Positions 1 to 64,000 of a DNA stretch of 64,000 nucleotides are shown here, piece after piece. How positions within the stretch are numbered: the first letter of the stretch is position 1; each line of letters starts with the position of its first letter. The translations under genes and the position numbers were made by a program. Origin of the DNA: Chloroflexota bacterium (lineage in GTDB: Bacteria; Chloroflexota; Dormibacteria; Dormibacterales; Dormibacteraceae); the NCBI GenBank assembly GCA_005880795.1, contig VBGP01000031.1, positions 1-64,000 on the forward strand, written 5' to 3'. The notes under the pieces were generated by a model, which saw only the letters and a list, made by a program, of their open reading frames with translations, was not told where the DNA came from and made no database searches.

Positions 1-1
1 A

Positions 2-418
2 AATTTGGTCTCACTGTCATCGAAGCTCGATTCGGTGACTTCACTGACCAACGGCCAGGTCATGAACGTCAACAATCTAAAGGCGGGCACCCATGCAATC
101 GTGATAACCGCAACCGACCAGCTGGGTAACACATCAACGACAACTGTCACATTCCAGGTTCATGCGACAGTAGGCGGCATGATCAATGCGGTCAACCAAG
201 GAACCCAGCAGGGCTTAATTACGCCCATGCAGCAAACGAAACTAATCTCGATTCTAAACTCGGTGCAGTCGTATCTAAACGCAGGTAACACCACAGGCGC
301 GAAGAACCAACTCAGCTACTTCATCACCACGGTGCAGTCCCAAAGCGGAGTCGGAATCAACGCTGCCTACGCTGCCCTCCTGATCAACTGGGCGCAAGAC
401 CTCAGCTCACGACTCTAG
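2..418 (+). CDS. C-terminal end of a secreted Ig-like/FIMAH-domain protein (5' partial)
   Basis: The frame is open to the left edge of the window, so only the last ~138 residues are present and the real start lies upstream. The visible part begins with the end of an Ig-like/cadherin-type beta repeat (residues GTHAIVITATDQLGN followed by TTTVTFQV). It closes with a helical module of about 70 residues matching the FIMAH pattern: GLI, then alternating leucines, AGN, AKNQL, FI..V..QSG, INAAYAALLINWAQDL. FIMAH domains typically sit at the C-terminus of large secreted or cell-surface proteins of Gram-positive-type bacteria, often after Ig-like or enzymatic modules. The catalytic or binding part, if any, is out of view. 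Codon usage here is slightly less GC-rich than most of the window. Confidence 0.7.
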   Translation, partial: NLVSLSSKLDSVTSLTNGQVMNVNNLKAGTHAIVITATDQLGNTSTTTVTFQVHATVGGMINAVNQGTQQGLITPMQQTKLISILNSVQSYLNAGNTTGAKNQLSYFITTVQSQSGVGINAAYAALLINWAQDLSSRL

Positions 419-450
419 TACAGCAATTCAGAGATCTACGCGTGACGAAA

Positions 451-930
451 TCAGCAAGGGTCCGAATCAATGTGGTCGACGGTCGGCACACCGTTCACGA
501 CCCGGATGTTGTAATGGAACTTGAAGCTCGGCTCGGTCCCCCTGCTGATGAGGTTCTCGTGAAAGGCCTCTTGGTCGGTGGTTGCGCCGGTTAGGTCGAG
601 TTCGGTAATCGTGTTGTCGGTGAATGAGCCAACGTAGGGATTGCTGCCCAGGCTGAGAAGGCCGAATCCCTTCAGGTCGGCGCCATGCTGCATCAGGATC
701 ATGTGGACGTCACCGTTGCCGTCAATGGTTTCGCCGGTCACCATCTGAAAATCGCCCGTCAGCGAGACCAAATCACCTGTGCACATGTTCATTAGAGGTG
801 TTGTCCACGGAAGGTGCGTGGTTGTGGTTGCTGCAAAAGCTGGTGTGGCCTGAGCTAACATCCCGCCGGCCGTCAGCGCTGTCGCAATCATTGGCCCCGC
901 GATAACCCTCAAGAGGCCTCTCTTGCTCAT
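451..930 (-). CDS. small secreted protein of unknown function
   Basis: About 159 residues. I chose the ATG at 930 because a GAGGGAG Shine-Dalgarno lies a few bases upstream; an in-frame ATG 36 nt further up would add residues before the signal peptide. The N-terminus is a clear Sec signal peptide: MSKRGLLRV, then a hydrophobic run, then a cleavage-type ATPAFA. The mature part (about 120 residues) has two cysteines, one in MNMCTGD and one as the C-terminal residue, which could form a disulphide. It is rich in beta-type sequence and I see no known catalytic motif. It is convergent with the gene to its left. Function unknown; extracellular or cell-wall location is inferred from the signal peptide only. 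Confidence 0.75.
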   Translation of the reverse strand: MSKRGLLRVIAGPMIATALTAGGMLAQATPAFAATTTTHLPWTTPLMNMCTGDLVSLTGDFQMVTGETIDGNGDVHMILMQHGADLKGFGLLSLGSNPYVGSFTDNTITELDLTGATTDQEAFHENLISRGTEPSFKFHYNIRVVNGVPTVDHIDSDPC

Positions 931-1181
931 CGTGCTCCCTCGCGCTTCCGCGCGATTCATAAACAAACGCGAGGAACTAAGGTGTCCCGCTGGTCACCTC
1001 CGATGCTTGCCCCCCTCGGATTGGGTTTTGCGATGTAAACGCGTCGCTTATCCTCTGCACTCGACAGACTGTGCCCAGTTCGAAAGGCGCTGCTTGGGTG
1101 TGAAGATTTGTTGGATTCAGAGCCGCTAAACCCTCTAGGCCCAAGCGCTAAGCTCGGAGGGTGGGGACGGCCCAGCCGACA

Positions 1182-1187
1182 TATATA
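1182..1187 (+). promoter_or_regulatory. possible leaderless -10 box (TATATA) for the OsmC-like gene
   Basis: TATATA lies exactly 6 nt before the GTG at 1194, the spacing seen before several other genes here that lack a Shine-Dalgarno. The last base deviates from TAnnnT. It helps choose GTG 1194 over GTG 1161, whose only Shine-Dalgarno-like GGAGG abuts the start codon with no spacing. Confidence 0.4.
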
Positions 1188-1193
1188 AGTAAG

Positions 1194-1634
1194 GTGAGGA
1201 TCGTTCGGGAGCGCGGGCCTATCCGCCAGGCTTACCTCCCCGCTGAGTCTCAGCCGATCACTTTCGGAACCCACGGCCCGGTTCGTGAGCACTACGGCAC
1301 GGCGCCGGGACAGTACCCCGATCACGCCACGACTCTCGATTACGTCGTGGCCGCCGCCGCCGGTTGACTCACCGGCACCCTGGGTGGCGCGCTGGAAGCG
1401 CGCGGGATCGATGCGAGCGACGGTCGACTTACATCAGAGGCGGAAGGCGAGATCTACCTGGTCGAGAAAGTCCTGGTAATCAAGAAGATCCACGTCCACT
1501 ACACGCTGCGGGGCTGCCCCGACGACAAGCGCGAAGCCGCTGAGAGATCGCACGCCTTCCACGCTTCGCGATGTCCCGTCGCCAAGAGCATCGAGAAAGC
1601 GATCGAGATCTCAACCGACCTCGCGTTCGAGTGA
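1194..1634 (+). CDS. OsmC family protein, probable selenoprotein (in-frame TGA at the reactive Cys)
   Basis: Read through the TGA at 1365-1367, the frame gives about 146 residues with OsmC/Ohr features from end to end: VRIVRERGPIRQAYLP, a central VVAAAAG-[TGA]-LTGTLGGALEARGI helix, IHVHYTLRG, and the C-terminal ..ASRCPVAKSI motif. OsmC/Ohr proteins are thiol peroxidases using two cysteines, one in the central helix and one in the CPV motif. The TGA (codon 58) falls exactly on the first and Cys127 is the second, so a Sec-Cys pair is predicted, acting on organic or hydro-peroxides in the cytoplasm. A hairpin follows the TGA at the right distance for a bacterial SECIS. No frameshift is needed and both halves are well conserved, which argues against decay. 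Selenocysteine OsmC-like proteins have been described from marine metagenomes. The 3' end overlaps the convergent membrane gene by 24 nt. The start is uncertain (GTG 1161 is possible). Alternatives are a nonsense pseudogene or a sequencing error (TGC/TGT). Confidence 0.8.
1387..1403 (+). promoter_or_regulatory. candidate bacterial SECIS hairpin of the OsmC-like gene
   Basis: GCGCGC at 1387-1392 pairs with GCGCGC at 1398-1403. T1393 and A1397 can close a GGA triloop, giving up to 7 bp. The first loop G is separated from the TGA (1365-1367) by 26 nt. Bacterial SECIS elements lie inside the coding region just after UGA and need a stable upper stem with a G at the start of the apical loop; this fits. 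It shares the 5'-CTGG at the top of the stem with the second candidate at 45064-45080. Confidence 0.6.
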
Positions 1635-2606
1635 CACCGACGGCGCACGCGACCACAGCGTGACGCCGAGGCGGACGTTGCGGAACACCTCCTCGCTGAC
1701 CAGGAAGCCGACAAAGATCAGCAGGAGGCCCAGGAACTCACCCAGAAAGAAGGACCAGGTGACGCCAAAACGATTGAGGCTGCTGGTCACACCGGGGATG
1801 AGGGCGCCCAGCGCGATGAGGATGGTGGCCGGAACGCGTGAGTTGAGCTTTCCCGCGACGAGAGCGGTCACCGCGCCTGGCAGCGACGCGAAGAAGTTGA
1901 CCACGATCGCGATCACGCCGAGCCGAGCCGCCACCGCGCGCCGCTTCGGCATATAGATGTATGCGGAGTAGAGGGCGCCGAAAACCAGCGCCAGCCCGCC
2001 GCCGGCATTGAACGGCACGCTGGTGACACGGAGGTAGCCGGGGAAACCAGCCGCCACCGGCACGTGCGTGGCCGGATCGACATAGCTCCCCGAGACGTGT
2101 GCTGTCATGAGCAGAAGCGCAACGACGAGCGTGCCCACAACCAGGAACGCCATGGCCACGTGAGCCTGGAGGTCGCGGCGCAAGGTGGTCGCGATTGCCA
2201 CCGCCGCGGCCGCCAGCAGCGCAACAGCCAACGTGAGCAACCCGGCGGTCGATGAGCCCGGGTACTTCGGGGTTGCGGCCAGAGAGAAGAGACCGCCAAG
2301 CGCGATCGAGAAGGCAACGAAGTAGCCGAATCGAGTCTTGCTCAGCAGATACAGCGTGCCCGCCCCGAGATAGGCCGGGACCAGGAAGGCGCCGATCAGG
2401 TACCAGGTCCGGTAAACGGGCTCGTTCCACCCGAACGCTCCACCGACGAACTCGGCTCCGGCGCTGATCCCGTACCAGACCAGGCCGATGCCCCAGACCA
2501 GCTGAAAGGCATGGCGGCGCTGCCACCACTGGTCGAGCACCATTGCCGCGAACACGAAGCTCAGCACGGACGAGCCAAGCGGCAAGACGACATTGAGGGC
2601 GCTCAA
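1611..2606 (-). CDS. multi-pass membrane protein of unknown function
   Basis: 331 residues from a TTG start, with roughly eight or nine hydrophobic segments (for example VLPLGSSVLSFVFAAMV, TWYLIGAFLVPAYLGAGTLYLL, VAMAFLVVGTLVVALLL, ATILIALGALIPGVT and FFLGEFLGLLLIFVGFLV). Loops are short and no transporter signature or catalytic motif is recognisable, so I cannot assign a family. The TTG start lacks a good Shine-Dalgarno; a TAAACT box lies 10 nt upstream, slightly too far for strict leaderless expression. The gene overlaps the 3' end of the OsmC-like gene by 24 nt in convergent orientation. It follows pcaG on the same strand by only about 20 nt, so it may belong to the same transcript. Confidence 0.65.
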   Translation of the reverse strand: MSALNVVLPLGSSVLSFVFAAMVLDQWWQRRHAFQLVWGIGLVWYGISAGAEFVGGAFGWNEPVYRTWYLIGAFLVPAYLGAGTLYLLSKTRFGYFVAFSIALGGLFSLAATPKYPGSSTAGLLTLAVALLAAAAVAIATTLRRDLQAHVAMAFLVVGTLVVALLLMTAHVSGSYVDPATHVPVAAGFPGYLRVTSVPFNAGGGLALVFGALYSAYIYMPKRRAVAARLGVIAIVVNFFASLPGAVTALVAGKLNSRVPATILIALGALIPGVTSSLNRFGVTWSFFLGEFLGLLLIFVGFLVSEEVFRNVRLGVTLWSRAPSVSLEREVG

Positions 2607-2626
2607 TTACGCGTTCAGTTTAGGAG

Positions 2627-3058
2627 TCACTCGAAGAAGACTGTCTCGTCGATCCCCTGCAGCCGCACGTCAAACCGAAGGACGCCGCCGTCGCCACGGG
2701 CGACCAGCGTGTGGCGCCGTTTTGGGTCGATCGACGCCAGCACCGCGTCCTCCTCGCCTGGGAAATAGATCCGCGTGTTGAGGTGGCGTAGAAGGCCACG
2801 CGCGAAGAGCGTGACTTCGAAGAAACCCGCGGCCGGCTTGCGCACAGTGAAATGGAAGGCGCCCTCTTCGTCGGTTTGACATCGCCCGAACTGTCCCTCT
2901 TGCGAAACCTCCAGCAGCGCGTCGGGCACGGGTTGGCCCGCGCCGTCAAGTACCTGCCCCTCGATGCGGATGCCATCGGCGGCGGAGATCGCGTCATCGT
3001 CGAAGGGAAGGGCAAATCCAAAGAACGGCCCGACGGTTTGCGACGGCGTTGGGACCAT
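2627..3058 (-). CDS. pcaG: protocatechuate 3,4-dioxygenase alpha subunit
   Basis: 143 residues with the intradiol-dioxygenase fold: TPSQTVGPFFGFALP at the N-terminus, GIRIEGQVLDGAGQPVPDALLEV, GRCQTDEEGAF, FARGLLRHLNTRIYFPGEE, and the C-terminal RFDVRLQGIDETVFF. It has no iron-ligand Tyr/His set, as expected for the alpha subunit, whose partner beta subunit binds the ferric iron. With pcaH it cleaves protocatechuate between the two hydroxyls to beta-carboxy-cis,cis-muconate (beta-ketoadipate pathway). It is shorter than typical PcaG (~190-200 residues) because loops are trimmed. The ATG at 3058 shares one base with the pcaH stop (TGATG), so the two are translationally coupled. A longer in-frame start would overlap pcaH and is not needed. 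Confidence 0.88.
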   Translation of the reverse strand: MVPTPSQTVGPFFGFALPFDDDAISAADGIRIEGQVLDGAGQPVPDALLEVSQEGQFGRCQTDEEGAFHFTVRKPAAGFFEVTLFARGLLRHLNTRIYFPGEEDAVLASIDPKRRHTLVARGDGGVLRFDVRLQGIDETVFFE

Positions 3059-3756
3059 CAGCTCTCGACCGGCGTCGCCGCGCGTCCGCGAAGCACGATG
3101 TCCCACCGGTAGCCCAACGCCCATTCCGGAACCGTGGTGTCGAGGTCAAAGCGCGCCACCAAGAGCTCGCGACCGCGGGGGTCGGGGATTGAGTTGAGGA
3201 TTGGATCCATGGGGATGAGCGGATCACCTGGGAAGTACATCTGCGTCACGAGCCGCCCTGCAAGCGATGGCCCGAACAGCGAGAAATGAACATGCGCCGG
3301 ACGCCACGCGTTGGCGTGGTTTCGCCATGGATAGGCGCCGGGCCTGACCGTCACGAATCGGTAGGCGCCGTCACCGTCGGTCAGGCATCTCCCCGCGCCC
3401 GTGAAGTTGGGGTCCAGGGGTGCGGAATGGTCGTCCACCGGGTCGACGTAACGCCCGGCCGCGTTGGCCTGCCACACCTCGACCAGCGTGTTGCGGACCG
3501 GCCGGCCGTCCGAATCCAGCACCCGCCCGCCGATCACGATCCGCTCGCCCAGCGGCTCGCCCCGATGCTGGCGGGTCAGGTCGGCGTCCCCCGGCCGGAC
3601 GGGAATGCGCCCGAAGGCCGGGCCAGGCGCTCGGTGAAACCATTCGTCGGGCAGCGTCACCAGGTGGTGGCGAGGGGCGCGCAGCTCCGTCGCACGGTAT
3701 TCCGGGTAGAGGTACGGCGGCTCGAAGCTCTGCTGGTCGTTTTTTTGCTCGGTCAC
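3058..3756 (-). CDS. pcaH: protocatechuate 3,4-dioxygenase beta subunit
   Basis: 232 residues. Carries the catalytic intradiol core: GRVLDSDGRPVRNTLVEVWQANAAGRYVDP (first iron-ligand Tyr), then GAYPWRNHANAWRPAHVHFSLFG, supplying the second Tyr and two His ligands of the non-haem Fe(III). The N-terminal EPPYLYPEYRATELRAPRH and C-terminal GYRWDIVLRG are typical of PcaH. It opens protocatechuate to carboxymuconate together with PcaG, cytoplasmic. First gene of the leftward pca transcript. The GTG start is preceded by a short AAGG, with CATAAT (a good -10) about a dozen bases further up. It is divergent from the Liv-type transporter, which suggests the transporter imports an aromatic acid that feeds this step. 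Confidence 0.92.
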   Translation of the reverse strand: MTEQKNDQQSFEPPYLYPEYRATELRAPRHHLVTLPDEWFHRAPGPAFGRIPVRPGDADLTRQHRGEPLGERIVIGGRVLDSDGRPVRNTLVEVWQANAAGRYVDPVDDHSAPLDPNFTGAGRCLTDGDGAYRFVTVRPGAYPWRNHANAWRPAHVHFSLFGPSLAGRLVTQMYFPGDPLIPMDPILNSIPDPRGRELLVARFDLDTTVPEWALGYRWDIVLRGRAATPVES

Positions 3757-3849
3757 GACCCTTGACGGGCATTATGAACTGGCTCAAACTCCGATCGTCG
3801 GTACACGGAGCATTTGCCTTCTTCCGGCCTGAACAGGGGAGGTATTCAG

Positions 3850-5163
3850 GTGTCACTCACGCGCCGAGAAATGCTCAAAGGCACGGGTCTTGTCCTGGGT
3901 GGGCTGGCGGTCCCCGGCGTCCTCGAATCGTGCCTGACCTCGTCGTCGTCAACGCCTTCCGGCACGATAAAGATCGGCTACATCAGCCCCATCACGGGCC
4001 CAGCCGCCGGCTTCGGCGAGCCGGACGCCTACGTGATCGGATTGGCCAAGAAGGCGCTGCAGGGTGGTCTCTCCATCGGCGGTACCGACTATTCGGTGCA
4101 GATCATCAATCGAGACGGCCAGTCCACGCCTTCTGTGGGTTCGCAGCAGGCGAGCGACCTGATCCAGAGCCAGAAGGTCGACCTGATGCTGACCACCTCG
4201 ACACCCGAGACGGTGAACCCGGTGTCGGACGCATGCGAGGCGGCCGGAGTGCCATGCATCTCGACCGTCGTGCCGTGGGAGGCGTGGTACCTCGGTCGAG
4301 GCGCCAAGCCCGGGCAGCCGTCGCCGTTCAAATACACGTTCCACTACTGCTTCGGCGTGGAGCAGTTCTTCCTGGCCTACACGCACCTCTGGCCGCAGGT
4401 TCCGACCAACAAAAAGGTCGGTGTGATGTATCCCAACGACGCCGACGGCAATGCCATCAGGGGAGTGCTCGCCCCGCTGTTGAAGGGCGCGGGTTACACC
4501 ATCGTCGACCCGGGACCCTATGAGGACGGCACCAACGACTACACGGCGCAGATCCAGAAGTTCATCAGCGAGGACTGCCAGATCTTCAACACATTTCCGA
4601 TCCCGCCTGACTTCGCCACCTTCTGGCGCCAGGCCTCGCAGCAGGGATACACCCACCACGTGAAGATCGGCCAGATCGCAAAGACAGGTCTGTTCCCCTC
4701 CCAGGTCACGTCGCTTGGCTCGATCGGCAACGGTCTCGCGTCGGGCGTGTACTGGGCGCCGACCTGGCCGTACAAGTCTTCACTGACGGGCGTCACCAGC
4801 AAACAGCTCGGCGACGGGTATGAGTCGGCGACTGGCAAGCAGTGGAACCAGCAGCTCGGCGCGAGCCTCTCCCTGTTCGACGTCGCCGCCGCCGTGCTGA
4901 AGGCGAGCGGCAACCCGAAGGACAAGTCGAAGATCGTCGACGCGATGAAGACGCTTACGGTCGAGACCCCGGTGGGCAACCTCGACTGGTCGAAGCCTGC
5001 ATCGCTGGCCGGGACCGCGGTGCCCAACGTGGTCAGCACCCCGATCATCGGAGGCCAGTGGAAGGAAGGCGTGTCGAAGTGGCCGATCGATTTCGTGATC
5101 TGCGAAAACGCAGCCGACCCCAAGGTGCCGATCGCCTCGACACTGAAGCCGTATACGGGATAG
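3850..5163 (+). CDS. ABC transporter substrate-binding lipoprotein (Liv/branched-chain type)
   Basis: 437 residues from GTG 3850, chosen because GGGGAGG lies 7 nt upstream; an in-frame ATG 36 nt earlier has no such signal. The N-terminus has a twin-arginine pair (TRREML), a hydrophobic stretch and a lipobox ending in ESC, so it is probably a Tat-exported lipoprotein. The mature part starts GTIKIGYISPITGPAAGFG, the signature of periplasmic-binding-protein type 1 receptors of the Liv/amide/aromatic-acid class (Peripla_BP_6), and keeps the two-lobe length of the family. It heads a five-gene importer operon. The ligand is not readable from sequence; context next to pcaGH suggests a carboxylic or aromatic acid. 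Confidence 0.9.
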   Translation: MSLTRREMLKGTGLVLGGLAVPGVLESCLTSSSSTPSGTIKIGYISPITGPAAGFGEPDAYVIGLAKKALQGGLSIGGTDYSVQIINRDGQSTPSVGSQQASDLIQSQKVDLMLTTSTPETVNPVSDACEAAGVPCISTVVPWEAWYLGRGAKPGQPSPFKYTFHYCFGVEQFFLAYTHLWPQVPTNKKVGVMYPNDADGNAIRGVLAPLLKGAGYTIVDPGPYEDGTNDYTAQIQKFISEDCQIFNTFPIPPDFATFWRQASQQGYTHHVKIGQIAKTGLFPSQVTSLGSIGNGLASGVYWAPTWPYKSSLTGVTSKQLGDGYESATGKQWNQQLGASLSLFDVAAAVLKASGNPKDKSKIVDAMKTLTVETPVGNLDWSKPASLAGTAVPNVVSTPIIGGQWKEGVSKWPIDFVICENAADPKVPIASTLKPYTG

Positions 5164-5173
5164 AACAGACGAG

Positions 5174-5908
5174 ATGGAGGCGAGAACCGATGTAGTTCTC
5201 GCCGCGGTCGACGTGCGCAAGCGCTTCGGAGCGCTGGCGGTGCTCGACGGCGTCAACCTCGACCTGAGGCCTGGCGAGGCGGTGGGGGTGGTTGGTCCCA
5301 ACGGCGCCGGAAAGACGACGTTGCTCAGCGTGCTCGCGGGCTCGCTTGCTCCGGACACCGGGAGCATCGTGTTCAAGTCCCGCGACGTGACGTCGAGAGG
5401 CGCCGCCGACCGATGCAAGCTCGGCATCGCCCGCACCCACCAGGTGCCGCGACCGTTTGCGGGGATGACTGTGTTCGAGAACGTGCTGGTGGGTGCCACG
5501 GCGGGCGGGCGCCATCGCGGCCGCGAGGCCTATGACCTCTGCCTCGAAGTGCTCGATCGGACGGAGTTGACCCAGCTCGCCAACCGGCGCGCCGAAGGAC
5601 TTGGTCTCATGCAGCGCAAGCGCCTCGAGCTGGCTCGCGCGCTTTCAGTCGAGCCCGCAGTACTTCTTCTCGATGAGATCGGAGGCGGGCTCACCGACGC
5701 CGAATCCGCCGCGCTGGTCGAGACCGTCGCCGGACTGCGCGACCGCGGGATCGCGGTGCTGTGGATCGAGCACATCGTTCACGTCCTGATGCAGGTGGTC
5801 GGTCGCCTCGTCTGCATGGACGCCGGCAAGATCATCGCGGATGGCCGCCCCGAGGAAGTGGTGTCCCAGGCTGCGGTGATCGACGCATACCTCGGAGGCG
5901 GCCCGTGA
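5174..5908 (+). CDS. livG: Liv-type ABC transporter ATP-binding protein (LivG-like)
   Basis: 244 residues. Walker A GPNGAGKTTLL; Walker B AVLLLDEIGGGL; long insert typical of LivG (TSRGAADRCKLGIARTHQVPRPFAGMTVFENVLVGA). The ABC signature is degenerate: at the usual LSGG position it reads GLGLMQRKRLELARAL, which is unusual but seen in some Liv-type ATPases. The switch His is present in WIEHIVHVL. It energises import through LivH and LivM on the cytoplasmic face, paired with LivF. It begins 10 nt after the binding-protein gene, and its stop overlaps the next gene's GTG (GTGA). Confidence 0.88.
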   Translation: MEARTDVVLAAVDVRKRFGALAVLDGVNLDLRPGEAVGVVGPNGAGKTTLLSVLAGSLAPDTGSIVFKSRDVTSRGAADRCKLGIARTHQVPRPFAGMTVFENVLVGATAGGRHRGREAYDLCLEVLDRTELTQLANRRAEGLGLMQRKRLELARALSVEPAVLLLDEIGGGLTDAESAALVETVAGLRDRGIAVLWIEHIVHVLMQVVGRLVCMDAGKIIADGRPEEVVSQAAVIDAYLGGGP

Positions 5909-6615
5909 CCCTGCTGAAGGTCGACGCGCTCGACTGTCGCTACGGGTTGCTGCAGGCGGTCCGCCGCGTGTCTTTCGAGGTCGAGGCGGGCGAGACCGTC
6001 GCCTTGATAGGCGCCAACGGCGCCGGTAAGACGACGCTCCTGAGAGCAATCGCCGGTGTGCACCGGCCGAATGGCGGACGGGTGGAGCTCGACGGGGTCG
6101 ATATCACCACGCTGCCCGCGCATCGCCGCGTGGGCTTGGGGATCGCCCTCGTGCCCGAGGGCCGCCGTCTTTTCCCGAGCCTCACCGTGGAGGAAAACCT
6201 CCGGGTCGCTGCTTCGCCCCGCCGGCCAGGACGATGGAACGTGCGGTCGGTGCTGGATGTGTTTCCAATGCTGCAGCAACGGAGGCGCACCCCGGCGGCC
6301 AGCCTATCCGGTGGCGAACAGCAAGCAGTTGCGATCGGCCGCGCCCTGATGAGCAATCCTCGACTCCTCCTTCTTGACGAGGTTTCGCTTGGGCTGGCGC
6401 CAATCGTCGTCGACGCCGTCTACCGCTCCCTGGCAGGCATCCTCAGCGAAGGCGCGACCGTGCTCCTCGTGGAGCAAGACCTGACCCGGGCGCTGCGCGT
6501 TGCGGGGCGGGTCATCTGCATGCTGGAGGGCCGAGTGGTGCTCGAGGGGGCGGCCGCAGCGCTGGATCGCGACCACGTGGTCAGCGCTTACTTCGGTCTT
6601 CGAAAGCCCGCATGA
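5905..6615 (+). CDS. livF: Liv-type ABC transporter ATP-binding protein (LivF-like)
   Basis: 236 residues from GTG 5905, which overlaps the livG stop as GTGA. Contains Walker A GANGAGKTTLL, the LivF-type VPEGRRLFPSLTVEENL segment after the Q-loop, signature SLSGGEQQAVAIGRAL, Walker B RLLLLDEVSLGLAP and the switch VEQD. Second nucleotide-binding subunit of the importer. Its stop overlaps the livH start (ATGA). A longer in-frame extension upstream lies wholly inside livG and is not real. Confidence 0.9.
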   Translation: MTLLKVDALDCRYGLLQAVRRVSFEVEAGETVALIGANGAGKTTLLRAIAGVHRPNGGRVELDGVDITTLPAHRRVGLGIALVPEGRRLFPSLTVEENLRVAASPRRPGRWNVRSVLDVFPMLQQRRRTPAASLSGGEQQAVAIGRALMSNPRLLLLDEVSLGLAPIVVDAVYRSLAGILSEGATVLLVEQDLTRALRVAGRVICMLEGRVVLEGAAAALDRDHVVSAYFGLRKPA

Positions 6616-7490
6616 CGCTCCTGAATGCGGCCCTGCAAGGTGTCTTCCTCGGAGCGTTTTACGCGGTGCTTGCATGCGGGCTCTCGATCATGTTCGGGGT
6701 GATGCGGATCATCAACCTGGCGCACGGTGACATTGCCGTTTTCGGCGCCTACGTCGTGTTTGTGATCGTCGAGCACACCGGAGTTTCTGCTTTCGTCGCA
6801 TTCGCGGCGGCGCTGCCGGTGATGGTTGTCCTCGGTTACCTGCTTCAGCTCACGGTGCTGGAGCGCAGCCTGAAGGGCGGAATCCTGACGCCCTTGCTCG
6901 CCACGTTTGGCCTGTCGATCGTGATTCAGAACCTGCTCCAGCTCACCTTTTCCCCGGACGTGCGCTCGCTCGGCGGCAGCGCTGGAGCGCTAACGACAGC
7001 CAGCTGGCAGGTGACGGGTGGCCTCTCGGTCTCCGCGCTGGGCATCGTGGTTCTTGTCGTTGCGGTGCTCGTCTTCGGGGCATTGCAGCTGTTCCTCTCG
7101 AGGACCCGCTTCGGCTGGATGATGCGAGCGACTGCCGAGGACGCCGACGCCGCCGAGCTGGTCGGGATCAACAGCCGCCACGTTTACGCGTCGGCGACGG
7201 CTCTGGCGGTCGCGACGGCAGCGCTCGGCGGATTCTTCCTGGCGATCCGCTCCGTGTTCGACCCTGTCAGCGGCCCGACTCAGCTCATCTTCGCTTTCGA
7301 AGCCGTCGTGATCGGTGGCATGGGATCGCTTTGGGGCACGCTGCTGGGTGGCATCGCGCTCGGTGTCGCGCAGACGCTCGGAGCGCAGGTCCACCCGCAG
7401 TTCTCGGTCATGGCCGGCCACCTGCTGTTCCTGGTGGTGCTCATCGCCCGATACGGCGGCGGCCGCATTGCCTTGAGGGTCGCACGATGA
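6612..7490 (+). CDS. livH: Liv-type ABC transporter permease (LivH-like)
   Basis: 292 residues with about eight membrane segments. The family hallmark FGVMRIINLAHGDI lies in the first third, and the conserved EAVVIGGMGSLWGTLLGG near the end is the coupling region facing the ATPases. First of the two permease subunits in the cytoplasmic membrane. Starts with ATGA overlap on livF and ends with ATGA overlap on livM, so the whole operon is translationally coupled. Confidence 0.92.
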   Translation: MTLLNAALQGVFLGAFYAVLACGLSIMFGVMRIINLAHGDIAVFGAYVVFVIVEHTGVSAFVAFAAALPVMVVLGYLLQLTVLERSLKGGILTPLLATFGLSIVIQNLLQLTFSPDVRSLGGSAGALTTASWQVTGGLSVSALGIVVLVVAVLVFGALQLFLSRTRFGWMMRATAEDADAAELVGINSRHVYASATALAVATAALGGFFLAIRSVFDPVSGPTQLIFAFEAVVIGGMGSLWGTLLGGIALGVAQTLGAQVHPQFSVMAGHLLFLVVLIARYGGGRIALRVAR

Positions 7491-8485
7491 GGGTCGCACG
7501 GTGGACGCGGACCTCGAAGCTCTTCACGGGCGGAACCGCAGCGGTCGCCGTCGCCCTGGCCTGCGTCCCCCTGGTCTTCGAGTCGGATCTGGTGCAAAAG
7601 CTCACGACGCTCTTGATCCTGGTCTTGCTGGCGGCGATGTGGAACGCCCTTGCGGGCTACGGCGGGCTTCTATCGGTCGGACAGCAGGCTTTCATCGGGA
7701 TCGGGGCGTATGGGACGGTCTTCTTCGCGGACCACGGCGTCACCCCCTACCTCGCCATGGTCCTTGCGACGCTTCTTGCCGGCGCGATCTCGCTCCCGAT
7801 CTCGCTTTTCGCGCTGCGCCTGCGCGCCGCCCAATTTGCGATCGGGATGTGGGTCATCGCCGAAGTCATGTCGATCATCGTCAGGCTCGACCAGAATCTC
7901 GGCGCCGGCACCGGTATCTCGCTGATTCAGATGAATCAATACGAGCCCAACTTCCGCCAGGCCTACACGTTCTGGCTCGCCCTTGCCTTCACTGTCATCT
8001 TCCTGGTCGCCCTCTTCTTGCTGTTGCGATCTCCGCTGGGCGCCTCGCTGCAGGCTATCCGCGACGACGAAGATGCCGCGCGCTCGCTGGGAGTTCGGGT
8101 TGCGGCGCGCAAACGCCTGCTCTTCGTCCTGGCGGGCTTCGGCTGCGGGGCAGCTGGTGTGTTGGTCGTGGCCAACACGCTGTTCATCGAGCCCGGGTCG
8201 GTCTTCAGCGTGCAGTGGTCGGCGTACATGATCTTCATGGTCCTGGTGGGTGGCCTCGGCACGTTTGAGGGTCCGATCATCGGCGCGATCCTGCTGTTCG
8301 CGATCCAGACGACCTTTACGCAGGGCGGCCCCTGGTACCTGGTCGGCCTCGGCGCGACGGCCGCGCTGTTCGCGCTCGCCTTGCCCCGCGGCCTATGGGG
8401 TACGGTCGAGGAACGGCTGGGCTTGCGCCTGCTGCCGGTGGGCTATCGAGTGGTGGAGGCAAAAGGTGAAGAACGAGCGGCGTGA
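7487..8485 (+). CDS. livM: Liv-type ABC transporter permease (LivM-like)
   Basis: 332 residues starting at ATG 7487 inside the livH stop. Nine or ten hydrophobic segments with the LivM pattern GYGGLLSVGQQAFIGIGAYG near the N-terminus. LRSPLGASLQAIRDDEDAARSLGV is the cytoplasmic loop that contacts the ATPase, and VLVGGLGTFEGPIIGA follows. Second permease subunit of the importer. Confidence 0.92.
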   Translation: MRVARWTRTSKLFTGGTAAVAVALACVPLVFESDLVQKLTTLLILVLLAAMWNALAGYGGLLSVGQQAFIGIGAYGTVFFADHGVTPYLAMVLATLLAGAISLPISLFALRLRAAQFAIGMWVIAEVMSIIVRLDQNLGAGTGISLIQMNQYEPNFRQAYTFWLALAFTVIFLVALFLLLRSPLGASLQAIRDDEDAARSLGVRVAARKRLLFVLAGFGCGAAGVLVVANTLFIEPGSVFSVQWSAYMIFMVLVGGLGTFEGPIIGAILLFAIQTTFTQGGPWYLVGLGATAALFALALPRGLWGTVEERLGLRLLPVGYRVVEAKGEERAA

Positions 8486-8921
8486 CGGGCAGCAGGCGGA
8501 CGACCTGATGCAGCACCCAGGACACCTCCTGCGCCGCGCGGTCCAGGTGATGAACCTGCTGTGGGACGAGGAGGTTTCACACACGATCACGTCACCGCAG
8601 TTCGCGGCGCTGAACGCGCTGTACGCCGAACCGAATCTCGACCAGCGCACACTCGGGCAGCGCATCTCGCTGGACCGCTCCACGATGGCCGAGGTCGTTT
8701 CGCGCCTATGCGATCGCGGCTTGATCCGCAGCGAGCGCGACCGACGCGATGGCCGCCGCAAGACGATCACTCTCACGACGCGGGGACTGCATGCGGTGCA
8801 GCACCTGATCCCGCGCACCCACGCGATGACGGATCGACTGGTCGGTCCGCTCCAGGCAAACGAGCGAGATGATCTGCTGCGATTGCTCAGCCAGGTCGTC
8901 CGCGCGAACGAGCGCCGCTAG
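8466..8921 (+). CDS. MarR family transcriptional regulator
   Basis: 151 residues from GTG 8466, which has GGAGG about 6-7 nt upstream and lies within the last codons of livM; ATG 8508 is the alternative. Winged-helix layout: SPQFAALNALYAEPNLDQRTLGQRISLDRSTMAEVVSRLCDRGLIRSERDRRDGRRKTITLTTRG, where the DRRDGR wing is diagnostic for MarR. MarR proteins usually repress nearby genes and are released by phenolic or aromatic ligands. Co-translation with the importer and the neighbouring pcaGH make local control by an aromatic acid the simplest reading. Confidence 0.88.
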   Translation: MKNERRDGQQADDLMQHPGHLLRRAVQVMNLLWDEEVSHTITSPQFAALNALYAEPNLDQRTLGQRISLDRSTMAEVVSRLCDRGLIRSERDRRDGRRKTITLTTRGLHAVQHLIPRTHAMTDRLVGPLQANERDDLLRLLSQVVRANERR

Positions 8922-8961
8922 CTCGCACGCCCACTTCCCTCGGCCCAACTGTCAATGCGGG

Positions 8962-9663
8962 CTAGGCGTTGGTCGTATCCGTGCTGGCTGTGTCGAGCAC
9001 AGTCACTAGCTCCTCTGAACTGGTGGTCCAGCCAAAGAAAGTTTTGACGTTGTAGACGGTTGCGCGCTGGATCTCGGCCGAACCGGCCGGCATCGTCGCA
9101 TCCGCCACCATCACTGACCAGTACTCCAGGAAGTAGGCATCGCGAATCGTCGACTCGACGCAAACGTTGGATGCGATCCCAAGCATCAGAAGGTTCCGAA
9201 TCCCTCGATTCCGCAGCACCGAATCGAGATCGGTGCCGTGAAATCCGCTGTACCTCGATTTCACGATCACCGTGTCGCCTTGCAATGGAGCGAGCTCATC
9301 GACGATTTGAAAGTCCCACGTTCCGAACGTGAGCAACTTCCCGCGCAGCTCAGGCCGCTCGCGCATAAGACACAACGCGAGCTCCTTCTGCGGATTGGGT
9401 GAGTCCGGACCACCCGCGGTCGAGAGGTCCGGCGGATACCCGATGGTGAGATAAAGCACCGGTAACTCGGCGCGGCGCGCCGCCTCGCAGACCATCCGCG
9501 CATTCGCAACCACCTCACGTGCCGGCCCCACGTCGATGCCCGCCAGGTCCAGCATCCCGCCCGGGCTCGCGAATCCGTTCTGCATGTCGACCACGATCAG
9601 CGCGGTCCGGTCGAGGTCGAGCTGAAGCGAAGCGGGCTCGGCCTGCAGCTCGACCGTTCTCAC
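8962..9663 (-). CDS. isochorismatase-family amidohydrolase (RutB-like)
   Basis: 233 residues from GTG 9663, which overlaps the stop of the upstream ligase gene (GTGA). Cysteine-hydrolase fold: TALIVVDMQNGFASPGG supplies the catalytic Asp, K in VIVKSRYSGFHGTDLD, and LGIASNVCVESTIRDAYFLEYW the nucleophilic Cys. The last motif closely resembles RutB (ureidoacrylate amidohydrolase) and N-carbamoyl-amine hydrolases, so an amide or carbamoyl group is the likely target. Translational coupling to a CoA ligase and a class III aminotransferase suggests degradation of a nitrogen-containing carboxylic acid, substrate unknown. There are no other rut genes nearby, so a true pyrimidine-degrading role is not supported. 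Confidence 0.82.
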   Translation of the reverse strand: MRTVELQAEPASLQLDLDRTALIVVDMQNGFASPGGMLDLAGIDVGPAREVVANARMVCEAARRAELPVLYLTIGYPPDLSTAGGPDSPNPQKELALCLMRERPELRGKLLTFGTWDFQIVDELAPLQGDTVIVKSRYSGFHGTDLDSVLRNRGIRNLLMLGIASNVCVESTIRDAYFLEYWSVMVADATMPAGSAEIQRATVYNVKTFFGWTTSSEELVTVLDTASTDTTNA

Positions 9664-10895
9664 GTCTCGATGCGGACGATTCGTTTCGACTTCAGCTCCG
9701 AGCGCGGCAGCGTCCCGGCAGCGACGATCCGACACTCGAGCCGCACGCCCAGGGCCTGGCGCAGGTCAGCCTCCAGTCGATCAGCCGGAAAGGGCGCCAC
9801 GGATGTTTCGAGCAACAGCGAAACCTCGTCCATCTGTCGCTCGCGCCGGTGCTCGATCACGAACTCGGTCACCTCCGGATACCGGCGCACGATGTCCTCG
9901 ACCTGCGACGGATAGAGGTTGACTCCGCGCACCGTGAACATGTCGTCCACGCGTCCGCGGATCCCTCCCACGACCTTCAAAAACGGGCTCCCGCATGAGC
10001 AGGGCTTGCGCGAGGCGACGACCCGATCGCCGGTCCGGTAGCGGACGAGCGGCATGCCCCAGCGACCGAGGTTGGTGGCGATCAGCTCACCGTCGGGAGC
10101 GACTTCGAAGATGAACTCCGACTCGATCAAATGCACGCCGTCGCGCTGTGTGCAGCTGTGCCCGGTCGGGCCCAGCTCGGTCATACCGGTGTGGTCGAAG
10201 CACGTCGCGGAGAACGCGGCCTCGATCGCATCCCGGGTCGCGGGGATGCTCGCGCCCGGCTCGCCGGCGTGGATCGTGGTTTTGACTCCGGCCGCGGCCA
10301 GATCAACCCCCAGCTTCTCCGCGACGTCGGCCAGGCGCAGCGCGTATGTCGGAGTCGACAGCAGCACCGTTGCGCCGAGATCGACCAGGCCGCGCACGCG
10401 CTGCTCGCTTGTCATCGCGCCACCGGAGATGCACAGCGCACCGAGGTGCTGCGCGCCGCCGAACGCCGACCAGAAACCGATGAACGGGCCGAACGAGAAG
10501 GCGAAGAAGACCCGATCTGCGGCAGTCACCTTCGCGGCGCGATAGACATGTCCGGCCCAGATGCGGAGCCACCACTCCCACGACTCTGGCGTGTCAAGCC
10601 AGCGCAGCGGCTTGTCGCCGCTCGATCCAGAGGTCTGGTGAAGGCGGACGTATCGCTCGAGGGGGTACGTGAGGTTCGAGCCGAACGGCGCGTGTCTTTC
10701 CTGGTCGGCGAGCAGCTCAGCTTTGGTGGTGAGGGGCAGCCGCTCAAAATCGTCCCACCCACGCACGTCGTGCAGCCGGGCGCGCCAGAAGGGATTCGTC
10801 TCGAGGACGTCACCGAGCCCGGCACGCAGCTTCTTCAGCTGCTGCTCGCGTACCTCGTCGGGACTAATCTCTGACCGCGCGGTCGCCGATCTCAA
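9660..10895 (-). CDS. phenylacetate-CoA ligase-like AMP-forming enzyme
   Basis: About 411 residues. ANL-superfamily features of the PaaK branch: HQTSGSSGDKPLRW (P-loop-like ATP motif), FDHTGMTELGPTGHSC (acyl-adenylate motif), RYRTGDRV, a CSCGSPFLKV metal-type cysteine cluster and the PaaK-like hinge GRVDDMFTVRGVNLYPSQVEDIVR. Predicted to activate an aryl or aliphatic carboxylate to its CoA ester. It lies far from the paa epoxidase genes at 57-59 kb, so it may serve another acid. Start uncertain: TTG 10895 overlaps the aminotransferase by 32 nt, and the only closer option is a rare ATT at 10868 next to that gene's stop. Confidence 0.85.
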   Translation of the reverse strand: MRSATARSEISPDEVREQQLKKLRAGLGDVLETNPFWRARLHDVRGWDDFERLPLTTKAELLADQERHAPFGSNLTYPLERYVRLHQTSGSSGDKPLRWLDTPESWEWWLRIWAGHVYRAAKVTAADRVFFAFSFGPFIGFWSAFGGAQHLGALCISGGAMTSEQRVRGLVDLGATVLLSTPTYALRLADVAEKLGVDLAAAGVKTTIHAGEPGASIPATRDAIEAAFSATCFDHTGMTELGPTGHSCTQRDGVHLIESEFIFEVAPDGELIATNLGRWGMPLVRYRTGDRVVASRKPCSCGSPFLKVVGGIRGRVDDMFTVRGVNLYPSQVEDIVRRYPEVTEFVIEHRRERQMDEVSLLLETSVAPFPADRLEADLRQALGVRLECRIVAAGTLPRSELKSKRIVRIET

Positions 10896-12195
10896 GGGCA
10901 GAGTCGAGGATCTCGAAGCCCTCGTCCAGCTCGCTCTCGGTGATGCACAGCGGCGGGTTGGTCATGATCGTGTTCCAGCGCACGAACGTGTGCATGCCGC
11001 CATCCATCAATGCCTGCGCGATCGCCTTCATCTCGGGCGAGGTTCCATTGAACGGAGCCAGCGGCTCCAGCGTCTGCCGGTCGCGCACCAGCTCGAGGCA
11101 CCCGAACAAACCGATCGAACGCGCCGCGCCCACGCACGGGTGTCGCTCGCGCAAGGTTCGGTGCCGTCGCGCCAGCACCTCGCCCATGCGACGGGCGTTG
11201 CCGACCATATCGTCTTCTTCGTAAGCCTGGATTGCACCGAGCGCAGCCGCGCAGCCCAGCGGATGGCTGTTGTAGGTCAGCCCACCGTAAAACACATGGT
11301 CGTCGAAATATGCCGCGACCTTAGGCCGCATCCCAACCGCGCCCAGCGGGACGTAGCTGCTGGTCAAACCCTTGGCCATGGTGATCATGTCGGGAACGAC
11401 GTCCCAGTGGTCGACCGCGAACCAGCGGCCGGTGCGCCCGAAACCGGTCATCACCTCGTCGCAGATCAACAGGATGCCGTAGCGGTCACAGATCTGGCGC
11501 ACGCCTTGCAGGTAGCCGTCCGGCGGGACCAGGATGCCGTTCGTGCCGACGATCGGCTCGAGCATGAAAGCCGCGATCGTCTGCGGCCCTTCCAGCTGGA
11601 TCGTCTCGTTGAGATTGGCCAGCGATTCTTCGACCGTGTCCCAGCCGCGCTGGATGCCGTGATACGGATCCAGCACATGGACCACGCCTCCGGCGTACTC
11701 GTTCGGCCAGCGCCGTGGGTCGCCGGTCGCTTGAACGGCGGCGCCGGTCGATCCGTGGTACGAGCGATAGCGAGCCAGGATCTTCGTCCGGCCTGTGACT
11801 GCGCGCGCGATCTTGATCGCGTTCTCGTTCGCGTCGGCGCCGGCGAGCGTGAAGAACACCTTGTCCATGTCACCGGGCAGCACCTGCGCGAGCTTGGCGC
11901 CCAGGCGCGCCCGCGCCTCGTGGGCCATGAAAGGGCTTATGTAGGGCAGCTGCTCGGCCTGCCGGTGGATCGCATCGATGATGCGGCGGTCTCCGTGCCC
12001 CGCGTTGACGCACATCAGCTGGCTGTTGAAATCGATGAACCGACGCCCGTCGGCGGTGTGGAAGTAAACGCCTTTGGCGCTCGTCACCGGAAGCGGTTTG
12101 AGCGCCGACTGCGCGGACCAGTCGTAGAGGGTGTGCCGGAGGCAGAGCTCGGTGATCTCTGCAGCGCTGAGGGCCTTGACGGCCTCGGTCACCAC
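10864..12195 (-). CDS. class III (omega) aminotransferase
   Basis: 443 residues, full length for the family. PLP features: GADANENAIKIAR and YRSYHGST in the large domain, then LLICDEVMTGFGRTGRWFA (Asp contacting PLP N1) and ITMAKGLTSSYVPLGAV carrying the Schiff-base Lys. C-terminal FVRWNTIMTNPPLCITESELDEG is typical of the taurine/beta-alanine/omega-amino-acid:pyruvate subgroup. It probably transfers the amino group of an omega-amino acid or amine to a keto acid. It sits between the RpiR regulator and the CoA ligase on the same strand, and opposite an amine-type permease/PuuA operon. Confidence 0.9.
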   Translation of the reverse strand: MVTEAVKALSAAEITELCLRHTLYDWSAQSALKPLPVTSAKGVYFHTADGRRFIDFNSQLMCVNAGHGDRRIIDAIHRQAEQLPYISPFMAHEARARLGAKLAQVLPGDMDKVFFTLAGADANENAIKIARAVTGRTKILARYRSYHGSTGAAVQATGDPRRWPNEYAGGVVHVLDPYHGIQRGWDTVEESLANLNETIQLEGPQTIAAFMLEPIVGTNGILVPPDGYLQGVRQICDRYGILLICDEVMTGFGRTGRWFAVDHWDVVPDMITMAKGLTSSYVPLGAVGMRPKVAAYFDDHVFYGGLTYNSHPLGCAAALGAIQAYEEDDMVGNARRMGEVLARRHRTLRERHPCVGAARSIGLFGCLELVRDRQTLEPLAPFNGTSPEMKAIAQALMDGGMHTFVRWNTIMTNPPLCITESELDEGFEILDSALEIGDRAVRD

Positions 12196-12213
12196 CCCCG
12201 CATCGTACTCGCG

Positions 12214-13101
12214 CTAGCCCGAGTCATTTCCGCCCAGCACGTCCACCGCGCGCAGCCGCTCCAGGCTCTGCATACGCGCCTCGGCACGCGGTCCAAGCTG
12301 CCGCAGCACCGCCGCGATCAAGGCTTCGACCACCGCCATGGCGCCGACCAGCGAGTCGAACGGCCCCACCGTCTCCACGCTCGTGACCAGGACCTGGCGG
12401 GCGAACGCCGACGCGGGGGAGAGCCAGGGGTCGGTGAAAAGGATCACATCGCATCCCCGGCCGGCCGCGACTCGGGCGCACTCGATCGTGTCCGGCTGGT
12501 ACCGCCGGTAGTCGAAGACCACGAGCACATCCGTTTTTCGCATGTCAATCAGCTGCTGGGCCGGCGCGCTCCGCTCCGTGTCGACCAGCCCGATGCCCGG
12601 CCGCAGCAGGTGGAGCTGGCCGGCCAGGTAGCGGGCGAGGGTTGCGCTCACTCGGCCCCCGAGGACCATCACGCGGCGCCTGACATCCGCCAGGAGCGCG
12701 ACCGCCTCCTTCACGTCGCGGTCCGAGAGCAGCTCCAGCGTCGCCTTCAGGTTATGCGCCGACACCTCGAGGGAGTGATTCACCGCCGAGTCGTGCTTGG
12801 GCTCGTCCCGGTACCGCGCCAGCGGCGAGCTCAGCCGGGCCTGGATCTCATGTCGAAGGCTTTCCTGGAACTCGGGATAACCCTTGAATCCGAGCTTGGT
12901 GATGAACCGGGTGACCGTCGGCGGGCTGACGCCCGCGCGCTCGGCGAAGCGCGCGACGCTCTCCAGGCCCGCGATCGGATACGAGGCGAGCAGAACGCGC
13001 GCGAGACGGCGCTCGGCCGGGCTGAGCGAGTCCAGCCGCTGCCGGACGACCTCGCCGACGCCCGACTCACGTTCTGTGACGTTTGTTACATCCTGCCCCA
13101 A
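12214..13101 (-). CDS. MurR/RpiR family transcriptional regulator
   Basis: 295 residues. N-terminal helix-turn-helix (LSPAERRLARVLLASYPIAG..ESVARFAERAGVSPPTVTRFITKLGFKGYPEFQ) is the RpiR hallmark. The C-terminal SIS domain (residues ~130-260, RRVMVLGGRVSATLARYLAGQLHLLRPGI and TDVLVVFDYRRYQPDTIECAR) binds a phosphorylated or small metabolite. It is divergent from the permease operon and upstream of the aminotransferase, so it is the likely local regulator of both. Start uncertain: the TTG at 13101 has no clear Shine-Dalgarno. Confidence 0.87.
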   Translation of the reverse strand: MGQDVTNVTERESGVGEVVRQRLDSLSPAERRLARVLLASYPIAGLESVARFAERAGVSPPTVTRFITKLGFKGYPEFQESLRHEIQARLSSPLARYRDEPKHDSAVNHSLEVSAHNLKATLELLSDRDVKEAVALLADVRRRVMVLGGRVSATLARYLAGQLHLLRPGIGLVDTERSAPAQQLIDMRKTDVLVVFDYRRYQPDTIECARVAAGRGCDVILFTDPWLSPASAFARQVLVTSVETVGPFDSLVGAMAVVEALIAAVLRQLGPRAEARMQSLERLRAVDVLGGNDSG

Positions 13102-13123
13102 TCAAGCGCCCCCGGGAACGTTC

Positions 13124-13152
13124 TTGACAATGCCTCAGGCTGCTGTTAGCTT
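13124..13152 (+). promoter_or_regulatory. sigma70-type promoter of the permease/PuuA operon
   Basis: A perfect TTGACA (13124-13129) is followed after 17 nt by TAGCTT (13147-13152), a weaker -10. A strong GGAGG ribosome site and ATG 13198 follow. It lies in the ~96 nt divergent gap with the RpiR gene, where that regulator would be expected to bind. Confidence 0.6.
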
Positions 13153-13197
13153 CGCCGCGACAGCCGACGAGGGAAGGCTACTAGGGAGGAGCACCAA

Positions 13198-14793
13198 ATG
13201 AGCGTCCAGGCCCAGAGTTCTGACGTCGACACACTCCATCGCATGGGCTACGCGCAGGAGCTGCTGCGCAGGATGAGCGGCTTCTCCAACTTCGCTGTGT
13301 CCTTCACGATCATCTCGATCCTCTCCGGCTGCCTGACCCTCTTTTACTTCGGCATGAGCAACGGCGGACCCGCGGTCATCACCATCGGGTGGCCCCTGGT
13401 AGGCGTCATGGTCCTCCTGGTCGGCCTCGCCATGGCCGAGGTGTGCTCCAGCTACCCGACCGCCGGCGGGCTTTACTACTGGGCCGCCAAGCTTGGCGGC
13501 AAGAGCAGCGCCGGGTGGAGCTGGATCACCGGCTGGTTCAACCTGCTCGGCCAGGTCGCGGTCACGGCGGGCATCGACTTCGGGCTCGCGTTTTTCGCCA
13601 ACTACTTCCTCAGCCTCTACATCTCCTCCTGGCCCAATCCGCTGAACGCCGGCACCGACTTCGCCTCGCGGCTGAGCATCATCGGCGTCTACGCGGTGGT
13701 GCTTTTCATCCACGGACTGCTCAACACGTTCGGAGTCAGGCTCGTCGCACTGCTGAATGACATCTCGGTGTGGTGGCACATCGCCGGGGTCTTGGTCATC
13801 GTCGGCGTCCTGTTCCTCTTCTCGAAGTACCACCAGTCGCCGACCTACGTATTTACGAAATTCGTGAACCTGACTGGTTTCACATTTGCGGGCGCCTCGA
13901 CCTTCGTCTTCCTTACCGGGCTGCTGATGGCTCAGTACACCTTCACCGGTTATGACGCCTCCGCACATATGACCGAAGAGACGCGCAACGCGGCCGTCTC
14001 GGGTCCGCGCGGCATCGTGTGGTCGATCATCATCTCGCTCATCGCCGGCTGGATTTTGGTGATCGGCGTGACCCAGGCGATCAACGACGCGGACTACGCA
14101 GGCATTGTCGGCGCCGCGGGAGCCGCACCGGCGGTGATCTTCCAGGACGCCATCGGCAAGACCGGGGCGGCGCTCCTGCTCCTGATCGTCATCGGCGCGC
14201 AGTTCTACTGCGGGATGTCGTCGGTGACCGCCAACTCGCGCATGATCTACGCCTTCTCTCGCGACGGCGCCGTCCCTGGCTCCGAGTTCTGGCACCGCAT
14301 CAATAAGCGCACCCGCACCCCGACCAACTCGATCTGGTTCGCCGCCGTGGGCGCCTTCATCCTTGGGTTGCCGTATCTGTGGAACCCGACTGCCTACGCC
14401 GCGGTGACCTCGATCGCCGTGATCGGGCTGTACATCGCGTACGGCATCCCGATCCTCCTGCGCCGGATCGCGGGCAGCAGGTTCCAGGCCGGCCCGTGGC
14501 AGCTAGGCCGGTGGAGCCCGATCGTCGGATGGATCGCCGTCGTCTGGATCGCGTGCATCTCTGTCCTGTTCGTGCTTCCCCAGTTCGCGCCCGGCAACAC
14601 GCTGGCGAGTTTCAACTACGCACCGGTGGCCGTCGCCGTCGTCCTGATCTTTGCCGGCGGGTACTGGTTCCTCTCAGCGAAGAATTGGTTCAAGGGGCCA
14701 AAGGTTCAGGGCAGCGCCGACGAGCTTGCCCGGATCGAAGCCGACCTCGAGGCGGTAGGCGCTCCGATGCCCGCGGGAGCACCGACGAACTAG
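13198..14793 (+). CDS. APC superfamily amino acid/amine permease
   Basis: 531 residues, about twelve membrane segments. ATG 13198 has GGAGG 7-8 nt upstream. The N-terminal FSNFAVSFTIISILSGCLTLFYFGMSNGGPAVITIGWPLVG and AMAEVCSSYPTAGGLYYWAAKLGG are typical of the GABA permease/amino-acid transporter branch, as is TGYDASAHMTEETRNAAVSGPRGI in the middle. It imports an amino acid or amine by cation symport. First gene of a four-gene rightward operon with PuuD-like, PuuA-like and SDR genes, equivalent in position to PuuP in putrescine utilisation. Confidence 0.9.
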   Translation: MSVQAQSSDVDTLHRMGYAQELLRRMSGFSNFAVSFTIISILSGCLTLFYFGMSNGGPAVITIGWPLVGVMVLLVGLAMAEVCSSYPTAGGLYYWAAKLGGKSSAGWSWITGWFNLLGQVAVTAGIDFGLAFFANYFLSLYISSWPNPLNAGTDFASRLSIIGVYAVVLFIHGLLNTFGVRLVALLNDISVWWHIAGVLVIVGVLFLFSKYHQSPTYVFTKFVNLTGFTFAGASTFVFLTGLLMAQYTFTGYDASAHMTEETRNAAVSGPRGIVWSIIISLIAGWILVIGVTQAINDADYAGIVGAAGAAPAVIFQDAIGKTGAALLLLIVIGAQFYCGMSSVTANSRMIYAFSRDGAVPGSEFWHRINKRTRTPTNSIWFAAVGAFILGLPYLWNPTAYAAVTSIAVIGLYIAYGIPILLRRIAGSRFQAGPWQLGRWSPIVGWIAVVWIACISVLFVLPQFAPGNTLASFNYAPVAVAVVLIFAGGYWFLSAKNWFKGPKVQGSADELARIEADLEAVGAPMPAGAPTN

Positions 14794-14796
14794 CGC

Positions 14797-15477
14797 GTGT
14801 CTGAAAAGCCAAAGATCGGGATCACGACGAGCCCCAGGCGGGGCGCGGAATACTACGTGCCCTACCGCACGGCGGTGGAGGCCGCGGGGGCGGAGCCGGT
14901 CGAGCTCCCGCCCGGCACGCCGGCTCTCCCGGACCTCGACGGCCTGCTTCTTCCCGGTGGATGGGACGTCGACCCCGCCTTCTACGGAGAGAGCAAGGAC
15001 GACAAGGTCGGACCAATCGACCGTGAGCTGGACGAGACGGAGCTGAAGCTCTTCCAGCAAGCGCGCGAGAAGGAGATCCCAGTGCTGGGCATCTGCCGCG
15101 GGCAGCAGGTCATCAACGTCGCCTTGGGCGGCTCACTGGTGCAGCACCTCGACCATCACGATGTACGGGACCACGGGCGCAGCCACCTCGCGCACACCAT
15201 CGAGGTCGATCCCGGCTCCGAGCTCGGCCACGCCGCGGGCGAACACAAGATCCGCGTCAACAGCTTCCATCACCAGGCCATCCGCCGCCTCGCCCCCGGC
15301 CTGCACCAGACCGCCAAAGGCGAGGACGGCACGGTTGAAGGCGTGGAGTCCGATGACGGGCTTATCGTTGCGGTGCAGTGTCACCCCGAGGAGCTGACCA
15401 CCGACCTCCCCTGGGCCCGCAGGCTCTTCGAGCGCTTCGTCGCCCGCGCCCGGGGCCGCCGCAAAACACGACGCTAA
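14797..15477 (+). CDS. gamma-glutamyl-GABA hydrolase-like class I amidotransferase (PuuD-like)
   Basis: 226 residues, GTG start 3 nt after the permease stop. Peptidase C26 family: LLLPGGWDVDPAFYGE, nucleophile elbow LGICRGQQVINVALGGSL, and VQCHPEEL with the catalytic His and Glu; a second conserved set is VNSFHHQAIRRLAPGL. Such enzymes remove the gamma-glutamyl group after the amine has been oxidised, regenerating glutamate. Its intact C-H-E triad contrasts with the altered triad of the amidotransferase-fold protein at 44.8 kb. Confidence 0.88.
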   Translation: MSEKPKIGITTSPRRGAEYYVPYRTAVEAAGAEPVELPPGTPALPDLDGLLLPGGWDVDPAFYGESKDDKVGPIDRELDETELKLFQQAREKEIPVLGICRGQQVINVALGGSLVQHLDHHDVRDHGRSHLAHTIEVDPGSELGHAAGEHKIRVNSFHHQAIRRLAPGLHQTAKGEDGTVEGVESDDGLIVAVQCHPEELTTDLPWARRLFERFVARARGRRKTRR

Positions 15478-15484
15478 CTACCGA

Positions 15485-16819
15485 ATGTTGACCAAGGAGC
15501 ACCTCGCTCACCAGGTCGCTGAAGGCGCGATCGACACCGTGGTCGTGGCCTTCACGGACATGCAGGGCCGCCTGATGGGCAAGCGGGTCGACGCCGAATA
15601 TTTCGTCGAAACGTCCTTCGACGGCGAGTCGACCGAGGGGTGCAACTACCTGATGACAGTCGACATGGAGATGGACCCGGTGCGGGGCTACGAGATGGCC
15701 AACTGGGCTGCCGGATACGGCGACTTCGACATGGTGCCGGACTTCAACACGCTGCGCGTCATCCCGTGGCTCGACGCGACTGCGATGGTCCTTTGCGACG
15801 TGGCCTGGCACGACGGCAAACCGGTGCGTCCGTCGCCGCGCCAGGTGCTGCGCGCCCAGATCGAGCGCGCGCGCAAGCTCGGTTTCGAGCCGATGTTCGG
15901 CTCCGAGCTCGAGTTCTTCCTGCTCAAGGAAACGTTCGCGGAGGCCCACGCAAAGAACTACATCGACCTCACGCCGTCGGTGCCGTACATCCTCGACTAC
16001 CACATCCTCGCGACGACCTACGACGAGCCCTTCATCCGGGCGGTCCGCAAGGGGATGAAGGCCGCCGGCATTCCCGTCGAGAGCTCGAAAGGCGAAGCGT
16101 GGCCAGGACAGCAGGAGATCAACTTCCGTTTCAGCGACGCCCTGGCCATGGCCGACAACCACGCCATCTACAAGAACGGGATCAAGGAGATGGCGCACCA
16201 GCAGGGTTGCTCGGTGACCTTCATGGCCAAACCCGACCACCGATGGATCGGCAGCTCGTGCCACGTGCACTCGAGCCTGTGGAAGGACGAGCGCAACGTC
16301 TTCGACGGAGAGTCGCCGGTCTTCAAGCACTATCTCGCCGGTCACATCGCGTACGCGTCTGAGCTGGCGATCTTTCTCGCCCCCAACATCAATTCGTACA
16401 AGCGCTTCGCCGCGGGCAGCTGGGCGCCAACTACCCTGGCGTGGGGCCACGACAACCGCACATGCGGATTTCGCATCGTGGGCCACGGTCAGCACCTGCG
16501 CACCGAGTCGCGCATCCCGGGCGCCGACGCCAACCCGTATCTGTGCTTCGCGGCTCTCCTTGCGGCGGGGCTGCAGGGCATCGAAGAGAAGCTCACGCTC
16601 CCGCCAGAATTCAAGGGCAATGCTTACGAGTCGGACGTCCAGCGCTTTCCTCACGCGCTGCGAGATGCGATCGGCGCCCTGGAGAGCGGCAAGATGGCCA
16701 GCGCCGCGTTCGGTGAAGACGTGATCGACCACTATCTCAACTACGCACGCACGGAGCAGGCGCTGTTCGACAAGGTGGTCACGACCTACGAGCGCGAGAG
16801 GCTCTTCGAACGTGGCTAG
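15485..16819 (+). CDS. glutamine synthetase-family gamma-glutamylamine synthetase (PuuA-like)
   Basis: 444 residues, complete GS catalytic fold: FTDMQGRLMGKRVDAEYF at the N-terminus, metal-site FGSELEFFLL, EAWPGQQEINFRFSDAL, FMAKPDHRWIGSSCHVHSSLW, and NSYKRFAAGSWAPTTLAWG with RTCGFRIVG. The lack of the adenylylation Tyr region of GlnA-I and the neighbourhood place it with the GlnA-like enzymes that glutamylate amines (putrescine, ethanolamine, isopropylamine, aniline). It traps the imported amine as a gamma-glutamyl amide using ATP. Overlaps the following SDR gene by 8 nt. Confidence 0.88.
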   Translation: MLTKEHLAHQVAEGAIDTVVVAFTDMQGRLMGKRVDAEYFVETSFDGESTEGCNYLMTVDMEMDPVRGYEMANWAAGYGDFDMVPDFNTLRVIPWLDATAMVLCDVAWHDGKPVRPSPRQVLRAQIERARKLGFEPMFGSELEFFLLKETFAEAHAKNYIDLTPSVPYILDYHILATTYDEPFIRAVRKGMKAAGIPVESSKGEAWPGQQEINFRFSDALAMADNHAIYKNGIKEMAHQQGCSVTFMAKPDHRWIGSSCHVHSSLWKDERNVFDGESPVFKHYLAGHIAYASELAIFLAPNINSYKRFAAGSWAPTTLAWGHDNRTCGFRIVGHGQHLRTESRIPGADANPYLCFAALLAAGLQGIEEKLTLPPEFKGNAYESDVQRFPHALRDAIGALESGKMASAAFGEDVIDHYLNYARTEQALFDKVVTTYERERLFERG

Positions 16820-17579
16820 ATTGGATGGCAAGGTCGCGGTGATCACCGGCGCGGCCGGCGGCATCGGCCGCGAGGCGGCGCTCCTGTTCTCGTCCGAAGG
16901 CGCAAAGGTGTGCGTGGCTGACGTGGGACGCGAAGCGGGGGAGAAGACGGCTTCGGAGTGCCGGGACGCATTCTTCTTCGCCGCGGACGTCAGCAATCCC
17001 GGAAGCGTGCAGGCGATGTACGCGGAGACCGAGAAGCGTTACGGCCGCATCAACGTCCTCTACAACAACGCGGGCATCATGCCGCCGGACGACGACTCCA
17101 TCCTCACGACCGAGCCCGATGCCTGGGACCGGGTGCAGGCCGTGAACGCGAAGGGCGTGTACCTCTGCTGCAAGTACGGCATCCCGTACCTGCTGAAGGC
17201 CGGCGGCGGCTCGGTCATCAACGTGGCCTCGTTCGTCGCGCTGATGGGGGCGGCGACTTCGCAAATCGCGTATACGGCCTCCAAAGGCGCGGTTCTCTCC
17301 ATGAGCCGCGAGCTCGCGGTGCAGTTCGCCCGCCAGGGCGTGCGCGTGAACGCGCTCTGTCCAGGACCGGTCGAGACGCCGCTGCTGATGCGGATCTTCA
17401 ACGAAGATCCTGGCGCATACCAGCGCCGCCGCGTGCACCTGCCTATGGGCCGGCTGGCCAAGGCGCGTGAGATCGCCAACGCCGCGCTTTTCCTGGCCAG
17501 CGAGGAATCGAGCTATGTGAACGGCGCGACGTTCCTGGTCGACGGAGGCCTAACGGCCGCCTACGTAACGCCGGAGTAG
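16812..17579 (+). CDS. short-chain dehydrogenase/reductase
   Basis: 255 residues from GTG 16812. Classical SDR: TGAAGGIGRE (cofactor glycine motif), NNAGIMPP, catalytic Ser near NVASFVALMGA, YTASKGA (Tyr-x3-Lys), and CPGPVETPL. Ends with the usual GATFLVDGGLTAAYV. Oxidises or reduces a hydroxyl/carbonyl with NAD(P); in this operon it may process the alcohol or aldehyde side of the glutamylated amine, since no FAD oxidase or aldehyde dehydrogenase is present. Confidence 0.88.
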   Translation: MARLDGKVAVITGAAGGIGREAALLFSSEGAKVCVADVGREAGEKTASECRDAFFFAADVSNPGSVQAMYAETEKRYGRINVLYNNAGIMPPDDDSILTTEPDAWDRVQAVNAKGVYLCCKYGIPYLLKAGGGSVINVASFVALMGAATSQIAYTASKGAVLSMSRELAVQFARQGVRVNALCPGPVETPLLMRIFNEDPGAYQRRRVHLPMGRLAKAREIANAALFLASEESSYVNGATFLVDGGLTAAYVTPE

Positions 17580-17583
17580 CCAT

Positions 17584-17666
17584 GCCCCTCTCCCCTCAGG
17601 GGAGCAATCAATGGGCGCGGCGGGCGCGTCCTTAACGGGCTTGCCCGCAGGGAGAGGGAGAGGGGC
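17584..17666. repeat. REP-like element with 11-bp inverted arms
   Basis: GCCCCTCTCCC at 17584-17594 is perfectly complementary to 17656-17666, enclosing about 60 nt that themselves contain a GGGC..GCCC stem (around 17637-17646). It fills most of the 125 nt between the SDR and lipoprotein genes. A shorter related hairpin with the same CCCTCCCC/GGGGAGGG flavour lies inside hutU at 47789-47811. Could act as a transcript end or be a small mobile repeat. Confidence 0.5.
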
Positions 17667-17704
17667 GTGCGCAGTAACCCAGTGGCGTATCCGTACTCGT
17701 TCCA

Positions 17705-18160
17705 ATGCGCAACGCAATTGCCTTCATGGCACTACTGGCCGCCGTCTCGTGCGGAGGCGCGGGCTCGCAGGTCTCGACGTCGCCACCCGCCGGCGTGCCC
17801 GCCGCCACCGTCGCCGTGGCGCAGAACGCGAAGCTCGGCCAGATCCTGGTCGATGGCAACGGCCGCACGCTCTACCTCTTCGAGGCCGACAAGACCACGG
17901 CGTCGACGTGCTACGGGTCATGTGCGACTTACTGGCCCCCGCTGCTCACTGGCGGATCTCCGCAGGCAGGGGCCGGCGCCACCGCATCGCTGCTCGGGAC
18001 GACAAAGCGCAGCGACGGCACGACCGAGGTGACGTACGCGGGACACCCTCTCTACTACGTCGTCACCGATCACAATCCCGGAGATGCCACAGGACAAGGG
18101 GTCAACAACTTCGGCGCCCCCTGGGACGTCGTCGGGCCAGACGGCAACCAGATCGGCTGA
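17705..18160 (+). CDS. lipoprotein with 'secreted repeat of unknown function' (Lipoprotein_15) domain
   Basis: 151 residues. Lipobox LLAAVSC near residue 16 after a short hydrophobic signal. The mature part carries the family's tandem pattern: AKLGQILVDGNGRTLYLFEADK, then STCYGSCATYWPPLLTGG, then TYAGHPLYYVVTDHNPGDATGQGVNNFGAPWDVV. The two cysteines of CYGSC and the aromatic motif are constant in the family, found in actinobacteria and chloroflexi; function is unknown, though a redox or metal-related role at the cell surface has been suggested by the cysteines. Confidence 0.85.
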   Translation: MRNAIAFMALLAAVSCGGAGSQVSTSPPAGVPAATVAVAQNAKLGQILVDGNGRTLYLFEADKTTASTCYGSCATYWPPLLTGGSPQAGAGATASLLGTTKRSDGTTEVTYAGHPLYYVVTDHNPGDATGQGVNNFGAPWDVVGPDGNQIG

Positions 18161-18188
18161 TCCCCGCAGGGGCGTAGTCCGCGATGCC

Positions 18189-18818
18189 ATGGGCATCGCA
18201 ATCGCGAGCGGCGCCTACGCGATCTCGTTCGGAGCGATCTCGACCGCGGCCGGCCTCTCCCTGCTCCAGACCTGCGCCCTTTCCGTCCTGATGTTCACCG
18301 GGGCGTCGCAGTTCGCGATGGTCGGGGTCATCGGCGCCGGCGGCAGCATTTGGGCAGGCGCAGCCACGGCCGCGCTTCTCGGTTCCAGAAACGCCCTGTA
18401 TGGGTTGCGCCTGTCGTCGCTGCTAAATGCCGGCGGATGGCGCCGGCCGGCCGCCTCTCATTTCGTGATCGATGAGACCACCGCGATGGCCATCGCCCGC
18501 GACGATCCGGCGCTCAGCCGGTTCGCGTTCTGGACCACGGGCTTTGCTCTCTTCACCTTGTGGAACCTGGGCACATTGGTCGGCGCGCTTGCGACGCACG
18601 TCGTCGCGAATCCGAAGTTGCTCGGTCTCGATGCCGCGCCGCCCGCTGCGTTCCTGGCTCTGCTCGCGCCTCGACTCAGGGCGCGGGAACCGCTGGCGAT
18701 CGCGCTCGCCGCGGGCCTCGTGGCGATCGCCGTCCTGCCATTCGTGCCGGCGGGAGTGCCCCTGCTCATCGTTGCGCTGCTCGTTTCGCTGTTCGGCTGG
18801 TTGAGGAAGCCACGGTGA
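18189..18818 (+). CDS. azlC: AzlC family branched-chain amino acid exporter subunit
   Basis: About 209 residues from ATG 18189; an in-frame ATG at 18084 would overlap the lipoprotein gene by 76 nt and adds non-conserved residues, so I prefer the inner start, although homologues often have a few more residues before the first helix. Hallmarks: AISFGAISTAAGLSLLQTCALSVLMFTGASQFAMVGVIGAGG, and LLGSRNALYGLRLSS. Five or six membrane segments. With AzlD it forms a two-subunit exporter for branched-chain amino acids or analogues. Confidence 0.86.
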   Translation: MGIAIASGAYAISFGAISTAAGLSLLQTCALSVLMFTGASQFAMVGVIGAGGSIWAGAATAALLGSRNALYGLRLSSLLNAGGWRRPAASHFVIDETTAMAIARDDPALSRFAFWTTGFALFTLWNLGTLVGALATHVVANPKLLGLDAAPPAAFLALLAPRLRAREPLAIALAAGLVAIAVLPFVPAGVPLLIVALLVSLFGWLRKPR

Positions 18819-19120
18819 TCTGGACCGGCGTGATCGCAGCCTCGGCAGCCTGCTACGGGCTGAAGCTCGCGGGACTCTCCCTGCCCCAGCGTTGGCTCCA
18901 GGATGCGCGCCTGCAGCGAACCGTCCCTCTGATCCCCGTCGCGCTGCTGGCGGCCCTCGTGGCGACGCAGACGTTTTCGTCCGGCCAGCATCTGGTGCTC
19001 GACGTGCGCGCCGCTGCTCTCGGGGTGGCGGTGATCGCCGTCGCGCTGCGGGCGCCATTCCTCGTCGTCGTCGTGGCGGCCGCGGGGACCGCCGCCTTGC
19101 TCAGGTTGATCGAGGGATGA
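18815..19120 (+). CDS. azlD: AzlD family exporter small subunit
   Basis: 101 residues from GTG 18815, overlapping the azlC stop as GTGA. Three to four membrane segments; N-terminal YGLKLAGLSLPQRW and PLIPVALLAALVATQTF match the AzlD pattern. Always paired with AzlC. Confidence 0.85.
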   Translation: MIWTGVIAASAACYGLKLAGLSLPQRWLQDARLQRTVPLIPVALLAALVATQTFSSGQHLVLDVRAAALGVAVIAVALRAPFLVVVVAAAGTAALLRLIEG

Positions 19121-19260
19121 GCGCGATCGTCAAGAGTTGTATATCCGCGGGCCTGGCGGGTATGGGGTCGAGATGAACCGCTTTAGGAGCTGGACGGCAT
19201 CAGCGCTTCAGTGGCAGTCTGGATGCGTCGCCGTTTCGCTTCTTGACAAGGGGGTTATGC

Positions 19261-19590
19261 ATGGAGTTCGTTGTGATTGCCCGCGCGATCGACTCGCCGA
19301 GCGTGCCGCCGCAAGCAGCCGTTTCTCTTGCCAAGCAGACGTTCCAGCAGTTCGCCTCGAATCAAGACTCGCGGATCAAGGCCATGTACCCGTTCGCCGG
19401 CGAGCGAGCCGGCCTTCTGATCGTTGACGTGAAGTCCGGCGATGAGTTGCAGGACCTGCTTGGAAATCTGCCCTTCGCGGGCATAACCAAGACCGAGATT
19501 CACCCTGTCGGTACGGTGCAGAGTGCTATCAAGACGATGGAGGCGGCCGAGCGACGGATTGCCTCGATGTCGCCAGTAGGCGCACGCTAG
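19261..19590 (+). CDS. small muconolactone-isomerase/YCII-like alpha-beta barrel protein
   Basis: 109 residues. ATG 19261 is preceded by GGGGG at a good spacing, so the in-frame start 18 nt upstream is not used. MEFVVIARAID at the N-terminus and a GLLIVDVKSGDELQDLLGNLPFAGITKTEIHPVG stretch resemble the dimeric ferredoxin-like barrel family that includes muconolactone delta-isomerase. No catalytic residue can be named, so the enzymatic role is open. Stands alone between azlCD and an MFS gene. Confidence 0.65.
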   Translation: MEFVVIARAIDSPSVPPQAAVSLAKQTFQQFASNQDSRIKAMYPFAGERAGLLIVDVKSGDELQDLLGNLPFAGITKTEIHPVGTVQSAIKTMEAAERRIASMSPVGAR

Positions 19591-19604
19591 CCGCAAATCG
19601 GAAA

Positions 19605-19631
19605 CCGGGGGACGCGGCGTGCGTCCCCCGG
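19605..19631 (+). terminator. strong 11-bp hairpin, possible terminator without T-tract
   Basis: CCGGGGGACGC (19605-19615) pairs perfectly with 19621-19631 around a 5-nt loop. It sits 15 nt after the preceding stop codon. No run of T follows, so intrinsic termination is not certain; it ends only 4 nt before the -10 box of the next gene and could also be an operator. Confidence 0.4.
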
Positions 19632-19634
19632 AGC

Positions 19635-19640
19635 TAACCT
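19635..19640 (+). promoter_or_regulatory. leaderless -10 box (TAACCT) for the MFS gene
   Basis: TAACCT ends 6 nt before an in-frame ATC at 19647. The same geometry occurs before many genes of the window. The TAA inside the box is also the in-frame stop that limits how far upstream the MFS frame can extend. Confidence 0.5.
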
Positions 19641-19646
19641 CGACCT

Positions 19647-20861
19647 ATCGCGACGCCGCTGCGGAAGAATCGAGACTTCCAGCTCCTGTGGGCGGGCCAG
19701 GCCGTCTCGGTCCTGGGTTCGCGCGTGTCGCAGATCGCCTACCCGCTCCTCGTGCTTGTGATGACCGGCTCGCCCGGGATCGCGGGCCTGGTTGGCTTCA
19801 TCGGCACCCTTCCCTACATCCTCTTCCAGCTCCCGGCGGGCGCGGTGATGGATCGTGTCAACCGGCGACGGCTCATGATCGCCTGCGACATCGTCCGCCT
19901 CGTCGCTCTGGGCAGCATCCCACTGGCGGCGTGGCTAGGCCGGTTGTCGATCGCGCAAGTCACGATCGTCGCCTTCACCGAGGGCACCATGTTCGTGTTC
20001 TTTCGTTTGGGCGAGGTGGCGGCCATCCGGATTGTGGTCCCGCCGGAGCAGCATCCGGCCGCCCTCTCCCAAAATGAGGCGCGACTTCGGGCCGCGACGC
20101 TTCTCGGCAATCCAATCGGCGGTTTGCTTTTCGATGCGGGCCGCACGGTTCCGTTTCTCGCCGACGCGCTGACCTATCTCGCCTCGTTGGTCACCCTGCT
20201 GCTGATTCGCACCCCGTTTGAAGAGACCCGCACCCAGCAGCGCAGAAACGTGCTGAGTGAAATCAAGGAGGGCATCAGGTGGCTCTGGGGCCAGCACTAC
20301 ATCCTGATCGTCAACCTCGCGGCCTCGGCGACCAACGGTTTGATCCAGGTGGTGATCCTGGTCGTGATCGTCGCCGAGCGCGAGCGCGGCGCTTCGGGCA
20401 CTCTGATCGGCCTGATCCTGGGGGGCTTCGGTATCGGGGGCCTGGCTGGTGCGCTGTCCGGCGGGCGGATCGCGAGGCGCCTTCGTCCCAACTCCGTCGT
20501 TCTGACGACCCTGTGGATATGGGCAACCTTGACGGCGGCTGTGGGCGTGGTGAGCAGCCCGATCGTCCTGGGCGCCCTGCTCGCCAGCCTGGCTTTCATG
20601 GGCGCGGTATGGAACATCGCCACCGGCACGATCTACTACCGGCTCGTACCGGATCGACTGATCGCACGGGTGTCGAGCGTCGGGTCACTCACCGCGTTTG
20701 GTGCACTCCCGCTCGGCTCGCTGGCCGGAGGCCTGTTGATCCAGTGGTTCGGCCCGAGCATGGCGGGGTTGATCGCGGGGGCCGGCATGCTGGTGATCGC
20801 ATTGCTGACCACTGCCGCTCCGAGCGTCCGCCACGGCCCAGCCGCACTGGCGGCAGAGTGA
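19647..20861 (+). CDS. MFS transporter (enterobactin exporter EntS/TetA-like branch)
   Basis: About 404 residues, twelve membrane segments. The conserved N-terminal NRDFQLLWAGQAVSVLGSRVSQIAYPLLVLVMTGSPG needs a start before GTG 19725. Upstream in frame, after a stop at 19635-19637, the only options are CTG 19659 and ATC 19647. ATC 19647 is exactly 6 nt after a TAACCT box, so a leaderless non-AUG start is my preferred reading. Other motifs: GAVMDRVNRRRLMIACDIVRL (MFS loop 2-3 signature) and FGIGGLAGALSGG. Drug or siderophore efflux is typical; substrate unknown. Stop overlaps the next start (TGATG). Confidence 0.82.
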   Translation: MATPLRKNRDFQLLWAGQAVSVLGSRVSQIAYPLLVLVMTGSPGIAGLVGFIGTLPYILFQLPAGAVMDRVNRRRLMIACDIVRLVALGSIPLAAWLGRLSIAQVTIVAFTEGTMFVFFRLGEVAAIRIVVPPEQHPAALSQNEARLRAATLLGNPIGGLLFDAGRTVPFLADALTYLASLVTLLLIRTPFEETRTQQRRNVLSEIKEGIRWLWGQHYILIVNLAASATNGLIQVVILVVIVAERERGASGTLIGLILGGFGIGGLAGALSGGRIARRLRPNSVVLTTLWIWATLTAAVGVVSSPIVLGALLASLAFMGAVWNIATGTIYYRLVPDRLIARVSSVGSLTAFGALPLGSLAGGLLIQWFGPSMAGLIAGAGMLVIALLTTAAPSVRHGPAALAAE

Positions 20862-21295
20862 TGGTCCGCATTGAGCCGGTGCACGAGGCGACTCCCGAGC
20901 TCCACGCAGCGCTGTCGCACCTCCTACCCCAGCTCAACTCGACGCTGCCGGTGCCGGACATGGAGCGGCTGCGCCGGCTGATCTCAGACCCCGCCGTCAC
21001 GCTGCTGCTCGCGAGGGACGGCGACGCGATCGTCGGCACGACGACGGTGATCGTCTACACCACGCCGTACTGGATCAAAGCGCGGCTGGACGAGGTCGTC
21101 GTCGATGCCGGCGCACGCGGGAAGGGTGTGGGCGAGGCGCTGGTCAAGGCGGCGCTCGACATCGGACGGGAGCGCGGAGCCCAGGTCGCCGAGCTCCAAT
21201 CGGGGCGTGGCGAGGCGCGCAAGGCGGCGCACCGCCTCTACGAGCGGCTAGGCTTCAGGATTCGCGAGTCCGACGTGCTCAGGATCTTGTTGTAG
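20861..21295 (+). CDS. GNAT family N-acetyltransferase
   Basis: 144 residues, ATG 20861 sharing a base with the MFS stop. Motif A for acetyl-CoA binding is VVVDAGARGKGVGEALVKAAL (R-G-x-G-x-G/A); motif B is RKAAHRLYERLGFRIRESDVLR. Substrate cannot be read from the sequence. Coupled to the MFS exporter, which suggests modification plus export of a toxic compound, but this is only an inference. Confidence 0.85.
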   Translation: MVRIEPVHEATPELHAALSHLLPQLNSTLPVPDMERLRRLISDPAVTLLLARDGDAIVGTTTVIVYTTPYWIKARLDEVVVDAGARGKGVGEALVKAALDIGRERGAQVAELQSGRGEARKAAHRLYERLGFRIRESDVLRILL

Positions 21296-21312
21296 CCACA
21301 ATTGGAAATGAG

Positions 21313-22125
21313 ATGAACAAAGCACTCAACACCTCCACGGTCACGCAAGTGAACGGCATCGAGCTGGCTTATCAGGTCTTCGGAACGGGCTCCCCACTAG
21401 TCCTGCTGCACGGCGGTTTCGGGTCAGTTGAGATGTTCGGGCCCAATCTCGAGCTTCTTGCGGCTGGACATCGCGTCATCGGCGTGGATCTCCAGTCCCA
21501 CGGCCGCTCGCCGGCCGTCGACCGGCCGATGCGTTTCGAAACGATGGCCGACGACATCGCTGCGCTTATCACAGACCTGAAGCTCGAGCGTGCCGCGATC
21601 ATGGGTTTCTCGCTGGGTGGTGCTGTGGCTCTGCGCATTGCAATCCAGCATCCGAAGCTCGTCGAACGCCTCGTCCTGGTCTCGACCGTCTTCAAGCGAA
21701 GCGGCTGGTATCCAGAGATGGCCGCCGCCATGGATGCGATGGGTCCTGAGACGGCGGAGCCGCTGAAGCGCAGCCCGATGTACGAAACCTATGTCCGGAT
21801 CGCGCCGCGCACCGAGGATTGGCCAGTGCTCGTAACGCAGCTCACGACCGCCCTCAAGATCGATTACGACTGGTCAGCGGACGTCGCCAAGCTGCCAATG
21901 CCGGTGATGATCGTGGTCGGAGATGCAGACGGGGTCTCGCCGTCCCACGCCGTTGAATTCTTCGGTCTGCTGGGCGGCGGAAAGCGTGACGCCAACTGGG
22001 ACCGCTCGGGGATGACGCACCACCGTCTCGCGATCCTGCCGGGAGCAACGCACTATGACATCAACCTCAATCCGGCACTCTCGCAGGCCGTGATCCCATT
22101 CCTCGGCGGCGCGCAACGCGCCTGA
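21313..22125 (+). CDS. alpha/beta-fold hydrolase
   Basis: 270 residues, ATG 21313 with GGAAA upstream. Fold markers: PLVLLHGGFGSVEMFG (oxyanion HG), VIGVDLQSHGRS, nucleophile elbow MGFSLGGAVAL (G-x-S-x-G), acid in VVGDADGVSP, and His in LPGATHYDI. Triad Ser-Asp-His is complete. Broad family of esterases and C-C hydrolases; substrate unknown. Confidence 0.88.
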   Translation: MNKALNTSTVTQVNGIELAYQVFGTGSPLVLLHGGFGSVEMFGPNLELLAAGHRVIGVDLQSHGRSPAVDRPMRFETMADDIAALITDLKLERAAIMGFSLGGAVALRIAIQHPKLVERLVLVSTVFKRSGWYPEMAAAMDAMGPETAEPLKRSPMYETYVRIAPRTEDWPVLVTQLTTALKIDYDWSADVAKLPMPVMIVVGDADGVSPSHAVEFFGLLGGGKRDANWDRSGMTHHRLAILPGATHYDINLNPALSQAVIPFLGGAQRA

Positions 22126-22135
22126 CGGACCGTGT

Positions 22136-23962
22136 TCAGGAGTGGTCTGAGCCGGTGAGCTTCTCGAGCCGGTCCACCATCGAAGCCAGCGTGGCGAACG
22201 CCGCCTCCACGGGCTCGCGCGACGTCATGTCCACACCGGCCATGCGCAGCCCCTCGAGCGGGTACATCGAGCTCGCGCTCTTCAAGAACGCCAGGTAGGA
22301 CTCGACCGCCTTGGAATCGCCCGCCGCGACGCGCTCCACGAGGTGGTCCGCCGCCGCGATGCCGGTCGCGTACTGATAGACGTAGAAGTTGCTGTAAAGG
22401 TGGGTGTGGAACTGCGCCCACGTCGAACCGATCCGGTCGCGGTCTCGCTCACTGACCTCGACCTCTGAGCCATAGACCTCGATCAGAAGATCCGCCATCA
22501 GGTTGTTCAAGTAGCCGGCCGTGATCGCGCCGCCACGCTCCACCTGCTCGTGGATCTCGAGCTCGAGCCTTGCGAGCGACGGCATTATGAAGAAGTAGCG
22601 GTAGAAGTTGGACATAGCCTCTTCGATCACCGCGATCTGAAAGGCGGGGTCGGTCTTCGTCGCAAGCAGGTGGCGCCGCGTCAGCGCCTGGTGCATGTTC
22701 GAGGCCACCTCCGCCTGGAACAGCCCGTAGTTCGCATAGACGTAAGGCTGCGAGTGCCACGCATGGTAGGAGTGCATCGAGTGTCCGAGCTCGTGCGCCA
22801 GAGTGCTCATCGAGAAGATGTCGTCGTTGTAGCTCATGAAGATGAAGGGCTGGGTGTCCATCGCCCCGCTCGAGAAAGCGCCCATCCGCTTGCCCTTGTT
22901 GGGATAGATGTCGACCCAGCGGTCCTCGAGTGCGCCTTTGCGCATGATCGCGACGTATTCCTTGCCGAGTGGCGCCACGCCTTGCGAGATCCAGTCCACC
23001 GCTTCTTCGTAGGGCACCCGAAGGGCGCTGGTGCCGAGCTGCGCGCGCAGGTCGTACGGCTTCAGCACCTCGAGCCCCAGCATCCGCCGGCGGATGCGCC
23101 AGTAGCGGTGCCACGTGCCGACGTTCTCGCGGAAGGTCTTGACGACGTTGTGGAACACGTCGACAGGAATGAACCCTGGCTCGAGCGCAGCCTCGAGAGA
23201 GGACGCGTGCCCGCGCGCCCGCGCGAAGAAGACGTCGCGTTTGACCGCGCCGGATAGGCTCGCCGCCATCGCGTGCTGCATCCTCAGGTGCTCATCGGCG
23301 TAGCTCTCAAAGGCGGTGCGCCGGACCTCGCGGTCTGCACTGGTGAGGAGCGCAGCGATGGTGCCCTGAGCGACCTCATGCAGCTGGCCGCCCGCTCCAA
23401 CCGCGGGCGCGAACTTGAGGTCGGTGTTGGCGAGCACGCTGTGCACTGAAAGCGCAGTCGCCAGGGGATCTGTCACCTGCGACAACAGCTCTTCAACCTC
23501 GGCGCTTCGGATGCGGGTCTCCAGCTTCTCGAGACGGTCGAAGTAGTGGCCAAGGTGGGAAAGGCGTGGCGATGACCTCACCCACTCGCGGAGCTTGGGG
23601 AGGCCGATCGAGAGCATCTCAGGGACGGCAAAGGCGGCTGCGGCGCCGAGCTGAGCCGCGACGCTGCGGGCGCGATCGACTTTGGCCGCCGCGGCCTGGT
23701 CGCCGACATCGACCGAGTAGTCCATCGAGCCGTAGACGATCACCTTCGCCATCAGCCGGCGAGCTCGCTCGCTGACCTCGAACCAGTCCGCGAGGGAATC
23801 CGGCGAATCGCCGAGGTGCCCCTTGAACTCCTCGAGGTCGGGGATCCGGGACAGGATCGCCTGGACGGCCTCTTCCCAGCCCGATGGCTCGGGAAAGACG
23901 CTCTCGCGGTTCCACGTGAAGCGCTTGTCCACCTCGGCTCGAGTTGGAAGCGGTCTGGCCAC
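22136..23962 (-). CDS. pepF: M3-family oligoendopeptidase F
   Basis: 608 residues, full family length. Zinc site LAHELGHSMHSYHA (HExxH) with the downstream Glu in FQAEVASNMHQ. N-terminal helical half (LEEFKGHLGDSPDSLADWFE...ARRLMAKVIVYGSMDY) is typical of PepF. Cytoplasmic zinc metallopeptidase cutting short peptides. GTG start lacks a Shine-Dalgarno; TACTAA lies 6 nt upstream, a near match to the leaderless pattern. Divergent from the next alpha/beta hydrolase with starts only ~23 nt apart. Confidence 0.93.
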   Translation of the reverse strand: MARPLPTRAEVDKRFTWNRESVFPEPSGWEEAVQAILSRIPDLEEFKGHLGDSPDSLADWFEVSERARRLMAKVIVYGSMDYSVDVGDQAAAAKVDRARSVAAQLGAAAAFAVPEMLSIGLPKLREWVRSSPRLSHLGHYFDRLEKLETRIRSAEVEELLSQVTDPLATALSVHSVLANTDLKFAPAVGAGGQLHEVAQGTIAALLTSADREVRRTAFESYADEHLRMQHAMAASLSGAVKRDVFFARARGHASSLEAALEPGFIPVDVFHNVVKTFRENVGTWHRYWRIRRRMLGLEVLKPYDLRAQLGTSALRVPYEEAVDWISQGVAPLGKEYVAIMRKGALEDRWVDIYPNKGKRMGAFSSGAMDTQPFIFMSYNDDIFSMSTLAHELGHSMHSYHAWHSQPYVYANYGLFQAEVASNMHQALTRRHLLATKTDPAFQIAVIEEAMSNFYRYFFIMPSLARLELEIHEQVERGGAITAGYLNNLMADLLIEVYGSEVEVSERDRDRIGSTWAQFHTHLYSNFYVYQYATGIAAADHLVERVAAGDSKAVESYLAFLKSASSMYPLEGLRMAGVDMTSREPVEAAFATLASMVDRLEKLTGSDHS

Positions 23963-23985
23963 GAAGGATTAGTAGCATGGGTCCG

Positions 23986-24828
23986 ATGCCACGCGCCGAG
24001 TCGAACGGGATCGAGCTCGAGTACGAGGCCTTCGGCGAGCGTGGCGGCGCGCCTTTGCTGCTCATCGGAGGCCTCGGCACACAGATGATCAGCTGGGACA
24101 AGGAGTTCTGTGAGCTCCTCGCCGGGCGCGGCTTTTGGGTCATCCGGTTCGACAACCGGGATGCCGGGCTGTCGACGTGGATGGACGGCGGAGGCGAATA
24201 CGGCCTGGACGACATGGCCGGCGACTCGGCGGGCCTGCTCGATGCCCTGGGCGTCCGCGCCGCGCACGTGGTTGGAGCCTCGATGGGCGGCTTCATCGCG
24301 CAGCTGGTGGCACTAAACCATCCAGACCACGTGCTGACCTTGACGTCGATCATGTCCGGACCAAACGGCGAGGACCAGGTGCAGCCCACTGCGGAGGCGA
24401 CCGCGGTGCTGCTGGCGCCTGCTCCCAACACGCGCGAGGAACGGATCGAGCTCGGCGTGTGGGCGAAGCAGACGCTGCTGGGTCCCGCAGACCCGTTCGA
24501 CGCGGAATATGAGCGGCGGCGCGTGACCGTGGCCGTCGACCGCGCTTATCACCCGGCAGGGTTCGTCCGACAGCTCCAGGCGATCGCTGCTGCGCCGAGC
24601 CGGTTGCAACGCCTGGGCTCCATCCGGATCCCCACGCTGGTCATCCACGGCGACGCGGACATCCTGGTGCCAGTAGAAAACGGCCGCCGCGTCGCAGCCG
24701 CCATGCCTGGATCTCGTCTCCTCGAGATCGAGGGCATGGGACACGACGTGCCGAGGAGGGTCTGGCCGGAAGTGGTGGACGCGATCGCGCAGCTGGCTCG
24801 CGAGGCAAGCCCCGCTTGGCGGGCATAG
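23986..24828 (+). CDS. alpha/beta-fold hydrolase
   Basis: About 280 residues. I prefer ATG 23986 (protein begins MPRAESNGIELEYEAFGE) because TAGCAT lies 7 nt upstream and the residues fit homologues; ATG 23977 is also possible. Motifs: LLLIGGLGTQMISWD, VIRFDNRDAGLST, nucleophile VVGASMGGFIAQLVAL, acid in HGDADILVP, His in EGMGHDVPRR. The FDNRDAGLS signature belongs to the esterase group related to TesG/aclacinomycin methylesterase RdmC. Substrate unknown. Confidence 0.87.
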   Translation: MPRAESNGIELEYEAFGERGGAPLLLIGGLGTQMISWDKEFCELLAGRGFWVIRFDNRDAGLSTWMDGGGEYGLDDMAGDSAGLLDALGVRAAHVVGASMGGFIAQLVALNHPDHVLTLTSIMSGPNGEDQVQPTAEATAVLLAPAPNTREERIELGVWAKQTLLGPADPFDAEYERRRVTVAVDRAYHPAGFVRQLQAIAAAPSRLQRLGSIRIPTLVIHGDADILVPVENGRRVAAAMPGSRLLEIEGMGHDVPRRVWPEVVDAIAQLAREASPAWRA

Positions 24829-24848
24829 CCCGTCGAGGAAGTAACTGA

Positions 24849-25589
24849 ATGCTGAGCGGTCTCAACCCGGCGATCGCCTTCCTCGCGGGTCTTGCATCGT
24901 TCGTATCTCCATGCGTCCTGCCGCTGGTCCCCGCATACCTGGCGTTCCTCGGGGCGAGGACCGGAGAAAGGGTTGCCGTGACGCCCGGCGGGGCCGTGTC
25001 GACGTCGTCAGCGTCCGTCGCGGTGGCCGGCGCCGGATTCGTCGCGGGCCTGTCCCTGGTTTTCGTCCTCTTCTTCTATGTCTTCTCGCTCGCGGTGCAG
25101 CCGGTCCGCGCCTACGTGCCGGTTGTCGCGGGAGTGTTCGTTCTCGTTATGGCGGCCCACGTGGCGGGCCTGATCCGCATCCCGTTTCTGTCCGGCGAGT
25201 ACAGGCTGATGAAAACCGCGCCTGAGGGAGGCGGCGCCGTGGGCGGCTTCCTCCTCGGCATGGGTTTCGCGAGCGGGTGGACTCCATGCATCGGCGTCAC
25301 CCTCAGCGCGGTGTTGAGCTCGGCGGTGTCCGCAGGAACCACGCCACAGGGCTTGAGCCTGATGATCGCCTACTGCCTGGGATTGGGCCTGCCGTTCATG
25401 GTCCTCGCATTCGCCCTCGAAGGGGCGCGGCCACTCATCCGATTCGTCAACGACCACCGGCGTGCGATCGATCTCGCGTCGGCAGGGGTGCTGGTCGTCA
25501 TGGGGTTGCTGCTGCTCACCAACCGGCTGACGTGGCTCTCGGCTGGACTCGTGCAGCTGATTCCATCGTGGCCATCGCCGTCACTCTGA
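24849..25589 (+). CDS. ccdA: CcdA/DsbD-type thiol-disulphide transmembrane protein
   Basis: 246 residues, six to seven membrane helices. ATG 24849 with GAGGAAG upstream. The two redox cysteines are in the expected places: FVSPCVLPLVPAYLAFLG in helix 1 and GFASGWTPCIGVTLSAVL in helix 4. Moves electrons from cytoplasmic thioredoxin to extracytoplasmic thiol proteins, such as those for cytochrome c maturation. No cytochrome biogenesis gene is adjacent. Confidence 0.9.
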   Translation: MLSGLNPAIAFLAGLASFVSPCVLPLVPAYLAFLGARTGERVAVTPGGAVSTSSASVAVAGAGFVAGLSLVFVLFFYVFSLAVQPVRAYVPVVAGVFVLVMAAHVAGLIRIPFLSGEYRLMKTAPEGGGAVGGFLLGMGFASGWTPCIGVTLSAVLSSAVSAGTTPQGLSLMIAYCLGLGLPFMVLAFALEGARPLIRFVNDHRRAIDLASAGVLVVMGLLLLTNRLTWLSAGLVQLIPSWPSPSL

Positions 25590-25596
25590 GCATCGG

Positions 25597-26433
25597 TCAG
25601 CTGCCGAGCGTTTTCAGCCATTCCTCTTCAGCGCTGCGCAGCCGGGCGGCCAGCTTGGTCACCGTTTTCTGGACCTGCGAGGCGCGCTCGTAGTCGGTCT
25701 CACCGACCGCGTTGGCAAGGTTGCTCCGGGCGAGGGCGAGCTGGCGCCGGAGCTTGAGCACGGCTTCGGGCGGGCTCAGCATCTGCTTGGCGAGCTTGTC
25801 GACGTCGAGGCCGCGCGCGCGGAGGATCGATGCGATGTGCGGCGTGGCGAGCAGTCGATGCAGCGTCTCGACGTCTGAGCCCGGAGGAGGAACCTGCCGG
25901 AAACCGGCCACCGTCCGCATCTCCTGCAAGCGCATCCGGGCCGGGAGCGGAAACCGGGGCTTCAGCTGAGCCCGCCTTCCCCGTCCGCTCGGCTCGACGT
26001 TCCAGTTCCTCTCCAGTGCGGCGACCACTTTCTGCGCGGTCGCACCCAGGTCCTCCAGCACGTGAGCCGCGATGCCTTCGCCTTCCATCACCAGCGCCAT
26101 GAGCACGTGCCCGCTGTCGACGCGTTCGTGTCCCATCCGGCGTGCTTCTTCGAACGCGATCTCAATGACCATCTTGACGCGGGAGGTCGGAATGATCTGC
26201 TGGATGATGATCCGCTCAGCGCGTCCGATCACTGTCGCGATGGTGTGGCGCACAGTGTCGATGTCCACCCCCAGCTCTCGCAGCACCACTGGGGCCGGGC
26301 CCTTGGGGAGGCGCAGCAACCCCAGCAGCAGATGCTCGGTTCCGATGTAGGAATGGTGAGAGCGCTCGGCTTCTTCCTGGGCAAATGTCAGCGACTGCTG
26401 AGCGTCCGGCGCGAACCTCTCGAACGGATACAC
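25597..26433 (-). CDS. stand-alone Clp N-terminal (ClpC-type) domain protein without ATPase
   Basis: 278 residues. The first ~145 residues are the tandem Clp-N repeat as in ClpC: FAPDAQQSLTFAQEEAERSHHSYIGTEHLLLGLLR, VKMVIEIAFEEARRMGHERVDSGHVLMALVMEGEGIAAHVLEDLG. It then departs from ClpC: there is no Walker A/B, only a basic linker and a C-terminal predicted coiled coil (LKLRRQLALARSNLANAVGETDYERASQVQKTVTKLAARLRSAEEEWLK) with a UVR-like DYERASQVQ. It could deliver substrates to, or compete with, a ClpC elsewhere. GTG start, no obvious ribosome site. Confidence 0.85.
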   Translation of the reverse strand: MYPFERFAPDAQQSLTFAQEEAERSHHSYIGTEHLLLGLLRLPKGPAPVVLRELGVDIDTVRHTIATVIGRAERIIIQQIIPTSRVKMVIEIAFEEARRMGHERVDSGHVLMALVMEGEGIAAHVLEDLGATAQKVVAALERNWNVEPSGRGRRAQLKPRFPLPARMRLQEMRTVAGFRQVPPPGSDVETLHRLLATPHIASILRARGLDVDKLAKQMLSPPEAVLKLRRQLALARSNLANAVGETDYERASQVQKTVTKLAARLRSAEEEWLKTLGS

Positions 26434-26474
26434 GGCTGCGGGCCAAGTGTGCCGGACGGCGCTGTTAAGAACAC

Positions 26475-29400
26475 TTGTTTGTAGTGCGGGAAATCGTCAA
26501 ACTGGATCGCGTGGAAGGCGCCTTCGGCGGAGTTCTCGACCTCTTTTCGGCGCCGGTCCGCGACTGGTTCCGAGCCACCTTCGCAGATCCGACCGCGGTT
26601 CAGGAGCGGGGCTGGGAGGAGGTGGCGGCCGGCCGCCACGTGTTGATGGCAGCGCCGACCGGGAGCGGCAAAACGCTTGCTGCCTTCCTGTGGTGTCTCG
26701 ACCGCCTGTCCTCGGAGCCGATGCCGGCCGAGGCCGAGCGGTGTCGCGTCCTTTATGTGTCGCCGCTGAAAGCTCTCGCCCACGATGTCGACCGGAACCT
26801 GCGCTCGCCGCTCGTCGGCATACGCCACCAGATGGAGAACGTTGGGATCAAGCCTCCCGACATCTCAGTTGCCATCCGGACTGGCGACACGCCGGCGGAC
26901 ATGCGCCGCTCGATGGAGCGCCACCCCCCGGACATCCTCATCACCACGCCGGAGTCCCTCTTTCTCCTCCTGACCAGCGCCGCGCGCAAGATCCTGGCGT
27001 CGGTCCGGTGGCTCATCGTCGACGAGATCCACTCCGTCGCCGCCACCAAGCGCGGCAGCCACCTCGTATTGAGCCTGGAGCGACTCTGTGAGCTGACGCG
27101 AGTCGAGCCCCAGCGCATCGGCCTTTCGGCGACGCAGCGGCCTCTGGAAGAGGTTGGCCGGTTCCTGGGCGGTGCCGGCCGCGCCGTATCGATAGTCGAC
27201 GCGGGGCGGCTCAAGACGATGGAGGTGAGGGTCGAGGTCCCGGTGGAGGACATGACCCGGCTGACCGCCGAGGACGAGGACAGCGCGAAAGGCCTGAACA
27301 GCATCTGGCCGGCGATCTATCCACGCCTGCTCGAGCTCATTCGCGGGCACCGCTCGACCATCGTCTTCGTCAACTCGAGGCGGTTGGCAGAGCGCATCGC
27401 GGCGCGTGTCAACGAGCTCGCCGAGGAGGACCTGGTGCGTGCGCACCACGGATCCATCGCGCGCGAGCAGCGCCTCCTCATCGAGGATGAGCTGAAGGCG
27501 GGCCGCCTGCGCGGTCTGGTCGCCACCTCCACTCTCGAGCTCGGCATCGACATGGGGGCGGTCGACCTGGTGCTGCAGATCGAAGCGCCACCCAGCGTTG
27601 CCGCCGGGATTCAGCGCGTCGGCCGCGCCGGGCACTCGGTCGGCGAGGTGTCGCGCGGCGTGATCATTCCCAAATTTCGCGGTGACCTGCTCGAATCCGC
27701 CGCGGTCGTCGAGGGCATGCTCGAAGGGCGCATCGAGTCGACCGTCGTTCCCCGCAAGCCGCTCGACGTCCTGGCGCAGCAGGTCGTCGCGATGTGCGCG
27801 ATGGACGAGTGGGAGATTGAAAAGCTGGGACGGGTGGTCCGCCGCGCGTACCCGTACAGCGACCTCGGTCCGCGCGCTTTCGAGTCCGTGCTCGACATGC
27901 TGAGCGGGCGCTATCCCTCCGACCAGTTCGTGGAGCTGCGGCCCCGCATCGTTTGGGACCGGGTCGCGGGCAAGGTGCGCGGGCGCGCGGGCGCGCAGCG
28001 GCTGGCCGTCACCAACCCAGGCACGATCCCCGACCGCGGCCTTTTCACGGTCAACCTCGCCGACGACGGCCGGCGCGTCGGTGAGCTGGACGAGGAGATG
28101 GTCTACGAGACTCGGGTCGGCGAGACCTTTGTCCTCGGAGCTTCGACCTGGCGGATCGTCGACATCACGCCGTCGCAGGTCATCGTCACGCCCGCACCCG
28201 GCGAACCGGGCAAGATCGCGTTCTGGAAGGCTGACGCGCCGAGCCGTCCGGTCGAGCTCGGGGCCGCACTGGGCAAGATGGTGCGCGAGCTGCGGGCGCT
28301 CGACCCCGACGCAGCGGCGAAGCGTTTGCGCGAGCGCGCCGGCTTTGACGACCTCGCGATCAAGAACCTCCTCGCGTACCTGGAGGATCAAGCAACCGCC
28401 ACCGGTGCCGTGCCCGACGACCGCACGATGGTCGTCGAGCGCTTTCGCGATGAGGTCGGCGACTGGCGCGTCTGCCTGCATACACCGTTTGGGGGACGGG
28501 TGCATGCGCCGCTCGCCATGGCGCTCGAGGCGCACCTTCGGGAAAAGCTTGGGGTCGATGCCCGGTCGCTGTGGACCGACGACGGCATCGCGATGCACTT
28601 GCCCGAGGTCGAGTCGCCACCGGCGCTCGAGGAGCTGATCCTCGACCCGGAGGAGGTTCAAGCTCTGGTGTCGGCCCAGCTGCCGGCATCTGCACTGTTT
28701 GCCGCGCGATTCAGGGACAACGCCGCGCGATCGCTGCTGCTGCCCAAGCGCAGGCCGGGCCAGCGCACGCCGCTGTGGCAGCAGCGCATGCGCAGCGCGG
28801 GCCTGCTCCAGGTCGCGGGGCAGTATCCCGACTTCCCGATCCTCGCCGAGACGTGGCGCGAGGTGATGAGCGATCACTTCGACATGCCCGCCCTCGTCGC
28901 GTTTCTGGGCGCGATCCGGTCGCGCGAGATCCGCGTTGTCGCCGTGGACACCGAGCGCGCATCGCCCTTCGCTTCCTCGCTTCTCTTCTCGTACGTGGCC
29001 GAGTACATGTACGAAGGGGATCAACCACTGGCCGAGCGCCGGGCGCAGGCTCTCACCCTGGACCGAGAGCTGCTCGCGGAGCTCCTGGGCAGCGAGGACC
29101 TGCGGGAGCTCCTCGATCCGGAGGCGATCGCAGCGGTCGAGCTCGAGCTGCAGGGCTTGCTTCCAGAACGATTCCCGCGCGATGCGGATGAGGCGCACGA
29201 CCTTCTTGTCCGGCTCGGCGACCTCAGCGACGAAGAAGCGACCGCGCGAGGTGTCAACGATGGGTGGTTGCGCGGCCTGGAGCGAGAACGCCGAGCGCTG
29301 TCAGTCCGGCTCGCCGGCGAATCGCGCTGGATCGCGGCTGAAGACGCCGGTCGCTACCGCGAGGCGGTAGGCGCCAGCCTGCCGATCGGGCTGCCTGATG

Positions 29401-30854
29401 TGTTCCTGGATGCCGGCCCCGACCCACTCGAATCCCTATTGCGGCGCTACGCGCGCACCCACGTCCCCTTTGTCACCTCGGACCCGGCGAAGCGCTGGGC
29501 GCTGCCGGCGCCGGCCGTCGAGGCGGCGCTGACACGGCTTGCCGCGAAAGGCGATGTGCTTGCCGGCGAGTTTCGCAAGGCGGCGGAGGGTCGCGAATAC
29601 TGCTATCCGGAAGTCCTGCGCACGCTGCGGCGGAGATCGCTCGCCGCGCTCCGCCGCGAGGTCGAGTCAGTGCCGCCCATCGCGCTGGCCCGATTTTTAC
29701 CGGCCTGGCACGGCGTCGCGGTGCGCGCGGGTGGAGTCGACCGCCTCCTGGAGGTCGTCTTCCAGCTCCAGGGTCTGGCCCTGCCTGCCAGCGTGATCGA
29801 GCGTGACGTCATCTCCGCGCGCGTCGGCAACTACGCTCCTCGCCTGCTCGATGAGCTGGTATCGATGGGCGAGGTCGTTTGGGCGGGCCGCGGCTCGCTC
29901 GGCACGAGCGACGGCCGGGTCGCGCTGTACCTGCGCGGCGATGCGCCCCGCCTCATCGCCCCGCCGGTCGATCCGCCGCAGTCCGAGCTGCACGAGAAAA
30001 TCCGGGCACATCTAGGTGCCCGCGGCGCGAGCTTCTTCCGCGACCTCTACAACGCTTGTGGCGGTGGAGATGAGGACGTGATGCTCGATGCGCTGTGGGA
30101 CCTTGTCTGGTCGGGCGAGGTCACCAACGACACCTTTGCGCCGCTGCGCCTGTTGGGTCCGTTGGCGCGCCGGCCGGCGCGCAAGCCGCGCCTGCCGCGA
30201 CTCATCCAACCCCGGGCGACGGGCCGCTGGTCTCTGGTCAGCGACCTGATCGGATCGGGCGCCAACGCAACCGAGCGGCTGCACTCTGAGGCGGGCGTGC
30301 TCTTGCAGCGGCACGGGGTGTTGACGCGCGAGGCCGTGGTGGGCGAGGGCTGGCCGGGCGGATTCGCGAGCCTCTATCCGGTGCTGCGCGCGATGGAGGA
30401 GTCAGGACGCATCCGGCGCGGGTACTTTGTCGAGGGCCTGGGAGGCTCGCAATTCGCGCTACCCGGTGCGGTCGACCGCCTGCGTTCGCTGCGTGAATCG
30501 GGTGGGGGCGTTATCGCGCTGGCCGCGACGGACCCGGCAAACCCCTACGGCACAGTTCTGGACTGGCCGCCATCCGACGGAAAGATGAGTCGAGCCGCAG
30601 GCGCGTACTGCGTGCTCGATGACGGGCGCCTCGTGTTGTACCTGGAGCGTGGCGGCCGCTCAATGCTCACGAGCGGCGAGGTGCAGCTTGCGCATCTCCA
30701 GGCCCTGATCGCCATGGCCACGAATGCGGGGCGCGTCGAGCTGCAGAAGGTCGATGGTTTGCCGGTGATGGAATCTCCCCTCAAAACGACCCTTCGCGAA
30801 GCGGGTTTTTCGGCGACGCACCGCAGCCTCGTCGCGTACGGCTCGAGGTCCTAG
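26475..30854 (+). CDS. lhr: large helicase-related protein Lhr (core plus C-terminal extension)
   Basis: 1459 residues, the length of full Lhr. DEAD/H helicase core: AAPTGSGKTLAAFLW (motif I), TPESLFLLL, VDEIHSV (DEVH-type motif II), GLSATQRP (III), TSTLELGIDMGAVDLVLQ and QRVGRAGHSVG (V and VI). A winged helix and Lhr-specific domain follow, then a C-terminal half of ~600 residues with repeated winged-helix-like stretches (for example residues ~1090-1180). Lhr is a 3'-5' DNA/RNA:DNA translocase involved in DNA repair; C-terminal parts associate with uracil-DNA glycosylase activity in some species. Start uncertain: TTG 26475 or GTG 26484. Confidence 0.95.
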   Translation: MFVVREIVKLDRVEGAFGGVLDLFSAPVRDWFRATFADPTAVQERGWEEVAAGRHVLMAAPTGSGKTLAAFLWCLDRLSSEPMPAEAERCRVLYVSPLKALAHDVDRNLRSPLVGIRHQMENVGIKPPDISVAIRTGDTPADMRRSMERHPPDILITTPESLFLLLTSAARKILASVRWLIVDEIHSVAATKRGSHLVLSLERLCELTRVEPQRIGLSATQRPLEEVGRFLGGAGRAVSIVDAGRLKTMEVRVEVPVEDMTRLTAEDEDSAKGLNSIWPAIYPRLLELIRGHRSTIVFVNSRRLAERIAARVNELAEEDLVRAHHGSIAREQRLLIEDELKAGRLRGLVATSTLELGIDMGAVDLVLQIEAPPSVAAGIQRVGRAGHSVGEVSRGVIIPKFRGDLLESAAVVEGMLEGRIESTVVPRKPLDVLAQQVVAMCAMDEWEIEKLGRVVRRAYPYSDLGPRAFESVLDMLSGRYPSDQFVELRPRIVWDRVAGKVRGRAGAQRLAVTNPGTIPDRGLFTVNLADDGRRVGELDEEMVYETRVGETFVLGASTWRIVDITPSQVIVTPAPGEPGKIAFWKADAPSRPVELGAALGKMVRELRALDPDAAAKRLRERAGFDDLAIKNLLAYLEDQATATGAVPDDRTMVVERFRDEVGDWRVCLHTPFGGRVHAPLAMALEAHLREKLGVDARSLWTDDGIAMHLPEVESPPALEELILDPEEVQALVSAQLPASALFAARFRDNAARSLLLPKRRPGQRTPLWQQRMRSAGLLQVAGQYPDFPILAETWREVMSDHFDMPALVAFLGAIRSREIRVVAVDTERASPFASSLLFSYVAEYMYEGDQPLAERRAQALTLDRELLAELLGSEDLRELLDPEAIAAVELELQGLLPERFPRDADEAHDLLVRLGDLSDEEATARGVNDGWLRGLERERRALSVRLAGESRWIAAEDAGRYREAVGASLPIGLPDVFLDAGPDPLESLLRRYARTHVPFVTSDPAKRWALPAPAVEAALTRLAAKGDVLAGEFRKAAEGREYCYPEVLRTLRRRSLAALRREVESVPPIALARFLPAWHGVAVRAGGVDRLLEVVFQLQGLALPASVIERDVISARVGNYAPRLLDELVSMGEVVWAGRGSLGTSDGRVALYLRGDAPRLIAPPVDPPQSELHEKIRAHLGARGASFFRDLYNACGGGDEDVMLDALWDLVWSGEVTNDTFAPLRLLGPLARRPARKPRLPRLIQPRATGRWSLVSDLIGSGANATERLHSEAGVLLQRHGVLTREAVVGEGWPGGFASLYPVLRAMEESGRIRRGYFVEGLGGSQFALPGAVDRLRSLRESGGGVIALAATDPANPYGTVLDWPPSDGKMSRAAGAYCVLDDGRLVLYLERGGRSMLTSGEVQLAHLQALIAMATNAGRVELQKVDGLPVMESPLKTTLREAGFSATHRSLVAYGSRS

Positions 30855-30912
30855 ATCGGCGGATAATCGGACCTGTTCCCGTCAGCTGGTATTCGTGCGA
30901 AGGAGGCACCCC

Positions 30913-31314
30913 ATGCTGAAGATCAAGAGCTCCGCCCCCGCCATCCCCGCCCAGGACATCAAACGCGCTCGCAACTTCTACGAGCAAAAGCTCGGGCTCA
31001 AGCCCGGCGAGCAGCAGCCGGACGGCGGTGTGATGTACCAGACGGGCGAGACCGGCTTCCTCGTCTTCCCGAGCATGGGCAAGGCGTCCGGGGACCACAC
31101 GCAGATGGCGCTCGAGGTCGAGGACGTGCCGGGTGCGGTGACCGAGCTGAAGAGCAAGGGCGTCAAGCTCGAGGAATACGACTACCCCGAGTTCAAGTCG
31201 CGCGAGGGCCTCGTGGATATGCCGGACGGCACCAAGGGCGCCTGGTTCAAAGACTCAGAAGGAAATCTGATCGCGCTGGCGCAGAGGGTTCCGGCCCGAA
31301 CGCGCAGCAACTGA
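30913..31314 (+). CDS. VOC/glyoxalase-fold protein
   Basis: 133 residues. ATG 30913 chosen because a perfect AGGAGG sits 6 nt upstream; the in-frame start at 30895 is before it. Two beta-alpha-beta-beta-beta halves: [23 protein letters not shown], then [30 protein letters not shown], ending in [17 protein letters not shown]. Metal-ligand candidates are sparse in the first half, so activity is uncertain. Bleomycin-resistance/dioxygenase superfamily. Confidence 0.85.
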
Positions 31315-31371
31315 CCCGCGGCCCGCGACCACAAGCCCCCTGCCAGTGCGTGGGTACGATTACTGCTCCGT

Positions 31372-31448
31372 CGGGGAGTAGCGCAGCCCGGTAGCGCACT
31401 TGACTGGGGGTCAAGTGGTCGCGGGTTCAAATCCCGCCTCCCCGACCA
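31372..31448 (+). tRNA. tRNA-Pro (anticodon GGG)
   Basis: Acceptor CGGGGAG (31372-31378) pairs with CTCCCCG (31438-31444); discriminator A and an encoded CCA follow. The anticodon stem CTTGA/TCAAG encloses CTGGGGG, giving anticodon GGG at 34-36. The T arm is GCGGG-TTCAAAT-CCCGC. Reads CCC/CCU codons. Confidence 0.96.
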
Positions 31449-31562
31449 AGTCGGCTCGACAAGCGCGCCTTGATGGCGTAGGAGTGAGGTCAGATGCATC
31501 TTCCGCGACCCTGATGGAAAGCAGCGGGAAATGAGTCACTCGAAAGCACCCCAGACTCAGAC

Positions 31563-32072
31563 ATGATGCCTAGCTTGCGACAGATGCGTGAGGCGACGGT
31601 CCTCAAGCACATGGAAGCCGAGAACGCTCACGACTTCGAGCGCTGCATCGAGGCGTTCAGTCACCCTCGCTACGAGATCGTCGCGACAGGAGAGGTCTGG
31701 GACGGCCACTCCGGGGTCAGCACCCTCCTCCATGAGAACAAGAAGGGTTTTCCCAATTTCCACTTCCATGCCGAGGCCATGCATTACGCAGACGACGCCA
31801 TCGTTGTCGAGGGCCGGTTCACCGGTACGCATGATGGAAACTGGCGGGGACTTCCCGCAACCGGCAGGAAGGTCGACTTTCCGTTGATCATCGTCTTTCA
31901 ATTCGAGGAGGAGCGCATGGTCTGCGAGCGGACCTACTTCGACATAGGAACCCCGCTGAGACAACTCGGCGTCGCGCGAGATCCCAATTCCCGAGTCGGA
32001 AAGATGGCGACTGCGTTAAACCATCCGCTCGTAGTCGGCAAGGCGCTGATCAGATCCTTATTCCGCGGATAG
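31563..32072 (+). CDS. SnoaL-like (NTF2-fold) ester cyclase-type protein
   Basis: 169 residues. NTF2-like cone fold: HMEAENAHDFERCIEAFSHPRYEIVATGEVWDGHSGV, HYADDAIVVEGRFTGTHDGNWRGLPATGRKVDFPLIIVFQFEEERMVCERTYFDIGTPLRQLGV. The PATGR..DFP and ERTYFD segments are typical of the SnoaL polyketide-cyclase family, which in many bacteria acts on unknown small substrates. Only 8 nt before the cupin gene, so probably co-transcribed. Confidence 0.8.
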   Translation: MMPSLRQMREATVLKHMEAENAHDFERCIEAFSHPRYEIVATGEVWDGHSGVSTLLHENKKGFPNFHFHAEAMHYADDAIVVEGRFTGTHDGNWRGLPATGRKVDFPLIIVFQFEEERMVCERTYFDIGTPLRQLGVARDPNSRVGKMATALNHPLVVGKALIRSLFRG

Positions 32073-32080
32073 ACACACGA

Positions 32081-32644
32081 TTGATCAAGATCGGAACCGC
32101 GATCGAGAGCCCGCAGACCGGCGAGCGGCTCATCTTCCTCTCCACAGCCGATTCTTCGAACGGGCAGCTCTTTCAAGCAGAACTGATCGTGAAACCAGGC
32201 CCGTATGTCGTCAGGTCCCACATCCATCCAAGTCAAGAGGAAAGGTTTGTGGTCCTGGAGGGTGTGTATGGATACCAGATTGGAAACAGAACGGGCGTGG
32301 CCCAGCCTGGAGAGGCGCTAGTTTGCCCAGTCGGTGTCTCACACAGCCAGTGGAACGGAGGTCAGGGCATCCTGCGGATCCTCTACGAGCACCGCCCCGC
32401 CCTGACATCTGCTGAAATCTTCTTCGAGACTCAGTTCGGGCTCAGCCGCGACGGCAAACTCTCGCGGACGGGCGACATTAAGTTGCTCCAGGGCGCCGTG
32501 CTTTTGCAGGAGGTGGGCGATTTCATCCGGCCCTCGAGTCCGCCGATCTACGTCCAGAACGCCCTCTTCCCAATGCTGGCGGCAATCGGCCGGATGCGCG
32601 GTTATCGAGCTCGGTATCGGAAATATGCGATCCGACCTGCATGA
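32081..32644 (+). CDS. cupin-domain protein
   Basis: 187 residues from a TTG start. Cupin motif 1 reads SHIHPSQEERFVVLEGVYGYQIG (His-x-His ... Glu metal ligands), motif 2 is PGEALVCPVGVSHSQWNGG with the third His. The C-terminal ~70 residues (RDGKLSRTGDIKLLQGAVLLQEVGDF...) are helical and not a second cupin barrel. May bind a metal and a small carboxylate; no function can be named. Partner of the SnoaL-like gene. Confidence 0.82.
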   Translation: MIKIGTAIESPQTGERLIFLSTADSSNGQLFQAELIVKPGPYVVRSHIHPSQEERFVVLEGVYGYQIGNRTGVAQPGEALVCPVGVSHSQWNGGQGILRILYEHRPALTSAEIFFETQFGLSRDGKLSRTGDIKLLQGAVLLQEVGDFIRPSSPPIYVQNALFPMLAAIGRMRGYRARYRKYAIRPA

Positions 32645-32804
32645 GTCGCGCGTCCAGGGCACCCATCGCTACGCCTTCGATCTAGCGGACCAAAGCGTCA
32701 CTGAATGGTGATCCGGGGCTGGCTCGGAGGACATCGTGGGATTGGAGTCCGCCGCCGCAAATCATTTCCGAACATTGCCAGGAGCTGACGTGAAAGTCAG
32801 CCCA

Positions 32805-32830
32805 TGTCGAAAACGCTCTCCGTCATTCGA
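32805..32830 (+). promoter_or_regulatory. ECF42-type promoter upstream of the DGPF gene
   Basis: TGTCGA (32805-32810), a 17-nt spacer, then CGA (32828-32830). From memory, the published ECF42 target consensus is TGTCGA in the -35 region and CGA/TC in the -10 region, found before DGPF genes. It is in the 253-nt gap before the DGPF/sigma operon, so autoregulation is expected. Nothing else was seen in this gap. Confidence 0.7.
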
Positions 32831-32897
32831 TGAGTGGGTGGCGCCACAAAAGCCCTAGCCCAAGACGAAGCGGAAGATGTAATAGGAGGAGGCAGAC

Positions 32898-33245
32898 ATG
32901 CGTGTACTGATAATGGCCAAGGAAGGCGAGCAGAGCGACGCGGCAACTCCGCCAACGCCAGAGGCTATGGCGGACTATCAGAAGTTCAACGAAGAGCTGG
33001 TCAAGGCGGGGGTTGTGCTCGAGGCCGGGCGCCTCTACCCGAGCTCGCAGAGCAAGCGCGTTCGGTTCGACGGCAAGAAGCGCACCGTGATCGACGGGCC
33101 GTTCGCGGAGACCAAGGAGCTGGTGGCCGGGTACTGGCTCTGGCAGGTGCGCTCGATCGACGAGGCCCTGGAGTGGCTGAAGCGGGCACCCTACGATGGC
33201 GGGACCTTCGAGATCCGCGAGGTCGTCGAGTACGAGGGTATATGA
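32898..33245 (+). CDS. YCII-related DGPF-domain protein, partner of ECF42
   Basis: 115 residues. ATG 32898 with GGAGG upstream. Ferredoxin-like YCII fold starting MRVLIMAKE; contains the defining DGPFAETKELVAGYWLWQVRSIDEALEW motif and ends in EIREVVEYEGI. DGPF proteins are almost always encoded next to ECF42 sigma factors and are their main regulon; their biochemical role is unknown. Overlaps the following sigma gene. Confidence 0.9.
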   Translation: MRVLIMAKEGEQSDAATPPTPEAMADYQKFNEELVKAGVVLEAGRLYPSSQSKRVRFDGKKRTVIDGPFAETKELVAGYWLWQVRSIDEALEWLKRAPYDGGTFEIREVVEYEGI

Positions 33246-34626
33246 AGGAGCTCTCGCCATAGGTCCAGGAAACGGAGACAGACCCGACGGCCCCGGTCGC
33301 CGCGAGACCGCTGTCACCGAAGCGCATCACGCGATCGAAGCGATCTGGCGGATCGAGTCGGCACGGCTCATCGCCGGGCTGGCTCGTGTGGTCGGCGACA
33401 TCGGGATGGCAGAGGAGCTCGCGCAGGACGCCCTCGTTGCCGCGCTCGAGCAGTGGCCTACCGAAGGCGTACCCGAGCGCCCAGGCGCCTGGCTGATGGG
33501 GACCGCGAAGCACCGCGCGATCGACCTGATCCGGCGCCGCAAGACGCTCGAGCGCAAGCACGAGGAGATTGGCCGCCATGCCGAGCGGGCTCAGGAAGGC
33601 TTGGATTTGGAGACGGCCATCGATCAGGAGGTCGAGGACGATCTCCTCGGCCTCATCTTCATGGCTTGCCATCCAGTCCTCTCGACGGACACACGAGTCG
33701 CGCTGACACTCCGCGTCCTCGGCGGCTTGACGACCGAGGAGATCGCGCGGGCCTTCCTCGTCCCCGTCTCGACCATCGCCCAGCGCATCGTCCGAGCGAA
33801 GCGAACCCTCGCCGAGGCGCACGTCAGGTTCGAAGTCCCGGGCGGTGCCGAGCGCATCGCGCGCCTGGCCTCCGTCCTCGAGGTGATCTACCTCATCTTC
33901 AACGAAGGATATTCGGCAACGGCTGGGAAGGATTGGGTCCGACCGGCGCTTTGCGAGGAGGCCCTTCGCCTGGGCCGCATCCTGGCCGAGCTCGTGCCGG
34001 CTGAGCCTGAAGTCCACGGCGTCGTCGCGCTTATGGAGATCCAGGCCTCTCGTCTGGGCGCGCGCGTCGGGCCGTCCGGCGAGCCCGTCCTCCTGCTGGA
34101 TCAGGACCGAGCGCGTTGGGACCGTCTGCTCATCCGGCGCGGCCTCGCGGCCCTCGAGCGCGCCGAGGGGCTCGGGGGTGCCCTGGGTCCCTACGCGCTG
34201 CAGGCGGCGATCGCCGCGTGCCACGCTCGAGCAACGATTGCGTCGGAGACCGACTGGCCGCGCATCGTTGCGCTCTACGACGCGGTCGCACAGCTCGCAC
34301 CGTCGTCGGTGGTCGAGCTGAATCGGGCGGTCGCCGTCGGAATGGCGTTCGGTCCAGCAGCCGGCCTCGAACTCGTCGACGCTCTTGTCCACGAGCCCAC
34401 GCTCAAGTCTTACTACCTGTTGCCGGCCGTCCGCGGGGACCTCCTCAGGAAGGTCGGCCGTTCCGAGGAGGCGCGCGTTGAGTTCGAGCGGGCCGCCTCG
34501 CTTACCGAGAACGTGCGGGAGCGCGAGCTCCTGGAGAAACGAGCAGCGGAGTGCGCCGCGGAGCACATGGTGGGTCAGAGCGGGGTTGTCGTGGAAGGGA
34601 ATCCGCCCCCGCGTGTGGGGTTTTGA
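33196..34626 (+). CDS. ECF42-group RNA polymerase sigma factor with C-terminal TPR-like extension
   Basis: Up to 476 residues. Region 2: IEAIWRIESARLIAGLARVVGDIGMAEELAQDALVAALEQWP and RPGAWLMGTAKHRAIDLIRRRKTLERKHEE. Region 4: LSTDTRVALTLRVLGGLTTEEIARAFLVPVSTIAQRIVRAKRTL. A ~200-residue C-terminal extension (LGRILAELVPAEPEVHGVVALMEIQASRLGARVG..., helical repeats) replaces an anti-sigma control; in ECF42 this extension is required for activity. No anti-sigma gene is present. Start: ATG 33196 is the only canonical in-frame start and overlaps the DGPF gene by 50 nt; an ATA at 33259 with GAAGGAG 8 nt upstream is a plausible real start. Confidence 0.9.
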   Translation: MAGPSRSARSSSTRVYEGALAIGPGNGDRPDGPGRRETAVTEAHHAIEAIWRIESARLIAGLARVVGDIGMAEELAQDALVAALEQWPTEGVPERPGAWLMGTAKHRAIDLIRRRKTLERKHEEIGRHAERAQEGLDLETAIDQEVEDDLLGLIFMACHPVLSTDTRVALTLRVLGGLTTEEIARAFLVPVSTIAQRIVRAKRTLAEAHVRFEVPGGAERIARLASVLEVIYLIFNEGYSATAGKDWVRPALCEEALRLGRILAELVPAEPEVHGVVALMEIQASRLGARVGPSGEPVLLLDQDRARWDRLLIRRGLAALERAEGLGGALGPYALQAAIAACHARATIASETDWPRIVALYDAVAQLAPSSVVELNRAVAVGMAFGPAAGLELVDALVHEPTLKSYYLLPAVRGDLLRKVGRSEEARVEFERAASLTENVRERELLEKRAAECAAEHMVGQSGVVVEGNPPPRVGF

Positions 34627-34637
34627 CGGCGCTCCCT

Positions 34638-34643
34638 TAAGCT
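34638..34643 (+). promoter_or_regulatory. leaderless -10 box (TAAGCT)
   Basis: TAAGCT followed by exactly 6 nt and ATG 34650; no Shine-Dalgarno between them. It lies only 11 nt after the sigma-factor stop. Confidence 0.55.
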
Positions 34644-34649
34644 GGAAGC

Positions 34650-34901
34650 ATGAGTCGGGGCTTCAGGAACTCAGACGAGACCAGGGCGCTCGAAGACAAG
34701 GCCACCTCCGAGTCCATCAACGCGATCCTCGAGCGCGACCGCGAGCAGGCCTCCCACGCGGCCGAGGTTCGGGCGCACGGCCAATACGGGCTGTGCGAGA
34801 ACTGCGGCAAGCCGATCGGCGCCGAGCGTTTGGAGGCCTTGCCCACGGCGACCCGCTGCATCCGCTGTCAGGCGGAGTGGGAGCAGGCCAACCGCCTCTG
34901 A
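34650..34901 (+). CDS. DksA/TraR C4-type zinc-finger protein
   Basis: 83 residues: an N-terminal helical hairpin portion (ALEDKATSESINAILERDREQASHAAEVRAHG) and a C-terminal zinc finger YGLCENCGKPIGAERLEALPTATRCIRCQAEWEQ with the CxxC-x17-CxxC spacing of DksA. Shorter than DksA (~150), similar to TraR-size proteins that bind RNA polymerase in its secondary channel. Whether it keeps DksA activity depends on acidic tip residues, which are not obvious here. Confidence 0.85.
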   Translation: MSRGFRNSDETRALEDKATSESINAILERDREQASHAAEVRAHGQYGLCENCGKPIGAERLEALPTATRCIRCQAEWEQANRL

Positions 34902-34929
34902 TCGATCGGCCTCAGCCGCTGAGTGACGC

Positions 34930-35448
34930 TCACCATCCGAAATACGAAGCGGCCTGCAGGATCAGCACGGCCACGACCCACACGGCGGCGATGATGATGG
35001 CGGCGGGCCAGTTGCCCTGCATTGCCCTCCTCACGATCACCAAGACCGTGCCCCACGGGACCACGTAGCTGGCGCCGGACCGAGGGTGGCCCAGCGCGAT
35101 CGCCACGTTGATGACCATCAATAGCACGACGACCCAACCGAGGAAACCCAGGTCGGGGAGACCCATCCCTCCGCCGCCGATCGCCATCGCCAGCCCGCCG
35201 ATCCCCCGCGGCGCGGTCCGCTCGGTCGCGACTGAGCCCATGGTGTGGTGAGGTTTCACCAGCATGACCAGGCACGTGCCAAGCAGACCGTTGCCGAGGA
35301 CCACAAAGCCGACGGCAACGCCGGCGTCGTTCTGGTACTTCGGATTGGTCAAGGCAAGCCCGAGGCCCGCGAGGCCGAACACGATGACGCCGAATCCAAG
35401 CAGCGTTCCGACCCCGAAGACGCTTTTCGAGATGACCGACGTCAGCAT
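34930..35448 (-). CDS. membrane protein of unknown function
   Basis: 172 residues with five hydrophobic segments: GVGTLLGFGVIVFGLAGLGLAL, AVGFVVLGNGLLGTCLVMLV, LGFLGWVVVLLMVINVAIAL, TVLVIVRRAMQGNWPAAIIIAAVWVVAVLILQA among them. A TAAAGT box lies 9 nt before the ATG, so the transcript may have almost no leader. No family recognised. Confidence 0.65.
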   Translation of the reverse strand: MLTSVISKSVFGVGTLLGFGVIVFGLAGLGLALTNPKYQNDAGVAVGFVVLGNGLLGTCLVMLVKPHHTMGSVATERTAPRGIGGLAMAIGGGGMGLPDLGFLGWVVVLLMVINVAIALGHPRSGASYVVPWGTVLVIVRRAMQGNWPAAIIIAAVWVVAVLILQAASYFGW

Positions 35449-35518
35449 AAGTCGGTGACTTTAGCGCGCTTTTTCGGCCGACTGATCGTTCAAAGAAAAA
35501 TCACCCGATGCGTTGGGG

Positions 35519-35824
35519 TCAGGCGCGGGGACGGTGGGCTGTCCTCCGGTGGACGTTGAGCAGGGCCTGGGTCGGGAAGCCCTGGCCGCATTTCTCGCAC
35601 AGGATCGCCCGTACCACTTCCCGGCGCGCGCTGAGGGGCACGTCCTTGGTCGAGTAAGTCGTGTCGCCCTCGGGCTCTGGCCAGGTGATCACGCCCGACG
35701 ATCCGCCGGGCCATCCCGCATTGACACCCTCCGTTCCGCCGGGGTTCGCCTCGTAGGGGAGGGGCTTCGCTTCGGGGAGTTCCGGCGGGGAGGGAGGTGG
35801 CTTGTGCTCTTTGTGCCTTTTCAT
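35519..35824 (-). CDS. small protein with a C-terminal C2H2 zinc finger
   Basis: 101 residues from ATG 35824, which has GGAGG directly upstream; a longer in-frame start is less likely. The first ~75 residues are proline- and glycine-rich and probably disordered (KPPPSPPELPEAKPLP). The C-terminus holds CEKCGQGFPTQALLNVHRRTAH: Cys-x2-Cys-x12-His-x4-His, a classic single C2H2 finger with the conserved Phe and Leu. Such fingers are rare in bacteria outside Ros/MucR proteins, which this is not by size or flanking sequence. DNA, RNA or protein binding is possible. Confidence 0.75.
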   Translation of the reverse strand: MKRHKEHKPPPSPPELPEAKPLPYEANPGGTEGVNAGWPGGSSGVITWPEPEGDTTYSTKDVPLSARREVVRAILCEKCGQGFPTQALLNVHRRTAHRPRA

Positions 35825-35846
35825 GCCTCCAGCTATACGACGCCGG

Positions 35847-36608
35847 CTAGGCGACTGCACGACCGAACTGCCGCGCGCCTATGACCACCGCGATAACGGA
35901 CAGCACGACCATGATCAAGACACCTCTGGCCACGCTCGGGTCACCGAGGTTGTCGTTGAAGATGTGCCGCGCGGCGTCAACCGCATAGAGCAGCGGGTTG
36001 AGCGCCGCGATGTTCTGCAGCCACTGTGGCGCGATGGTCATGGGAAGGAGGACGCCGGACAGCAGAAGGATCGGCAGCGTTGACGTGAACACGATCGGCG
36101 CGTAGCTGTCTTCGCTCCTCACCGCAAGCGCCACCGCATAGGCGATGGATGCTGTGAGCAGTCCGATCAGCCCGATCAGTGCGAGCACCACAACGACCCC
36201 GAGCGGGTGGATGCTCAGCCCGAACGGCAGCGCGATGACGATGAGGATGAGCGACTGGACCACGATCGACACCATGTCGCGCAATGCCCGCCCGAACAGA
36301 AGCGCGACACGGCTGACCGGTGTTACCCGCAGTCGCTCGATGACACCCATGCGCAGCTCGGCGATGAGGCTGAACCCGACGCCCGCGGCGCCGAACATTC
36401 CAAGCTGCACGAGGAGCCCCGGAACGAAGACGTTGTAGGCGCCGCCGGGCGGAAAGCCCCGCATCTGCGCCATGGGTTTCAACAGGGGCGCGAACAGCAC
36501 CAGGTACAGCAGCGGTTGAAGCACGCCGAGTGCGATCCAAACGGGGTTGTGCATGAGCAAACCGAAGTAGCGACCGAAGACAAGCCATGTGTCGCGCATC
36601 AGCTTCAC
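35847..36608 (-). CDS. ABC-2 type exporter permease (DrrB-like)
   Basis: 253 residues, six membrane segments; VWIALGVLQPLLYLVLFAPLL, MGVIERLRVTPVSRVALLFGRALRDM and the ABC-2 signature region ending in PLTIAPQWL-like NIAALNPLLYAVDAARHIF. Overlaps the ATPase gene (ATGA). Exports a drug, lipid or polymer; substrate unknown. Confidence 0.9.
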   Translation of the reverse strand: MKLMRDTWLVFGRYFGLLMHNPVWIALGVLQPLLYLVLFAPLLKPMAQMRGFPPGGAYNVFVPGLLVQLGMFGAAGVGFSLIAELRMGVIERLRVTPVSRVALLFGRALRDMVSIVVQSLILIVIALPFGLSIHPLGVVVVLALIGLIGLLTASIAYAVALAVRSEDSYAPIVFTSTLPILLLSGVLLPMTIAPQWLQNIAALNPLLYAVDAARHIFNDNLGDPSVARGVLIMVVLSVIAVVIGARQFGRAVA

Positions 36609-37576
36609 GCCGCGGTCTCCCTCAGTGAGCGTCCGGTCTGTCGGAGGAACACGTCATCGAGACTCGGCCGGTGCAGCTCCATGGTCACAATCTGCATGTG
36701 CGCCGCGTCGAGCAGGCGAAGAATGGCCGGCATTGCGACCTCTCCACGGTCCACGTAGAGATGGACGGAGCCATTCTCGACCTTCGCCTCTCGGACGAAT
36801 GGCTGCGCTTTGATCAGGTCTAGGGCGCGGTCCTGTTCGCCGGCGACGCTCAGCGTGACCACGTCGCCGGCGACCGCGCGCTTGAGCTCCTCGGGAGTGC
36901 CTTCGGCAACGATCTTTCCGTAGTCGATGATCGCGACGCGGTCGCACAGCGCATCAGCCTCGTCGAGGTAGTGCGTGGTCACAAAGATCGTCGTCCCTCG
37001 GTCGTGCATGCGGCGCACCTCGTCCCAGACCCGGGCGCGGCTTTGTGGATCAAGCCCGGTGGTCGGTTCGTCCAGGAAGAGCAGCTGCGGGTTGTGGACC
37101 AGGCCCAGGCCGATGTCGAGCCGGCGTTTCTGACCGCCGGAGTAGGTGCCGACTTTGCGGTCCGCCGCGCCCTCCAGCTCGAGCATCTCGATCAGCTCCG
37201 CCGCGCGCTTGCCCGCGGCCTGCGTTGACATTCCATACAGACGGCCTTGAAACACCAGCTCGGTGCGGCCCGTGATCTCGCGGTCGGCGCCGCCGGCCTG
37301 GCCGACGTACCCGATTCGCTCGCGGATCTGTGCCGGCTGTGTGGCGAGCTCGCACCCGGCGACGCGCGCCGTGCCGCCGCTCGGCGGCAGCAGCGTGGCT
37401 AGCATGCGCAAAGTGGTCGTTTTCCCTGCGCCGTTGGGCCCGAGGAAACCGAAGATCTCGCCTTGGCGCACGTCCAGGTCCACACCGGCAACAGCTTCGA
37501 CCTGGCGCTTGCGCGACTTGAACACTCGGCGCAGACCGCGTGTTTGGATTACCGATTCAGGCTGTGGCGTGGCCAT
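36605..37576 (-). CDS. ABC exporter ATP-binding protein (DrrA-like)
   Basis: 323 residues from ATG 37576 (start of MATPQPESVIQTRGLRRVFKSRKRQVEAV); the longer reading upstream lies in the LysR gene. Walker A GPNGAGKTTTLRMLATLL, YVGQAGGADREITGRTELVFQGRLYG (Q-loop region), signature TYSGGQKRRLDIGLGL, Walker B LLFLDEPTTGLDP, switch TTHYLDEADALCD. C-terminal ~80-residue DUF4162-type domain. Overlaps the end of the LysR gene by 20 nt, making LysR-ATPase-permease one operon. Confidence 0.93.
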   Translation of the reverse strand: MATPQPESVIQTRGLRRVFKSRKRQVEAVAGVDLDVRQGEIFGFLGPNGAGKTTTLRMLATLLPPSGGTARVAGCELATQPAQIRERIGYVGQAGGADREITGRTELVFQGRLYGMSTQAAGKRAAELIEMLELEGAADRKVGTYSGGQKRRLDIGLGLVHNPQLLFLDEPTTGLDPQSRARVWDEVRRMHDRGTTIFVTTHYLDEADALCDRVAIIDYGKIVAEGTPEELKRAVAGDVVTLSVAGEQDRALDLIKAQPFVREAKVENGSVHLYVDRGEVAMPAILRLLDAAHMQIVTMELHRPSLDDVFLRQTGRSLRETAA

Positions 37577-38483
37577 CCGCAGCGATTTTCCCGGATGCGG
37601 CCACCCCGGTGCCGGTGACGAGATCCCAGAACGCTTCCTGCGCGGGGCCACCACGGGCCCTTCGGCGCACGGCGCTGATGGGTCGCAGGATCGACGCGAT
37701 CGGCAGCCGCTTGAGCAATCCGCTCGAGAGGTCAGAGGCGACGGCACGCTTCGAGAGCGCTGCAAACCCAAGACCCGCGGCCACCGCGGCGCGGACATAC
37801 TCCGGATGCCCGAGGTTCAGGCTGTCGACCTGGTCGTAGGCATCGCCGAGCATCTCCCTCACATATCGCTCGGCGGACCATTGCGGCCCCCGCCCGAGGT
37901 AGAGGAAGTGCACGAGGTCTGCCGGCGTGACGTGCCGAAGATGAGAGAGGGGATGGTCCCGATGCGCGACCAGGAGCAGCTCATCGCGCGTCAGCTCGGC
38001 TGCCTGCAGCTCAGGGTCGGGCGCGCCTTCGATGAGGGCGCAGTCGAGGGCGCCGACGAGGACCCGGCGGTTCAGGTCCGCAGACGGGTCCACGGTGACG
38101 TTGAGCTTGACGCCAGGATGGCGCCTGGTGAACTCGGCCAGGTGGGGCGGTAGGTAGTAGGCCGCGCACGTTGGGCTGGCGCCGAGATGGAGCGAACCCG
38201 CCTGGAGGTGCTTCATCGCGAGAGCCGAATCACCAACGACCTCGACCGACCGCAGGGCGGCGCGGCACGTCTCCGCGAGCGACCGCCCGGCATCTGTAAG
38301 CCTGACCCTGCGCCCGTCCCGCTCCAAAAGCTGAAGACCGACGGCCTGCTCGAAGTGGTGCAGCTGCTGCGTGACCGCCGCCTGGGTCAGGAAGAGTGAG
38401 GCCGCCGCGCGGGAGATGTGCTCGTTCTCGGCGACGGCTACGAAGGAGCGAAGCTGCTCCAGCGTGAAGGCGGGCTTGCGCAC
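37557..38483 (-). CDS. LysR family transcriptional regulator
   Basis: 308 residues. N-terminal winged HTH TLEQLRSFVAVAENEHISRAAASLFLTQAAVTQQLHHFEQAVGLQLLERDGRRVRLTDAGR; C-terminal periplasmic-binding-like effector domain (LHLGASPTCAAYYLPPHLAEFTRRHPGVKLNV). Unlike most LysR genes it leads, rather than diverges from, its probable target (the ABC exporter). GTG start is leaderless by pattern. Confidence 0.9.
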   Translation of the reverse strand: MRKPAFTLEQLRSFVAVAENEHISRAAASLFLTQAAVTQQLHHFEQAVGLQLLERDGRRVRLTDAGRSLAETCRAALRSVEVVGDSALAMKHLQAGSLHLGASPTCAAYYLPPHLAEFTRRHPGVKLNVTVDPSADLNRRVLVGALDCALIEGAPDPELQAAELTRDELLLVAHRDHPLSHLRHVTPADLVHFLYLGRGPQWSAERYVREMLGDAYDQVDSLNLGHPEYVRAAVAAGLGFAALSKRAVASDLSSGLLKRLPIASILRPISAVRRRARGGPAQEAFWDLVTGTGVAASGKIAADGHATA

Positions 38484-38489
38484 CGCGAC

Positions 38490-38495
38490 ATATTA
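38490..38495 (-). promoter_or_regulatory. leaderless -10 box (TAATAT) of the LysR-ABC operon
   Basis: On the minus strand TAATAT is followed by 6 nt and GTG 38483, with no Shine-Dalgarno. One of the clearest matches of the TAnnnT-N6-start pattern in the window. Confidence 0.6.
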
Positions 38496-38618
38496 GTCGG
38501 GCTTATGCAAGCCATTACAAACAATTGAGACCAGCGGCTTAATGAAAGCTGAAATCGAACGTTGTACCAGTTACCGTTCATAACGCCCCGTAAGCCGGGA
38601 AAGGAGGGAAGTAAAGGG

Positions 38619-38777
38619 ATGAGTTCGCGTACGCGCCGCAGGGAAAGCGGCCAGGGCATGGTCGAGTATGCCTTGATCTTGGTGCTGGTCTCGATCGTAG
38701 TCATCGTGATTCTTTTGACCATGGGCAATCAGATCCAGAACGTGTTCTCCAACGTGGTGGCCGCGCTGGGAGCCTGA
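38619..38777 (+). CDS. Flp/Fap-type pilin
   Basis: 52 residues from ATG 38619. Type IVb prepilin: basic leader MSSRTRRRESG, cleavage G|QGMVEYALIL with Glu at +5, then a hydrophobic helix LVSIVVIVILLTMGNQIQNVF. Flp pilins assemble tad pili for adhesion. No tad assembly genes are in the window, so this is an orphan pilin here. The ~135 nt upstream hold nothing else obvious. Confidence 0.88.
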   Translation: MSSRTRRRESGQGMVEYALILVLVSIVVIVILLTMGNQIQNVFSNVVAALGA

Positions 38778-38793
38778 GCCTGCGCCTGACGCT

Positions 38794-38815
38794 GAGGGCC
38801 GGCCCGCCGGCCCTC
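38794..38815 (+). terminator. 10-bp GC hairpin after the Flp gene
   Basis: GAGGGCCGGC (38794-38803) pairs perfectly with 38806-38815 around a 2-nt loop, 17 nt after the stop. There is no T-tract, so it may be a terminator helped by Rho or a stabiliser of an abundant pilin mRNA. Confidence 0.45.
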
Positions 38816-38861
38816 GGCGGGCGCCGTTTGGCCGCGCGCGCAGCGCGCATTTCTTGCCAGT

Positions 38862-38867
38862 TAAGTT
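38862..38867 (+). promoter_or_regulatory. leaderless -10 box (TAAGTT) of the GH13 gene
   Basis: TAAGTT, 6 nt, ATG 38874; no Shine-Dalgarno. Confidence 0.6.
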
Positions 38868-38873
38868 AGCCGC

Positions 38874-40430
38874 ATGCCCCAACCGTGGTGGGTGAGCGCG
38901 GTCTTCTACCAGATCTACGTCCGCAGCTTTGCCGACTCCAACGACGACGGGATCGGCGACCTGCCCGGCATCACTTCACGGCTTGATTACGTCCGCGACC
39001 TCGGCGTCGACGCCATCTGGCTGACGCCTTTCTATCCATCGCCACAAAAGGACCACGGCTACGACGTCGCCGACTATTTCGACGTCGACCCCGCGTACGG
39101 GACCCTCGAGGACTTTGACCGCCTGCTGGAGCGGGCGCACGAGCTGCGTTTGAAGGTCCTCGTCGACATCGTGCCAAATCACACCTCTGACCAGCACGAA
39201 TGGTTCAAGGCCGCGGTCGCCACCCGGGAGAGCCCGCTCCGCGAGCGCTACCACTTTGCCGACCCCAAGCCAGGCGGCGCGCCGCCCAACAACTGGACCT
39301 CGTCCTTCGGTGGTCCCGCGTGGTCGCCCGAGCCAAACGGCCCGCAGTGGTATCTCCACCTGTTCGCGCCCGAGCAGCCCGACCTCAACTGGTGGCACCC
39401 GGCTGTCGCGGCAGAGTTCGAGCGCATCCTGAAGTTCTGGCTCGACCGAGGTGCGGACGGATTCCGCATCGACGTCGCGGCGGCGCTCTTCAAACGAAAG
39501 GATCTGGCCGACCGGCCTCTTATCGCCGACCGCGTAACCGGCGCCGCGCGTTTCGACTCGGCTTTCGGGATCATCGACCAACCGCAGCTGCACGAGGTCT
39601 ACCGGCGCTGGCGCCAGATCGCCAATGCATACACACCCGACCGGGTCCTGGTAGGCGAGATCTTCGACCCTCGCCGGCACTCCAGGTACATCGTCCCCGA
39701 CCAACTTCACATGGCGTTTGCGCTCATCCATCTGCCTTGGGACGCGGCGCTCTGGAAGCGCTCGATCGAGGTCAGCCGCAGCGCCCTGCGCGGGCCGGGA
39801 ACGGAACCGACCTGGACGCTCGCCAACCACGACGTGGTGCGTCCCGTGACCCGCCTGGGCGGTGGCTCGACGGGACGGGCCCGTGCCCTGGCCGCCCTGC
39901 TGCTGCTGCTGGGCCTGCCCGGCCAGGTGTTCCTCTATCAGGGCGAGGAACTTGGGCTGGAAGAGGTCGACCTTCCCGACACAGAGCGGCAGGACCCGGT
40001 CTTCTTCCACTCCGAAGGGCGGCAGAAGGGCCGCGACGGGTGTCGGGTGCCGCTGCCCTGGAGCCGGGGTCAGGCGAACGCGGGCTTCTCCGCGGCCGCT
40101 CCGTGGCTGCCCATCCCAGAGCCCTGGGGACGGCTCGCCGTGGACGTCCAGGCCGCATCGGAGGAATCGACACTTGGCCATTTCAGGAGGGCTCTGGCGG
40201 GGCGGAGACGCCTGGCCGGCCGCCTGCCAGAGGCGATGGTGTGGCGCGCGGCGCCGGGGGGAACCCTGGCTTACTCGCGAGGCCGGCTGACGGTCGCCTG
40301 CAACTTTCTCGACAGGCCGGTCCGGATGCCTGCCCAGGGCAGGCTACTTTTCGGAAGCAGCCCACTCGCCCGGGTGGATGGGGGATTTTTGAGGCTGCCG
40401 CCGAACTCGGCGGCCTGGCAGCTGGCCTGA
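38874..40430 (+). CDS. GH13 alpha-glucosidase/oligo-1,6-glucosidase-type enzyme
   Basis: 518 residues. Catalytic barrel conserved regions: VLVDIVPNHTSDQHEW (I), GADGFRIDVAAAL (II, nucleophile Asp), VLVGEIFDP (III, acid/base Glu), TLANHDVVR (IV, stabilising Asp). Opening WWVSAVFYQIYVRSFADSNDDGIGDLPGI is typical of the alpha-glucosidase/trehalose-metabolism subfamilies (GH13_23/30 type). Hydrolyses alpha-glucosidic bonds of short oligosaccharides in the cytoplasm; no signal peptide. Shorter C-terminal beta domain than usual. Confidence 0.92.
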   Translation: MPQPWWVSAVFYQIYVRSFADSNDDGIGDLPGITSRLDYVRDLGVDAIWLTPFYPSPQKDHGYDVADYFDVDPAYGTLEDFDRLLERAHELRLKVLVDIVPNHTSDQHEWFKAAVATRESPLRERYHFADPKPGGAPPNNWTSSFGGPAWSPEPNGPQWYLHLFAPEQPDLNWWHPAVAAEFERILKFWLDRGADGFRIDVAAALFKRKDLADRPLIADRVTGAARFDSAFGIIDQPQLHEVYRRWRQIANAYTPDRVLVGEIFDPRRHSRYIVPDQLHMAFALIHLPWDAALWKRSIEVSRSALRGPGTEPTWTLANHDVVRPVTRLGGGSTGRARALAALLLLLGLPGQVFLYQGEELGLEEVDLPDTERQDPVFFHSEGRQKGRDGCRVPLPWSRGQANAGFSAAAPWLPIPEPWGRLAVDVQAASEESTLGHFRRALAGRRRLAGRLPEAMVWRAAPGGTLAYSRGRLTVACNFLDRPVRMPAQGRLLFGSSPLARVDGGFLRLPPNSAAWQLA

Positions 40431-40522
40431 GCGTGCGCGGGCGACCAACCGTAGCTTGGCTACCGCCGCCCGACCTTTCCGGTCTTTACCCGGTCCTTAA
40501 CCTGAGGCGCGGAATCACCCGC

Positions 40523-40528
40523 TAGAGT
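40523..40528 (+). promoter_or_regulatory. leaderless -10 box (TAGAGT) of ppk
   Basis: TAGAGT, 6 nt, GTG 40535; no Shine-Dalgarno. TTAACC about 20 nt further upstream may be a weak -35. Confidence 0.6.
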
Positions 40529-40534
40529 TCTTCC

Positions 40535-42658
40535 GTGGCGGTCGGAGCCCACCCCGAACCGGAGTCTTTGCCTGTCCTCGCGCTGGCCAGCTCTCGATAC
40601 ATCAATCGTGAGCTGTCGCGGCTCGACTTCGACGAGCGAGTGCTGGCGATGGCCGAAGACGTGCGGCTTCCCCTACTCGAGCGGGTGCGTTTCCTCGCCA
40701 TTTTCAGCCAGAACCTGGATGACTTCTTCCAGGTCCGAGTCGCGGGGTTGAAAGAGCAGGTCCTGGCGGCCGTGGCGGTCGCCTCGCCAGACGGCATGTC
40801 GCCGCTCGAGCAGCTCAAGGCGATCCGTACCCGCGTCGAGGGTCTGGTCGACCGGCAGGTCAGCATCTACAACCGCGGCATCGTCCCCGCCCTGGCCGAT
40901 GCAGGCATCTCGGTGGTGAGGGCGGAGGAGATGAGCAAGAAAGAGCTCAGCAGCCTGCACACCGTGTTCCGAGAGCAGATCTTCCCGGTGCTGACCCCGC
41001 TGGCCGTCGATCCGGGTCACCCGTTCCCATATATCTCTCACCTTTCACTCAATCTGGCGGTCCGGGTGCGCGACCCGCTGCACCGGCAGCCTCGCTTTGC
41101 GCGCGTGAAGGTGCCGCCTGTCCTGCCCCGATTCATCCCGCTCGACACCTCGACTGAAGGGGGTGAGCGCTACATGCCGCTCGAGGACGTGATCGCGCTC
41201 CACCTCCCGGCGCTGTTCCCGGGGATGGAGATCATCGCCCACTACCCATTCCGCGTCACAAGGGACGGCGACCTGGACGACGTGGACAGCGACGCGGAAG
41301 ACCTTCTAGCCGCGATCCAGACCGAGCTGCGCCGGCGGCGACGCCATGCGCGCGTGGTGAGGCTCGAGGTCGATCCGCGGATGTCATCCGAGGTCCTCGA
41401 GCTGTTGATGCGCGAGCTGGAGCTGCAGCCTGCGGACGTGTACCAGATCGACGGACTCCTCGACATGGGGAGTCTTTCACTGCTGACGCACCTCGACCGC
41501 CCCGACCTCAAGGAAGAGAGCTGGACGCCGACGACGCAACCTCGCCTCCGGGGCATCGCTGCGGAGGTTCCAGACCTGTTTGCAGTGTTGCGCGCGGGTG
41601 ACGTCCTGGCACACCACCCCTATGACTCCTTCGCCACGTCGGTCGAAGCGTTCATCGATCATGCGGCAAGCGATCCCGAGGTGCTCGCCATCAAGCAGAC
41701 GCTGTATCGCACGTCTGGACCCGCGAGTCCCATCGTGCGCGCGCTGATCCGCGCCGCGGAACGCGGCAAGCAGGTCGTCGCGCTGGTCGAGATCAAGGCT
41801 CGCGGCGACGAGCAGGCGAACATCGGCTGGGCTCGCGCCCTCGAGGAAGCGAACGTGCACGTCGTGTATGGACTCCTTGGTCTCAAGACGCACGCGAAGG
41901 TGACGCTCGTCGTGAGGCGTGAAGGCGGACACATCCAGCACTACCTCCACGTTTCCACTGGCAACTACAACCCGAACACCGCCCGGATCTACGAGGACGT
42001 CAGCATTCTCTCCGCCGACTCAGACCTTGGAGCCGATGTGACCGAGCTGTTCAACCTGCTCACCGGATACAGCCGGCAGAGCCGCTATCGCAAGCTGCTG
42101 GTCGCGCCAACCAACTTGAGGACGGGGATCACGCAGCTCATCGAGCGTGAGGGCGTGGTGGGCGGCCGGATCATCATCAAGGTCAACAACCTGATCGACT
42201 CGGAGATCATCGATGCGCTCTACGCGGCGTCCCAGGGAGGCGCGCAGGTCGACCTACTGATCCGGAGCATGTGCTCGCTGCGGCCAGGCGTGCCAGGACT
42301 CTCGGAGCGGATCCGCGTTCGCTCAATCGTCGGCCAATTCCTCGAGCACTCGCGCATCTTCTCCTTCGGCAACGGGGGGCGCCCTGAGTATTACCTGGGG
42401 TCGTCCGACCTGATGCCGCGCAACCTCGACCGCCGGGTGGAAGCCGTTGTACCGGTGACCGATCCCCGGCTGCGGCACCGCCTGCAGCAGATCCTCGACG
42501 TCTCGCTGGCGGACGACGTGCTCGCTTGGGAGCTAGGGCCCGACGGTGGGTGGCACAAGGTGCCCACGGTCCGCGGTCTCAACTCGCACAATCGCTTCAA
42601 AGACCTTGCGCTCGAGAGCGCTCATGGCAACGGGCTGAACGGCGTACCGCATGTCTAG
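40535..42658 (+). CDS. ppk: polyphosphate kinase 1
   Basis: 707 residues, full length with N, head, C1 and C2 domains. Opens SSRYINRELSRLDFDERVLAMAED; RVRFLAIFSQNLDDFFQVRVAGL; C1 has LAIKQTLYRTSGPASPIVRALIRAAERGKQVVALVEIKARGDEQANI; active-site His in GLKTHAKVTLVVRREGG, then STGNYNPNTARIYEDVSIL. Reversibly polymerises the gamma-phosphate of ATP into polyphosphate via a phosphohistidine. First gene of a ppk-CHAD-sixA operon. Confidence 0.96.
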   Translation: MAVGAHPEPESLPVLALASSRYINRELSRLDFDERVLAMAEDVRLPLLERVRFLAIFSQNLDDFFQVRVAGLKEQVLAAVAVASPDGMSPLEQLKAIRTRVEGLVDRQVSIYNRGIVPALADAGISVVRAEEMSKKELSSLHTVFREQIFPVLTPLAVDPGHPFPYISHLSLNLAVRVRDPLHRQPRFARVKVPPVLPRFIPLDTSTEGGERYMPLEDVIALHLPALFPGMEIIAHYPFRVTRDGDLDDVDSDAEDLLAAIQTELRRRRRHARVVRLEVDPRMSSEVLELLMRELELQPADVYQIDGLLDMGSLSLLTHLDRPDLKEESWTPTTQPRLRGIAAEVPDLFAVLRAGDVLAHHPYDSFATSVEAFIDHAASDPEVLAIKQTLYRTSGPASPIVRALIRAAERGKQVVALVEIKARGDEQANIGWARALEEANVHVVYGLLGLKTHAKVTLVVRREGGHIQHYLHVSTGNYNPNTARIYEDVSILSADSDLGADVTELFNLLTGYSRQSRYRKLLVAPTNLRTGITQLIEREGVVGGRIIIKVNNLIDSEIIDALYAASQGGAQVDLLIRSMCSLRPGVPGLSERIRVRSIVGQFLEHSRIFSFGNGGRPEYYLGSSDLMPRNLDRRVEAVVPVTDPRLRHRLQQILDVSLADDVLAWELGPDGGWHKVPTVRGLNSHNRFKDLALESAHGNGLNGVPHV

Positions 42659-42664
42659 ACCACA

Positions 42665-44173
42665 TTGATCGAACGTGAGGTGAAACTCGGGGCCGGCCCC
42701 GCGTTCCATCTCCCGGACCTCAGCGGGGTCATTGACGGCGTCGCCGTCGGGCCGTCGGAAACCGTGCGCCTGGAGACTGTCTATTACGACACGCCCGACC
42801 TGCGCCTTGCGCGTTGGGGCGTCTCGCTGCGGCATCGCGCCGGCGAAGGTTGGACGCTCAAGCTCGCAACACCGCCTTCCGCTCCGGGTAGGCCTTCTGC
42901 TCTGCTCGAACGCGCCGAGCTGACATTCGAGGGGGGTTCAAAGAAACCGCCGGCAGCTGCGCTAGAGGTGGTGCGTGCATACGTGCGCAGGACTGAGCTC
43001 GTGCCTGTGGCGCGCCTGTCAACGGTGCGACGCCGGGTCCGCCTGGTCGACGGGAAAGGGGCACGCGTGGCCGAGGTGGTTGACGACGAAGTCTCGGTGC
43101 GTGACGGGAGGCGGGTTGCGGCACGTTTTCGCGAGATCGAGGTTGAGGCCGCCGGCCAGAACGGCGCCGACAGCGCGGACGAGATCATCGCTCCGCTCGT
43201 CACGAGGTTGCGCGGAGCGGGCGCCGGCGCTCCCGACCCCACGCCAAAGCACATCCGGGCACTTGGCCCGCGGGCGATCGAGCCGCCTGAAGTTGCGCCC
43301 ACGCCACTGCTCCCGAACGCCCCGGCAAAAGATGTAATCAGGAACGCACTTGCCGAGTCGGTCGGCGCCGTCCTCCACAATGACCCGCTGGTCAGGACAG
43401 GCCGTGACCCGGAGGCGGTCCATCAGGCTCGGGTTGCCACCCGCAAGCTGCGATCCAACCTCCGCACCTTCGGACCGCTTCTCGACGTCGAGTGGACGGA
43501 GCCGCTTCGGTCCGAGCTTGGCTGGCTCGCGACGAGCCTTGGCGCCGTGCGCGACCGCGAGGTGCTGCTCGAAAGGCTGCGCGATCGCGCCCGGTCGCTG
43601 CCTGCCAGTGACTTGCGGTCGGCAACCTCGCTGCTCCAGCTGCTCGCGACCGAAATCGACGGGCTGCGCAACCAGCTCGCCGTCGATCTCGATTCGCAGC
43701 GCTACATCGACGTCCTCGAGAACCTGGTCGCTGCCGCCCACTCGCCGGCCACTTTGCCCGACGGGGATCAGCCCGCAAGCGCGGTCCTGCCGGCCCTCGC
43801 AACGACGCCCTGGCGCCGGTTGCGTTCCGCGGTGCGCCAGCTGCCCGAGACGCCAACCGACCCCGAGCTGCACCGCATCCGCATTCTCGCGAAGCGAACT
43901 CGCTACGCGGCGGAAGCGGTGGTGCCGGTGGCCGGGCCCGGTGCGGAGGCTTTCGCCAAAGCCGCAGCAAAGCTGCAGACCATCCTTGGCGAGCACCAGG
44001 ACAGCGTCACAGCGCAGGCGTGGTTGCGGGCGGCAAAGGTGAGCGGGCGGCGCGCTTTCGTGGCCGGCGAGCTGATTGCGCTCGAAGGCATCGCTGCTGC
44101 TGCCGCGCGCGCGAAGTGGCGCAAGGTCTGGAACTCGCTCGACCGCAAGCGCCTGCGCGACTGGATGCCCTGA
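42665..44173 (+). CDS. CYTH-CHAD domain protein
   Basis: 502 residues from TTG 42665, 6 nt after ppk. N-terminal CYTH/triphosphate tunnel domain (residues 1-~200): IEREVKLG (ExExK), RLETVYYDTPDLRLARWGVSLRHR, RRVRLVDGKGARVAEVVDDEVSV, FREIEVEAAG. C-terminal CHAD helical bundle (~225-500): DPEAVHQARVATRKLRSNLRTFGPLLD and LHRIRILAKRTRYAAEAV, with the histidines and basic residues that bind polyphosphate. It likely hydrolyses triphosphate and tethers to polyP granules made by Ppk. Confidence 0.93.
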   Translation: MIEREVKLGAGPAFHLPDLSGVIDGVAVGPSETVRLETVYYDTPDLRLARWGVSLRHRAGEGWTLKLATPPSAPGRPSALLERAELTFEGGSKKPPAAALEVVRAYVRRTELVPVARLSTVRRRVRLVDGKGARVAEVVDDEVSVRDGRRVAARFREIEVEAAGQNGADSADEIIAPLVTRLRGAGAGAPDPTPKHIRALGPRAIEPPEVAPTPLLPNAPAKDVIRNALAESVGAVLHNDPLVRTGRDPEAVHQARVATRKLRSNLRTFGPLLDVEWTEPLRSELGWLATSLGAVRDREVLLERLRDRARSLPASDLRSATSLLQLLATEIDGLRNQLAVDLDSQRYIDVLENLVAAAHSPATLPDGDQPASAVLPALATTPWRRLRSAVRQLPETPTDPELHRIRILAKRTRYAAEAVVPVAGPGAEAFAKAAAKLQTILGEHQDSVTAQAWLRAAKVSGRRAFVAGELIALEGIAAAAARAKWRKVWNSLDRKRLRDWMP

Positions 44174-44174
44174 C

Positions 44175-44639
44175 CTGCGGACGTTTTATGTCGTGCGCCA
44201 CGCGAAGGCGGGGAGCCGCAGCCACTGGTCGGGCGACGACCGTCTCCGGCCTCTGAACAACAAAGGAAAGAAGCAGTCCGAGGAGCTCGTTGCGGTCCTC
44301 AAGCCGTTTCGAATCTCCGACATCTTCTCGAGCCCATACCTGAGGTGCATGCAGACCGTCGAACCACTCGCGCGTGCCCGCCGCCTCCAGGTCAAACGGT
44401 CGCCGTCGCTCGAAGAGGGGCACGGCCTCGAGGGTTTGACCGAGTTCCTCGGCGATCGATCGCTTGCCGACGTCGTGCTCAGCACGCACGGCGACATCGT
44501 CTGGGAGCTGGTCGAAGACCTGGTTGAGCGTGAGCTGATCAAGGCGGGGGAAGGTGGGTACGAGAAGGGCTCCACCTGGTTGCTCGAGGTGGACGATCAT
44601 GGGGTCGCCGAGCGAGCGCGCTACATCGCGGCCCCCTGA
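44175..44639 (+). CDS. sixA: SixA-type phosphohistidine phosphatase
   Basis: About 154 residues. Histidine-phosphatase motif FYVVRHAKAGSRSHW at the N-terminus, LNNKGKKQSEELVAVLK, SSPYLRCMQTVEPLA, and STHGDIVWELVEDLV with the second catalytic His. No ATG is available at the conserved N-terminus; CTG 44175, 1 nt after the CHAD stop, matches the usual MRTFYVVRHAKAG beginning. Frames starting earlier lie in the CHAD gene. May act on phosphohistidine proteins or phosphorylated small molecules in polyphosphate metabolism. Confidence 0.82.
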   Translation: MRTFYVVRHAKAGSRSHWSGDDRLRPLNNKGKKQSEELVAVLKPFRISDIFSSPYLRCMQTVEPLARARRLQVKRSPSLEEGHGLEGLTEFLGDRSLADVVLSTHGDIVWELVEDLVERELIKAGEGGYEKGSTWLLEVDDHGVAERARYIAAP

Positions 44640-44651
44640 GGGGCGCGATGC

Positions 44652-44717
44652 GACCAAATGTGCCCGAATGGCGGCATATTCATGGGAGGGATTCGACCAT
44701 GTGTGCCCGAATAGCGG
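44652..44717 (+). repeat. imperfect 23-bp direct repeat upstream of the selenoprotein gene
   Basis: Copies at 44652-44674 and 44695-44717 (period 43 nt) share 20 of 23 positions around the core TGTGCCCGAAT. They fill the gap between sixA and the -10 box at 44762. May be two binding sites for a regulator, or an old duplication. Confidence 0.55.
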
Positions 44718-44761
44718 ATCCCGGGTAGGGAAGTCTGGCTCCTGCGGCTCGAGTTGGGTGC

Positions 44762-44767
44762 TAACGT
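44762..44767 (+). promoter_or_regulatory. leaderless -10 box (TAACGT) of the selenoprotein gene
   Basis: TAACGT, 6 nt, GTG 44774. Supports GTG 44774 as the start and shows that the gene has its own promoter rather than being a decayed tail of the ppk operon. Confidence 0.6.
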
Positions 44768-44773
44768 TCGGCG

Positions 44774-45502
44774 GTGCGCGCCGTAGTCGTCACGGTGTTG
44801 ATCGATCTGCCGGCCAATCACCGGTTTCATCGCGCGACCCTCGCTGCGCTCGAACATGCGTCGGAGCATGGGCGGATCCCCCTTGATGTCCGTGTCGTGT
44901 GCACGGATGAGGTTCAAGACGCTTCTCGGATCGCCGCAGCCGGATCGGCTGTCATCATCGGGCCCGGCAGCCCGTACCGCGATCCGGAGGCTGCCCACGG
45001 GGTGGTGCGGGCAGCGCGCGAACGCAAAATCCCGCTTGTCGGGACCTGAGGTGGCTTTCAACACGTGCTGGTCGAGCACGCTCGGAACCTTGCGGGGGTA
45101 AGCGATGCTGCCCACGCCGAGTACGGCCCCGGTGGCACCCCCGTTATCACTCCGCTCGAGTGTTCGCTCCAGGACCAGACCATCGCGGTTGACCTCGCGC
45201 CTGGGTCCCTCCTTGCCGACCTGTATGGCAGCCAGCACGCGATCGAGTACACGACGTGCTCGTACGGGCTGGCACCCGAAATGCAGCACATCGCGCGCGA
45301 GTATGGGATGCGAATCGCGGCCACCGACGGCACTGGAGAGGTCCGTGCCATCGAACGGGTCGACCACCCGTTCTTCGTAGGGACGCTCTACCAGCCTCAA
45401 CTCCGATCAGCGCCGGGCGCGCCACACCCTGTCTTCGTCGGGCTCCTCGACGTTTGCGCGCGGCGTCGCGTACCGCGGTTTTCGGTTGAGCAGTCTTCCT
45501 AA
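44774..45502 (+). CDS. CTP-synthase C-terminal-region-related protein, probable selenoprotein (TGA at nucleophile codon)
   Basis: 242 residues when the in-frame TGA at 45047-45049 (codon 92) is read through. Homologous to the glutaminase domain of CTP synthase but without the synthetase half: DLPANHRFHRATLAALEHA, PGSPYRDPEAAHGVVRAARERKIPLVGT-[TGA]-GGFQHVLVEHARNLAGV, and HPFFVGTLYQPQLRSAPGAPHPVFVGL. In CTP synthase the codon here is Cys of GTCGGFQ, the glutamine-attacking nucleophile, so Sec is predicted. The catalytic pair HPE aligns with QPQ (Gln207, Gln209), so the charge relay is gone and glutaminase activity is unlikely. A SECIS-like hairpin with a GGUC loop follows. I recall databases listing a 'CTP synthase C-terminal region-related (seleno)protein' family, function unknown. 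It overlaps the start of the AlkD gene by 17 nt. Alternatives: nonsense pseudogene or sequencing error. Confidence 0.85.
45064..45080 (+). promoter_or_regulatory. bacterial SECIS hairpin of the CTP-synthase-related gene
   Basis: CGTGCT (45064-45069) pairs with AGCACG (45075-45080), 6 bp, with a 5-nt apical loop GGTCG (45070-45074). The first loop G is 20 nt after the TGA. The loop start GGUC is the same as in the classic E. coli fdhF SECIS loop recognised by SelB. Strong support for Sec insertion. Confidence 0.8.
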
Positions 45503-46184
45503 CGCGTACGGGGAGAAGATCGCCTGGCTTCGTCGTGAGATGACCGCGGCGGCCAACCCGCAAAAGGCCGCGGGCATGCAGTCATATATGAAATCGACCA
45601 TGCCGTACTACGGAATCAACTTGCCCGAGGTCAGGGCGATCAGCCGCAGGGTCTTCGACGGCATGGACATGAGCTGCGGCGAGTGGCGCAACGCAATTCT
45701 CGAGCTGTGGCGCGGCGCGCGATATCGCGAGGAGCGCTATGCGGTCCAGTTCCTGCTCACGATGAGGAGCCACGTCGACTGCCTCACGCCATCAGACATG
45801 GCGATGCTGGAGGAGCTGGTCACGAGCGGCGCCTGGTGGGATCACGTCGATGAGCTGGCGACGGTGATCGGTGAGCTGCTGCGGAAATATCCCAAGCGAA
45901 TCCGGCCGCTGATGCGGCGCTGGAGCGCCGACGCGAACATGTGGAAGCGGCGGGTGTCGATCATCTGTCAGCTGAGGTTCAAGCGTGACACGGACCTCGA
46001 TCTGCTTTACGCGAACATCGAGCCCAACCTCGCCGATCGCGAGTTCTTCATTCGCAAAGCCATCGGATGGGCGCTGCGCCAGTACGCGTGGACAGATCCC
46101 AAAGAGGTGGCGCGCTACGTGCGCGCTCATGAGGCGCAGCTGAGCGGCCTGAGCCGGCGCGAAGCCTTGAAGAACATCAGCTAG
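45486..46184 (+). CDS. AlkD-like DNA alkylation repair protein
   Basis: 232 residues from TTG 45486 (overlapping the previous gene). HEAT-like helical repeats of the DNA_alkylation family: KSTMPYYGINLPEVRAISRRVF, NAILELWRGARYREERYAVQFLL, SGAWWDHVDELATVIGELLRKYP, NMWKRRVSIICQLRFKRDTDLDLLYANIEPNLADREFFIRKAIGWALRQYAWTDP. The WWDHVD and RRVSI..IRKAIGWALR elements carry the Trp, Asp and Arg residues used by AlkD to excise alkylated bases. Cytoplasmic base-excision repair. Confidence 0.9.
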   Translation: MSSLPNAYGEKIAWLRREMTAAANPQKAAGMQSYMKSTMPYYGINLPEVRAISRRVFDGMDMSCGEWRNAILELWRGARYREERYAVQFLLTMRSHVDCLTPSDMAMLEELVTSGAWWDHVDELATVIGELLRKYPKRIRPLMRRWSADANMWKRRVSIICQLRFKRDTDLDLLYANIEPNLADREFFIRKAIGWALRQYAWTDPKEVARYVRAHEAQLSGLSRREALKNIS

Positions 46185-46195
46185 CCTTAGCCCGA

Positions 46196-46240
46196 ATGAC
46201 GGTCACGCTGCGCGGCGCTGCACAGAGGGTCCGCCGATGA
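46196..46240 (+). CDS. 14-residue leader ORF duplicating the hutH start
   Basis: ATG 46196 opens a 14-codon frame ([14 protein letters not shown]) whose TGA overlaps the hutH ATG (ATGA at 46237-46240). Its first 7 codons are nearly identical to those of hutH (MTVTLRG). TAGCCT ends 8 nt before it. Either a duplicated start region or a short coupled leader peptide. No mass-spectrometric or conservation evidence is available to me. Confidence 0.4.
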   Translation: MTVTLRGAAQRVRR

Positions 46241-47769
46241 CTGTGACGCTGCGCGGTGGAGGGCTGACAGAAGACCAGGTCGTGGCTGTGGCCCGTCACG
46301 GCGAAAAGGTCGCCCTCGCCGCGGCGGCGCGCACCAAGATGGAGCGCAGCCGCGCCCGCGTCGAGCGGGCCGCCGCGTCGCGGGAGCCGGTCTACGGGGT
46401 GTCGACCGGGTTTGGCGCGCTCGCCGGCACGCGCGTGGCTCCGCTTCGCCAGCCCGAGCTGCAGCTGGCCCTGATCCGGTCCCACGCCGCAGGCGTCGGA
46501 GCTCCGGTCGACGTGGAGGTCGTGCGCGCGACGATGCTCCTCCGCGCACGCACCCTTGCGATGGGCATGTCGGGCGTCAGACCGCTTCTCGCGGAGGCGT
46601 TGATCGGGATGCTGAACGAAGGCATCACACCGCTGGTGCCGCGTTATGGCTCGGTTGGCTGCAGCGGGGACCTTGCCCCGCTCGCGCACATTGGACTCGC
46701 GCTCGTCGGCGAGGGAGAGGTCGTGGACCCACAGGGCGGGCGCCGGACCGCGGCGCAGGCGCTCAAATCGGCGAGGCTGAAGGCGGTCAAGCTCGAGACC
46801 AAGGAGGGCCTCGCGCTGATCAACGGGACCGACGGAATGCTCGGCATGCTCCTCCTCGCATGCACCGACGCCGAGCGACTGTTCAAGACTGCCGACGTCA
46901 CCGCCGCGATGTCCGCGGAGGCGCTGCTGGGCACCGACCGCACTTTTCAGTCGCGCCTCCAAGAGGTCAGGCCGCACCCGGGTCAGGCCGCAAGTGCTGC
47001 CAACCTCACACGGTTGATGAGCGACTCCCAGATCGTCGCGTCGCACCGCCATTCGCAACACACCGTCCAGGACTCGTATTCGGTGCGCTGCAGCCCACAG
47101 GTCGCCGGCGCCGCGCGCGACACGCTCGACTTCGTGCGCCGAATCGCCGAGGTCGAGCTCTCGTCCACGATCGACAACCCCATCGTGATGGAGAACGGCG
47201 ATGTCGAATCGAATGGCAACTTTCACGGCGAGCCACTTGCGTTCGCCGCCGACTTCCTCGCCATCGCTGCGGCCGAGGTTGGATCGATCGCCGAGCGGAG
47301 GGTCGACCGGCTGCTCGATCCGCATCGCTCGCAAGGCCTGCCGGCCTTCTTGGCGGACGAGCCCGGTGTGAACTCGGGCCTCATGGTTGCCCAGTACACC
47401 GCCGCTGCGCTGGTCGCCGAGAACCGCCGCCTTGCCGCACCCGCCAGCGTCGACTCGATTCCCACGTCCGGGATGCAGGAGGACCACGTCTCGATGGGAT
47501 GGGGCGCGGCGTTGAAGCTGCGGACCGTGCTCGACAACCTGGCGCACATCCTCGCCGTCGAGCTGTGCGCCGCCGCGCGGGCGCAGGAGCTGCGCCGGCC
47601 GCTCGAACCGTCCCCGGCAACCAGTGCCGTGCGAGTCGCGCTGCGCAAGCAGGTGGCCGGCGTCGGCCCTGACCGAATCGTGGCGCCGGAGCTGGCCGCG
47701 GCTGAGGCGCTGATCCGCGGTGGTTCTATCGTCGAGGCTGCGGAATCGGTGGTTGGGACTCTTAGATGA
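46237..47769 (+). CDS. hutH: histidine ammonia-lyase
   Basis: 510 residues, full length. Active-site loop [28 protein letters not shown]: the MIO-forming tripeptide is Cys-Ser-Gly rather than Ala-Ser-Gly, as also known in actinobacterial HutH. Others: [61 protein letters not shown]. Deaminates histidine to trans-urocanate, first step of the hut pathway. Operon hutHUFI; coupled to the leader ORF upstream and to hutU by ATGA. Confidence 0.95.
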
Positions 47770-49460
47770 GCGAAACCCCCCACCCCGACCCTCCCCGGCG
47801 AGCGGGGAGGGGGAGGACGGTTCGGGCGCCTAGGGGGACTCGAATTACCTGCCTCGGCTGGCCTCAGGAGGCCGCGATGCGGATGTTGATGAACAACCTC
47901 GACCCCGACGTCGCGGAGCGCCCTGAGGACCTTGTCGTCTACGGGGGCACCGGCCGCGCCGCCCGTTCGTGGGAGGCGTTCGACGCCATCGTCCGCGAGC
48001 TGCGCCGGCTCAAAAAGGACGAGACCTTGGTGGTCCAGTCGGGCAAGCCGGTCGGAGTCTTCCAGACCCACGAATGGGCGCCGCGCGTCCTGATCTCCAA
48101 CTCGATGCTGGTCCCTGAGTGGGCGACGTGGGACGAGTTCCGCCGCCTCGAAGCGCTCGGCCTGACGATGTACGGCCAGATGACCGCGGGCTCGTGGATC
48201 TACATCGGAACGCAGGGCATCCTGCAGGGGACATACGAAACGTTCGCCGCCGTCGCACGCAAGCGATTCGGAGGGTCGCTTGCGGGGACGATCACGCTGA
48301 CCGCCGGCCTCGGGGGGATGGGTGGGGCGCAGCCGCTGGCGGTGACGTTGAACGGTGGCGTTGCCATCTGCGTCGAGGTCGATCCCGACCGCATCGCGCG
48401 CCGACTCGAGCATCGCTACCTCGACGTGAGCGCGGATGGTCTCGATCATGCGCTGCAGCTCGCGCGAGAAGCGAAAGATTCAAAGCGTGCGCTGTCCATC
48501 GGCGTGCTCGGTAACGCCGCCGAGATTTTCCCTGAGTTGCTCCAACGCAGCATTGAGTTCGATGTCGTGACCGACCAGACACCCGCCCACGACCCGCTCA
48601 GCTACGTGCCCGCCGGACTCTCCCCGGAAGATGCGGCCGAACTGCGGCTCGATGAGCCCGGCGCGTACGTCAGACGCGCGCGCGAGAGCATGGCGCTGCA
48701 GGTCGATGCGATGGTCGGGTTTCTCGACCGCGGCGCGGAGGTCTTTGACTACGGCAACAGCCTGCGCGCCGAGGCGCGGCTAGGGGGCAGTACGCGCGCG
48801 TTCGACTACCCGGGCTTCGTCCCCGCCTACATCCGGCCGCTGTTCTGCGAAGGCAAGGGGCCGTTTCGCTGGGTCGCGCTGTCGGGCGATCCGGCCGACA
48901 TCGCCGCGACGGACCGCGCGATGCTCGAGGAGTTCTCCGAGGACGCAGCGCTTGTCCGCTGGATCAAGGCGGCCGGCGAACACGTGCGGTTTCAGGGACT
49001 GCCGGCCCGGATCTGCTGGCTCGGCTACGGCGAGCGCGCGCGCGCAGGGCGCCGGTTCAATCAGTTGGTGCGCACGGGCGTGGTCCAGGCGCCGATCGTG
49101 ATCGGGCGTGATCACCTGGACGCAGGATCGGTGGCCTCGCCCTACCGCGAAACCGAGTCGATGCGCGACGGCTCCGACGCCATCGCCGACTGGCCGATCC
49201 TCAACGCGCTGCTGAACACGTCGAGCGGTGCGACCTGGGTCAGCGTGCACCACGGCGGCGGCGTCGGCATCGGGCGCTCCATCCACGCCGGCATGGTCGT
49301 GGTCGCGGACGGTACTGACGAGGCGGCGAAAAAGCTCGAGCGCGTGCTGACCAATGACCCTGGCAGCGGTGTGATGCGCCACGCCGACGCCGGCTACGAG
49401 CGCGCGATCGAGGTGGCTCACGAGCTCGGCGTTCGCATCCCAATGCTGGGTGACCAGTAG
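47766..49460 (+). CDS. hutU: urocanate hydratase
   Basis: 564 residues; ATG 47766 overlaps the hutH stop. From residue ~18 it follows the family: [96 protein letters not shown] (NAD-binding), and [36 protein letters not shown]. Adds water to urocanate to give imidazolonepropionate with tightly bound NAD+. The extra Pro/Arg-rich N-terminus coincides with a hairpin repeat. Confidence 0.95.
47789..47811. repeat. REP-like hairpin inside the N-terminal coding region of hutU
   Basis: CCCTCCCCG (47789-47797) pairs with 47803-47811 through 9 bp with a 5-nt loop. It lies in the first ~15 codons of hutU, where the encoded residues ([12 protein letters not shown]) have no counterpart in other urocanases. 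Confidence 0.5.
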
Positions 49461-49531
49461 CGGCGCGCCCGCGCGCATCTTGGGGCTCGGGACGCCGATA
49501 CGTGCGTCAGGGGGCCCGGCGCTTCGTCGTC

Positions 49532-49607
49532 GCGCATTCACGAATGCGCTCCTCCTAGCGCCACCCCTTCCTTCGTCGCGGCGCCCCGACCAGCGACCTT
49601 CGGTCGC
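49532..49607. promoter_or_regulatory. two palindromes in the hutU-hutF gap
   Basis: GCGCATTC-AC-GAATGCGC (49532-49549) is a perfect 8-bp inverted repeat with a 2-nt centre, operator-like; GCGACC-TTC-GGTCGC (49593-49607) is a perfect 6-bp hairpin with a UUC loop. They lie in the 192-nt gap before hutF, the only gap in the hut operon. Could be an operator plus an attenuator or mRNA-processing site. Confidence 0.4.
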
Positions 49608-49652
49608 CTGCCCCAAGCTATCGCGCGTGGGGCCGCTACAGGTCACCCCTAG

Positions 49653-50879
49653 GTGAACGGCACAGGTCGCTGGCACGCCGAGCAGGCGTGGGTCGGCCAC
49701 GCCGCAGAAAACGTGCTGATCGAGGTCGAGGGTGGTCGTATCAAGCGCGTCACCGAAGGAGTGCCTGCCTCTCAGGACGCCGTCGCTCTGAAGGGCTGGA
49801 CGATCCCGGGCTTGGCCAACGTGCACAGCCACGCCTTCCAGCGCCTGCTTCGCGGCGAGGTCGAGTCGGGCGCGGGCGATTTCTGGGAATGGCGCAATCG
49901 CATGTACCGCTTCACGGAATGGGACGCCGCCGACTACTTCAACCACGCCCGCCTGGTTTTCAGGGAGATGCTAGAGGCAGGCATCACCGCGGTCGGCGAA
50001 TTCCACTACCTCCACGCCCGGGGCAACGAGCTTGGTGTCGCGCTCATCGACGCCGCCCGGGAGGAGGGGATTCGGATCACTCTGATCGATGCCTGTTACC
50101 TCCGTGGTGGCCTTGACGGCAGGCCGCTCGAAGCCGAGCAGATTTCGTTTTCCGACGGCGACGCGGACAGCTGGGCGCGCCGCATGGACGAGCTGAACGA
50201 AGCCGATGGAGTGCGGATCGGCGCCGCGATCCACAGCGTGCGCGCGGTCGATCCCGAATCAATGCGCATCGTCGCCACGTGGGCGCGCGAACACAAGGCG
50301 CCGCTGCACATTCACCTCGCGGAACAGCCGGCCGAGGTCGAGGAATGTCTGCGGGTGGAGGGCTGCACGCCTGCCGAGCTGCTCGAGCGCGAAGGAATCC
50401 TCGGGCCCGACCTGACCGCCGTGCATGCGATCCATCTGACCCCGCACGACATCTCTTTGCTCGGAGACAACGAGGTCTCGGTCTGCGCCTGCACCACCAC
50501 CGAGCGCGACCTGGGAGATCGCGTCGGGCCCATGACGGCGCTGGCGGATGCCGGCTGCGCCTTGACCGTGGGCAGCGACTCCAACGCGGTGATTGACATG
50601 ATCGAGGAGGTGCGCGGGCTCGAGCTCGACCAGCGACGCGCCACGGGTCGCCGCGTACTACACGAACCCGAAGAGCTCTTCATTGCCGCGACCTTCAACG
50701 GCATGCGCGCTCTGGGTTGGGATGCGGGAGAGCTGAGGGCGGGGATGCTGGCGGATTTCATCACGCTCGATCGATCGCCACAGTGGCGCAAGTTGACCCC
50801 GGCCTATCTGATCTACGGCTTCTCGGGCAACGATGTCATCAATGTCGTCGTAGGTGGCGAAACGGTCGTGGGGAAATGA
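49653..50879 (+). CDS. hutF: formimidoylglutamate deiminase
   Basis: 408 residues, GTG start. Amidohydrolase metal site: PGLANVHSHAFQRLLRGEVE, HIHLAEQPAEVEECL, TAVHAIHLTPHD and TVGSDSNAVIDMIEEVRGLELDQR. The RLLRGE and LDQRRATGRRVL signatures separate HutF from guanine deaminase. Converts N-formimidoyl-glutamate to N-formyl-glutamate and ammonia, the five-step hut route; HutG (deformylase) is not in the window. Stop overlaps hutI (ATGA). Confidence 0.93.
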   Translation: MNGTGRWHAEQAWVGHAAENVLIEVEGGRIKRVTEGVPASQDAVALKGWTIPGLANVHSHAFQRLLRGEVESGAGDFWEWRNRMYRFTEWDAADYFNHARLVFREMLEAGITAVGEFHYLHARGNELGVALIDAAREEGIRITLIDACYLRGGLDGRPLEAEQISFSDGDADSWARRMDELNEADGVRIGAAIHSVRAVDPESMRIVATWAREHKAPLHIHLAEQPAEVEECLRVEGCTPAELLEREGILGPDLTAVHAIHLTPHDISLLGDNEVSVCACTTTERDLGDRVGPMTALADAGCALTVGSDSNAVIDMIEEVRGLELDQRRATGRRVLHEPEELFIAATFNGMRALGWDAGELRAGMLADFITLDRSPQWRKLTPAYLIYGFSGNDVINVVVGGETVVGK

Positions 50880-52069
50880 AGCGCCTGCGCAACATCGGCC
50901 GCCTCTTCACCGGAACCGCTATTGGGGTGATCGAAGACGCGGCCGTCATCTTCGACGCCAACGAGATCGCCTGGTGCGGCAAGCACGGCGACGAACCACG
51001 CGAGCTTCTCGAATCAGTCACCGATGAGCACGACTGCGCCGGAGGGCTCGTCACCGCAGGTTTGATCGACGCCCACACGCACCCGGTGTATGCGGGCGAT
51101 CGGATGGCTGAGGTCGCGATGCGTTCGGCCGGCGCGGCCTATGCCGAGGTCGCGAAAGCCGGCGGCGGCATTCGATCGACAGTTGAAGCGACACGCCTGG
51201 AAAGCATCGGCGCCCTCGAAGAGGCCACGGCGCGCAGGCTCTGGTCATGGCTTGAAGGTGGCACGACGACAGTCGAGGCGAAGACCGGATACCACCTGGA
51301 GCGTGAGGGCGAGCTCGAAAGCACGAGGCTCCTGGCTCGCCTCGGCAAGCGTGACGACCTGCCGCGCATCGAGGTCACATTCCTGGCTGCGCACGCGCTG
51401 CCGCCCGACAGAGGCGCGCGGATGGGCTCCTACAGCAAGCAGGTCGCCGAATGGTGCGCGGATGCCTACACTGCGGGCGCTCGCTTCTGCGACGTGTTCT
51501 GCGACCAGGGATATTTCAGCGTGGCGCAGTCGCGCGCCATCCTCAAGGCGGGACTCGAGGCCAAGCTCATCCCCCGGATCCACGCCGACGAGCTCGATCG
51601 AACCGGTGGTTCACGATTGGCCGCCGAGCTGCACGCCGTGTCGGCGGATCACCTCCTCCGCGCAAATCGCAGCGATGCCTTCGCCTTGGCGCGCTCGGGT
51701 GTGGTGGCGACGCTCGCTCCGGGCACCGCGCTGTCGATCGGGAAGCTGCCGCCGGTCAAAGAGCTCATCGAGGCCGGCACGGTGATCGCCCTCGGCACCG
51801 ACCACAATCCTGGAACGAGCGGCCTCACCAGCATGAGCGTGGTCGTCGCGCTCGCGGTTGCCGTGTTCAAGATGTCTGTCGAGCGAGCCGTGCTCGCGGC
51901 CACCCTCGGGGGCGCGTACTCACTCTCCCGTTCGGACCGAGGTGTGGTTGCACCGCACAAGCTGGCCGACCTCGTGCTCTGGGAAGCCGAGCACGAAGGG
52001 GCTTTTGCCTGGGCTTACGGGCTCAAACCGGCGATCGTCTGGCTGAGGGGCGCGCAAGTATTTGCTTGA
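50876..52069 (+). CDS. hutI: imidazolonepropionase
   Basis: 397 residues from ATG 50876. Metal site GLIDAHTHPVYAGDRMAE; KTGYHLEREGELESTRLLARL; FLAAHALPPD; FCDVFCDQGYFSV; RIHADELDRTGGSRLAAELHAVSADHLL; ALGTDHNPGTSGLTSMSVVVALAV. Opens the imidazolone ring to formimidoyl-glutamate, the substrate of HutF. Last gene of the hut operon. Confidence 0.95.
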   Translation: MKRLRNIGRLFTGTAIGVIEDAAVIFDANEIAWCGKHGDEPRELLESVTDEHDCAGGLVTAGLIDAHTHPVYAGDRMAEVAMRSAGAAYAEVAKAGGGIRSTVEATRLESIGALEEATARRLWSWLEGGTTTVEAKTGYHLEREGELESTRLLARLGKRDDLPRIEVTFLAAHALPPDRGARMGSYSKQVAEWCADAYTAGARFCDVFCDQGYFSVAQSRAILKAGLEAKLIPRIHADELDRTGGSRLAAELHAVSADHLLRANRSDAFALARSGVVATLAPGTALSIGKLPPVKELIEAGTVIALGTDHNPGTSGLTSMSVVVALAVAVFKMSVERAVLAATLGGAYSLSRSDRGVVAPHKLADLVLWEAEHEGAFAWAYGLKPAIVWLRGAQVFA

Positions 52070-52175
52070 TTAAAGGTTGCTAAATGCGTGCAATCAGCCT
52101 ATAAGTTGCACCTGAACGGCCGCCGCTCAGTAAAAGTCGAATCAACCAGCGGTCGAAAATGGAGGAAGGCAAGTA

Positions 52176-52568
52176 GTGGCAAAGTGGAATCCCCTGGCGC
52201 TCAAGCTTCTCATGTGGGTCATGGGACTGTTGCTGGTCGTCGGCTCGGCGGCGAGCTTCGTCGGCGTTGCAGTGTTCCCCTTCGACAGCAGCGCGGGCGT
52301 ATCGGCGCCGGTGGCTGGAATCGCGTTCGGCGCGGGGATCATGATTGCGGGCTTTGACCCGATCGGCAACATCAGCTGGGTCCGCGCGCTCGTCCTATAC
52401 GCGATCCTCGAGATCGTCTACCAGATCTTCACGCAGGTGACGGTCGGGCGGTTCGACATCATTGCGTTCGTCATCGGCATCCTGGTTGCCGTGCTCGTAC
52501 TCGTGCTCTACCCCAACAAGCCGGCTCTCTGGATGCAGGGCGGGACCACGTCTGGAGCGCGCGCGTAA
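52176..52568 (+). CDS. small four-helix membrane protein of unknown function
   Basis: 130 residues from GTG 52176 (GGAGGAAGG upstream). Four hydrophobic segments: LLMWVMGLLLVVGSAASFVGVAVF, GIAFGAGIMIAGF, LVLYAILEIVYQIFTQV, IIAFVIGILVAVLVLVLY. No recognisable motif. Followed directly by a good terminator. Confidence 0.7.
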   Translation: MAKWNPLALKLLMWVMGLLLVVGSAASFVGVAVFPFDSSAGVSAPVAGIAFGAGIMIAGFDPIGNISWVRALVLYAILEIVYQIFTQVTVGRFDIIAFVIGILVAVLVLVLYPNKPALWMQGGTTSGARA

Positions 52569-52590
52569 GCAAGCGACTGTTCAATCCTTA

Positions 52591-52620
52591 AGGGGCGGCT
52601 CTGCCGCCCCTTCCTTTTTT
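52591..52620 (+). terminator. intrinsic terminator
   Basis: GGGGCGGC (52592-52599) pairs with GCCGCCCC (52603-52610) around TCT, followed by TTCCTTTTTT. Ends transcription of the membrane-protein gene; it lies against the 3' end of the convergent RDD gene. Confidence 0.9.
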
Positions 52621-53353
52621 AGTCTGCGATGACTTCGGTGCCCGCGATCTCGTCGTGGATCGGACGCCGGGCGATCCACGACAGCGGCAGCAGGGCCAGG
52701 CGGAGGACCGATTGAGTTGGGGTGAGGCGTGAGCCGTCCACCGAGATCACCCGCTGCCCCGTGACCAATCCACCGAACGTTCGCCCTCCGGCGCTCCAGC
52801 ACGCGACGTGATAGACGATCGCGATGACCAGTGTCCAGCGCAGCCGGCGCTGCCCCGCAAAGCCGGCCAGGGTGAAGCAGAGGGCCGCGTCGACCGCCCC
52901 CGACCGTCTGCGGTCCTCGGCGGACGCGACCGTCCCGGGCGCAGGCTCCCGGCCGTGAAGGCGGAGCAAGAAGAGTCGGGTGAAAAGCTGGTGGACATGC
53001 AGGTGCGTCAGGACGTAGAGCGGGCGTGGAAGCGCGGGGCGGTAGTCGCTGAGCGAGGCCTCGACGTGGTCGGGGGTCGCCCCCAGACGCCAGTGGCCCC
53101 CTGGGGCGCCCGCCAGCAGCCCGCCCTCGATGGGCCAGTCCACCGCGCTGCGCGTCAGCGTCGGCCGCCCGAAGCGCAGCAGCACGAGCGGCCCTGCCCG
53201 GAGGGTGTCGCCTCGGAGCTGAAGGAGGCCGAGGCTGAGGCGGCGGATCGACTCCGCATATGAGTCTCGCAGGCTGGCGCCGCTGAGCTGTGCTGAGACC
53301 GCGACGGAGGTTTTGATCGAGACGCGTCCGCCATCCCAGGTGACCACACGCAT
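52619..53353 (-). CDS. membrane protein with C-terminal RDD-like domain
   Basis: 244 residues. First ~135 residues lack membrane segments and are not recognised (a lipid- or cargo-binding type beta region, SIKTSVAVSAQLSG...). The C-terminal ~110 residues have RDD features: RRSGAVDAALCFTLAGF, TLVIAIVYHVACWSAGGRTFGGLVTGQRVISVDG, LRLALLPLSWI. RDD proteins are membrane proteins, sometimes cation transporters. Convergent with the gene to its left and divergent from the SRPBCC gene. Confidence 0.7.
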   Translation of the reverse strand: MRVVTWDGGRVSIKTSVAVSAQLSGASLRDSYAESIRRLSLGLLQLRGDTLRAGPLVLLRFGRPTLTRSAVDWPIEGGLLAGAPGGHWRLGATPDHVEASLSDYRPALPRPLYVLTHLHVHQLFTRLFLLRLHGREPAPGTVASAEDRRRSGAVDAALCFTLAGFAGQRRLRWTLVIAIVYHVACWSAGGRTFGGLVTGQRVISVDGSRLTPTQSVLRLALLPLSWIARRPIHDEIAGTEVIAD

Positions 53354-53358
53354 ATCTT
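53353..53358 (+). promoter_or_regulatory. leaderless -10 box (TATCTT) of the SRPBCC gene
   Basis: TATCTT, 6 nt, ATG 53365. It overlaps the first base of the divergent RDD coding region. Confidence 0.55.
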
Positions 53359-53364
53359 GCTTTG

Positions 53365-53808
53365 ATGGCGCGATTGGAATTCTCGGCGGGGGTCACGGCA
53401 AAGACCACGCTGGAGCGGGCCTTCGACTACTTTGCCGACTACCGCCATGTCGCTGACGTGCTCGAGGGCGTCAGCCGCTGGGAACCCAGCGGGAGCAAGA
53501 GCAGGGGCGCCGGTGCGCGGTTCACGGTGGAGATGGCCGTGCTTGGGTTGCCGCTAAAAAACGTGCTGCGCCTCGACCGCTGGCGCCGTCCCGATGAGAT
53601 CGGGTGGGTCTCGGAATCCGGGTTGATCAAGCAGGAGGGAGGTTTCCGCTTCAAGCAGGTCGCGGGCGGCGTCCGGATCGATCTGCACATCGCCTATGAG
53701 CCGCCCGCCTCGGTGATTGGAGCCGCAGTCGCGCGCAGGCTGGATGGGATGGTGCGCCAGCGCCTGGAGAGCGCGCTGGAGCGGATCCGTGAAACGCTGG
53801 AGACCTAA
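53365..53808 (+). CDS. SRPBCC (START/Bet v1-like) family protein
   Basis: 147 residues. Pattern of polyketide-cyclase/coenzyme Q-binding-like SRPBCC proteins: ARLEFSAGVTAKTTLERAFDYFADYRHVADVLEGVSRWEPSG...RFTVEMAVLGLPLKNVLRLDRW, with a long C-terminal helix VARRLDGMVRQRLESALERIRETLE closing the cavity. Binds a hydrophobic ligand; function unknown. ATG 53365 preferred over a TTG 3 nt upstream because of the -10 spacing. Confidence 0.83.
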   Translation: MARLEFSAGVTAKTTLERAFDYFADYRHVADVLEGVSRWEPSGSKSRGAGARFTVEMAVLGLPLKNVLRLDRWRRPDEIGWVSESGLIKQEGGFRFKQVAGGVRIDLHIAYEPPASVIGAAVARRLDGMVRQRLESALERIRETLET

Positions 53809-53811
53809 AGT
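53806..53811 (+). promoter_or_regulatory. leaderless -10 box (TAAAGT)
   Basis: TAAAGT, 7 nt, ATG 53819. Its TAA is the stop codon of the upstream gene. Confidence 0.5.
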
Positions 53812-53818
53812 TGCTCCT

Positions 53819-54703
53819 ATGCGACTGACCCGCGAGGCGAGCGCGATCCTGGGGCGGACCACGATCGGAATGCTCGCACTGCGCGCGGGCCGCACTCCAC
53901 TCGTCAACCCGGCGGTGTTCAGCTTTGCAGGCGGATCGATCTGGATGACCACGTCGCGTTTTGCCGCGAAGACGGTTATCGCCAAGCGCGATCCGAGGGC
54001 AGCTTTTCTCGTCGACGGCGGGTCGGAAGCCGTGCTGCTGCGTGGCGCGCTCGAGGTCTTCGACCCCCTCAACCTTTCGAGCCAGATGCGCGCCATGCTC
54101 GAGGGCCCCAGCTACTTCTTTGGGATGGCCGGTTACGCCCTCCGCAACGCTCCGTTCGTCGCGGGTTACGCGCTGGACCTGACGAAGCTGCCGCGCGAGT
54201 GGATGCCGTACAACCGCGTGGTGCTGCGCATGAAGTTGAGCGATGCGGACCTCGTCGAAGGCGCACCGTTTCCCCCCGCGCAAGCCGCGCGTGTACCCGC
54301 TGTTCCGGCGGACGTCAGCCGCCGTCTCGCGGGCGTGTCGCGCGGGTACGCCTGCTGGATCGAGGGTGGCATGCCTCTCGTCCGGCCCGCGTTTTGGGAG
54401 GTCGAACACGGCCAGGTCAGCGTTGCTCCGACCAGCGGGCGGCCGCGCCACGGCTCCCCGGGCGCGCTGGTGGTCGAGTTGCACCATCGCTTCCGTCCCT
54501 CGCTGATGGTCGGCGCCTGCGTGCGCGGGACCTTCGCGTCCGCATCGGACGGCGAGGCGATCGCCGAGCGCTACGGGATTGGAATCTCGGAGGTGCCCCC
54601 GGTCATCGACCTCAAGCCTGAGCGCGTGACTTCCTGGCGAGGTTTTGCGATCACGACTTCGGTGCCGCGATCGGCACGCCAGCTGCACGCTGCCGAAGGC
54701 TGA
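53819..54703 (+). CDS. flavin/F420-type split-barrel oxidoreductase-like protein
   Basis: 294 residues. The N-terminal ~110 residues resemble the pyridoxamine-5'-phosphate-oxidase-like split barrel: ILGRTTIGMLALRAGRTPLVNPAVFSFAGGSIWMTTSRFAAKTVIAKRDPRAAFLVDGG..AVLLRGALEVFD. The rest may be a second divergent barrel. A cofactor (FMN, F420 or haem) is likely but not provable from sequence. Overlaps fdhD by one base. Confidence 0.65.
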   Translation: MRLTREASAILGRTTIGMLALRAGRTPLVNPAVFSFAGGSIWMTTSRFAAKTVIAKRDPRAAFLVDGGSEAVLLRGALEVFDPLNLSSQMRAMLEGPSYFFGMAGYALRNAPFVAGYALDLTKLPREWMPYNRVVLRMKLSDADLVEGAPFPPAQAARVPAVPADVSRRLAGVSRGYACWIEGGMPLVRPAFWEVEHGQVSVAPTSGRPRHGSPGALVVELHHRFRPSLMVGACVRGTFASASDGEAIAERYGIGISEVPPVIDLKPERVTSWRGFAITTSVPRSARQLHAAEG

Positions 54704-55539
54704 TGCCGCGCCCTTCCGCGCCGCAGATTCGGATCCACAAGTGGAACGCGGGCGATTGGAGCGATGCGCCAGACAGCGTGGTCACCGAGGAGCCGTTGCA
54801 GCTTCTGCTTGACGGCGGGCCGCTTTCAGTAGTGATGCGCACGCCCGGCCAGGACATCGAGCTCGCGTTGGGCCTGATGTTTGCGGAGGGCATCGTGCGT
54901 TCCCTGGACGACGTCCGACAGCTTCGGATCAGCGCTGAATCGGATGAAAAGGACAGTGCGATCGAGGTCGACGCTTCGATCGTCGAATCGAACCAGGTCG
55001 ACATTCATCTCGCGGGCGTGCCGCGGCGAAGGCCTGAGCGATCGATGCTGGCCAGCTCCGCCTGCGGCGTGTGCGGCGCCGTGTTGATCGAGGACCTGCG
55101 GCGCGACCTTTCCGTCCTGCCGGCGGGACCATCGGTTCGCGCGGCGCTGCTGCCCGGGCTGGTTGAGCGACTGCGCTCGAGCCAGGGGGTCTTCGACCGC
55201 ACCGGTGGCCTGCACGGGGCCGGACTGTTCGACCCAGCTGGCGTTCCGATCTGCATGCGAGAGGACGTCGGCAGGCACAACGCGGTCGACAAGGTGGTTG
55301 GACGGATGCTCCTCGATGGCCGGCTGCCGGCCCGCGATTCGATCCTGGTGGTGAGTGGTAGGGCTGGGTACGAGATCGTCCAGAAGTCGATCACGGCCGG
55401 CATCCCGGTGGTCGCCGCCGTGGGCGCTCCCTCTAGCCTCGCGGTCGCCCTTTCGCGGGAGTTCAACCAGACGCTGGTGGGCTTTCTTCGCGGCGAACGC
55501 TTCAACGTGTACGCCGCACCCGAGCGGCTGGCGCGTTGA
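54703..55539 (+). CDS. fdhD: formate dehydrogenase sulfurtransferase FdhD
   Basis: 278 residues. VTEEPLQLLLDGGPLSVVMRTPGQDIELALGLMFAEGI, the sulfur-carrying SSACGVCG loop (Cys-x-x-Cys), FDRTGGLHGAGLFD and the EDVGRHNAVDKVVGRMLLDGRLP signature. FdhD transfers sulfur from a cysteine desulfurase to the Mo/W-bisPGD cofactor of formate dehydrogenases. No fdh genes are in the window; its presence predicts one elsewhere in the genome. Such dehydrogenases are often selenoproteins, which fits the two Sec candidates here. Confidence 0.94.
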   Translation: MPRPSAPQIRIHKWNAGDWSDAPDSVVTEEPLQLLLDGGPLSVVMRTPGQDIELALGLMFAEGIVRSLDDVRQLRISAESDEKDSAIEVDASIVESNQVDIHLAGVPRRRPERSMLASSACGVCGAVLIEDLRRDLSVLPAGPSVRAALLPGLVERLRSSQGVFDRTGGLHGAGLFDPAGVPICMREDVGRHNAVDKVVGRMLLDGRLPARDSILVVSGRAGYEIVQKSITAGIPVVAAVGAPSSLAVALSREFNQTLVGFLRGERFNVYAAPERLAR

Positions 55540-56096
55540 TCGCGTCGGCCAAAAGCCGGTCTTTACGTCGCGTCGCTCTGGTCGCGGCATACATGTTGGG
55601 CGCGGAATGGGCGCGCGCCCTGGTCGTCCAGCAACCGGGCCTCGCACCGGCTGCTCTGTTGCTCGGCGGCGCCGCGCTCGCGGCCGTCGCCGTCGGCTGG
55701 CGGGCCGAGCAGCTGGGTCTCGGCACATCGAGGTTCGGGCTGCGAATTCTCGGTGGCCTGGCGCTGGGCGCGGTGCTGCTGCTGCCCGCCGCCGCGCGAT
55801 CCGGCGCCGCGCCCCTGCTGCCCGCCGGGCTTGCGTTCGCCGCGATCGCGGTCTCGATCGGCGAAGAGATCGCGTTCCGCGGCGTGCTCTACGCAGCGCT
55901 CGAAGCGGTCGGCGGTGCGCCTCTGGCGATCCTGGGCAGCACCATTTTGTGGACACTGGCCCACGTCCTGTCGCATCCGCCTGCATTTCTCGGCGCGGTT
56001 GCCGCGGCGGGGCTCCTGCTTGCGCTGTGGCGCTGGGCGTGCAAGGACCTGGTCGGACCGATCCTGGGCCACGTCATCGCAGATCTCGCCTTGTGA
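55536..56096 (+). CDS. CPBP family intramembrane metalloprotease (CAAX-like)
   Basis: 186 residues, TTG start overlapping fdhD. Six or so membrane segments with the abortive-infection/CAAX motifs: SIGEEIAFRGVLYAAL (EExxxR), TLAHVLSHPPAFLGA (His), ILGHVIADLAL (HxxxD/N). Membrane protease of unknown substrate. Confidence 0.85.
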   Translation: MIASAKSRSLRRVALVAAYMLGAEWARALVVQQPGLAPAALLLGGAALAAVAVGWRAEQLGLGTSRFGLRILGGLALGAVLLLPAAARSGAAPLLPAGLAFAAIAVSIGEEIAFRGVLYAALEAVGGAPLAILGSTILWTLAHVLSHPPAFLGAVAAAGLLLALWRWACKDLVGPILGHVIADLAL

Positions 56097-56806
56097 GGCG
56101 GGCCGCACTGCTGGGGGTCGCGGCGATCACCTACCTGCTTGCCGCCTGGATGGTTGCGCCGGGGTTTTACGACGGCTTTGGGCCGCAGCAGCCGTACAAC
56201 TGGACGTGCCCGCCACCGCAAGCCGGCGCCAACATCAAGCCGAGCTCAGGCCACCTGGACGTCAACGTGATCAACGGCCAGAGCGAACCGAGCTCCGCAT
56301 ACACCCAGGATGGCCAGGTCGTCATCGGCTTTCTACCGGGAGCGTTCGATTCGACCGGCAAGACCATGATCTCGGTTGACATCACGCCGCTGCCGACGTG
56401 TCCGCAGCCGAAAGGCCTTAGGTTGGTCACCAACGTCTACCAGATCACTGCGACTGCGCCGCTGATGCTTCCGTCCAGCATGTCGATGCTCTACTCGAAC
56501 CTCGAGCCGCAGCCGGATGATGTATATCGGGCGGACGACCCGGATGGACCATGGCGCTCGATCGGCCACGCGTCGTCCGCTCCACCATTCGTCATCATCA
56601 CGTCGACGACGAAACTCGGCTACTTCGCAGCGGGCTACAAGAATTCGTCCCCGGCCTCCGGCGCGGTGGTCGTCGGCGGTGGTCAGCTGCTGCCGATCAT
56701 CGTTGCGGTGCTGATCGTGGTCGTGGTGCTTGCCGGATTGCCCATGGCGGTCCTCCGGCGGCGCCGTGCGTCAGGCGGCGTGGAGGAAGAGACGGAGGAC
56801 GCCTAG
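56093..56806 (+). CDS. membrane-anchored extracytoplasmic protein of unknown function
   Basis: 237 residues from GTG 56093 (GTGA overlap with the previous gene). N-terminal hydrophobic segment LLGVAAITYLLAAWMVAPGF, a ~160-residue extracytoplasmic beta-type region with two cysteines (WTCPPPQ and PTCPQPKGL), and a C-terminal membrane helix LLPIIVAVLIVVVVLAGLPMAVL followed by a basic RRRR stop and acidic tail. Two-anchor topology. No family recognised. Confidence 0.72.
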   Translation: MRRAALLGVAAITYLLAAWMVAPGFYDGFGPQQPYNWTCPPPQAGANIKPSSGHLDVNVINGQSEPSSAYTQDGQVVIGFLPGAFDSTGKTMISVDITPLPTCPQPKGLRLVTNVYQITATAPLMLPSSMSMLYSNLEPQPDDVYRADDPDGPWRSIGHASSAPPFVIITSTTKLGYFAAGYKNSSPASGAVVVGGGQLLPIIVAVLIVVVVLAGLPMAVLRRRRASGGVEEETEDA

Positions 56807-57021
56807 CCGTACTTGATCGCTTCGAACACCGTGCCGCACTTGCGGCACCTGTACTGAAGCGTCATCGCCTGGGTGCCGAACAGCGAGATCACTTCCGCGT
56901 CCGTTGCCTTGCAATGAGGGCAGCGCGGTTCAGCCCGTGGTTTGCTTCGCGGCGCTTGACGGCGCGTACTTCTTCTCCTCCAGCCCCCGGAGCATGCCGA
57001 AAGTGTGGGGATCGATCGCAC
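56803..57021 (-). CDS. detached PaaD-type zinc-ribbon protein
   Basis: 72 residues as an open frame, but only the last ~42 are conserved: PRCPHCKATDAEVISLFGTQAMTLQYRCRKCGTVFEAIKYG. This is the CxxC...CxxC zinc ribbon found at the C-terminus of PaaD. Here the DUF59 part of PaaD is a separate gene (57873-58175). Start uncertain: GTG 57021 overlaps paaC by ~90 nt and no closer NTG exists. Last gene of the leftward paa-like operon. Confidence 0.7.
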   Translation of the reverse strand: MRSIPTLSACSGGWRRRSTRRQAPRSKPRAEPRCPHCKATDAEVISLFGTQAMTLQYRCRKCGTVFEAIKYG

Positions 57022-57658
57022 CCGGCGTGCCGCGCCGGCGGACGGGGTCCCAACGCTGCCAATCGATGCTCTGGCGCGACGGCTTCACGTCGAGCTTCTT
57101 CTCAAGGTCGGCGCGGAGCTCGCCGGGTCCCATGCTGATCTTGCCTTCGCGGTGCAGGGCCGCCGTTTCGCCGTCGGGCGGCCCGAACCACTCGATCGCC
57201 TCCTGCCAGGCGCGCTCCAACGGCCCGGGCTCGATGCCTGAGCGCAGCCAGCTCCGCCCGTGCAGGAAGTGGTAGCGCTCCTCCATCAACATCTTCCGCA
57301 GGCGGTGCTGCAAGACCTCGACTGACCCGCCGACGCAAGCCTCGATCATCGCCGTGAAGGCTGTGTCGAGCACCGCGTTGGCCGCCACGAACTGGCTCCA
57401 TTCGGTCCACGGCTCATCGAAGTAGGCGAGGTTGCGCAGGCTGGCCGCGTCCGATTCGCGATCGGGACCGCGGGGGTCGGCGCCCAGCGGCTCGAGGCAT
57501 CCATAGAGAACCCGGCTGTGACCCAGGTCGTCGAGGCCCATCGCCGCCGCCGCGATGTCGGCCTCCAGCGAAGGGGCGCGTGTCGCCCACTCGGCGTAGC
57601 GAAGCCCGAGCATCTGCTTGTTGTCCGCGATGGACAAAACGAGGTCGGAGAGGCTCAT
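56930..57658 (-). CDS. paaC: phenylacetyl-CoA epoxidase structural subunit PaaC-like
   Basis: 242 residues from ATG 57658 (ATGA overlap with paaB). Four-helix ferritin-like fold: LVLSIADNKQMLGLRYAEWATRAPSLEADIAAAAMGLDDLGHSRVLYGCL, YFDEPWTEWSQFVAANAVLDTAF, MLMEERYHFLHGRSWLRSG. The second half is more polar. PaaC is the non-catalytic partner of PaaA. Confidence 0.88.
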   Translation of the reverse strand: MSLSDLVLSIADNKQMLGLRYAEWATRAPSLEADIAAAAMGLDDLGHSRVLYGCLEPLGADPRGPDRESDAASLRNLAYFDEPWTEWSQFVAANAVLDTAFTAMIEACVGGSVEVLQHRLRKMLMEERYHFLHGRSWLRSGIEPGPLERAWQEAIEWFGPPDGETAALHREGKISMGPGELRADLEKKLDVKPSRQSIDWQRWDPVRRRGTPGAIDPHTFGMLRGLEEKKYAPSSAAKQTTG

Positions 57659-57876
57659 GCCTCGCCCGGCTGCCAGAGGTGGATGACGTCCTCTTTGCGC
57701 ACGATCGCCATCTCGCACCAACGCTCCTCGTCGTAGGTCGCGCGCGCGTAAGCCATCGCGAGGTCGGCGTCCGGCGCCACGACGCTGCCTACCTGGTGCA
57801 GCGGTTCGACTCGCGTTTTGCGCGCGAAGACCTCGTACTCAACAGCGTCTCCACTGACCCTCTTGTAACCCGTCAA
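57655..57876 (-). CDS. paaB: phenylacetyl-CoA epoxidase subunit PaaB-like
   Basis: 73 residues from TTG 57876, which overlaps the paaD stop (TTGA); longer readings lie inside paaD. Core YEVFARKTRVEPLHQVGSVVAPDADLAMAYARATYDEERWCEMAIVRKEDVI matches PaaB (E-V-F, H-x-GS, APD, AR..Y). Shorter than the usual ~95 residues. Bridges PaaAC dimers in the epoxidase complex. Confidence 0.82.
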   Translation of the reverse strand: MTGYKRVSGDAVEYEVFARKTRVEPLHQVGSVVAPDADLAMAYARATYDEERWCEMAIVRKEDVIHLWQPGEA

Positions 57877-58175
57877 ACAGCGAGGCCCCAGGCTTCCAGT
57901 GCGTCGCGGCCGGCCTCGCTGATGCGGGCGGTGGTCCATGGCGGGTCCCACACGACATTGATGCGCACCTCGCGCACGCCCGATTCGCGCAGCAGGCGCT
58001 CACGTACGTCCTCGAGGATGAACTCGGACGCGGGGCAGCCCATCGCGGTGAAGGTGAGGTCGATGTCGACCACGCCATCGGTTTCTTTGATGCCGTAGAT
58101 CACGCCCAGGTCGACCAGGTTCACCGGCATCTCGGGATCCTGGACCTCGGACAGCGCGGCCCAAAACCGCTCCAT
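57873..58175 (-). CDS. paaD: MIP18/DUF59-type iron-sulfur assembly protein (PaaD N-terminal domain)
   Basis: 100 residues from ATG 58175 (TGATG overlap with paaA). DUF59 hallmark VQDPEMPVNLVDLGVIYGIKETDGVVDIDLTFTAMGCPASEFILEDVRERLL, with the conserved Asp-Pro-Glu and reactive Cys, and WDPPWTTARISEAGRDAL, the PaaD-type ending. The zinc ribbon of normal PaaD is missing and encoded separately at the operon end. Helps mature the epoxidase or its reductase. Confidence 0.87.
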   Translation of the reverse strand: MERFWAALSEVQDPEMPVNLVDLGVIYGIKETDGVVDIDLTFTAMGCPASEFILEDVRERLLRESGVREVRINVVWDPPWTTARISEAGRDALEAWGLAV

Positions 58176-59119
58176 CACGACTCTTTGTGGTGCGTCTTGC
58201 GGAAGTTGTGGAACTCTTCCTGGAACATCGCGACCATCTCGGCATTGCGGGGGCCGCGGGCGCGCCAGCGAGCGAGCACGCCGTCCCAGGTGATCGGCTG
58301 GTTGAAGTCCCAGCGCTTGTTCTCGGCGTCGAACTCGCACGGAAAGGGATAGTCGAGCTCCCATACGTCATTGCCATCGCGCGTCTCTTTGTGCGCGGGC
58401 ACCTTGACGCCGATCTGCTCGCAGTATGGAACGACGGTGGAGAGCCACCACTGGCGGAGCTGGTCGTTGGTGAGGCCCTTCAGCCTGTACTCGAGCTGCG
58501 TCGAATGCATCTTCTTCGAGTCGGGCAGGCCAAACCATTCGACGCTGAGCGGGAACATCCAGTCCACGGCACGCTGCAGCTCGTCTTTCGCAGCGCCACC
58601 GGAAGCGCTGATGCGCTTCATCCAGGTGCGGCCGTTGCGGAGGTGAAAGTTCTCCTCCAGCATCACCTTGTTCAGCCCGCGCTTCCACGGGCCGTAGGAA
58701 CACTTGTCGTGGATGTCGCCCAGGAGGCAGAAGCCGGCCTGGTCGTAGAAGCCGTTGGCGACGACGAGCTCGGTCCACGTGTCGAGGGGGACGTCGAAGG
58801 CGTAGGGGTAGCGGAAGCTCTTCGGGTCGCGGCTGAAGATGAGCTTCTCCTGGTCCTCGCCGAGCTCTTCGAGGATGTGGTAGGCGATGTGGGCGTGGGC
58901 CAGCTCGTCCTGGATGATGGCGATGCCGGTCATGAAGGCATTGATCGAGGGCGCCCGTTTGGCGGCGAGGTAGTAGGCGGGGGCGGAGATGAGCTCGGTG
59001 TCGCCCGACACGATCAGGGTGTGCTTGAGCTCTCGGAGGTACTCGGCGGTCATCTCGTTCGTGGACTCGATGAGCTCCCCGGACTTGATGGTCTGGTCGA
59101 ATTCGGCCTGAGTTGGCAT
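58175..59119 (-). CDS. paaA: phenylacetyl-CoA epoxidase catalytic subunit PaaA-like
   Basis: 314 residues from ATG 59119 (a TTG lies one codon upstream). Di-iron carboxylate ligands: IIQDELAHAHIAYHIL (Glu-x2-His) and MLEENFHLRNGRTWMKR (EE-x2-His). Other features: FDVPLDTWTELVVANGFYDQAGFCLLGDIHDKCSYGPWKRGL, WFGLPD. Epoxidises the ring of phenylacetyl-CoA (or a related aryl-CoA) with O2 and electrons from a PaaE-type reductase, which is not visible in the window. First gene of the operon A-D-B-C-ribbon. Confidence 0.92.
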   Translation of the reverse strand: MPTQAEFDQTIKSGELIESTNEMTAEYLRELKHTLIVSGDTELISAPAYYLAAKRAPSINAFMTGIAIIQDELAHAHIAYHILEELGEDQEKLIFSRDPKSFRYPYAFDVPLDTWTELVVANGFYDQAGFCLLGDIHDKCSYGPWKRGLNKVMLEENFHLRNGRTWMKRISASGGAAKDELQRAVDWMFPLSVEWFGLPDSKKMHSTQLEYRLKGLTNDQLRQWWLSTVVPYCEQIGVKVPAHKETRDGNDVWELDYPFPCEFDAENKRWDFNQPITWDGVLARWRARGPRNAEMVAMFQEEFHNFRKTHHKES

Positions 59120-59194
59120 CAACTCAATTCTGGTACATACGGGGTGGGCGGTAGAATCTTGGTCTTCCCCAGGCAGGCGTTCCTGCCGCGCCGC

Positions 59195-59269
59195 GGTGGC
59201 TATAGCTCAGCATGGCAGAGCACCAGATTGTGGATCTGGGTGTCGCGGGTTCAAGTCCCGCTAGCCACC
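59195..59269 (+). tRNA. tRNA-His (anticodon GTG)
   Basis: Encoded G-1 opposite C73; acceptor GTGGCTA pairs with TAGCCAC; anticodon stem CCAGA/TCTGG around TTGTGGA, anticodon GTG at 59230-59232; T arm GCGGG-TTCAAGT-CCCGC. The 3' CCA is not encoded (CCT follows), unlike the tRNA-Pro gene. Confidence 0.95.
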
Positions 59270-59278
59270 CCTTGCCGC

Positions 59279-59284
59279 TACTTT
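59279..59284 (+). promoter_or_regulatory. leaderless -10 box (TACTTT) of the phosphotransferase gene
   Basis: TACTTT, 7 nt, TTG 59292, just downstream of tRNA-His. Confidence 0.45.
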
Positions 59285-59291
59285 TGAATCT

Positions 59292-60191
59292 TTGGACAGC
59301 GCTGCGGCTGAAGATTGGATCCGGGCGCACGTCGATCCGGTCGGTGCCATCGAGACAGTGCATGCGCGTCCGTGGGCGACGGTGATGCGGGTGCCGGTCA
59401 CGGGTGGCCTGGCCTGGTTCAAGGCATGTGCGCAAGTTCAGGCATTCGAGCCGAGGCTGACTGCCGAGCTCTACGCCCGATGGCCGGACCGTGTCACCGA
59501 GGTGCTGGCCGTCGACGAAGCGCGGCGCTGGCTGCTGCTCGGCGACGCGGGCGTCGCGGTCGGGGAGCGGGGAAATCCACCCGACGCCTGGCTCGAGGCG
59601 TTGCCGTCATACGCCGAGTTGCAGAAAGGGGAGATTTCACACGCCCTCGACCACGTCGGCCACGGCGTGCCAGACCTGCGCATGGCGGCGCTGCCGGCGG
59701 GCTATCGGCGCCTGTTGGCGAGCGAGCTCCCCATCTCGAGAGATGACCTCGACCGCCTCCGAGGATATGCGCCGCGATTCACCGACCTTTGCGCCTCCCT
59801 GGCTTCCCTGGGAATCCAGGAGTCGGTGCAGCACGACGATCTCCACATGGCAAACCTCTACTCAGACCGCGGCAAGCTCCGCGTCGTAGATTGGGGTGAC
59901 TCTTCGATCGCGCATCCTTTCTTCTCTCTGGTGGTGACGTTCCGGTTCCTGGAGGAGTTCAACCATCTCGGTCCCGATGACGCGTGGTTCCACAGGCTGC
60001 GCGACGCCTACTTGGAGCCCTGGGGAAGCGGATTGGAGGAGACTTTCGAGATCGCGCTCCGAGTCGGTTGGTTTGCACACGCGATCGCATGGACCCGTCA
60101 GCGGGACGCACTCTCGCCCGACGAACGGCCGGACTTCGACCGAGCGTTCGCGATCGTCCTTAGGCGGGCGCTCGCTCACACGCGCGCCTAA
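59292..60191 (+). CDS. APH-type phosphotransferase family protein
   Basis: 299 residues from TTG 59292. Kinase-like fold: WATVMRVPVTGGLAWFKAC (N-lobe, Lys), catalytic SVQHDDLHMANLYSDRGKLRVVDWGDSSIAHPFFSLV (HxDxxxxN and DWG). Phosphorylates a small alcohol such as a sugar, choline or antibiotic; substrate unknown. Flanked by near-identical ~27-nt sequences. Confidence 0.85.
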   Translation: MDSAAAEDWIRAHVDPVGAIETVHARPWATVMRVPVTGGLAWFKACAQVQAFEPRLTAELYARWPDRVTEVLAVDEARRWLLLGDAGVAVGERGNPPDAWLEALPSYAELQKGEISHALDHVGHGVPDLRMAALPAGYRRLLASELPISRDDLDRLRGYAPRFTDLCASLASLGIQESVQHDDLHMANLYSDRGKLRVVDWGDSSIAHPFFSLVVTFRFLEEFNHLGPDDAWFHRLRDAYLEPWGSGLEETFEIALRVGWFAHAIAWTRQRDALSPDERPDFDRAFAIVLRRALAHTRA

Positions 60192-60209
60192 AACGAGAGG
60201 CGCTCAAGG

Positions 60210-60240
60210 GCGGTTCTAAAGTCGTTCCAATAGGGACCCT
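60210..60240 (+). repeat. two-copy intergenic element, copy 1 (copy 2 at 62000-62029)
   Basis: The stretch beginning GGTTCTAAAGTCGTTCC matches 62000-62029 (GGTTCTAGAGTGGTCCC) at about 24 of 30 positions, nearly all differences being transitions. Copy 2 contains the palindrome GGTCCC-GACA-GGGACC. Copy 1 lies after the phosphotransferase gene, copy 2 just before the gene at 62043. A shorter match (CTAAAGTCG) occurs at 63098-63106. Confidence 0.45.
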
Positions 60241-60260
60241 TTGCCGCTTCTTTTGAACCC

Positions 60261-61763
60261 TTAGGTGATGGGCGCGGTCCCGCTCGGATGGGGGTTCTGA
60301 TGAGCCGGAGTTGCCGCTCCGAACCACCTCGCAAGCGCTTGAGGCAGATCTTGGTCCGTGAGGTCTCCCACCCAGGCCACATGACCGTCGGGCCGAATCA
60401 ACACGGCGCCTGGAGACGTGACCGCGCCGAGTGCCGGAAGCTCCCACGCGCCGACGTATTTGGCGTCGATCAACTGAACCCGATCTGCCCATGGAGTGAT
60501 GTCGAAGCCGCCGGGTTCACCGAGGTTGAGGAGGACTGGCCGGGCATCGTGCAGCAGGGCGAATACGCGCGTGGGACCGTCCGCGGTTTGGAGGTCGAGG
60601 TCGGGCATGCGCCGCCCGAGCAGCGGGTGTCCCTCTCCGAGGTCGTACTGGATGTCCAGGCCAGAGATCATCCCGGCGAATCGCCTGCGGGGCTCTTCCA
60701 AGGTGAGGAGCTCGGTGATGATGTCGCCCAAGGTTTTGACGTAGTCGTTGGGGTTGATAAGCAAGGTCTGCGCGACGGTGTTGCGCAGTACGCGGGCGGC
60801 GACCGGATGGCGCTCGGCATGGTAGGTATCCAGCAGGCTGTCCGGTGATATCCCGTTGACGACCTGGGCCAGCTTCCACCCCAGGTTCACCGCGTCCTGC
60901 ACCCCGGTGTTGAGGCCCTGCCCACCCACCGGGTAATGGACGTGTGCGGCGTCACCGGCGAGCAGGACGCGCCCAGCGCGATAAGCCGCCGCCTGTCGCG
61001 CCATGTCGTTGAACCGGGAAAGCGAGGCGGGACTGTGAGCTCCGTAGTCGGTACCCCAGACGGCTACGAGCGCCTCGCTCAGATCGCGCAGGGTGGGCTC
61101 ACTGGTGTGTTCGACCTGCCTTTCGGTCACCAGGACCCCCACCAGCCCACCCTCCAATTTGCTGAACGCGTGGCGACCGAGGGCGTCGTCGTGGACGCCC
61201 CATCTCGGCTCCTCGGCCAGGTGGACCTCGGCGATCAGGGTGCTCGTCGTCGGCTCCCATCCGGGGAACTCGATGCCGGCAGCCTTGCGGACCACGCTGC
61301 GCCCTCCGTCGCACCCAACTAGGTAGTCCGCCCGCAGGGCCGTGCCGTCGGACAGCTGCACGTCGACGCCGGTAGCGTCCTGCACGAATCCCGTCACGCC
61401 ACGTTCGCGATGGATCGGCACCTGGAGCTCGTCGACCCAGCCGGCCAGGATGCGCTCGAAGTCTTTCTGCAACAGCGCCAGCCCGTATGGGTGCCGGGTG
61501 GGAAAGCCGCTGATGTCCAGGCGCGTGCCGGCGAACCCCGCGACCTGCGCCACCTGCCCCTCCGACACGAACCGCTCGGCGATTCCGCGCTGATCGAGAA
61601 CCTCGATGGTGCGCGAATGCAGACCGCGTGAGCGCGAGCCGGTGAGGTCCTGGCCGGCTCGGCGCTCGACAATGGCGACGTCGATGCCCGCCAGGGCCAG
61701 CTCGCCCGCCAACATCAGCCCCGTCGGGCCGCCGCCCGCTACCACGACCGCATGTTTGGTCAT
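60261..61763 (-). CDS. FAD-dependent aromatic hydroxylase (PheA/TetX-type monooxygenase)
   Basis: 500 residues, ATG 61763 with GGGAG upstream. FAD motifs: VVVAGGGPTGLMLAGELALAGIDVAIVERR (GxGxxG), DYLVGCDGGRSVVRKAAGIEFPGW (DG), RVLLAGDAAHVHYPVGGQGLNTGVQDAVNLGWKLA (GD). C-terminal ~120 residues form the thioredoxin-like lid of the group. Hydroxylates an aromatic or polyketide ring with NAD(P)H and O2; substrate unknown. Could belong to the aromatic catabolism seen elsewhere in the window. Confidence 0.92.
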   Translation of the reverse strand: MTKHAVVVAGGGPTGLMLAGELALAGIDVAIVERRAGQDLTGSRSRGLHSRTIEVLDQRGIAERFVSEGQVAQVAGFAGTRLDISGFPTRHPYGLALLQKDFERILAGWVDELQVPIHRERGVTGFVQDATGVDVQLSDGTALRADYLVGCDGGRSVVRKAAGIEFPGWEPTTSTLIAEVHLAEEPRWGVHDDALGRHAFSKLEGGLVGVLVTERQVEHTSEPTLRDLSEALVAVWGTDYGAHSPASLSRFNDMARQAAAYRAGRVLLAGDAAHVHYPVGGQGLNTGVQDAVNLGWKLAQVVNGISPDSLLDTYHAERHPVAARVLRNTVAQTLLINPNDYVKTLGDIITELLTLEEPRRRFAGMISGLDIQYDLGEGHPLLGRRMPDLDLQTADGPTRVFALLHDARPVLLNLGEPGGFDITPWADRVQLIDAKYVGAWELPALGAVTSPGAVLIRPDGHVAWVGDLTDQDLPQALARWFGAATPAHQNPHPSGTAPIT

Positions 61764-62042
61764 CGCCGCTCCCTGGCGCCGATCGCCGCATAGACCGTCA
61801 ACGACATACCCATCTCACGACCCCCATTTCCGAATGTTTCTCGCCTCAGCCGGCGATCATGCGGCACGACCCGGGGCTTGCCGCAAGCCCCCTGCCTCGC
61901 GCTATCCTGTTAATGGCGGCGGAGCTTCACGCTCGACGATGCGGGTCGAGCAGATCGGTCCCAGCTTCGGGAACCCACCCACGGCAGTCATCGTGACGCG
62001 GTTCTAGAGTGGTCCCGACAGGGACCCCTAGCATCTACAGCA

Positions 62043-63083
62043 GTGATCTTCGCCGGCGTGCTCGAAATCCTCGAGCACGGAGACGCCGTCCTCCGTGGAT
62101 TTCCGTCTCGGGAGTGGCCCGATCGCCATGCGCTGTTCTTCGCCTCCGGGGTATTCCTTGAGCTCCGCCTTGAACCGGGCGAGCAGACGACGATCGAAGG
62201 CATGACCTGGTACGAGCCGGAAATGGTGCGCCAGGTCGCCGAGACGATGCTCCAGGAAACGGTGCCGGACGATTGCCTGCGGCCGTTGAGCGAGCTCCCC
62301 AAGGCGGTCCATGACGATGCGTTGGAGCTGTACCGGCTCGCCAGCGGCCTGAGGGAACGATTGGCGGATGGTACCCGGTGGGTCAAAGGCACACGGTGGA
62401 CCGAGCCATTCGTCATGAAGGGAAGCGTCGACTGGCTCGCGCTGGAAGTGCACAGGCGCAAGCTCACGGGTCTCGCACACTGGGATGAGACCGACGTGCG
62501 GTCCGAGCTATGCCAGGTGATGTTGCGTGACCGTGCCGCCCAGGCCTCGCCCGGCGACAGCCGTTTGCGTAAAAGAGCGTTGGAATTGGACGCCAGGGCC
62601 ACGTCGGAGCTCGATGCCCTCGATGACCTGGCGATGGGATTCGTGGTCAACGAAGGGCACGGCTTCGAAAGGATCTGCGTGCGGCGGGGCGATGGCTTCG
62701 CGCGTTTGCACCTACTCGACGGCAAGCTGTACGAGCTCGACTGGTGGAGTGCTGAGGGGGTTCGCCACGAGATCCTTCGAGCGCTGGTCAGCAACAGTGG
62801 CGGCCGGCTGATTGGGCTCGGCCAAGAGCTGCTCGACAGCATTGCGGTCAAGACCGACCGCAGCCAGTATCCGCGGCTCATGCGCGCAGGCAAGCTCAAG
62901 GTCGGGGCGGTTCCTGCGCAGACCGACTCCGAGTGGACGCTCTACTTCAGCAAAGGCAAGTTCCGCATTCGCTACTCGATGGACGGCCGCAGCTCGCCAG
63001 TCTCGGAACGTGAAGCCTTAGGCATCCTCAGCCGGCGCGGCTACAGCTTCGTCGTGTTCGAGGGGCGAGGCGATCACGACTGA
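62043..63083 (+). CDS. protein of unknown function
   Basis: 346 residues, GTG start; TAGCAT ends 8 nt upstream. No signal peptide or membrane segment. Contains GMTWYEPEMVRQVAETMLQETVPDD near the N-terminus, a central helical acidic region (ELDARATSELDALDDLAMGFVV), and a C-terminal ~90 residues of mixed beta type. I recognise no family or catalytic motif. It is preceded by a ~280-nt gap (61764-62042) that holds only copy 2 of the intergenic element. Confidence 0.6.
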   Translation: MIFAGVLEILEHGDAVLRGFPSREWPDRHALFFASGVFLELRLEPGEQTTIEGMTWYEPEMVRQVAETMLQETVPDDCLRPLSELPKAVHDDALELYRLASGLRERLADGTRWVKGTRWTEPFVMKGSVDWLALEVHRRKLTGLAHWDETDVRSELCQVMLRDRAAQASPGDSRLRKRALELDARATSELDALDDLAMGFVVNEGHGFERICVRRGDGFARLHLLDGKLYELDWWSAEGVRHEILRALVSNSGGRLIGLGQELLDSIAVKTDRSQYPRLMRAGKLKVGAVPAQTDSEWTLYFSKGKFRIRYSMDGRSSPVSEREALGILSRRGYSFVVFEGRGDHD

Positions 63084-63106
63084 TGAGCCTTCGAATCCTA
63101 AAGTCG

Positions 63107-63112
63107 CACAAT
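63107..63112 (+). promoter_or_regulatory. possible -10 box (CACAAT) for the DinB gene
   Basis: CACAAT ends 6 nt before GTG 63119; four of six bases match TATAAT. Confidence 0.35.
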
Positions 63113-63118
63113 TCTTGA

Positions 63119-63559
63119 GTGAACGATCACGGCCAACACAACCGCGATGGACTCGAGAGGCTGCGCCGACTTACATCGCTGAGCGACGCCGAGCTGGCCA
63201 AAGACACAGGCGACGGATGGACCGTGGCTACCGTGCTCGGGCACATGGCGTTCTTCGACCGGCTGCTCCTCCTGCGCTGGGACACATATGAGAAGGACGG
63301 GGTCTTCGCCGAGCTGACCCCGAATCATTTCGACCTGATCAACTACGCCGGCGCCGGCGATTGGTCTGCGCTTCCGCCACGGGCCGCGGTCGCCAGATGC
63401 ATCGAGGCCGCCGAGCGCGCCGTCGCGCGGATCAACGCGCTCCCGGAGAAGGTCGTCGCCGTCGTGTTGGAAACGCCCAGGGTCGCGCTCCTCGAGCGAA
63501 TGCTTCACTGGAGCCCGCACCTGGTCCAGATCGAGAGGGCGATCGGCCGCGAGATCTAG
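63119..63559 (+). CDS. DinB/maleylpyruvate-isomerase-like four-helix protein
   Basis: 146 residues. Pattern of the DinB-like family: LERLRRLTSLSDAELAKDTGDGWTVATVLGHMAFFDRLLLLRWDTYEK (metal His after W-T-V), NYAGAGDWSALPPRAAVARCIEAAERAVARI, ERMLHWSPHLVQIERAI. Metal site appears incomplete. Stress- or thiol-related proteins in many bacteria; function unknown. Confidence 0.75.
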   Translation: MNDHGQHNRDGLERLRRLTSLSDAELAKDTGDGWTVATVLGHMAFFDRLLLLRWDTYEKDGVFAELTPNHFDLINYAGAGDWSALPPRAAVARCIEAAERAVARINALPEKVVAVVLETPRVALLERMLHWSPHLVQIERAIGREI

Positions 63560-63710
63560 ATGCCGGAGTCGCGCAAGGGGTCAACCGTCGCGGGGATTGG
63601 TGGCATCGCATTCGGCTTGCTGACCGGCACCGGCATCGTGCTCACCCGTGCGCGGGGTGGGTCGGGGTCTGGCTTCTTTTGGCGCCGCACAGGTCAGTGT
63701 TCCCAGGCGT

Positions 63711-64000
63711 TTAGTCCGGCTCGCGCGCCCTCCCGAAAGTCATCGTTGGCGCGACCGGCATCATCTTGCCGTCATCGGTTTTGACCAGCTGCCATCCGCC
63801 TTCATGCACCAGCCAGTGATGCCGGTGGCAGAGAAGGATTAGGTTGGACAGCTCGGTGTTCCCTCCGTTGATCCAATGCACGAGGTGATGTCCATCGCAC
63901 CGTGAGGCAGGCCTCTCGCAGCCGTCCCACTGGCAGTGCCCGTCGCGGGCTTTGAGCGCCCGCCGCGCCGGACCCGAGATGACTCGCCTGGAGCGACCGA
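63711..64000 (-). CDS. HNH endonuclease-domain protein (5' part beyond window)
   Basis: Minus-strand frame open at the right edge, stop at 63711-63713, so about 96 C-terminal residues are seen. RALKARDGHCQWDGCERPASRCDGHHLVHWINGGNTELSNLILLCHRHHWLVHEGGW shows the HNH motif (HH..., N, CxxHH) and zinc cysteines. This layout is typical of the C-terminus of DUF222-HNH proteins common in actinobacteria and relatives, often present in many copies. No start codon lies in view. Confidence 0.85.
   Translation of the reverse strand, partial: GRSRRVISGPARRALKARDGHCQWDGCERPASRCDGHHLVHWINGGNTELSNLILLCHRHHWLVHEGGWQLVKTDDGKMMPVAPTMTFGRAREPD

Follow-up and report, generated by a model that had tools for sequence, protein, structure and literature searches.

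A probable selenoprotein with a predicted CTP synthase glutaminase-like fold and a substituted catalytic triad in a Chloroflexota genome

That stand-alone relatives of the C-terminal domain of CTP synthase (PyrG) include selenoproteins is already published, and in this respect our observations are not new. A selenoprotein labelled 'glutamine amidotransferase (COG0504)' was described by deep-Sep in Desulfosediminicola ganghwensis, together with further TGA-containing homologues (PMC12013277), and a 2026 review lists from deep-Sep a NF004836-type selenoprotein with the motif GxUxG (PMC13188914). The NCBIfam entry NF004836, also known as PRK06186, bears the name 'CTP synthase C-terminal region-related (seleno)protein', and it is the family name to which the sequence-only reading of this locus had referred. 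Among open-licence papers we found no functional literature on PRK06186, and no discussion of triad replacement in the family.

The gene described here lies on the plus strand at 44774-45502 of a stretch of 64,000 nucleotides, which we call the window. Like the proteins above, its product is a stand-alone domain which matches the family profile over the full length and belongs to a group with selenocysteine (Sec) or Cys at the nucleophile of the GxUxG motif. The match to NF004836 (E 7.6e-66, 221.5 bits) covers residues 6-228 of the protein and positions 3-227 of the 228 profile positions, and is far above that of every other family. The score is, however, lower than the curated cut-off of 260 bits, and the same is true for all seven members of the clade to which the protein belongs, the 221.5 bits of the window protein being the best among them. 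From the profile scores, the clade can most aptly be regarded as a divergent sister group outside the curated border of NF004836. It differs from the deep-Sep protein also in being Sec-only in the sequences sampled, and in its distribution: its members were found in Actinomycetota, Planctomycetota and the window's own phylum, as against Desulfosediminicola.

The reading frame starts with GTG at 44774, ends with TAA at 45500-45502, and is interrupted by a single internal stop, a TGA at 45047-45049, which is codon 92 of 242. Translated with TGA as Sec (U), the surrounding sequence is ...KIPLVGTUGGFQHVLVEHARN..., thus the putative Sec92 sits in the nucleophile elbow G-T-U-G-G-F-Q. An open frame across a TGA was rejected as evidence by itself: the window, which has a GC content of 66%, contains 38 frames of this length or more that bridge a TGA, by chance or by shadowing. 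The argument rests on the homologues. A scan of GTDB species contigs yielded six relatives of the window protein (L052-L057; five actinobacterial, one from Planctomycetota), which are 52-57% identical to it and all have TGA at the identical codon. Homology to the six relatives extends to both sides of the TGA, with 41-50% identity upstream and 55-64% downstream, and the nucleotide changes fall mostly at third codon positions. Because the relatives share the TGA at the same codon, and because the homology flanks it, we conclude that the two halves form one gene. Other homologues have Cys at the aligned codon, consistent with the earlier suggestion, made from the DNA letters, that the TGA takes the place of the nucleophile Cys of GTCGGFQ in a single, otherwise unbroken frame; the homologue alignment recommended at that time has now been made, and shows TGA or Cys at codon 92. 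The possibility that a sequencing or assembly error changed TGC or TGT to TGA might be raised by the draft state of the assembly (217 contigs), but independent assemblies of other organisms, at 52-57% identity, carry the TGA as well, which refutes this explanation for the clade and leaves it extremely improbable for the window.

Two more TGA-containing members, L084 and L087, come from genomes that belong to the same phylum as the window. Members with Cys occur in the same phylum and, as a search of plasmids showed, also in Klebsiella, Enterobacter, Methylobacter and Streptomyces; no relatives were found among viral contigs. In a maximum-likelihood tree built from an alignment of 32 sequences (28 stand-alone rows and four PyrG rows), the window protein and its six relatives form an all-Sec clade of seven with a support of 100/100. 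The Sec rows L084 and L087 fall among Cys rows, and two to three changes between Sec and Cys are required on the tree. Another branch with 100/100 support parts the 28 stand-alone CTP-synthase-tail proteins from the four PyrG rows, and the window protein groups with the former, not with CTP synthase.

A hairpin resembling the bacterial SECIS element follows the TGA at 45064-45080 on the plus strand. It has a 6-bp stem, with arms at 45064-45069 (CGTGCT) and 45075-45080 (AGCACG), and the loop GGTCG at 45070-45074; the distance from the TGA to the first loop G is 20 nt, and its energy in the model scan is -8.0 kcal/mol. The bSECIS model prescribes a loop of 3-9 nt with a G in one of the first two positions, a stem of 4-16 bp (PMC13188914, Fig. 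2), a spacing of 16-37 nt and a minimum free energy not higher than -7.5 kcal/mol (PMC13188914), and the hairpin of the window lies within all of these limits. Its geometry, as well as its likeness in position and loop type to a bacterial SECIS, had been pointed out in the sequence-only reading, and both descriptions hold. In eight of the nine Sec members a hairpin occurs whose loop G lies at 20-21 nt; in L084 the model scan found no conforming hairpin, and a comparable structure was absent from the four Cys homologues scanned. As in fdhF-type bacterial SECIS elements, the hairpin comes right after the UGA, has its loop G at 20-21 nt and carries a small GGU-type loop, but the stems of the homologues are short (6-8 bp), some of their hairpins are slightly weaker than the guide value of -7.5 kcal/mol, and two alternative registers occur. 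One register consists of 6 bp and a 5-nt loop (CGUGCU-GGUCG-AGCACG), the other of 8 bp and a 3-nt loop; the hairpins of the second register pair differently yet fully (CAUGUUCU-GGU-AGAGCAUG and CAUACUCU-GGU-AGAGUAUG). Across the Sec sequences, the hairpin is kept beyond what column-wise synonymous codon shuffles produce (p = 0.0086 for the summed energy; p = 0.0014 for the weakest of seven members). Taken alone, the hairpin of the window is not exceptional: synonymous recoding gave p = 0.125, and folding of the whole 48-nt segment gave an uninformative z of 0.12. Recoding of the members as single sequences likewise gave no significant value for any of them (p 0.07-0.30). Covariation counts for a fixed stem are modest because two stem registers occur, and Rfam gave no credible match at the hairpin site. 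The hairpin evidence is therefore supporting, not decisive.

The genome (a draft assembly of 3.22 Mb, 95.5% complete) contains a tRNA-Sec (selC; 69.7 bits, anticodon UCA) and a SelD gene (346.7 bits). The latter is intact and of the Sec type, with an in-frame TGA of its own in the motif GAGUACK; it is located on the minus strand at L020 8831-9889 (G000 contig C170), where it divergently adjoins a gene on the plus strand, from 9862, which looks like an extradiol-dioxygenase/MEMO-type gene. selA and selB were not found in the draft. All selB-like matches in the genome were below the cut-off; the best one (198 bits) ends at position 355 of the 581 profile positions and has another elongation-factor-type match next to it, thus we read it as EF-Tu. 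Of the sel genes whose absence, according to the sequence-only reading, would speak against Sec, two were thus present and two were missing, and the assembly breaks at the place where the missing two are expected. In the bacterial family, selA scores above the cut-off in 36 of the 42 genomes, most of those of the genus among them. In the two congeners examined selA adjoins selB, with MetF- and ArsA-like genes nearby and, in one of them, a ROK-kinase-like gene (names given to these neighbours by visual inspection of their sequences). In the present genome, the sequences flanking this congener operon lie at contig ends, those of C44 and C43, and both contigs break there. It is likely that selA and selB sit in the unassembled interval between C44 and C43, an assembly gap being the simplest reading. 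Since the end of C44 holds O-methyltransferase-like and HNH-like genes, which differ from those at the same place in the compared congener, a local rearrangement is also possible. The presence of selA does not separate Sec genomes from Cys genomes, nearly all of the 18 tested having it. In the 99%-complete genome G313, which carries the Sec form L087, the selA match (G313:C6:30365-31518) consists of two overlapping pieces in different frames; a frameshift, a sequencing error and decay are candidate explanations.

The missing selA and selB genes are what one would expect if the TGA were a real stop, i.e. if the gene were a decayed pseudogene, or encoded a truncated protein of 91 residues, in a lineage which has lost selA and selB. 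We regard this as very improbable, because six relatives from other phyla share the TGA, the sequence downstream of it is more conserved than the sequence upstream, the genome still has a tRNA-Sec and an intact SelD gene of the Sec type, and near relatives keep selA-selB. The observation from which this work started is thus confirmed, and its interpretation as Sec at the nucleophile of a CTP-synthase C-terminus-related protein is supported, since homology, hairpin, tRNA-Sec, Sec-containing SelD and predicted fold agree. On this reading the UGA at 45047-45049 would be decoded by SelB and Sec-tRNA(Sec), with the hairpin at 45064-45080 directing the decoding, and the product would be a single-domain protein of 242 residues that adopts the glutaminase fold of CTP synthase and carries a selenol in its nucleophile elbow.

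The AlphaFold2 model, computed from an alignment of the seven clade sequences, has a mean pLDDT of 90.7 and places Sec92 between the strand 88-91 and the helix 93-105. The best Foldseek matches are glutaminase domains of CTP synthases (TM 0.85-0.89). The protein thus shares with PyrG the fold and the nucleophile elbow, but it lacks the synthetase domain, has Sec instead of Cys, and differs in further residues. In E. coli PyrG the triad is C379/H515/E517, and the Arg-His-Arg-Tyr motif, with R470, contacts glutamine. In the window protein the catalytic His-Pro-Glu is replaced by Gln207-Pro-Gln209 (45392-45400), and Arg-His-Arg-Tyr aligns to Thr-Cys-Ser-Tyr, with Cys162 of the TCxYG motif (45257-45259) standing in place of the Arg-His-Arg (T-C-x). 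A further residue, Cys130 of an xCSL motif (45161-45163), is conserved in the family and absent from CTP synthase; all three sites were read from the 32-sequence alignment and are on the plus strand. All 28 stand-alone rows have Gln, Val or Leu in the position of the His; Glu has become Gln throughout the Sec clade, whereas some Cys rows retain it. Every member of the Sec clade has Cys130 and Cys162, and so do almost all Cys members. The exception is a divergent group, L094 and L108-L110, which represents a second paralogue in genomes of very large size from the window's phylum; its members keep the nucleophile Cys, lack Cys130 and mostly lack Cys162.

These replacements bear on the question whether Sec simply substitutes for Cys in an otherwise ordinary glutaminase or amidotransferase subunit. 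Such a protein, also a genuine selenoprotein, would agree with the CTP synthase-like fold and elbow, with the published 'glutamine amidotransferase' label and with the match of Pfam GATase to the window protein. We find it improbable, though less so than a real stop at the TGA: the Cys-His-Glu triad of class-I glutamine amidotransferases is reduced to a Sec nucleophile in the Sec clade, with Gln in place of both His and Glu, the catalytic His is lost in every aligned member of the family, the glutamine-binding Arg-His-Arg has become T-C-x, and there is no synthetase domain. The earlier designation of the TGA codon as the nucleophile of a glutaminase fold therefore stands for the fold and the elbow, and the glutaminase chemistry it implied is doubtful, the His being replaced in all family members aligned and the Glu in the entire Sec clade. 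At neutral pH, selenols exist largely in ionised form. Given that His, Glu and the motif for glutamine binding have been replaced, while two other Cys have been conserved, the chemistry that we consider most likely from the alignment would be that of a selenolate or thiolate needing no His for activation. There is about an even chance that Sec92 forms a redox pair with Cys162 or Cys130, and a clearly smaller one that it acts as a nucleophile on an acyl or thioester substrate; a canonical glutaminase seems unlikely, and some chemistry other than redox, acyl or thioester, or residual glutaminase would take up the rest.

In three congeners (G078, G075 and G069) the genes flanking this locus, which encode a SixA-like histidine phosphatase and a DNA alkylation repair protein (Pfam), lie directly next to each other, and the gene is missing. 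The approximate insert in the window relative to these empty sites is 44640-45519, and none of 16 other genomes of the genus has a stand-alone copy. Accordingly, the most plausible reading is that this gene alone was gained recently, as an insert of about 0.9 kb. The gain probably occurred by horizontal transfer within a group spanning Actinomycetota and Planctomycetota. The upstream edge of this insert carries a direct repeat of the 16-base sequence TGTGCCCGAATRGCGG (44659-44674 and 44702-44717, 43 bp apart). A third near-copy is found at G000:C23:3738. Weak matches to the region 44635-44731 are scattered over other loci of several congeners, and this region may therefore represent a small dispersed repeat that is connected with the insertion. 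The suggestion that the gene has its own TAnnnT box was not borne out: the only match is a loose one (TAACGT at 44762-44767), just before the start codon, and we found no sigma-70-type promoter site for the gene.

No conserved neighbourhood indicating a substrate was evident around the homologues. On the Klebsiella pneumoniae plasmid pINF355 (L150 5289-6636) a Cys homologue annotated as 'CTP synthase' adjoins genes of DUF523 and DUF488. Since deep-Sep (PMC12013277) also gives a selenoprotein form of DUF523, this family and that of the homologue may share a pathway. On a plasmid of Streptomyces sp. NBC_01708 (L152 1806-5702) a Cys homologue ends a run in which aroA, gpmI and two hypothetical proteins are annotated, which is suggestive of a specialised biosynthetic operon.

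Considering everything together, we think it highly probable that the gene encodes a genuine selenoprotein, with hairpin-directed decoding of Sec, which was probably gained horizontally and is unlikely to be a glutamine amidotransferase. New in this work are the Sec-only clade below the NCBI cut-off, the apparent gain of the gene in this lineage as an insert and, to our knowledge, the replacement of the catalytic His (often also of the Glu) and of the Arg-His-Arg motif together with the two other conserved Cys. Since the TGA ends the frame for standard gene callers, and since the NCBI cut-off excludes the clade, its proteins are likely misannotated. More tentatively, and at somewhat worse than even chances, the clade may represent a Sec-only glutaminase-fold subfamily which has lost His, Glu and the glutamine-binding residues, uses the selenol with Cys162 or Cys130 for a new redox or acyl-transfer reaction, and has spread between phyla as a single gene. 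The conservation of the nucleophile Cys or Sec and of two further Cys, with His and Glu replaced, gives testable ground to doubt the amidotransferase label for the whole family, and the pattern suggests selenium chemistry in a fold that is rarely associated with redox enzymes.
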